Position numbers and translations under genes: made by a program. From Candidatus Fermentibacterota bacterium (GTDB lineage: Bacteria > JAFGKV01): DNA of 26,471 nucleotides. Positions 1 to 26,471 of the stretch are shown here, piece after piece. The notes below the pieces were generated by a model that saw only the letters and a program-made list of their open reading frames with translations, had not been told where the DNA came from and ran no database searches. Location: contig JAFGKV010000028.1 in the NCBI GenBank assembly GCA_016928395.1, positions 1 through 26,471 on the forward strand, written 5' to 3'. Within the stretch, counting starts at the first letter, position 1. Every line of letters begins with the position of its first letter.

Positions 1-90
1 GCCGAACTGGAGGATGCCGCGGGGGTTCCGGTGATCGTGGGTGACCTCATCAGCGACGCGCTGGCTGCCGCAGGAAGGAGGCTATTGTGA
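1..90 (+). CDS. C-terminal end of an unidentified protein (partial)
   Basis: The window opens inside a reading frame that encodes 29 residues and ends at TGA 88-90. The visible tail contains AGVPVIVGDLISDALA, an alternating hydrophobic segment that could be the last strand and helix of an alpha/beta enzyme. The family cannot be recognised from this much sequence. The next gene starts with GTG at 87, so its GTGA overlaps this stop; this suggests translational coupling and membership of the same operon. Coding status rests on the open frame, the overlap and codon use like that of the neighbours. Confidence 0.6.
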   Translation, partial: AELEDAAGVPVIVGDLISDALAAAGRRLL

Positions 91-1403
91 GGAGGACCGC
101 CGGCATCTGGGTGCTCATCGCGCTGTTCGTGGTCCTCAGAGGCCTGTGGTGTGCGCTGATCATTCCGCCATGGCAGGGGCCGGATGAGCCGATGCACTTT
201 GTCTTGGCGGTATCGTCGGTCGCGGGGCGGATGAGTGAGGAAGACCGGGTCCACATGGAGAGTGAAGTCATCCGCTCCATGGCCCGGCACAGGTTCTGGG
301 AGCTCACCGGCCAGATCGAGCCGGATCCTCTCCCAATGATTATCCGGTCTTCGGCCCACATACCCGCGCCGACCTTGTACCATAGGCTGCTGGGCGTCTG
401 GCTTACAGCGGCGGGAGCCCCGCCGCTGGATGGGGAATGGCCGGGCGCTACGAATGTCGGGTCCCTTCTCAGGGCAGGCAGACTCATGTCAGTGGCTCTC
501 CACGGGGCGGCCGTGGTCATGCTGGGCACGGCCGCCGCCCTCGTGTCGGGATCGATGTCGTTGGCCGTTCTGACGGCGCTTCTGTGTGCAGCCCACCCTC
601 AGTTGACCTTCATAGGGGCATGCCTGAACTCCGACAATCTTGTGGTACTTCTCGCGGGCATGGCGGTGTTCTTCATCTGCCGCATGGTCCGCTCTCCGAC
701 CAACAGGGTCAGGGGTGCGCTGCTTCTGCTGTGCCTTGTGGCGCCAATAGCCAAACGATCCGGCATCGCGCTTACGGTGACCGTCCTGCCTACGGTCCTG
801 TTTCCAGCGCTTCGTCGCCGTCGCCACGCGCTGAGGGCAGTGGCGGTGGGGGCGGGAGTCGTTCTGGTTGCCGTGGGCGGTCTATGGCTCTTGGGGATGG
901 GGCGCAGCATGGTGATAGATATGCGCGAAGTACTGGGTGTCGGTGGGTTTGTCGGTGACAGGCCGCCTGGGTGGTGGCAGACCTACGCAGCGCATTTCTG
1001 GGAGACATTCTGGGGATCGTATGGCTGGGTGCAGTGTCCTCTACCGGGTTGGTGGTTGCGCGCCATAGGGATCTGCGCGGCAACAACCCTTGTCATGGTG
1101 CCCGCAGGTGTCCGACGGCTGGCGAAAGCCCAAGGGCTCTGGGTCGTGCTGGCAGTCTGTGCGGCACAGGTGGCGCTGGCCGTTGCTCAAGTTGCCGTGG
1201 CCCAGGGCATGCGCGTGGAACTGGGGCAAGGCCGGCATGCCTTTGTGGGCCTGCCAGGGCTGTGTTTGCTTCTGGCCGTGGGGGTGCGGGGGCTGCTCCC
1301 GGTTCGGTGGGGGCCCAGGGCGCTGGTCGCCGTGGGCATCGCCGCAGTGGTGCTGAGCGAAGCGGCCCTCTGGTGTGTTGCGGTTCCATGCTTCCTGCGG
1401 TAG
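87..1403 (+). CDS. Multi-pass membrane protein, DUF2142 / GT-C glycosyltransferase-like
   Basis: A 438-residue integral membrane protein. After the first membrane segment (about residues 5-26) comes PPWQGPDEPMHF (residues 27-38). The PP-Q-PDE-H pattern is the signature I associate with the DUF2142 family, whose acidic residue after TM1 resembles the first-loop acid of GT-C glycosyltransferases that use lipid-linked sugars. Later features also fit: a SDN segment before a hydrophobic helix, a lysine-containing AKRSG segment, and QGRHAF before the last helices, like the QGRY motif of these enzymes. I infer roughly nine to eleven membrane helices. The start is GTG 87, overlapping the previous stop. 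The gene overlaps the next one by 16 bases, so it is probably co-translated with the tandem exported proteins. A role in surface polysaccharide or glycoconjugate assembly is inferred; the substrate is unknown. Confidence 0.7.
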   Translation: MRRTAGIWVLIALFVVLRGLWCALIIPPWQGPDEPMHFVLAVSSVAGRMSEEDRVHMESEVIRSMARHRFWELTGQIEPDPLPMIIRSSAHIPAPTLYHRLLGVWLTAAGAPPLDGEWPGATNVGSLLRAGRLMSVALHGAAVVMLGTAAALVSGSMSLAVLTALLCAAHPQLTFIGACLNSDNLVVLLAGMAVFFICRMVRSPTNRVRGALLLLCLVAPIAKRSGIALTVTVLPTVLFPALRRRRHALRAVAVGAGVVLVAVGGLWLLGMGRSMVIDMREVLGVGGFVGDRPPGWWQTYAAHFWETFWGSYGWVQCPLPGWWLRAIGICAATTLVMVPAGVRRLAKAQGLWVVLAVCAAQVALAVAQVAVAQGMRVELGQGRHAFVGLPGLCLLLAVGVRGLLPVRWGPRALVAVGIAAVVLSEAALWCVAVPCFLR

Positions 1404-2965
1404 CTCTGGCTCTGGCCGTGCAGGCCGTCTGCGGGTTCGGAATATGCAGGATCGTGACCGACGCCACGTTGATTCCCGGCGCCAATGAGATCCAGGGGAT
1501 CGGCCCTCACTACCGGGTAACCCAGACCTTCACTCCCCCCCAGGAGCCCATCGCAGGGGTCGAACTCATGGTGTCGCGGCATCCCAAGACCCGTCCGTTG
1601 GACATAATGATCCGGGTGGCCGAAGGGGACCGGGAACTGGGGTGCGGCCTCCTGCCCATACCGTCCGGCGCGGTCATGCCGGTGCGTCTCGCGTTTCCTG
1701 CGACAGCGGCGGGCGGAAAGGTGACCATCGAAGCATGGGCTCCCCAGGGGTGTCCCGGCCACACCGCAGGCATACAGTTCTACCCGGTGGATCATTACCA
1801 CGGCGGCCAGTTGGCAGTAGGAGGCCGGCCGGTGACGGGTGATGCCGTCTTCAGGGTGCTGGCCCCGGATTCCAGCCGCTTTGTACTCCAGCCGGGGTTA
1901 GACTTCTCCATGGCGCCGGGACGATTCCCCAGTGAGGACCTCGGTGATGCCGGCTTTCTGGCCCAGGAGTTCGTCGTGCCGATGGACAGTCTGGCGGGGA
2001 TCGTTTTTGTGGCGGGCACCGGGGGCGCAACGGTGGGGCCCCCGCTGCGGTGGGAGCTTCTCTTGAATAGCCGAATGGTCCGCGAAGGCAGGGTGGAGGC
2101 GATTCGAGACAATGCACCCATCATCATTGATTTTCCGCCATTGCTGGTCGCCGAGGGGCTGCCGCTTACGCTTCGGCTCACCCCGTTGAGGCCAGGTGAA
2201 GTGCGCGTGTGGTTGTGCGGGCGGATGCCAGGTACCAGCATCCTGACCACGGGCGACCGGACTGGCGCCGGATCCTTGGCGCTGACCACGCTGCACCTGG
2301 CCCGGCGCGCGGATTCGCTGCGGGTCGTGTTGGCGGCGGACACCCCTCTCCTGCCGGAGCCTGGTCTCCTCCTCGTGGGATCATGCGTATTGACACAGAG
2401 CTTCTTGTGGCCAAGGGAGTCAACGGCGGGCGACCTGATAGGGCTGCGTCTTGCGCAGGGCGAATGGACCGCTCCCGGATGCCTGGCCTACCAGGTGCGG
2501 GACGATGAGCGGGGCGAAGTGGTGTATCAGGATAGCGTCGGGCTGGCAGGAAGGGGCTCCGATGACTATCTGTGGCTTCGCCTTGGTGGGCCGCACCAGG
2601 GGCGGAGGCTCTCGGTGTCTGTTACGGGGAGCGGCGCCACGACGGATGCCGCGCCACGGTTCTGGTGGATGCCGTCGGATGTCTACGGCGAAGGAGAGGC
2701 ACGCGGATGCGTGCCGAGACCCGGCGGCGATTGCGTGTTCCGATTGGCAACACGACACGCGGCAGGAGACTGGCTAAGGGAGTTGCCGCGGGTGGCGGGG
2801 ACCACGGTGCCAGGGAGGGAGACGGCCCTCGTGTGGCTTCTGGGGGCCCGGCTGGGTCTGATGGTCATGGGTACCCTGGTGCTCGTGGCCCACCGGATTA
2901 CGAAGGGGACCTTATCCTCACGGGCCACCCCTTTGCCAACGAGGATGGCGGGTTCGGGGCAATGA
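1388..2965 (+). CDS. Exported, membrane-anchored protein with three beta-sandwich-like repeats (paralog A)
   Basis: 525 residues. A signal peptide (about residues 1-18) is followed by three repeats of one module, at about 43-158, 190-305 and 328-454, and one C-terminal membrane helix (about 480-503) with a short basic tail. Each repeat opens with a Q-F-P motif: TQTFTPPQEP, AQEFVVPMDS, TQSFLWPRES. Repeats one and three close alike, with HYHGGQLAVGGRPVTGD and VYGEGEARG respectively, each ending in GD plus an FR strand. From memory, such Q-F plus GG/GD-FR modules occur in envelope proteins near glycosyltransferases and may bind carbohydrate; I cannot check that here. The ATG at 1388 was chosen because it gives the signal peptide; the frame is open upstream but would lie over the membrane-protein gene. 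No clear ribosome site is visible, which fits coupling to the overlapping upstream gene. Confidence 0.75.
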   Translation: MLPAVALALAVQAVCGFGICRIVTDATLIPGANEIQGIGPHYRVTQTFTPPQEPIAGVELMVSRHPKTRPLDIMIRVAEGDRELGCGLLPIPSGAVMPVRLAFPATAAGGKVTIEAWAPQGCPGHTAGIQFYPVDHYHGGQLAVGGRPVTGDAVFRVLAPDSSRFVLQPGLDFSMAPGRFPSEDLGDAGFLAQEFVVPMDSLAGIVFVAGTGGATVGPPLRWELLLNSRMVREGRVEAIRDNAPIIIDFPPLLVAEGLPLTLRLTPLRPGEVRVWLCGRMPGTSILTTGDRTGAGSLALTTLHLARRADSLRVVLAADTPLLPEPGLLLVGSCVLTQSFLWPRESTAGDLIGLRLAQGEWTAPGCLAYQVRDDERGEVVYQDSVGLAGRGSDDYLWLRLGGPHQGRRLSVSVTGSGATTDAAPRFWWMPSDVYGEGEARGCVPRPGGDCVFRLATRHAAGDWLRELPRVAGTTVPGRETALVWLLGARLGLMVMGTLVLVAHRITKGTLSSRATPLPTRMAGSGQ

Positions 2966-4380
2966 GGTGCCGACGTTCTAGAACCGGGCCGAGGTGCCCC
3001 GGCATGCGGCGGTACGGTCTTGCGGGGGTCATCTGGATGTTGTCCGTGGGCGACGGCGGTGCGGAATGCTCGATCTGGCGTATCGTTGTCGACGGTGCGA
3101 TGGTGCCTGCAGCCTATGAGATTCAGGAAGCAGGACCACTGCGCCGTGTTGTGCAAACCTTCACCCCTCCGCAGGAACCCATCGGGGGGGTTGAGCTGTT
3201 CGTGTCGCGTTATCCCAGAGATGAGCCTCTCGACCTGGCGATTCGGGTGACGCACGGAGAACAGGAACTCGGTTTCGGTCTCATTCCCATACCGTCCGGC
3301 GAGCCCATACCGGTGCGTCTCATATTTCCCCCGGTGGAACTCAGTGAAAGGGTCGCCATTGAGGCATGGGCTCCCCAGGGGCGGCCCGGCTGGAATGCCG
3401 CGATCCAGTTCTACCCGGTTGACCACTACTCGGGCGGCGAACTCTCTGTTGCCGGGAGACCTGTGGTGGGCGATGCAACATTTCGGGTACTCACGCCCGA
3501 CTCCAGCCGGTTCGGACTGGTACCGGGGTTGGATCTCTCATCCGTGCCAGGGAGGTTTCCCAGCCAGAGGCTCTCATCCTCCGGCAGCCTTGTTCAGGAG
3601 TTCATCGTCCCGCTGGACAGCCTGGCGGGAGTCGAATTCCTGGCGGGCACTGGAGGCGTGGCACTGGGGCCGCCGCTGGCATGGGAACTGATGCGGGACG
3701 GTATCACCATTCATCGCGGAACCATCGAGGCCACCTTTGACAATGTGCCGGTCAGGCTATGCTTTCCCCCTGTGCTGGAGGCCAAAGACGCTACCTTCGC
3801 GCTGCGGCTCTCCTTGGTGGGCGCTGGCGAACTACGGCTATGGCTCTGCGGCCGAGGGATTGGCACGGGCCCGTTGACTGTGTGCGACCGTCTGGTGGAT
3901 GGATCCCTGGTCTTGACCTCGCTCCATCTGAACGAACGAACCGACTCATTGAGAGTGGCGCTGGCCGCGGACGTGCCGCCATCGCCTGAGCCCGGGCTCC
4001 TTCTTGCTGGTTCCTGCGTGCTGACGCAGAGCTTTCTGTGGCCCCGAGAACCCGGGGACTTCGACCACATCGGGCTGCGCTTGGCCCTGGGTGAAGGTAT
4101 GGTCGTTGGCTCACTGGTCTATGCAGTACGGGATGAACTGAGCGGAGGCGAAGTGCACCGGGACACCGTCGAGGTGGGCGGCAGGGGCAGGGATGACTAT
4201 GTGTGGTTTTCCTTGGGCACGGCTCCTCGGGGCCGGAGGCTTTCGGTATCAGTATCCGGAGACGGGGCAAAGGCAGAGACAGCGGGGCGGTTCTGGTGGA
4301 TGCCGGCCGATGTGTACGGCGAGGGGGAGGCAATCGGTTGCGTGGCGAGGGCGGGTGGGGACTGCGTCTTCAGATTGGCG
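1441..4380 (+). repeat. Tandem gene duplication of the triple-module exported protein
   Basis: The block from about 1441-2750 is repeated at about 3073-4380, an offset of about 1630 bases, with similarity visible in both DNA and protein. For example, an identical 18-base stretch encoding EAWAPQG occurs in both copies near 1732 and 3364. The copies have diverged mostly by substitutions, with few indels, and both reading frames stay intact. Confidence 0.8.
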
Positions 4381-4548
4381 GAAGGCACTTCGCTGACGCG
4401 GTGGGCTCTCGAGTTTCCACGGCTGTCCACCCAGTTGGCGCCGGCCATTTCTGCTCCCGCATTGACAGGGTTGCTGTATGTCCGCCTGGCGCTGGTCGGC
4501 GTCCTCGGGCTGGCGGTATGCGTGGGCCGTCGCGTCAATGAGGAGTGA
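3004..4548 (+). CDS. Exported, membrane-anchored protein with three beta-sandwich-like repeats (paralog B)
   Basis: 514 residues, co-linear with the preceding gene almost without gaps; in the stretches I lined up about two thirds of residues match. It has an N-terminal hydrophobic signal (about residues 5-20), the same three modules (openings VQTFTPPQEP, VQEFIVPLDS, LTQSFLWPRE) and a C-terminal helix with a basic end (GRRVNEE). The most conserved stretches are IEAWAPQG, QFYPVDHY and FWWMP. ATG 3004 is preferred because GAGGTG lies at 2991-2996, seven bases upstream. An in-frame ATG at 2962 overlaps the previous stop as ATGA and would add 14 arginine-rich residues, so it remains possible. The pair is a tandem duplication retained as two intact, diverged genes, which suggests distinct but related jobs or a heteromeric complex. 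The function is not known. Confidence 0.75.
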   Translation: MRRYGLAGVIWMLSVGDGGAECSIWRIVVDGAMVPAAYEIQEAGPLRRVVQTFTPPQEPIGGVELFVSRYPRDEPLDLAIRVTHGEQELGFGLIPIPSGEPIPVRLIFPPVELSERVAIEAWAPQGRPGWNAAIQFYPVDHYSGGELSVAGRPVVGDATFRVLTPDSSRFGLVPGLDLSSVPGRFPSQRLSSSGSLVQEFIVPLDSLAGVEFLAGTGGVALGPPLAWELMRDGITIHRGTIEATFDNVPVRLCFPPVLEAKDATFALRLSLVGAGELRLWLCGRGIGTGPLTVCDRLVDGSLVLTSLHLNERTDSLRVALAADVPPSPEPGLLLAGSCVLTQSFLWPREPGDFDHIGLRLALGEGMVVGSLVYAVRDELSGGEVHRDTVEVGGRGRDDYVWFSLGTAPRGRRLSVSVSGDGAKAETAGRFWWMPADVYGEGEAIGCVARAGGDCVFRLAEGTSLTRWALEFPRLSTQLAPAISAPALTGLLYVRLALVGVLGLAVCVGRRVNEE

Positions 4549-4798
4549 GACACGGGATGCGGCTCGTCAGATCCGGGGTGGACCTGGCAGCGTATGGGCT
4601 ACCAGGTCGAGGCGTAGTGCCGCCGTGTGGCTGTGGTGCACCGCGTTGGCTTGGAACTGGAACTCCTTGGCAGGGCGAGGGTTATCGTCGTGACAGCCCG
4701 CAGGGAAGAAGCATGGCCCACGGGCGTTGCCCGGGATGGCATCGCCTCTCTTCTGACCACGTCTACATGGCCCGCTGCCGGGAAATCAGTGGTGGACA

Positions 4799-4827
4799 TT
4801 GACAACGGCATCGGAGATTAGTACATA
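4799..4827 (+). promoter_or_regulatory. Candidate sigma-70 type promoter for the pal-tol operon
   Basis: A perfect TTGACA (-35) at 4799-4804 is followed after exactly 17 bases by TACATA (4822-4827). The latter is a weak -10, matching three of six positions of TATAAT. It lies about 100 bases before the pal start in the only sizeable gap ahead of the Tol-Pal genes. The -35 match and spacing are seen directly; promoter activity is inferred, and sigma preferences in this lineage are unknown. Confidence 0.45.
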
Positions 4828-4840
4828 GCGGTGCTTGTGT

Positions 4841-4876
4841 CTTGAGCTATCCCCGAGGGGAGTGCCCCTCAAGAAG
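4841..4876 (+). promoter_or_regulatory. Hairpin-forming leader upstream of pal with alternative pairings
   Basis: GAGGGG (4855-4860), loop AGTG and CCCCTC (4865-4870) form a six-pair stem. The second arm can instead pair as CTCAAG with CTTGAG at 4841-4846, so the two pairings exclude each other. No T-run follows, so it is not a standard intrinsic terminator for the upstream genes. It may stabilise or regulate the pal transcript, or be chance in GC-rich DNA. Confidence 0.3.
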
Positions 4877-4928
4877 TCCTGCTGTCGTGGGCCAAGATCA
4901 GACAGACTGCCCGCAAGGAGGTTGGGTC

Positions 4929-5429
4929 GTGAAAGGAAAACTGCTGCTGGTGTTCGTTGTTGCTGTTGCTGGCCTCGTGGTGGCATGTGGAGGTGGAGCA
5001 AAGCGCGTCACGCCGACGGCTCCTCCCGTACCCGAGGTCACGCCCGAGCCGGTGAGCCCTGTAGAGGTTCCGGTGGAGCCCCCGCAGGCGCAGCTGGCAT
5101 TGATGCCCATCTACTTTGACTATGATCGTAGCGATGTCAAAGCAAATCAGCGGGGCCCTCTGGCCGACAACGCCAAGGCAATCGAGGCGGATGGCGGGAT
5201 CGCACGGGTGATCATCGAGGGTCACTGTGATGAGCGGGGCACCAACGAATACAACATGGCCTTGGGCCAGCGTCGTGCGGACAGCGTGAAGAACTACTTT
5301 GTGAACTACGGCATTCCCAAGACCAAGCTTTCGACGGTGAGCTACGGTGAAGACCGCCCCGTGGATCCGGGCCATACCGAGGAAGCCTGGGCACGGAATC
5401 GCAGAGCCGAGTTCATCATCCAGAAGTAG
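4929..5429 (+). CDS. pal: Peptidoglycan-associated lipoprotein Pal
   Basis: 166 residues. An N-terminal lipoprotein signal ends in the lipobox VVAC, with the lipidated cysteine at residue 20. A proline- and glutamate-rich linker follows, then an OmpA-like peptidoglycan-binding domain (about 58-165). The hallmark stretches are present: IYFDYDRSDVKANQ, IEGHCDERGTNEYN, LGQRRADSV and NRRAEFIIQ, which include the conserved Asp and Arg that hold diaminopimelate in this fold. Pal anchors the outer membrane to the cell wall and binds TolB. Start GTG 4929 is set by AAGGAGG at 4915-4921, seven bases upstream, and puts a normal signal peptide at the N-terminus; an upstream in-frame start would add 29 non-signal residues. 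Pal is the first gene of the set here rather than the fifth. Confidence 0.95.
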   Translation: MKGKLLLVFVVAVAGLVVACGGGAKRVTPTAPPVPEVTPEPVSPVEVPVEPPQAQLALMPIYFDYDRSDVKANQRGPLADNAKAIEADGGIARVIIEGHCDERGTNEYNMALGQRRADSVKNYFVNYGIPKTKLSTVSYGEDRPVDPGHTEEAWARNRRAEFIIQK

Positions 5430-5497
5430 TCGTCGCCTTTGTACGACCTCCCCGGCCGGTGGGGATGGGGAGATTGGGGGTTAATGGAGTGATCAAC

Positions 5498-6211
5498 ATG
5501 CGTGCCTTGGTCCTTTCTATGGTGGTCTTCGTCGGAGGATGCGGCGGCAGCGCCCAATTCCAGGGGCACCTGGCGGCGCTGGAAGCTCGGGTAGTGTCCC
5601 TGGAAAAGTCGTTTGCTGCGCTGGAGAAGCGCACTGCAGGAGACGATGTGAGACAACAGAGCGCCGATGTGCGTCTGGCGCTGGCGACCATGGACGAGAT
5701 GAGTGCCCGCGTGCAGTCCATGACCCAGGACCTCGAGCAACGCCACCGGGATGTCGCAGTCTTGCTTGACGACCTCACGAGCCGTGTGATGAAGCTGGAG
5801 AGCGCCTCCGCCGAGAGTGCCGGCCCGCGAGTGGACGCATCGGCCAAAGAGATGTTCGACAGGGCCCGAACTGATCTGGATGCCGGCAGGACAGAGCTGG
5901 CTGCCATGGGATTTCGTTCCTTCATTGAACAGTACCCAGGAAGCTCTTTGGCCGCCGATGCGCAGTTCTTGATCGGTGAGACGTTCTATGTTCGTGATCA
6001 GTTTGAAGATGCTCGGATAGAATACCAGAAGGTAGTTGACCAGTATCCGTCCGGCACGAAGCGCCCGTTGGCCATGCTTCGTGCCGGAATCTGTCTTGCC
6101 AATACGGGGAGATCCGACCAGGCCGCGGCGACTCTTCGGCGTCTCATCGAGACCTACCCCGGCACCAATGAGGCCGCTGCGGCACGGGAGCGACTGGCGG
6201 ATTTCCAGTAA
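5498..6211 (+). CDS. cpoB: Tol-Pal accessory protein CpoB/YbgF, lipoprotein form
   Basis: 237 residues. A short signal ends in VGGC (Cys15), so the protein looks lipidated, whereas the E. coli protein is periplasmic and soluble. Residues about 20-115 form a heptad-rich coiled coil, the trimerisation segment of this family. Residues about 125-237 hold three TPR-like units with the YbgF pattern (FRSFIEQYPGSSLAADAQF, then EYQKVVDQYPSG, then LRRLIETYPGTNEAAAARE). In E. coli CpoB coordinates PBP1B activity with Tol-driven outer-membrane constriction. ATG 5498 is preferred because GGAG (5486-5489) lies eight bases upstream and the lipobox follows directly. It sits between pal and tolQ. Confidence 0.9.
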   Translation: MRALVLSMVVFVGGCGGSAQFQGHLAALEARVVSLEKSFAALEKRTAGDDVRQQSADVRLALATMDEMSARVQSMTQDLEQRHRDVAVLLDDLTSRVMKLESASAESAGPRVDASAKEMFDRARTDLDAGRTELAAMGFRSFIEQYPGSSLAADAQFLIGETFYVRDQFEDARIEYQKVVDQYPSGTKRPLAMLRAGICLANTGRSDQAAATLRRLIETYPGTNEAAAARERLADFQ

Positions 6212-6269
6212 TCGCGCTGCGTATTCCTCTCCTCCCATGCCGGTGCCCGGGACGTCGGAGTAATTGAGT

Positions 6270-6953
6270 ATGCCTGTGTCCATGATGGAGGGCGCAGTCC
6301 GCATGGTCGCGGACTGCGACGGCGTAGCCAAAGCCATCTTGCTTGTGCTTTTCGTCATGTCCATCATCTCGTGGGCCGTGATCATCGAGCGGACGGCCAC
6401 TTTTCGACAGAACCAGAAGAACGTCGATACCTTTCTTAAGGCCTTCCGTTCCTATTCTCGCCTGTCACATCTTCTTGTCTATCAGAGCCATTCGGTCGGC
6501 GGGGCCATCTCCCGGGTGTTCGAGGAAGGATGCTCGGAGATTCCTTATTTGGTGCAGAAAGACATTCATCCCACGGCGATTTCAGACGAGCACCTCCACC
6601 GCATTCGCAGCGCCCTGGATAGACGGATTGGCGTGGAGATAGCCAACCTGGAGCGCAATCTGTTCTTTCTGGCGACCACCAGCACCGCGGGGCCGTCGCT
6701 GGGGTTTTTCGGCACGGTGTGGGGGATCCAGAACTCCTTCATGATGATGGGTTACAGCCGTACTACTGACATCCTCGTGATCGGTCCCGGCATTGCCATG
6801 GCACTGGTGACCACCGTGGCGGGTCTTCTCGCCGCGATCCCCGCGCTGGCGGCGTACAACTACCTTATCAACAGAGTAAAGAACTTCGATATCGAGCTCA
6901 ACAACTTCGCATCGGAATTCCTTGACACGCTGGCGAAGGGCTCGAAGATATGA
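6270..6953 (+). CDS. tolQ: TolQ, proton-channel subunit of the Tol system (MotA/TolQ/ExbB family)
   Basis: 227 residues with three membrane helices: about 20-40, 135-155 and 170-195. Family signatures are visible: AGPSLGFFGTVWGIQNSF (TM2 region) and GIAMALVTTVAGLLAAIPA followed by AYNYLINR (TM3), including the threonine and proline that line the proton path. TolQ pentamers surround a TolR dimer in the inner membrane and use the proton motive force to move TolA. ATG 6270 is chosen because GGAG (6257-6260) lies nine bases upstream; the in-frame TTG at 6264 would be only three bases from that site. The stop overlaps the tolR start as ATGA. Confidence 0.95.
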   Translation: MPVSMMEGAVRMVADCDGVAKAILLVLFVMSIISWAVIIERTATFRQNQKNVDTFLKAFRSYSRLSHLLVYQSHSVGGAISRVFEEGCSEIPYLVQKDIHPTAISDEHLHRIRSALDRRIGVEIANLERNLFFLATTSTAGPSLGFFGTVWGIQNSFMMMGYSRTTDILVIGPGIAMALVTTVAGLLAAIPALAAYNYLINRVKNFDIELNNFASEFLDTLAKGSKI

Positions 6954-7342
6954 AACAGCTACGGTACAACGCCATTGCAGAGATGAATATGACTTCAATG
7001 GTGGACGTGATATCAATCATTTTGATAATGTACATGATTGCTGCTCCTGCAATGCAAAGTGGTCTTGAAATTCAACTTCCGAAGGCGCATGCAAGAGAAG
7101 TTGATGTTGAGAGTGGTATCGTAATAACCCTGACAGCCGAGGGCAAGGTGTTCTTGGGCGAGCTGGAGATTCAGCCGTCGATGATCGAGGACGCGCTCAC
7201 ACGCATCCGCCAGGCTGGCCGGGAGCGACCCGTGTTCATCAGGGCAGACCAGAATCTGGCCTACGGCAGGGTCTTGGACGTTATCTCCCATGTGAAGACC
7301 GCGGGAGTCTACAATGTGGGGCTGGTTACCGAGGCTGGGTAA
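6950..7342 (+). CDS. tolR: TolR, ExbD/TolR family
   Basis: 130 residues: one N-terminal membrane helix (about 16-36) and a periplasmic domain. The motif AEMNMTSMVDVISIIL carries Asp19, the proton-carrying aspartate of the family. The helix is unusually methionine-rich (MNMTSM, IMYMIAAPAM), where relatives usually have leucine or valine. The domain ends with FIRADQNLAYGRVLDVI, typical of ExbD/TolR. The gene overlaps tolQ (ATGA) and its end overlaps tolA by 29 bases. Bases 6961-7140 are only about 43% GC by direct count (77 of 180) against 67% at 7201-7260, with A/T-ending codons including ATA, AGA and TCA. The composition returns to normal within the same reading frame. Confidence 0.93.
   Translation: MKQLRYNAIAEMNMTSMVDVISIILIMYMIAAPAMQSGLEIQLPKAHAREVDVESGIVITLTAEGKVFLGELEIQPSMIEDALTRIRQAGRERPVFIRADQNLAYGRVLDVISHVKTAGVYNVGLVTEAG
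6961..7135 (+). other. AT-rich, atypical-codon patch inside tolR
   Basis: This patch of about 175 bases covers TolR residues about 5-62. It averages about 43% GC in a gene whose second half is about 65% GC. Codon third positions switch from G/C to A/T at the left edge and back again near 7135. The reading frame and the TolR signature are intact, so it is neither a sequence error nor a broken gene. Confidence 0.7.
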
Positions 7343-7997
7343 GCGGATTGCCCGCGCGAGCGCCGATACGCGGCGTGGACCCGGGCGGCGCCTCGTGTGT
7401 GAGCGTCTTCCCCTGGGGGCGTTTGTCTTGGTGTCCCTTCTGGGGCACATGCTAGTGGTGGCGCTTGGCGTCAGGCTTGTCTCTCCGGCCCGAGCTACGC
7501 CGGCGGCCCCCGAGTTTGTCGCAGTGGACATTGTGGAGCTTGAGCCCAAGGCAGCCACTGACCGCACGCGGGATGCGCCGTCGCCCAAAGCCGCGGCGCC
7601 AGAACCCGAGTGGAAGCCGGATCGGATCGAACAGGCGGTCCCGCAGCCTGTCCAGACCACTGAGAGCGACATTCGCGATGGCAAGAAGAGCACTGTTGAG
7701 CTGGACACGGACTTTCCATTTCTTTACTATCTCACCATGGTCCGTAACAAGATCTCATCAAACTGGCTTCCTCCCCGGGCTTCCAGCAGTGCGGGCACCA
7801 TTCGCACCAAGCTGCACTTCGTGATTCAGCGGGGCGGCCAAGTGACGAGAGTTGTCGTGGAGGAGACCTCGGGCGTACCGTTCTTCGATCAGTCAGCTCT
7901 GCGGGCCGTCTATGCGTCGGACCCGTTGCCCCCGCTCCCTGAGGAGTTCTCGGATGCTGAATTGGGCGTGCATTTCTCCTTTGAGTTCCTCCACTAG
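7314..7997 (+). CDS. tolA: TolA/TonB-like energy transducer
   Basis: 227 residues. A basic cytoplasmic N-terminus, one membrane helix (about 34-56) and a proline-, alanine- and glutamate-rich periplasmic stretch are followed by a C-terminal TonB-type domain (about 140-227). Its landmarks are NKISSNWLPP, HFVIQRGGQVTRVVVEETSG, FDQSALRAV and the closing FSFEF strand. The protein is about half the length of E. coli TolA (421 residues) and lacks its long alanine/lysine helix, so it resembles TonB in build. Its place between tolR and tolB makes the TolA role most likely. ATG 7314 has GGGAG at 7303-7307, six bases upstream; the gene overlaps tolR by 29 bases and tolB by 44. Confidence 0.85.
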   Translation: MWGWLPRLGKRIARASADTRRGPGRRLVCERLPLGAFVLVSLLGHMLVVALGVRLVSPARATPAAPEFVAVDIVELEPKAATDRTRDAPSPKAAAPEPEWKPDRIEQAVPQPVQTTESDIRDGKKSTVELDTDFPFLYYLTMVRNKISSNWLPPRASSSAGTIRTKLHFVIQRGGQVTRVVVEETSGVPFFDQSALRAVYASDPLPPLPEEFSDAELGVHFSFEFLH

Positions 7998-9273
7998 ACT
8001 CCCGCGTCTCTCCGCGGGAATGATTTTGCTGGGTGTGTGCCTCGTCATGGCTGTGCCCGCCGAGGGGCAACGTGAAGTCGAAATGGGGATCCGAGAGACA
8101 GGTGCTCGTCGGATGGACATCATCCTCGGCGAGTTCCAAGATGAGCGGGTGATGGGGGAGGACCGCCCGGTATTCGACGTTATCAGGCAGGATTTGGAGC
8201 TGTCCGGCTACTTCAGAGTCTTGGACGGGCTCGAGCTGGTGCGAGATTGGCTTGACAGCACTGAGGTCAGGGCCAAGTGGGCCACTATCGGGGCAGATGC
8301 ACTGCTGGAAGGGAAGGTTGAGCGTTCGGGAAAGGACTTCCGCCTCCATGCCTATCTATCTGATTTGGCCAGCGGTCGACTGGTTGCCCGCCGAACCATG
8401 GAGGGGCCCGACCCACGCCGGATCGCACACTCCGCGTCAGATGAAGTCGTGAAAGTGCTCACAGGGGAGCGCGGCATCGCGGCGACCCGGGTGGCATTCA
8501 TCTTGGACCAGGGCACCCGTTCCGAACTGTGCATCGCCGATTATGACGGCCACAATATGCGACAGTTGACGAACACGGGAGTCCTCAAGTTTGGGTCGGC
8601 ATGGTCTCCCGATGATGATGTGATCGCGTTTTCCGCGTTGATCGATCCGAGTCCCGATCTGTTCTTCTGGTCGTTTCCCGAGAGCCGCATGAAGAGGATC
8701 ACCAACTTCCCTGGGCTTGTCGCCGGTGCCTCATGGAGCCGCGACGGAAAGAAGCTGGCTCTCACACTGACCAAAGACGGCGACTCAGAGATCTACATAA
8801 TGAATCGTGATGGCAGCGGTCTTCGCCGGGTGACCCGGCATCCCGCCATCGACTGCTCACCCTCCTGGGCGCCCAGCGGGCGTGAGATCGCCTTCACTTC
8901 GGATCGGTCGGGAAGCCCGCAGATCTACGTTACCGATCTCGACGGCACCGAGTTGCGGCGGTTGACGTTCTCGGGAGGGTACAATGAATCAGCGGCGTGG
9001 TCGCCAAGGGGTGACCGCATCGCCTATGTCGCCAAGGAGGCCGGCTTCTTCGATGTGTGGGTCATTGATCCCATGGGGCGTCACCGGAGACGAATCACTT
9101 TTAAGGGGACGAGCAACGAAGATCCCGCCTGGGCGCCGGATGGCCGACATCTGATCTACGTAAGCACCCGCCGGTACCAGAAGGAACTGGTACTCACGGA
9201 CGTTGGGGGCCGGATCGAGCACGTGCTCCCGCTGGGCCGAGGCGACAAGGAAGAGCCGAGCTGGTCGCCGTAG
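7954..9273 (+). CDS. tolB: TolB, periplasmic beta-propeller of the Tol-Pal system
   Basis: 439 residues, close to the usual 430. A signal peptide (hydrophobic core MILLGVCLVMAVPA, residues 23-36) leads to an alpha/beta N-terminal domain (about 45-165; DVIRQDLELSGYFRVLD is typical). A propeller of PD40/WD40-like repeats follows, with blades marked by AWSPDDDVIAF, SWSRDGKKLAL, SWAPSGREIAF, AWSPRGDRIAY and AWAPDGRHLIY. TolB binds Pal and TolA during outer-membrane invagination. ATG 7954 has GAGGAG at 7941-7946, seven bases upstream, and overlaps tolA by 44 bases. Starts at TTG 7981 or ATG 8020 would also leave a signal peptide but lack such a site. This is the last gene of the Tol block; 115 bases separate it from the next. 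Confidence 0.93.
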   Translation: MLNWACISPLSSSTRLPRLSAGMILLGVCLVMAVPAEGQREVEMGIRETGARRMDIILGEFQDERVMGEDRPVFDVIRQDLELSGYFRVLDGLELVRDWLDSTEVRAKWATIGADALLEGKVERSGKDFRLHAYLSDLASGRLVARRTMEGPDPRRIAHSASDEVVKVLTGERGIAATRVAFILDQGTRSELCIADYDGHNMRQLTNTGVLKFGSAWSPDDDVIAFSALIDPSPDLFFWSFPESRMKRITNFPGLVAGASWSRDGKKLALTLTKDGDSEIYIMNRDGSGLRRVTRHPAIDCSPSWAPSGREIAFTSDRSGSPQIYVTDLDGTELRRLTFSGGYNESAAWSPRGDRIAYVAKEAGFFDVWVIDPMGRHRRRITFKGTSNEDPAWAPDGRHLIYVSTRRYQKELVLTDVGGRIEHVLPLGRGDKEEPSWSP

Positions 9274-9388
9274 CGGCGGTTCTCGGGTTCCGGTCGTGTG
9301 CACGCCCCGCGCTGCCCACCCACAGACGGCTCCCCGCGGACCGTGCGGCCCGTGAGTGCGGATGGGCCACAGGAAAAGGGGTGGCGCC

Positions 9389-10303
9389 GTGACCCTGCAC
9401 CCCCCCCCTCGTGCCGTGGCGTCGGCCCTTGATCCGGATCTTCTGTCTCGCATCAGGAGCCTGAACCTCCGAGCCCGTCTCGCCGTGGAGGGATTCCTGA
9501 CCGGGCTCCACCGGAGCCCGTATCACGGATTCAGTACCGAGTTCATGGATCATCGCGCGTATCAGTCGACAGATCCCCCACGGCTGGTGGACTGGAGGGT
9601 ATTTGGTCGGACCGACAAGCTGTACGTGAAGAGATACGCCGACGAGACCAACCTCCGGGCATATCTCTTGGTGGATTGCAGTGCGTCCATGGGCTATCGC
9701 GGAAGCGGCCCCATGACCAAGATGGAGTATGCCCGGTCCCTGGCGGCAAGTCTGGCATTGCTCCTGCTGAAGCAGCGGGATGCAGTGGGGTTGTGCCTCT
9801 TCGACGAGACTATTCGCTCATGGGTGAGGGCACGGACCGCGGCGGGACATATCGACACGCTTCTGGTGGAACTCCAGCGTCATGAGCCGCAGGGACACAC
9901 CAGACCGCTGGATGTGTTTACGACCATGGCCGGCCGTCTTCCCCGCCGCGCCTTGGTGGTGCTCATATCCGACCTTCTGGTTCCCCTTGACACCCAAGTA
10001 AGGGCCCTTCGCAGCGTGGCGTCGGGGGGCCACGAACTGGTGGTCTTCCGGATCCTGGATTCTACTGAGCGCCATCTCCGATTTCCGGGCCCCGTGTCTC
10101 TCCGTGACATGGAGACAGGCCAGGAGGTCACCACGCTGCCCTCGGCCGTGGGGGAGGCGTATGCGGCGGCCGTGGCTCAGTGGTGGCAGGTACTCTGCCG
10201 AGAGACCGAACGCTTCAGGGCTCAGCTTGTGGATCTCGACACTGACGACAGCCTCGTGAATGCCTTCACCGCGTTTCTTTCTGCCCGCCAGCGTCTGCGA
10301 TGA
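9389..10303 (+). CDS. DUF58 protein with VWA-like domain
   Basis: 304 residues. It shows the classic DUF58 succession: an N-terminal SRIRSLNLRAR, then YHGFSTEF, HRAYQSTDPPRLVDWRVF and VKRYADETN, leading into a von Willebrand A fold whose MIDAS motif is DCSASM (D96, S98, S100). A second conserved acid lies in VVLISDLL. DUF58 proteins occur with MoxR AAA ATPases and BatA-type proteins, where metal-dependent protein contacts are thought to help assemble or protect envelope or redox complexes; the exact role here is unknown. GTG 9389 follows AAGGGG at 9376-9381; GTG 9356 and ATG 9362 are possible but lack such a site. Its stop overlaps the next gene as ATGA. It probably opens the long operon. Confidence 0.9.
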   Translation: MTLHPPPRAVASALDPDLLSRIRSLNLRARLAVEGFLTGLHRSPYHGFSTEFMDHRAYQSTDPPRLVDWRVFGRTDKLYVKRYADETNLRAYLLVDCSASMGYRGSGPMTKMEYARSLAASLALLLLKQRDAVGLCLFDETIRSWVRARTAAGHIDTLLVELQRHEPQGHTRPLDVFTTMAGRLPRRALVVLISDLLVPLDTQVRALRSVASGGHELVVFRILDSTERHLRFPGPVSLRDMETGQEVTTLPSAVGEAYAAAVAQWWQVLCRETERFRAQLVDLDTDDSLVNAFTAFLSARQRLR

Positions 10304-12252
10304 TGTTCCTCGCACCATGGTATCTCGCCGCCTTGGCGGGTGCCGCGGTTCCCGTTATCATCCATCTGCTGTCGAAGAGGGCCATACGAACGAGGCCATT
10401 CTCCAGTCTTGTGTTTATCGAGGCAGTGGCGCATAGTGCCCTCCGATGGACCCGTATCACGCAACGTCGTCTGCTAGCGCTGAGAGTCTCACTTCTGGCG
10501 CTGACCGCGCTGGCCCTGGCTAGACCGGTGTGTGCTCCCAGGCCACCCGTCGCCACCGTCATCGCCCTGGACGCATCCGCCAGCATGGGGGCCTCGGGCG
10601 GTAGAGTCTGGGGGCAGGCCCGCGACACTGCCGTGGAGCTTGCGCGTCCCGCGCCTATGCCGGTCTATGTTGGGTTGGCAACTCAGACCCTGCGGATCAT
10701 GCAGCTCTCCACATGGTCAGAGCGAGAGAAGGTGATCCGAGAATTCGTGCCGGAAGGCACGGCTCTGGATATGCGGAGGGTTTTCGCCGACGCTACCGGG
10801 TACGCGCGAGGATTGGGAGGGAAGATCAGGCTGGTACTGGTGAGTGATTTCCAGCCCGATGCATGGGAGGATGATCTCAGGGTTCCGCCCGAGCTTGAAC
10901 TGTGGGGAGCCCGGGTTCCCGGCATGACGGGCAATCTCGCCCTGGGGCCGCTCACCCTCGCGGGGACCGTACGGGGCGACGGCATGATGGAGATCGGGGG
11001 CGGCATACAACGCTACGGCCACACGGATGACTCGTGTACGGTAACGCTCATGACTGCCCGCGGCCGCATCGAGACGGTAGTCTCACTGGCGGGTGACGAC
11101 ACTCCGTTCAGCTTTCGCATCCCTCGCCCGCCGGAAGCCTTGGTCCACGCCACGGTGTTCATCGATGACCGCCACGGTCTTGTTCTTGACGACCGCCGCG
11201 AGGCGGCCCGATGGTCCCGGCAACGATGTCGGGTGGCGGTGATGGGTTCTGAGGGTGAGACCAGGACCCGGGTGAAGGCCGCCTTGGATCCGGCCGGCGA
11301 CGGGCGATGGGGCTTTGAAACCGACCCCGGCGGCCTCGGTGACTCGGCAGATGTGGTGATCCTCATGGGCGCCACCGATCCCGGGCCGGACGCCGATCGT
11401 GCCCTTGACCACTGGATGAACGGCGCAGGGCTCGTGCTCGTGGCGGACAACGATTTTCTCTCCGACGAAGGCCGCAGGTTGTATGAACGAACCATGGGAG
11501 CAGCGCCGCTCTCCATCCGCGAGACATATTCGGGTTCGGCCGTCATCCACTATGATCACCCTGTGCTGGCGCCGTTTCGGCGTCTGCCTCCCCACGGCTT
11601 CTCGCCGCCTCAGGTACGAAGGTTCTGGCGGTGGCACGGTGAGGGAACTGCCCTTATCAGTCTGGAAGATGGCCCCCTGATGGTGGAACCGGAGGGTATC
11701 CCGCACGGCCGTGTGCTGGCATTTATGACCGGGTCGGTACCGCCATGGTCGGACTGGGGCAGCAAAGCATCGTTCGTGCCTCTGTTGCAGCTTGCGGTGG
11801 AGTATGCGGCGGGAGGGCTGGCGGTTCACCCGGTTCCCTTCAGTCAGGACTTCTCATGGAGACTCCATGAGGCGGGAGAGGTTTATGTGCTGCACTCGCC
11901 CGATGGTCTCGTCTCGCCTGTCACGACAGAGCTGACACACGAAGGTATTGCCCGCGCACGCTTGGGACCCTTCGTTGACCCCGGTCTGTACACGCTGTGG
12001 GGAGCCCATCGGCCCGTCGCTCTGTTCGAACCCGTGGTTTCGGCACAAGAACAGGTCGTGGGAGAACCCGCGACCCCCCCGGCGGTGGCCAGATGGGTAG
12101 AGCATCCGGGGTTCCGCTGGCCGTCGACGCGGCGAGAACCGGCATCGCTCTTGTTCATGTTTGCGCTTGGTCTTCTCTTGGGAGAGGCCTGGCTTGCCCT
12201 GCGCATTACCCGAGGCGCCCCCCCTGCCGCATCCGGCGGGACGGGCGCCTAG
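10300..12252 (+). CDS. BatA-like membrane protein with VWA domain
   Basis: 650 residues. The N-terminus LAPWYLAALAGAAVPVIIHL is the BatA_N (aerotolerance regulator N-terminal) signature, with one helix at 3-22 and a second at about 57-77. A VWA domain follows with MIDAS motif DASASMG (D91, S93, S95) and a later VSDF. The middle holds a region resembling a class I glutamine amidotransferase fold (VVILMGATDPG, WMNGAGLVLVADN) without a visible catalytic cysteine, then the PFVPLL-type segment common in this family (here ASFVPLLQLAVEYAAGG). One helix (about 621-641) closes the protein. Family members are linked to aerotolerance and envelope stress, but mechanisms are unsettled. It lies between DUF58 (ATGA overlap) and moxR (19-base gap), so the three likely form one complex. 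Confidence 0.85.
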   Translation: MMFLAPWYLAALAGAAVPVIIHLLSKRAIRTRPFSSLVFIEAVAHSALRWTRITQRRLLALRVSLLALTALALARPVCAPRPPVATVIALDASASMGASGGRVWGQARDTAVELARPAPMPVYVGLATQTLRIMQLSTWSEREKVIREFVPEGTALDMRRVFADATGYARGLGGKIRLVLVSDFQPDAWEDDLRVPPELELWGARVPGMTGNLALGPLTLAGTVRGDGMMEIGGGIQRYGHTDDSCTVTLMTARGRIETVVSLAGDDTPFSFRIPRPPEALVHATVFIDDRHGLVLDDRREAARWSRQRCRVAVMGSEGETRTRVKAALDPAGDGRWGFETDPGGLGDSADVVILMGATDPGPDADRALDHWMNGAGLVLVADNDFLSDEGRRLYERTMGAAPLSIRETYSGSAVIHYDHPVLAPFRRLPPHGFSPPQVRRFWRWHGEGTALISLEDGPLMVEPEGIPHGRVLAFMTGSVPPWSDWGSKASFVPLLQLAVEYAAGGLAVHPVPFSQDFSWRLHEAGEVYVLHSPDGLVSPVTTELTHEGIARARLGPFVDPGLYTLWGAHRPVALFEPVVSAQEQVVGEPATPPAVARWVEHPGFRWPSTRREPASLLFMFALGLLLGEAWLALRITRGAPPAASGGTGA

Positions 12253-12271
12253 ACGACCCTGGAGGGTCTCT

Positions 12272-13297
12272 GTGACTGATCCATCCGACCGCGACGCTCC
12301 TCGCCGATGCCTCGACGCATGCCAGGCCATATCTGCGCAAGTCCACAAGGTGATCGTAGGCCAGGAAGCCGTGGTGCAACAGCTTCTTGCCTGTCTTCTG
12401 GCCAATGGTCATTCTCTCGTGGTAGGTGTCCCGGGGCTGGCAAAAACCCTCACCGTGAGTGCTTTGGCCCGCGCCATGGATCTCTCCTTCGGCAGGATTC
12501 AGTTCACGCCTGATCTCATGCCGTCGGATATCACCGGCACCGAGGTGTTGGAACAGGACCATCGCACGGGAATGCGGAGTTTTCGTTTCGTCCACGGCCC
12601 GCTGTTCGCCAATATCGTGCTTGCCGATGAAGTGAACCGGACCCCGCCCAAGACCCAGGCCGCCCTCCTTCAGGCCATGCAGGAACGCGAAGTCACCTCG
12701 GGAGGCGTCACCTATCCGCTCCCTCCCCCCTTCCTCGTGCTGGCGACACAGAATCCGATCGAACAGGAGGGCACCTATCCGCTTCCTGAGGCCCAGCTGG
12801 ATCGTTTCATGTTCCAGGTTGACATCTCCTACCCCACGTGGGAAGATGAAGTGTTGGTCGTGGAACACACTACGGGAGATGTCATCCCCCAGGTGGACTG
12901 CGTCATCGATCGTGAGCAGGTTGTCGCGCTGCAGGCCATGGTGCGGCGCGTTCCCGTGGCTCGCCACGTGGTGGAGGCGGCTGTTCATCTGGCGCGACTC
13001 ACCCGGCCCGCTTCGCCCGAGGCTCCGTCGTTTGTGAGGGAGTGGGTGCGATGGGGAGCGGGCGTAAGAGCGGGCCAGTATGCCGTGTTGGGAGCCAAAG
13101 CGCGGGCGCTGATGCAGGGCAAACCGACGCCGGACAGTGAAGATCTGCGTGCAGTAGCCGTGGCCGCGCTGGCCCACCGTTTGGTGCTCACCTTCCGGGC
13201 CGAGGCTGACGGCGTTACCCAACAGCATGTCGTGAGACGGCTTCTAGAGGAGGAGTGGAACACGGTGTCTGCACATCATGGGAGTGCACGAGGATGA
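12272..13297 (+). CDS. moxR: MoxR-family AAA+ ATPase
   Basis: 341 residues, a normal length. Walker A is GVPGLAKT (52-59), followed by the MoxR motif IQFTPDLMPSDITGTEVL. Walker B is IVLADEVNRTPPKTQAALL, and the helix-2 insert and sensor 1 region reads LATQNPIEQEGTYPLPEAQL, all highly typical. A C-terminal lid domain follows. MoxR ATPases act as chaperone-like remodellers of VWA-domain client complexes; the adjacent DUF58 and BatA-like genes are the expected partners. GTG 12272 has GGAGGG at 12261-12266, five bases upstream. The stop overlaps the PAP2 gene as ATGA. moxR normally precedes DUF58 and batA in such clusters; here it follows them. Confidence 0.95.
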   Translation: MTDPSDRDAPRRCLDACQAISAQVHKVIVGQEAVVQQLLACLLANGHSLVVGVPGLAKTLTVSALARAMDLSFGRIQFTPDLMPSDITGTEVLEQDHRTGMRSFRFVHGPLFANIVLADEVNRTPPKTQAALLQAMQEREVTSGGVTYPLPPPFLVLATQNPIEQEGTYPLPEAQLDRFMFQVDISYPTWEDEVLVVEHTTGDVIPQVDCVIDREQVVALQAMVRRVPVARHVVEAAVHLARLTRPASPEAPSFVREWVRWGAGVRAGQYAVLGAKARALMQGKPTPDSEDLRAVAVAALAHRLVLTFRAEADGVTQQHVVRRLLEEEWNTVSAHHGSARG

Positions 13298-14202
13298 GCA
13301 GCTATGCCACAGACGAGACTGACGTGAAAGACATGGGCCGTCTCCTTACGGTCATGGCAGGCGGTTCGGCGTCTGACGTATGGGCACGCATCCCGGCCTA
13401 TGCCCCCATCGCACTCATGTTCTGGCTCGTGCACGTGGCGTTCAGGTTTCGCGCCGGGGGCCCAGTGGGAGTGTGCGATCTAGCGCTGGCGGCACTCCTG
13501 TTCCTTCCCTGGTCAGTGCGGTCACGGCTCCTGCGGGTGCTGATGTCCGCCGCGGCCTACTTCGCGGTCTACTATGTCGCGTTCCTTCCGCTCCTCGACG
13601 ACATCGCCGCGCGGGCTCATTGGCATGAGATACCGGCTCTGGAGGCGGCGCTTTTCCCGGGCACCAACCCGGTCATCGCAGTGCAGGCCTATCGAACCAC
13701 CTTCCTGAACGTGATCTTCTGCATTGGCTACACTCTCCACATCGCCAACATTCTCGTGCCGTTGCTGTTTTTCCTCCGTACACGGGACATGGCCAATGCC
13801 GACTCCTATTCCTCCTCGTTTCTTGCCTGCGGCTATCTGGGGTTCGCCATCTACTTGCTCTATCCTGTCGTTCCGCCGCGCCTGGCCCTGCCAGAAGTTA
13901 CCGCGGTGACGCCTCCCTGGGCATCGGATGCGTGGCACACCGCAGGTTCATGGTTCCGCGCCAATCCTTACGCGGCGATGCCCAGTCTCCATTGCGCATT
14001 CCCGGTGCTTTCGTATCTGTACCTTCGGTCAATCCACTCCCCCCTGCGGTGGGTGTTCCTCGGTATGTCGATCTGGCTCTTTGTCGGGACTGTGTACCTT
14101 GGCGAGCACTATGTCTCCGATGTCGTGGCGGCCATGCTCGTGGCCTGGGTTGCGGCGGAATCTGTGCGCCATATGCGGCGGTGGTCCCATGATCGCTCTT
14201 GA
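13294..14202 (+). CDS. PAP2-superfamily membrane phosphatase/transferase (Aur1/PAP2_3 type)
   Basis: 302 residues with about six membrane helices. Two of the three PAP2 motifs are clear: PSLHCAF with His233 and GEHYVSDVV with His272, the histidines used for phosphoryl transfer in this superfamily. The canonical first motif (K-RP) is not evident; the AMPSLHCAF/GEHY form is that of the PAP2_3/Aur1-like branch, which includes inositol-phosphoceramide synthases and bacterial relatives. It may dephosphorylate or transfer a lipid-linked phosphate head group such as undecaprenyl pyrophosphate, but the substrate cannot be told. ATG 13294 overlaps the moxR stop, and the gene end overlaps nadC by 14 bases. 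The N-terminal ~25 residues are acidic and probably cytoplasmic. Confidence 0.85.
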   Translation: MSSYATDETDVKDMGRLLTVMAGGSASDVWARIPAYAPIALMFWLVHVAFRFRAGGPVGVCDLALAALLFLPWSVRSRLLRVLMSAAAYFAVYYVAFLPLLDDIAARAHWHEIPALEAALFPGTNPVIAVQAYRTTFLNVIFCIGYTLHIANILVPLLFFLRTRDMANADSYSSSFLACGYLGFAIYLLYPVVPPRLALPEVTAVTPPWASDAWHTAGSWFRANPYAAMPSLHCAFPVLSYLYLRSIHSPLRWVFLGMSIWLFVGTVYLGEHYVSDVVAAMLVAWVAAESVRHMRRWSHDRS

Positions 14203-15049
14203 CAGCCTTGACCTGGTTGACGCCACCCGCATCGTGGCGGCCGCCCTGGCAGAGGATCTGGCTGGCGCGGGAGACCTGACAAGCAACGCTCTGGTGGCTG
14301 AACGTCGGAGGGGCCGGGGCGACTTTGTTGCCCGAGCCGACGGAGTGATGGCGGGCGCACCGGTGGTAGAATTGGTGTATCGGACGCTTCACGCCGATGT
14401 GACGTGGGAATGGTTCGCTGAGGGATGTGCGTTTCGCCGGGGGGCCCGACTCGGAACTGTCGAGGGACCCTCCGGGCTGCTCTTGACTGGGGAGCGGGTC
14501 GCCTTGAACCTTCTCCAGCGGCTCTGCGGGGTGGCCACGCTGACGAGACGGTATGTCGACGAATTGGCGGGTACGGGCGTGACACTTCTTGATACCCGCA
14601 AGACGACGCCCGGCCTCCGGCGGCTCGAGCGCTATGCGGTTCGAGTCGGCGGAGGCCACAACCACCGTATGGGTCTCTATGACCGGGTGCTCATCAAAGA
14701 TAATCACCTGGCGTTGGCTGGCGCCCCGTCGGAGGCCGTGCGAACCGCCAAGACACAGTGCCCCGGCATCTCCATCGAGGTCGAAGTCACCACAGTGGAA
14801 GGATTTCTCGATGCATGTCGAGCCTACCCCGACTGGGTGCTGCTGGACAATATGGGCCTTGCCGCACTGTGCAGATGCGTCGAACTCCGCAACGCCATGC
14901 CATCGCCGCGACCCCACCTAGAGGCCTCCGGAGGCGTCACCCTGGAGACGGTGCGTGATGTTGCCTCCACGGGGGTTGATGCGGTGAGCGTCGGCGCGCT
15001 GACCCATGCGGCTCCCTGGGTCGACATCGCGCTGGAGATGACGCCATGA
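14189..15049 (+). CDS. nadC: Nicotinate-nucleotide pyrophosphorylase (quinolinate phosphoribosyltransferase)
   Basis: 286 residues, the normal length. It converts quinolinate and PRPP to nicotinate mononucleotide, CO2 and pyrophosphate in de novo NAD synthesis, in the cytoplasm. Signatures include AEDLAGAGDLTS (21-32), LNLLQRLCGVATLT, the active-site TRKTTPGLR (137-144), ERYAVRVGGGHNHRMGLYD and IKDNHL (169-174), then LLDNM and EASGGV in the barrel strands. The ATG at 14189 starts inside the PAP2 gene and has no strong ribosome site, so coupling is likely. The stop overlaps birA as ATGA. No nadA or nadB is in the window. Confidence 0.97.
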   Translation: MIALDSLDLVDATRIVAAALAEDLAGAGDLTSNALVAERRRGRGDFVARADGVMAGAPVVELVYRTLHADVTWEWFAEGCAFRRGARLGTVEGPSGLLLTGERVALNLLQRLCGVATLTRRYVDELAGTGVTLLDTRKTTPGLRRLERYAVRVGGGHNHRMGLYDRVLIKDNHLALAGAPSEAVRTAKTQCPGISIEVEVTTVEGFLDACRAYPDWVLLDNMGLAALCRCVELRNAMPSPRPHLEASGGVTLETVRDVASTGVDAVSVGALTHAAPWVDIALEMTP

Positions 15050-16008
15050 GCGCAGACGATCCCCTCCTTCTGGCCTTGGCCATGCGGCTGTGGGAACAGC
15101 GGGGTCAACTTCTCACGTGGGAGCACCTTGGCGCCGACACTCGCGGGCATGACGTCACGGTCAGCGCGCTCTCCCGACTTCTGGAGATAGGATTCGACGT
15201 GCGCCTATCACCCTCGGGCGTGCGGCTTGTGCCAGCCGCCGACACGCCGTGTTCTCACGAACTCCTTGATGAGCTCGGCATACCATCGGTGTGTTCTCCC
15301 GTGGTGGAATCGACAAACAGCATCGGGGTCATGCTGGTCAAGGCGGGTGCGGCCCATGGCACCGTCGTACTGGCCGAGGCGCAGGTCTGCGGCAGGGGCA
15401 GGCACGGGAAATCGTGGTTCTCCCCTGCCGGGCAGGGGCTGTGGCTGTCTATGCTGCTCTGTCCTACCTCCGAGCTGCCCTCTCCGGGATTGGTCTCGCT
15501 TCTGGTGGGGCTGTGCGTCGCGCGAGTGTTGCGTCGCCGGGGTGCGGACGTGGTGCTGAAGTGGGCCAATGATGTGATGTGGCATGGGCGCAAGATCTGC
15601 GGAATTCTCGTGGACAGAGTGGCGCGTGGCAACGATGAGGCCTATGTCGCCGGCATCGGCATTAATGTCCATCAGAGCGAAGAGGCATTCCCCCCCGACA
15701 TCCGCGCCAAGTCGGTATCATTGGACATGGTAGTCCCTCAGGAGGTGGACAGGGCGGATCTCGTGCTGCGGGTGGCACGGGAGATCCTGGCGGTGTGGGC
15801 CGCCGCCGAACCCGAGGGTCTGCGCATGGTACCTGACCAATGGAATGCCGAGTCGGGAACCGTAGGAATGCCCGTCCGCGTCGGAGCGGGCAGCGAGCTG
15901 TTCAGCGGAACAGTGGCAGGAGTGACTGGCAAAGGTGAACTGCAGGTCCTTCGTGCCGACGATACCCTGCGCACCGTGGCGTCGGGCCACATAGAGCTGA
16001 TGGTCTAA
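15046..16008 (+). CDS. birA: Biotin-[acetyl-CoA-carboxylase] ligase BirA, with N-terminal DNA-binding-like domain
   Basis: 320 residues. Residues about 5-65 have the pattern of the BirA winged helix, with the closing GVRLVP wing, so it could also be a biotin operon repressor; the helix motif is diverged, so this is tentative. The catalytic domain has GRGRHGKSWFSPAGQGLWLS (116-135; GRGRxG binds biotinyl-AMP), KWANDVMWHGRKICGILVD (Lys172) and GIGINVHQ. The usual KWPND reads KWAND here. The C-terminal SH3-like part ends the protein. It biotinylates carboxylases such as AccB. Start ATG 15046 overlaps nadC; the stop is four bases before coaX. No biotin synthesis genes or bir operator were seen nearby. 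Confidence 0.95.
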   Translation: MSADDPLLLALAMRLWEQRGQLLTWEHLGADTRGHDVTVSALSRLLEIGFDVRLSPSGVRLVPAADTPCSHELLDELGIPSVCSPVVESTNSIGVMLVKAGAAHGTVVLAEAQVCGRGRHGKSWFSPAGQGLWLSMLLCPTSELPSPGLVSLLVGLCVARVLRRRGADVVLKWANDVMWHGRKICGILVDRVARGNDEAYVAGIGINVHQSEEAFPPDIRAKSVSLDMVVPQEVDRADLVLRVAREILAVWAAAEPEGLRMVPDQWNAESGTVGMPVRVGAGSELFSGTVAGVTGKGELQVLRADDTLRTVASGHIELMV

Positions 16009-16012
16009 CAGG

Positions 16013-16777
16013 ATGCAGAGACCTGTCGCGGGTACAGCCCTCTTGGTTGACGTGGGTAACTCCGCCGTCAAGGCCCGCGTGTGGAGCCCCCATCAAGGTC
16101 TAGGGCACGGCGAAGTGTGGCCGGCGGGCGGCGCCTTCCATCCCGGAGAGCTATTCACTGGCCGGTATGATGCCGTTGTCATGGCATCGGTGGTGCCGGC
16201 CTTGGGGTCTCGGATCGTGGCCATGGCGTCGAAACTGGGGCTCGTGGTGCATTCGGTGACGCCCGACGCGGCGGAATCCGGGGCTTTGATACGGGGTCTC
16301 TATGAAGGCATGGGTCAGGACAGGGTCGCGGATGCCGTCGCCCTGTCGGGGCTCTTTCCGCTCCCGGCTCTGGTGGTTGATGCAGGCACCGCGGTGACCG
16401 TGGATCTCGTGGCGGAGGGAGGCGTGTATGCCGGAGGGCTCATCGTCCCTGGGCCTAAGCTCATGATTCGCTCGCTGGCGTCCGGTACGGCCCTTCTGAA
16501 GGGCGTGGAACCCAATGGCGCCGGGCCCGTCCTCGCTACCGACACGGTGTCAGCGGTGGCTGGCGGGGCGCATTGGGGAAGCATCTGCATGATCCAGGGA
16601 CTCTTGAATCTGGTGGAGTCCCGGGGATACCGCTGGCGGTCCTTGGTGCTCACGGGAGGTGACTCGAAACGGGTCTCTCGCGATCTCACGCGGGAGCATG
16701 TGGTAGACCATGACCTCTGCTTTAAGGGGATGGCTCTTGTCTGGCAATCATTGTACGCTGGCACTGACGCCGGGTGA
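16013..16777 (+). CDS. coaX: Type III pantothenate kinase
   Basis: 254 residues, typical of the family. It phosphorylates pantothenate in the first step of CoA synthesis. Visible motifs: LLVDVGNSAVK (ATP phosphate loop, D13-S17), GQDRVADAVAL with Asp103 as the likely catalytic base, VVDAGTAVTVDLV (123-133), the PGPKLMIRSL segment for the substrate and dimer interface, and LTGGDS near the C-terminus. The ATG at 16013 lies four bases after the birA stop with no strong ribosome site, so coupling is likely. Its end overlaps pdxA by 41 bases if pdxA starts at 16737. Confidence 0.95.
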   Translation: MQRPVAGTALLVDVGNSAVKARVWSPHQGLGHGEVWPAGGAFHPGELFTGRYDAVVMASVVPALGSRIVAMASKLGLVVHSVTPDAAESGALIRGLYEGMGQDRVADAVALSGLFPLPALVVDAGTAVTVDLVAEGGVYAGGLIVPGPKLMIRSLASGTALLKGVEPNGAGPVLATDTVSAVAGGAHWGSICMIQGLLNLVESRGYRWRSLVLTGGDSKRVSRDLTREHVVDHDLCFKGMALVWQSLYAGTDAG

Positions 16778-17675
16778 CCCCCAGGGCATCGGGCCGGACG
16801 TTGTCGTCCGGGCGGCGGTCGCATTCGATATGCCTCGGGTGGAACTGGTGCTCTACGGCCCCGCCTCGGCCTGGGAAGGCCATGTGGCGCCATCGAGCCC
16901 ATGGAGGCGCGTGGAGCTGCCTGAGCCCCCCTATCAGCGAGAATCGCTGCGCGCCCCCTCAGCGTGGGGAGGAAGCGTCGCCATGACCTCACTTGAAGCG
17001 GCCGTGCGCGACGCCATGGCGGGCACGGTCAGCGCCGTGGTCACGGGCCCGGTGAGCAAGCAAAGCATCCATTTGGCGGGATACGCGTATCCGGGTCAAA
17101 CCGAATATCTGGCGGCACTCACCGCCGCGCAGGATTGGGCGATGATGCTGGCCCACGGGCGTCATCGAGTACTCCTGGCAACGCGTCATCTTCCCCTGCG
17201 TGATGTGCCGGACGCACTCCGTACGGATGATCTCGCAAGGCTCTTTCTGCTGGCTGATCGAGAACTCGGGATGCTGCTGGGGAGGAGGCCCCGCATCCTT
17301 GTCTGCGGCCTCAACCCCCACGCGGGGGACGGCGGCCTCGTAGGCAAGGAGGAAGTAACGGTCATCACTCCGGCCGTGGCCGAGGCGGCGCGGCAGGGCT
17401 GCCTGATTCAGGGGCCAGTCTCCGCCGAGGAGGTTTTCATGCGATGGGGAGGGGGTGCGGATGTGGCGATTGCCATGTATCACGATCAGGGTGCACTCCC
17501 GGTCAAGCTGCTGGGGTTGGGCAGTGCAGTGAATGTAACCTTGGGCCTGCCCATCGTACGAACAAGCCCGGGGCACGGCACCGCGTTCGGTCTGGCCGGT
17601 ACGGGGCAGGCCAGTGCGCGCAGCCTGGGCGCGGCGCTGCGCTGGGCCGTCGCCTTGGTCCGTCGTCGGTCATGA
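16737..17675 (+). CDS. pdxA: 4-hydroxythreonine-4-phosphate dehydrogenase PdxA
   Basis: 312 residues. It oxidises 4-phosphohydroxy-threonine in the DXP-dependent PLP pathway, with PdxJ acting next (pdxJ lies at 22049). Motifs: TPGDPQGIGPD, VTGPVSK, and the three metal-binding histidines in ATRHLPLRDV (His151), GLNPHAGDGG (His195) and MYHDQG (His249), plus VNVTLGLPIVRTSPGHGTAF. One conserved substrate-contact motif differs: GHTE reads GQTE (Gln121). I place the start at TTG 16737 because AAGGGGA (16724-16730) lies six bases upstream and the protein then starts close to the first strand. ATG 16710 is the alternative and has no site at proper distance. The stop overlaps the FtsE-like gene as ATGA. 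Confidence 0.93.
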   Translation: MSGNHCTLALTPGDPQGIGPDVVVRAAVAFDMPRVELVLYGPASAWEGHVAPSSPWRRVELPEPPYQRESLRAPSAWGGSVAMTSLEAAVRDAMAGTVSAVVTGPVSKQSIHLAGYAYPGQTEYLAALTAAQDWAMMLAHGRHRVLLATRHLPLRDVPDALRTDDLARLFLLADRELGMLLGRRPRILVCGLNPHAGDGGLVGKEEVTVITPAVAEAARQGCLIQGPVSAEEVFMRWGGGADVAIAMYHDQGALPVKLLGLGSAVNVTLGLPIVRTSPGHGTAFGLAGTGQASARSLGAALRWAVALVRRRS

Positions 17676-18397
17676 TTCGGCTCATCAAGGTCTCCTTCGG
17701 GGCGCAACGGCCAAACCGGGGCATTCGTCAGGTGTCGCTGCACGTACCCCGGGGCACCATGGGTCTCATCGTGGGCTCCATGGGCGCGGGGAAGACCCTG
17801 GTGCTGCGACTCTGCGCGGGATGGTCCCTCCCCGAGGAGGGCAGCGTACTGATCGACGGAAGAGACACCAAGGAAATGAGCGGTACCCAACTCAGAAGGC
17901 TCCGCCGGACCATGGGAATCGCCAGCATGGATCTTCCGCTTCTGGATACGCACTCAGTGCTGGACAATGTGGGAGCGGCCCTGGAGGTTCGAGGGATCCG
18001 CCAGCGCGCAGCCGTTCGCGCAGCGCTTCGCACGCTGGAGACTCTGGGAGTCCTGAGCCTGGCCTCCGCTCGGCCTCCCGACCTATCCTCGGGTGAGCGC
18101 CGACTCGTGGCGCTGGCCAGAGCAACCGCGGCCCGGCCTCCCATAGTCTTGGCGGATGGGCCCCTTGAGACTCTACCACCCGAGTACGTCTCAAACGCAG
18201 TGGATCTTCTGTCTGATCTAGTGTCGGCCGGGAGCTGTGTGCTCATGTCCAGCCGTAGCGGCGCTCACGTTCCGGAAGGCGCCCGGGTCTGGCTTCTACG
18301 CGATGGCACTATCGGGCCGTACCAGGAGGCCGCTTCACAGGTGGGGGTGCACACCAGTTCTCTGGTGGAGGCCTTGCTGAAGGGGGGGTGGACCTAA
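17672..18397 (+). CDS. FtsE-like ABC ATPase, apparently hydrolysis-deficient
   Basis: 241 residues, co-transcribed with an FtsX-like gene, which fixes the FtsE assignment. Walker A is intact (GSMGAGKT, 35-42), the signature is LSSGE (138-142) and the Walker B aspartate is present (IVLAD162). Key catalytic positions differ from FtsE: the Walker B glutamate is Gly163 (ADGP instead of ADEP), the Q-loop glutamine is Met86 (ASMDLPLL instead of VFQD-LL), the H-loop histidine is Arg195 (LMSSRS instead of ATHD), and the D-loop is diverged (ETLPPE instead of GNLDPE). It should therefore bind ATP but hydrolyse it poorly or not at all. The frame is intact with normal codon use, so it is not a decaying pseudogene. 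FtsEX controls peptidoglycan hydrolases at the septum in other bacteria; a nucleotide-binding switch is a possible role here. Confidence 0.85.
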   Translation: MIRLIKVSFGAQRPNRGIRQVSLHVPRGTMGLIVGSMGAGKTLVLRLCAGWSLPEEGSVLIDGRDTKEMSGTQLRRLRRTMGIASMDLPLLDTHSVLDNVGAALEVRGIRQRAAVRAALRTLETLGVLSLASARPPDLSSGERRLVALARATAARPPIVLADGPLETLPPEYVSNAVDLLSDLVSAGSCVLMSSRSGAHVPEGARVWLLRDGTIGPYQEAASQVGVHTSSLVEALLKGGWT

Positions 18398-18399
18398 GC

Positions 18400-19260
18400 A
18401 TGGGTCTGGCCGTGAGGATGATCCGTACTGCCTTCGCCGTGCTGCGGAGCAACCCTGGCGCATGGATCGAAAGCGTGGCGTGGTATTGCGCTCTCACCTG
18501 TGCCGTGCTTTGCGGCGCTGCTGCCCTGGACGTGGCATGCACCGCGTCCCGTCTCATGGAGGATTCGGCAGGCGTCCACGTGTTTCTGGCGCCGGATGCC
18601 CTGGGGCTCGCCGCATTGGATCAGGCTATCGAAGCCCTTCCCGGGGTACGGGATGCGCGGTTTGTGGTACGCCATGTCTCCGCCAGTGGTGCCGACTCCC
18701 CCGGTAGTGTCCACACACCCGGCAGTGTGCCCCGTCAAGCCTTGTACGTGCGGACCACGTCGGTGGATGCCGACAGCCTGGCGGTCTTGGCCGGTGCGAT
18801 CCATTCCTTCCCACAGGTTGATGAGGTCCTCTATTCCTCGGATTTTCTGGGAAGCGCAGCGGGAGTCGTGGCCTCCTGCCGATACGTGGCGGGTGCCGCC
18901 TGGGGCGCGGTGGCGCTGCTGGCGCTGGTGGCAGGGAGATGGTGTTGTGCGGGCCTTGTTCGGCTCTTCGGGACGCAGGCCATGGTCGCGTCGCTACTGG
19001 GTGGATCGTGGTGGGCAGCGGCGGCTCCAGTGATCATCGCCGGGGCATCGGCCGGCGCCGTGGGATCTCTCCTTGGGTGGGTTCTGGTCGGGGGGATGGC
19101 CACCACTGGCACCACCCTCGCCCACGAGGCTCTCCGCCGTGTCGGCACCATCGGCCCCATGGTGACGGGGAGTACCACCGGTCTGGGGGCCTTGGGGTCT
19201 CTCGTGGGCGCCACCCGAGTCATATCGGGCAGATCTCTCCGGCGGCGCCACGAGGAGTAG
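18400..19260 (+). CDS. ftsX: FtsX-like cell-division permease
   Basis: 286 residues with FtsX topology: a cytoplasmic N-terminus with an LRSNP segment, TM1 (about 22-46), an extracytoplasmic domain (about 50-155) and three further helices. The outer domain shows the FtsX succession: GVHVFLAPDA, ALPGVRDARFVV, QALYVRTTSVDADSL and FPQVDEVLYSSDF, matching the usual lpgV-v and pgV-dV-yg pattern. The last helices are rich in glycine and alanine (ASLLGGSWWAAAAPV). FtsX relays signals from FtsE to periplasmic wall hydrolases. ATG 18400 lies two bases after the ftsE-like stop; GTG 18388 is in frame but abuts the purine run that would be its ribosome site. Sequence conservation is low, so the call rests on topology, the outer domain and context. 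Confidence 0.78.
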   Translation: MGLAVRMIRTAFAVLRSNPGAWIESVAWYCALTCAVLCGAAALDVACTASRLMEDSAGVHVFLAPDALGLAALDQAIEALPGVRDARFVVRHVSASGADSPGSVHTPGSVPRQALYVRTTSVDADSLAVLAGAIHSFPQVDEVLYSSDFLGSAAGVVASCRYVAGAAWGAVALLALVAGRWCCAGLVRLFGTQAMVASLLGGSWWAAAAPVIIAGASAGAVGSLLGWVLVGGMATTGTTLAHEALRRVGTIGPMVTGSTTGLGALGSLVGATRVISGRSLRRRHEE

Positions 19261-19269
19261 GAGGACGCG

Positions 19270-20361
19270 GTGAACGTCTTTGATGCCATCAAAGGTCAAA
19301 CATGGGCTGTGGGCTACCTTAGGCGGGCCGGGGCGGCGGGCCGCTTGTCGCAGACCCTCATCTTCCACGGCCCGCCCTATGTTGGCAAAGAGACCGCCGC
19401 TATGGCGTTGGCGTCGTGGTGGCTTTGCGACCGTGAATCAGGGTGCGGCGTCTGTCCTTCTTGCCGCCAGGTCGCGACATACCAACATCCTGATTTCCAC
19501 TATGTGTTTCCCTGCCCGGCCTCATGGTATGAGGATCCCGTGCAGATCGGCGAGATCGTGGCGCAGCGCTGGATGCCGGAGCACCGGCTGGGGGAACCGC
19601 TGACGGATCCGAATCTCACCATCAGCATTGAGGCGGTACGCGGACTTATCCGGGCCGCCGCCCGCACTCCCTTCGGCGGGAGGGCCAGGGTGATCATCAT
19701 CAGGAGCGCAGAACGGCTTCGGGAAGAGGCGCAGAACGCCTTTCTCAAGCTCCTGGAGGATGCTCCTTCCCATGTGCGGATTGTGCTCCTGACCACGAAT
19801 ATGGAACGGATGCTGCCCACCGTGCGGTCACGGGCCTACCACATTCGCTTTGTTGCCTTGGGCAAAGACGACTGGATCAGTGTGTTCCGCTCGCTGCATT
19901 CCGTGGATCTCTCCACGGCCGAGCTTCTGTACCGGCTTTCCGGGGCGTCCCTGGCCAGGGCTGCCTCCCTTCTGTCTGAAGACGAGGCCCTCCGCCAGCT
20001 CCCCATGACGCTCTTCACCCAGGATTCCTCTCCTGGCGCCTGGGCTTTTGCGGTGATGGAGCACATGGGTCCGAGGGTGGAGAGGGATGACCTAGATCGG
20101 TTTCTGGATTTCACCCTGTTATGGCTGCGCGACATAATGGTATGGCGTGGAACGAAGAATCCGATGCTCTTGTTGAATTTGGATGCGGCCGACGCCATCG
20201 CCGACATTGCGACTCGTGTCGATCTTGCGCTCATTCTACGCTTGATCTCGGAACTCGAGTCGCTGCGACAGGCATCGCGGTTGAATCTCGATCCGCGGCT
20301 CGTGTGCCATCGCATCGAGCGGCTCATGACCCGATCACAGCTTATTGGAGGTCACGGGTGA
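19270..20361 (+). CDS. holB: DNA polymerase III clamp-loader subunit delta-prime
   Basis: 363 residues. AAA+ N-terminal domain with GPPYVGKET (34-42) as the P-loop and four cysteines at 53, 59, 62 and 65, the same kind of zinc module as in gamma/tau and delta-prime. The sensor region NAFLKLLEDAPSHVRIVLLT is highly typical. The arginine-finger motif SRC reads SRA (TVRSRAYHI): the arginine is kept and the cysteine replaced. The C-terminal helical domain follows. Delta-prime helps load the sliding clamp. GTG 19270 has TAGGAGGA at 19258-19265. The end overlaps ricT as GTGA, the holB-ricT pairing known from Bacillus and many others. Confidence 0.93.
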   Translation: MNVFDAIKGQTWAVGYLRRAGAAGRLSQTLIFHGPPYVGKETAAMALASWWLCDRESGCGVCPSCRQVATYQHPDFHYVFPCPASWYEDPVQIGEIVAQRWMPEHRLGEPLTDPNLTISIEAVRGLIRAAARTPFGGRARVIIIRSAERLREEAQNAFLKLLEDAPSHVRIVLLTTNMERMLPTVRSRAYHIRFVALGKDDWISVFRSLHSVDLSTAELLYRLSGASLARAASLLSEDEALRQLPMTLFTQDSSPGAWAFAVMEHMGPRVERDDLDRFLDFTLLWLRDIMVWRGTKNPMLLLNLDAADAIADIATRVDLALILRLISELESLRQASRLNLDPRLVCHRIERLMTRSQLIGGHG

Positions 20362-21203
20362 GCGACCCTGGTATCGCCCCCGCCCAGGACCAGGGTGGGC
20401 GTCTTCGGCTGGTTGAGGTCCATTTCAAGGGCGGCCGTGCCGCCTACTACTTGAACCCGCGCGACCTGGCGGTGTGCCCCGGCATGTTTGTCGTGGTGTC
20501 TGCAGACAAGGGAGAGGATCTTGGCCGTGTTGCCAAGACTGATGTGCTGCGCAAGGCGATGCGCAGAGGCACCATCAGGACTCTCGTCCGACTTGCCACT
20601 CCCGACGATGTGGGGTTGCTCACCAATGTGCGCGCCCGTGAAGACAGTTTCTTCAGCCTGTGCCAGGCGAGGATCAGGGCGCGAAACCTTCCCATGAAAC
20701 TCGTCGATGTGGAGAGCCAGTTTGACGGCAACCGGGTGACTTTCTTCTTCACCGCGGAGACGCGGGTCGATTTCCGAACCTTGGTGCGAGATCTGGCCGA
20801 TACCTTCAAGACACGGATCGAGCTTCGGCAGATCGGCGTCCGCGATCATGCCAAGCGTACCGGCGGATGCGGGTCGTGCGGGCTCCCCCTCTGCTGTACC
20901 ACCTTTCTCCACGATTTCCAGCCAGTTACCCTGCGGATGGCTCGTGACCAGAGCGTGTCCCTGAGCCCTTCAAAGATCAGCGGCGTGTGTGGCCGGCTGA
21001 AATGCTGCCTCGCGTTCGAGCATTCGTCGTACGAGAGCCCCTCCCGCGTTCCCTCACCAGGTGAAAGTGTCGTACGCGATGGCGTGGAGATGACCGTCGT
21101 CACCGTGGATGAGAGCGAAGGCCTCGTCGTCGTCGTCACGCCCGACGGAGAGGAACTGAGTCTCAGCATGTCGGAGTGGGAAGAGGCGGGGCACGAACGG
21201 TAG
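20358..21203 (+). CDS. ricT: PSP1-domain protein RicT (YaaT family)
   Basis: 281 residues. A PSP1 domain covers most of the protein. Its C-terminal half has the cysteine set GGCGSCGLPLCC (Cys171, 174, 179, 180) and GVCGRLKCCLAFE (Cys211, 216, 217), which in Bacillus RicT helps ligate iron-sulfur clusters with RicA and RicF. Other typical stretches are DSFFSLCQARIRARNLPMKL, FFFTAETRVDFR and RIELRQIGVRDHAK. The Ric complex tunes RNase Y-dependent mRNA processing in Bacillus; whether RicA, RicF or RNase Y exist here cannot be seen. GTG 20358 has GGAGGT at 20347-20352 and overlaps the holB stop. Its neighbours holB and ksgA match a conserved context. Confidence 0.93.
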   Translation: MSDPGIAPAQDQGGRLRLVEVHFKGGRAAYYLNPRDLAVCPGMFVVVSADKGEDLGRVAKTDVLRKAMRRGTIRTLVRLATPDDVGLLTNVRAREDSFFSLCQARIRARNLPMKLVDVESQFDGNRVTFFFTAETRVDFRTLVRDLADTFKTRIELRQIGVRDHAKRTGGCGSCGLPLCCTTFLHDFQPVTLRMARDQSVSLSPSKISGVCGRLKCCLAFEHSSYESPSRVPSPGESVVRDGVEMTVVTVDESEGLVVVVTPDGEELSLSMSEWEEAGHER

Positions 21204-21209
21204 CATGCC

Positions 21210-21977
21210 GTGGCACGCAGGGCTCACAGTCAAGTCTTTCTCCATGATCGGGGAGTTATCAACCGGTTCGTGTCGGCCCTTCCGGCGCCCTCGGGGAAGC
21301 CGGTACTGGAGATCGGTCCCGGATCGGGCGCCATCACCCACTCCCTGCTGGCCGCGGGGCACCGGGTGGTCGCCGTAGAGATCGATCCATGTCTTGCCAA
21401 AGGCCTCGCCGATCTCGGCCACGCGGTTGATGTGAGGATCGGCTCGATTCTTGGCTTTCAGCCCCGCGACCTTATTCCGCCGCCGGTTGTCGTGGTGGGA
21501 GCACTTCCCTATCATCTTTCCGGCCTCATCCTTCGGTGGCTGGCTGACTGGGCGGACGACATCGCCACCGCCGCTGTGATTCTGCAAGGGGAGGTAGTGG
21601 AACGAATGGGTGCACCCCCGGGTCACCGGGCGCGAGGTCTGTTGAGCATCATCGTCCAGTCGGTCTTCGACGTGACGCCTTTGTTTCGGATCGGCTCCGG
21701 CGCATTCGTGCCACGTCCCAAGGTTGAGTCCCGGGCCGTGCTTCTCACCAGGCGGACGGACGGCCGGACTGTGGCGTCATGGGCGAGCCAATGGTCGGTA
21801 GCGCGGGGACTTTTCCAGCACCGGAGGAAGATGATCCGAGGGATCATCGAGCACAGGTGGGGAGAGCATGCCGCGCGGCGGGCGGCGGAGGCAGGCATAG
21901 ACTTGACCCTTCGGCCGGAGCGGCTAAGTTTCCTCGACTTGGAAACCCTGACTACCGCGCTCATGCCAGGAGCCTGA
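21210..21977 (+). CDS. rsmA: KsgA/RsmA-like rRNA adenine dimethyltransferase with altered active site
   Basis: 255 residues of the KsgA/Dim1 fold: SQVFLHD at the N-terminus, SAM motif I LEIGPGSGAIT (33-43), VAVEIDP with Glu57, and the C-terminal landmarks GAFVPRPKVESRAV and LFQHRRKMIRG. Canonical residues are replaced at three sites: QNFL is QVFL (Val9), the motif III aspartate is Ser79 (RIGSILGF), and the catalytic NLPY is ALPY (98-101). In E. coli KsgA these positions contact SAM or the target adenine. Dimethylation of the two 3'-end adenines of 16S rRNA may thus be lost or changed, or the protein may act mainly in ribosome assembly. The frame is intact. GTG 21210 lies six bases after ricT with a weak ribosome site. 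Last gene of the long operon. Confidence 0.85.
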   Translation: MARRAHSQVFLHDRGVINRFVSALPAPSGKPVLEIGPGSGAITHSLLAAGHRVVAVEIDPCLAKGLADLGHAVDVRIGSILGFQPRDLIPPPVVVVGALPYHLSGLILRWLADWADDIATAAVILQGEVVERMGAPPGHRARGLLSIIVQSVFDVTPLFRIGSGAFVPRPKVESRAVLLTRRTDGRTVASWASQWSVARGLFQHRRKMIRGIIEHRWGEHAARRAAEAGIDLTLRPERLSFLDLETLTTALMPGA

Positions 21978-22048
21978 GCGTTCCCACCCACCGAGACTCT
22001 GCGGATACTGCGCTGAAGCGACACCCTAACCTGTAGCTGGATCAGACT

Positions 22049-22789
22049 ATGTGCCGTCTATCTGTAAACGTTGACCATGTGGCGACTCTGCGTGAGGCAC
22101 GCAGGGCCGTGGAGCCCGATCCCGTCCACGCAGCGGTGCTCGCCGAGCTGGGCGGCGCCGACGGTATCACCGTACACCTCCGCGGCGATCAACGTCACGT
22201 CAAGCTTCGAGATCTTAGGATGCTGAAGGATACCGTGCGGACGCGACTCACACTGGAGATGGCGCCAACGCCCGAGATGGTGGCCTTGGCGGTGGCGACC
22301 TCGCCCTTTATGGTGACACTGGTTCCAGAGAACCCCGGCGAAGTTTCCACCGAAGGCGGGCTGGATCTGGCCACTCTCGGCAAAGACATAGCTCCCATCG
22401 TTGCGCCGCTTCACGACGCAGGCATCGCTCTGTGCGCGTTTGTAGACCCGGTCATCGAACAGATTCAGGCCGCGGCGGGGTTCGACATGCGCGCAGTAGA
22501 GCTGTGTACGACGAAGTTCGCGGAGAGCTCTCAGGAAAACGCCCGAAGGGAGCAGATAGACACCCTGAAGGCGGCCGCTTCATTGGCAGCGAGAAAGGGG
22601 CTACAGGTCCATGCGGGGCATGGCCTTACCTATGAGAATGTTGGTATGGTGGCCGCGATAGATGGTATTTGCGAGCTCAGCATTGGCCACAGCATTATCG
22701 CCCGTGGGGTCTTGGTGGGCATGGAGCAGGCCGTGCGCGACATGCAGAGCATCATCCGTGGCGCGTGCCAAGGACGTCGTCGTGTCTAG
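22049..22789 (+). CDS. pdxJ: Pyridoxine 5'-phosphate synthase PdxJ
   Basis: 246 residues, the usual length. It condenses 1-deoxyxylulose-5-phosphate with 3-amino-1-hydroxyacetone-1-phosphate to pyridoxine phosphate, the step after PdxA (gene at 16737). Motifs: VNVDHVATLREAR (N-terminal strand), ADGITVHLRGDQRH (38-50), LTLEMAPT with the catalytic glutamate (Glu70), LVPENPGEVSTEGGLD, HAGHGLTYENV and ELSIGHSIIARGVLVGM. Two deviations stand out: HLREDRRH reads HLRGDQRH, and the usual ELHTG reads ELCTT. The active-site histidines His43 and His50 are kept. The ATG at 22049 follows a 71-base gap after the rsmA-like gene, with no clear ribosome site or promoter seen. Confidence 0.93.
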   Translation: MCRLSVNVDHVATLREARRAVEPDPVHAAVLAELGGADGITVHLRGDQRHVKLRDLRMLKDTVRTRLTLEMAPTPEMVALAVATSPFMVTLVPENPGEVSTEGGLDLATLGKDIAPIVAPLHDAGIALCAFVDPVIEQIQAAAGFDMRAVELCTTKFAESSQENARREQIDTLKAAASLAARKGLQVHAGHGLTYENVGMVAAIDGICELSIGHSIIARGVLVGMEQAVRDMQSIIRGACQGRRRV

Positions 22790-22981
22790 TGTCCCATCCC
22801 AAAACAGCCTTCGCCTTCGTCGGTCGATACATCCCGACCGCCTGTGGTGCTCACCGGTATCGCAGTGCAGTGGACAGCATGGGATGCACCCGGCCACGAA
22901 AATCGAGGTATTTCTCACACAGAACGCCAAATTCGATGGCCGCTCCCAAAGGCTGGGCGGCATCTCAGGAATGGGGTATTC
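22790..22981 (+). other. 192-base intergenic stretch between pdxJ and secD
   Basis: No gene is supported here; in particular there is no YajC-like frame, although yajC often precedes secD. The stretch holds one clear inverted repeat (22821-22840) and ends in AGGAATGGGG just before the secD start, a diffuse ribosome site. No convincing -35/-10 pair was found. Confidence 0.5.
22821..22840. promoter_or_regulatory. Inverted repeat CGGTCG-N8-CGACCG upstream of secD
   Basis: Two perfect six-base arms (22821-22826 and 22835-22840) flank eight AT-leaning bases (ATACATCC). The form suits either an RNA hairpin or a dimeric repressor operator in front of secDF. No T-run follows, so it is not a typical terminator. 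The repeat is seen directly; its role is not known. Confidence 0.3.
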
Positions 22982-24616
22982 ATGAAGAAGGGCCTTGTCT
23001 GGCGGCTAGTTGTGGTGGCTGCGGTCCTAGTGGCCGCGATCATTATCCTGATTCCGACGTTTCGGTTTTACCGGCTTTCTCCCAGTCAGCGTGAGGAAAT
23101 GGCACCCAGCAGGCTCGCGCGACTGCGGGCGAAGGCGCTGCACCTGGGGCTAGATCTCCGCGGCGGCACTCATCTGGTCTTGGAAGTGGACCAACGCAAC
23201 CTCACGGAGGATCAGCGTAAGGATGCCGCAGAGCGTGCCATGGAGACGATTCGGAACCGCATCGATGAATTCGGTGTGGCCGAACCAATCGTGCAACGCC
23301 AGGGGGAGAATCGCATTGTCGTCCAGCTGCCCGGCGTTGATGCAGCCCGAGCGAAGGAGTTAGTCCGGCGGACCGCCTTTCTGGAGTTTCGGCTGGTGGA
23401 GGATCCGGTCAATGTTCAGGCCGCCATCCAGCGCATGGATGAAGTCGCCTCGCACATGGAGGTAGACCTTTCCGACGCGGCATCCCCCGAGAGACCCGAG
23501 GGTACCATCGAAGGGTTGTTTGACGAGCCCGGGGATTCCACGGACGTACCCGGCGTCACCGCCGATATGAAGCTGAAGCACCCCTTGGCTTCGCGCATCT
23601 ACATCGTGGACAATGGCGTATGTTCTGTCCCTACAGACGAAGAACCAGTCGTGCGCCGTTTCCTGAGTGAACCGTCAGTACAGCGGGTCTTGGGCCGGGA
23701 TATCGGCTTCGTGTGGGGCCAGACTTTCACCGACGCGCGAGGCGGCTCATATCGTCATCTGTACTTGCTGAAGAGCGAGCCGAAGGTGACGGGGGAGGCG
23801 CTCTCCAACGCCCAAATGGGTGTCGATTACGACAGCGGGACCCCCGCAGTGGACTTCTTCCTCAATCGTCGCGGCGGGAGGAGATTCGGCGCCATCACCA
23901 AGGAGAATGTCGGGAAGCTCCTGGCCATCGTGCTGGACAATGTCGTCCAGTCCGCACCGCGGATCAATTCCGAAATTCGCACGAGAGGGCAGATCACCGG
24001 GTCATTCACGGAGAACGAAGCCAGGGACCTGGCCGTGGTCCTCCGCACTGGCGCTCTCCCCGCGCCGGTGATAATCAGTGAAGAGCGAACCGTTGGGCCA
24101 TCGCTGGGAGAGGACTCGATACGCCGCGGACTTCGCGCGGGTCTGGTCGGGCTTGCTTTGGTCGTTGCCTTCATGCTGGTGTACTACAAGGCCGCGGGGC
24201 TTCTCGCTACCGGGGCACTCTCTTTGAACATCCTGTTGCTCATCGCCGGTTTGGCGCTCTTCGGTGCGACGCTTACCCTCCCGGGTATCGCGGGCATCGT
24301 CCTGACCATCGGTATGGCGGTTGACGCCAATGTGCTCATCTATGAACGCCTTCGAGAGGAGTTGCGGTCGGGCAAGACCGTGGCTGCATCCATCGCGGCG
24401 GGCTATTCCCGGGCATTCCTCACCATTCTCGACTCCAACGTCACGACATTGTTGACCGCGTTGATCCTCCTCCAGTTCGGCTCTGGCCCGATCAAGGGCT
24501 TCGCCGTCACGTTGTCGCTGGGCATAGTGTTCAGCATGTTCACGGCACTGTTTGTCACCAGACTGGTGTATGATCTGGTGATGAGCCGCTGGCCGCTCAC
24601 CAAGCTGAGCATATAG
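22982..24616 (+). CDS. secD: Protein translocase subunit SecD
   Basis: 544 residues. TM1 (about 8-29), then a large periplasmic P1 domain starting with LGLDLRGGTHLVLEVD and IRNRIDEFGVAEP, carrying IVVQLPGV. Later come the conserved QTFTDARGGSYRHLYLL region, VTGEALSNAQMGVDYDSG, LAIVLDNVVQSAPRIN and GQITGSFTENEARDLAVVLR. Five further helices with LTIGMAVDANVLIYERLREE carry the proton-path aspartate, and LDSNVTTLLTALILL follows. SecDF uses the proton motive force to pull preproteins across the inner membrane. ATG 22982 begins MKKGLVWRL, a normal N-terminus; the frame is open further upstream but gives no SecD-like sequence. secF follows after ten bases. Confidence 0.97.
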   Translation: MKKGLVWRLVVVAAVLVAAIIILIPTFRFYRLSPSQREEMAPSRLARLRAKALHLGLDLRGGTHLVLEVDQRNLTEDQRKDAAERAMETIRNRIDEFGVAEPIVQRQGENRIVVQLPGVDAARAKELVRRTAFLEFRLVEDPVNVQAAIQRMDEVASHMEVDLSDAASPERPEGTIEGLFDEPGDSTDVPGVTADMKLKHPLASRIYIVDNGVCSVPTDEEPVVRRFLSEPSVQRVLGRDIGFVWGQTFTDARGGSYRHLYLLKSEPKVTGEALSNAQMGVDYDSGTPAVDFFLNRRGGRRFGAITKENVGKLLAIVLDNVVQSAPRINSEIRTRGQITGSFTENEARDLAVVLRTGALPAPVIISEERTVGPSLGEDSIRRGLRAGLVGLALVVAFMLVYYKAAGLLATGALSLNILLLIAGLALFGATLTLPGIAGIVLTIGMAVDANVLIYERLREELRSGKTVAASIAAGYSRAFLTILDSNVTTLLTALILLQFGSGPIKGFAVTLSLGIVFSMFTALFVTRLVYDLVMSRWPLTKLSI

Positions 24617-24626
24617 AGAGGCCGCG

Positions 24627-25544
24627 ATGCAGATTTTCCAGACTACCAGAATCGACTTCGTCCGTCTTCGCCATATCGCCCTTGTCATCAGCGCTGCCGC
24701 CATCCTGGCCAGCATCACACTGCTCTCCTTGGGCAGACTGAAGATGGGAGTTGACTTTACCGGCGGGCATCTCGTGCAGGTACGCTTCGAGGGAGGCACG
24801 GTCGCTATCGGGCGCCTCCGGCAGATTCTTTTTGATGGCGGCATCTCCAATGCGGAGGTGCAATCCTTCACCGAGGGCCTAGAGTATGTGGTACGGGCGC
24901 CCCTGGCTGAGGAGGCTGAGGGCGGGAGCGGAACTAAACTCGAACGGGTTCTGGCCGCGGGTTTTCCTGAAGGATTTGAGATCGTACGCACAGAGGATGT
25001 TGGGCCCAAGATCGGCGCGGAGCTATCCCGAAACGCACTCCGGGCGATTTTGTGGGCCTTAGGCCTCATTCTCGTCTACATCTCATGGCGGTTTGAGCTG
25101 CGGTTTGCCGTGGGAGCCGTCATTGCACTAGCCCACGATGTTCTCATCACTGCCGGCGTGCTAGCGTTCACGGGCCGTGAGGTGAGTCTCTCGGTCGTGG
25201 CGGCCCTGCTCACCATCGTGGGGTACAGCCTCAATGACACCATCGTCATCTTCGACAGAATCCGGGAGGAGCTTAGGCTTCAGCGGCGGGAGCCGCTGCC
25301 AGCCGTGATCAATGCCGGCATCAACAAGAGCCTCTCTCGCACGGTCATCACCTCAGTCACCACCCTTGTCGTGCTCCTCATGCTCTATGTGTTTGGTGGA
25401 AAGGTGATCAATGATTTCGCCTTCACCCTTCTGTTCGGCGTGCTCATCGGGACCTACTCCTCCATGTTCGTGGCCAGCCCCGTCGTGCTGGAGTGGGAAC
25501 GAATCAAGCCTCGAAGCCGAAGGACAAAGAGGACCGAATCCTGA
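24627..25544 (+). CDS. secF: Protein translocase subunit SecF
   Basis: 305 residues with six membrane helices. Signatures: MGVDFTGGHLVQV after TM1, EDVGPKIGAELSRNALRAIL before TM2, YISWRFELRFAVGAVIALAH, the proton-path motif VGYSLNDTIVIFDRIREEL and the final TLLFGVLIGTYSSMFVASP. It forms the SecDF complex with the product of the preceding gene. The ATG at 24627 has GAGAGG a few bases upstream. The tail is basic (KPRSRRTKR). Its TGA (25542-25544) lies within a CTGA that appears to start the next gene. Confidence 0.97.
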   Translation: MQIFQTTRIDFVRLRHIALVISAAAILASITLLSLGRLKMGVDFTGGHLVQVRFEGGTVAIGRLRQILFDGGISNAEVQSFTEGLEYVVRAPLAEEAEGGSGTKLERVLAAGFPEGFEIVRTEDVGPKIGAELSRNALRAILWALGLILVYISWRFELRFAVGAVIALAHDVLITAGVLAFTGREVSLSVVAALLTIVGYSLNDTIVIFDRIREELRLQRREPLPAVINAGINKSLSRTVITSVTTLVVLLMLYVFGGKVINDFAFTLLFGVLIGTYSSMFVASPVVLEWERIKPRSRRTKRTES

Positions 25545-25975
25545 GACTGCTGGCCTCGGTGCTACTCCTGAGTCTGGCCGGGTATGCCCCGGTGAGGGCG
25601 GAATGTACGAAATGGCCCTGGCCTGATTTGGCCAAGGCACTAAGAGATGGGGATACTCGCACCATCGCATCCATGATCGGTGGTGGGCGGGTGTCCTTGA
25701 ATATAGACGGTATTCCTCCCGGCAGCTACACCGCGGCCCAGGCCGGCCGGCTCTTGGGGGGGTTCTTCAAGTCAACGACGGCGCGGCGGGTGGAGTATCG
25801 TGGCTGCGGTGCGTCCGGTATGATCAGGTGGGCGGACGCCGTGCTCTTCTATCGCGTGGCAGGAAGCGCCCATCGGGTTGAGGAACGTATCTTGCTTGAG
25901 ATGTGCGGCAGTGGCGAAGACGCGGTGCTGTGCGGCATGCGCAGCGCGTCACCCCCGCAGTTGAGTGCGTCCTGA
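25541..25975 (+). CDS. Small exported protein, DUF4783-like (NTF2-type fold), probable CTG start
   Basis: 144 residues if it starts at CTG 25541: a compact signal peptide (RLLASVLLLSLAGYAPVRA, cleavage before Glu-Cys) and a mature domain. The domain has LAKALRDGDTRTIASMIGG, RVSLNIDGIPPGSYTAAQAG and LLGGFFKST. The order (alternating residues after a small-amplitude helix, then Y-S/T-QA, then FF) is that of DUF4783-like proteins I know mostly from Bacteroidota and related phyla, whose function is unknown. Four cysteines in the mature part (ECT, RGCG, EMCG, LCGM) could form disulfides. CTG is favoured because AAAGAGGA (25526-25533) lies seven bases upstream and CTGA overlaps the secF stop in the same manner as the ATGA and GTGA junctions elsewhere. 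GTG 25493 is an in-frame alternative that would bury the signal peptide behind 16 charged residues. Confidence 0.75.
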   Translation: MRLLASVLLLSLAGYAPVRAECTKWPWPDLAKALRDGDTRTIASMIGGGRVSLNIDGIPPGSYTAAQAGRLLGGFFKSTTARRVEYRGCGASGMIRWADAVLFYRVAGSAHRVEERILLEMCGSGEDAVLCGMRSASPPQLSAS

Positions 25976-26027
25976 GGGCGCAGACACACCGGCATATCGG
26001 AGGTTGCGTTGGCAGCCTAGAAGGTGC

Positions 26028-26036
26028 TAAGGAGGT
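26028..26036 (+). promoter_or_regulatory. Near-perfect ribosome binding site of the TPR gene
   Basis: TAAGGAGGT matches the anti-Shine-Dalgarno sequence over nine bases, the strongest site in the window. It lies five bases before GTG 26042 but fourteen before ATG 26051, and so decides the start in favour of GTG. Confidence 0.7.
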
Positions 26037-26041
26037 ATTGA

Positions 26042-26471
26042 GTGCATAGCATGTCACTACGTGTTGTTCTTCTCGGCTGTGTGGCACTTCTGGCCACACC
26101 GCTTCTCAGCGATGCAGCGGATCCGGCTGCGGCCGAGCACTACAATGCAGGAGTCGCCAGTATCGAGGCGAGGGATTTTGACAAGGCTCTGGACAATTTC
26201 TCGCAGTCGTTGACCATCGACCCGGACTACGCCGAGGCACACTACGGCATGGGGCTCGCCTATCTGGGAATGGGTGACAGCGACCAGGCTTTGGCCAGCT
26301 TCACCAAGGCAGTGGCCAACGACCCGGCTCATGCCCAGGCGCATTTCAACCGGGGCAAGATCCTGTTCAACAAGGCGAGGACGGCTGAGGCGATTGACGC
26401 CTACTTTGCAGCAGTGCAGGCCAATGCCGAGTACACTGAGGCATATTTCGCCATGGGGACTGCTCAGAAGA
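26042..26471 (+). CDS. Exported tetratricopeptide-repeat protein (partial, 3' end beyond window)
   Basis: 143 codons are visible. A signal peptide (core LRVVLLGCVALLATPLL) is followed by at least three TPR units: AAEHYNAGVASIEARDFDKA, AEAHYGMGLAYLGMGDSDQA and AQAHFNRGKILFNKARTAEA, with a fourth beginning at the window edge. The GLAYLG and A-Y-G-A spacing is the standard 34-residue TPR rhythm. It is probably periplasmic and mediates protein contacts; no partner can be named, though its position after secDF and a DUF4783-like exported protein suggests envelope work. GTG 26042 is chosen over ATG 26051 because of the ribosome site spacing; both keep the signal peptide. A 66-base gap separates it from the preceding gene. 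Confidence 0.85.
   Translation, partial: MHSMSLRVVLLGCVALLATPLLSDAADPAAAEHYNAGVASIEARDFDKALDNFSQSLTIDPDYAEAHYGMGLAYLGMGDSDQALASFTKAVANDPAHAQAHFNRGKILFNKARTAEAIDAYFAAVQANAEYTEAYFAMGTAQK

Follow-up and report, generated by a model that had tools for sequence, protein, structure and literature searches.

An ftsE-like gene with an intact frame lies directly upstream of a very divergent ftsX in a Candidatus Fermentibacterota genome and encodes a catalytically degenerate ATPase of 241 aa. It occupies 17672..18397 (+ strand) of the window, the whole 26,471-nucleotide stretch analyzed here. We put a probability of roughly 0.55 on the reading that this protein belongs to an FtsEX pair as its FtsE, and that the pair lost its ATPase cycle in the phylum's ancestor, leaving a nucleotide-holding tether for FtsX.

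Gene identity, active-site residues, and constraint

The translation of the gene is an ABC ATPase (PF00005, E=1.7e-21). Among curated ABC families in NCBIfam its top match is TIGR02673 (FtsE) at 132 bits, with the runner-up at 88. The phylum was compared via three species from two genera, namely the window species, G001 (same genus), and G002 (same family), and TIGR02673 is the top family for the G001 and G002 orthologs as well. Scores of 132 (window), 141 (G001), and 118 bits (G002) fall below the curated cut-off of 264.85 bits, a threshold cleared by only 7 of 14 control genomes. All three genomes have the order pdxA, ftsE, ftsX, holB. The pdxA gene (16710..17675, + strand) overlaps ftsE by 4 bp, and holB (DNA polymerase III delta-prime; 19270..20361, + strand) follows ftsX. 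An earlier sequence-only reading had described an intact gene in an operon, paired with FtsX, and the frame and the shared gene order agree with it. AF2 models of the three FtsE proteins had a pLDDT of 40 and were unusable.

The Gln, Glu, and His positions were set by alignment with solved FtsE structures and with 101 FtsE encoded beside FtsX. Window numbering equals that of Escherichia coli FtsE (K41, D162, E163), and all coordinates below are on the + strand. The complete ATPase motif set (A-, Q-, D-, and H-loop, Walker A and B, signature) is not present in the window protein. Walker A (GSMGAGKT, 17774..17797; Lys41 codon AAG by direct read) and Walker B Asp162 (GAT, 18155..18157) are intact in all three species, and the signature LSSGE (18083..18097) is intact in the alignment; the sequence-only reading had likewise listed the P-loop, signature, and Asp as kept. 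Codons and alignment also agree with its report of replacements at three positions, each ~100% conserved in 86 canonical FtsE. Met86 (ATG, 17927..17929) stands for the Q-loop Gln, where G001 has Glu (FVSED) and G002 has Asn (IVSNQ). Arg195 (CGT, 18254..18256) stands for the H-loop His, which is Arg in G001 (IAGR) and Gln in G002 (IARQ). Gly163 (GGG, 18158..18160) stands for the catalytic Walker B Glu, which is present in both relatives (LADE in G001, VDES in G002). The D-loop, described earlier as diverged, is lost in all three species, the region up to and including it (18164..18181) reading LETLPP in the window protein versus TGNLDP. A further change, absent from the earlier account, is Ala11 (17702..17704) at the A-loop position, which is an aromatic Tyr or Phe in 98 of 107 aligned FtsE. 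G001 has Ser and G002 has Gly there, and both relatives lack a normal D-loop as well as the A-loop aromatic.

The 86 canonical FtsE have 37 positions with at least 90% conservation, which were compared across the phylum. Twenty are intact in all three species, including Gly35, Gly38, Gly40, Lys41, Ser139, Gly141, and Asp162, and seven are missing from every species (Gln86, Leu127, Thr165, Gly166, Asn167, Thr194, and His195). Phosphate-gripping and dimer-closing residues stay, and gamma-phosphate-sensing, site-coupling, and catalytic residues are gone. Because these losses are common to the three species and Glu163 remains in G001 and G002, the phylum ancestor would most simply have already lacked the Gln, D-loop, His, and A-loop aromatic, with the Glu probably lost later, in the window species only. 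Conservation of the substitutions across the clade, proposed earlier as support, thus holds for the Gln, His, and D-loop losses and fails for Glu163. Canonical residues in relatives, named as grounds for refutation, occur at position 163 alone (GAA in G001 and G002).

Window FtsE is 51% identical to the G001 protein and 40% to the G002 protein, versus 71 and 57% for PdxA and 67 and 52% for HolB. In the shared block, few genes evolve as fast as FtsE and FtsX, and FtsX is the least conserved. Eleven canonical same-family FtsE pairs are 59–98% identical; divergence in this phylum exceeds all 11. The stem branch of the phylum's FtsE in the FtsE protein tree is 1.72 changes per column. The frames are nonetheless intact and 241–243 aa long in the three species. 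Codon positions 1, 2, and 3 are identical at 65, 70, and 34% between the window gene and G001, and at 51, 64, and 32% between the window gene and G002. Position 2 is the most and position 3 the least conserved in every pairwise comparison, and purifying selection therefore still acts on ftsE. The intact frames and codon-position bias rule out a pseudogene. General laxity of ABC proteins in the window genome was also rejected, as most sampled nucleotide-binding domains (NBDs) with complete motifs retain the Glu and His, a tally that leaves out Q-loop Glu or Asp, which also occurs in distant ABC subfamilies of this genome.

The same genome has a second degenerate ABC ATPase, an MlaF-like NBD between MlaE-like and MCE-domain genes (G000:C294, L220:5385-6044, − strand). 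In this protein the catalytic Glu is replaced by Asn (LFDNP) and the H-loop His by Ser (SATSS), and the signature reads LAPGE.

FtsX partner and divisome genes

In all three genomes, ftsE is directly upstream of ftsX. The window ftsX (18388..19260, + strand) encodes 286–290 aa, an alternative ATG start at 18400 being equally possible, and its product is modeled with a membrane helix, a periplasmic domain, and C-terminal helices. The periplasmic domain lies approximately at 18568..18837 (+ strand), based on a sub-threshold Pfam ECD alignment of residues 63–147, the AF2 model, and Foldseek. No family is matched at cut-off, PF18075 giving 11.8 bits versus a gathering score of 23.5. The G002 ortholog reaches 23.6 bits for PF18075 with neighbors in the frame and matches TIGR00439 (2.4e-20) and PF02687 (2.5e-8). 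With the window FtsX model (pLDDT 65), all eight Foldseek matches below 1e-3 were FtsEX complexes, with E values down to 6e-7. As modeled, the protein downstream of ftsE has an FtsX fold.

FtsZ was found by family search and has a typical C-terminal tail; it was not detected in G001, an 82% complete genome. FtsI, FtsW, FtsQ, and FtsA were read from frames beside ftsZ, and amidases and M23 proteins are present. The divisome around FtsEX looks complete. No long coiled-coil EnvC-type protein was recognized. By reading, Pal- and CpoB-like genes precede tolQRAB in the window (4842-9273); in E. coli they come after. Tandem paralogous genes at 971-2965 and 2572-4548 share a stretch like QTFTPPQEPI.GVEL.VSR.

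Proposed tether function and its alternatives

On the favored reading, FtsE would still dimerize under FtsX and could hold nucleotide, with ATP hydrolysis very slow or nil. FtsEX would be a fixed tether placing the FtsX periplasmic domain at the FtsZ/FtsA ring, and any cell-wall hydrolase or activator bound by FtsX would be positioned along with that domain. Synthesis and hydrolysis of the septal cell wall would be controlled by other factors. After loss of the cycle, the remaining catalytic residues would be free to decay, as Gly163 may illustrate. In E. coli, FtsEX binds the FtsZ tail, acts on FtsA, and recruits EnvC without hydrolysis, and needs hydrolysis for lifting the block on septal synthesis and for full EnvC activity (PMC7343993, PMC12505981). 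With FtsEX unable to block FtsA, a non-hydrolyzing E. coli mutant still promotes cell separation (PMC7343993). A natural FtsE without hydrolysis residues fits the hydrolysis-independent roles and so suggests a tether that keeps FtsX and its partner in place at the ring.

Such a protein would need compensating changes, because E. coli FtsE K41A and E163Q do not complement (PMC7668044) and D162N blocks division (PMC7343993). Residual hydrolysis is possible in G001 and G002, as the catalytic Glu is kept there. Loss of the A-loop aromatic and the Q-loop could also abolish ATP binding, and nucleotide holding would then not be needed. The sequence-only reading had suggested an ATP-binding, non-hydrolyzing switch; this is doubtful because reset without hydrolysis would be possible by ATP dissociation alone, and a static scaffold is the better fit.

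The window protein resembles FtsE of the FtsEX of E. coli, V. cholerae, P. aeruginosa, M. tuberculosis, and S. pneumoniae in best family, similar length, FtsX operon pairing, Walker A, signature, and Walker B Asp. It differs from them in lacking the A-loop aromatic, Q-loop Gln, D-loop, H-loop His, and catalytic Glu and in scoring below the curated cut-off. The degenerate sites of heterodimeric exporters (TAP, MRP1, CFTR NBS1, and Pdr5) also have the Walker B Glu and/or H-loop His replaced in a folded ABC site, and ATP can stay bound there unhydrolyzed. Those complexes, however, contain a second, canonical site, whereas both sites of the FtsE dimer would be degenerate here because no canonical partner was found. 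Engineered E. coli E163Q and D162N are likewise predicted not to hydrolyze ATP, through changes in the same active site, and E163Q keeps FtsX binding; these are harmful laboratory mutants, whereas the state in this phylum is natural and fixed.

Alternatives to the tether were ranked as a weak ATPase, then a decaying relic, then a heterodimer. That a slow, non-canonical cycle persists, with other residues standing in for the Gln, the His, and, in the window species, the Glu, is unlikely. The catalytic Glu of G001 and G002 fits such a cycle, and a role for nucleotide is implied by the Walker A, signature, and Asp162 that remain. ABCC1 mutants with Gln or Asn at the H-loop keep near wild-type transport (review, PMC7756269), and G002 has Gln at this position. 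However, Gln, D-loop, His, and A-loop were lost together, with Glu added in the window species, and the Gln, Glu, and His positions are nearly invariant in canonical FtsE. No precedent was found for Arg at the H-loop His position. An FtsEX losing function altogether, its protein drifting towards loss, would account for the low conservation of FtsX and FtsE within the shared block and for the long stem branch, and decay extends to the P-loop in another lineage (L139). We judge it rather improbable given near-equal frames in three species of two genera, an unbroken operon, the codon-position bias, and the 20 near-invariant residues still in place.

The sequence-only reading had also offered a heterodimer, in which a second, canonical FtsE-like ATPase gives an active site to the same FtsX, and had proposed a search of the genome for a canonical ftsE. 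ABC heterodimers with one degenerate site are common (PMC7756269), and nine other FtsE-like ATPases of the window genome outscore the window FtsE on the FtsE model. The search returned no second FtsEX, however. Four of the five best-scoring of these ATPases are close to ~400-aa MacB/Lol-type, FtsX-like permeases, and none of the phylum's three genomes yielded a second FtsX with an extracellular domain, which makes this arrangement highly improbable. Least credible is that Gly163 is an assembly artefact of the window's genome bin. The residue is private to this species, its GGG codon differs from GAA by two bases and from GAG by one, and the genome is a 343-contig assembly; the frame and all neighboring motifs are nevertheless clean, and two independent genomes share the Gln and His losses.

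FtsE beside FtsX in other bacteria

FtsE is described as highly conserved with all motifs (PMC11627006, PMC7791547), and a single degenerate site in heterodimeric ABC proteins is well known (PMC7756269). No report of natural catalytic-residue loss in FtsE was found in a literature search from which most subscription journals were out of reach, which is weak evidence of novelty. FtsE was read in other bacteria at loci found through the FtsX extracellular domain, a bait that does not depend on the state of FtsE. FtsX was found in 129 of 241 sampled genomes, and 120 loci were read. FtsE lies within ~1.5 kb upstream at 101 of these, and 100 are readable at all three positions. Fourteen (~14%) lack at least one of the Gln, Glu, and His; His is lost in 13, Gln in 6, and Glu in 4. 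All 14 retain Asp162, and 13 retain the Walker A Lys. These proteins (e.g., L139, L168, L189, L173, and L190) resemble the window FtsE in lying upstream of FtsX and in having lost His and often Gln or Glu. They differ in belonging to other lineages, and several also lack the signature Gly or the P-loop. Some of the 14 may still be active, because a single loss (e.g., His to Gln or Asn) need not abolish activity. Motifs are far gone in L139 (G207), L190 (G081), L197 (G145), L189 (G098), and L173 (G236), and L139 has no recognizable P-loop, Gln, Glu, or His.

On the FtsE protein tree, 17 non-canonical sequences need 11 changes (bootstraps 10–11), and at least 4 are forced by well-supported branches alone. 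Given the poor resolution of this tree and possible long-branch attraction, the only safe statement is that FtsE catalytic residues appear to have been lost several times independently. We tentatively propose, at somewhat under even odds, that bacterial FtsE has evolved into a pseudo-ATPase on several occasions, turning an ATP-cycled FtsEX mechanotransmitter into an ATP-independent scaffold. The H-loop His would be lost first, then Gln or Glu, then the signature and P-loop, and hydrolysis would not be a universal FtsEX requirement. Non-hydrolyzing E. coli FtsE mutants are as bad as absent FtsEX in several assays. A natural FtsE lacking the hydrolysis residues would set tethering apart from the ATP cycle, and the non-canonical FtsE offer a set of independent lineages in which to seek a replacement for that cycle.

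At 19 of the 120 FtsX loci no FtsE lies within ~1.5 kb upstream; one is cut by a contig end, leaving 18. They include L079, L087, L095, L106, L107, and L155, and searching with greater sensitivity revealed no degenerate FtsE upstream of these FtsE-less loci. The FtsX-domain score is marginally lower in genomes with a degenerate FtsE (Mann-Whitney p=0.051).
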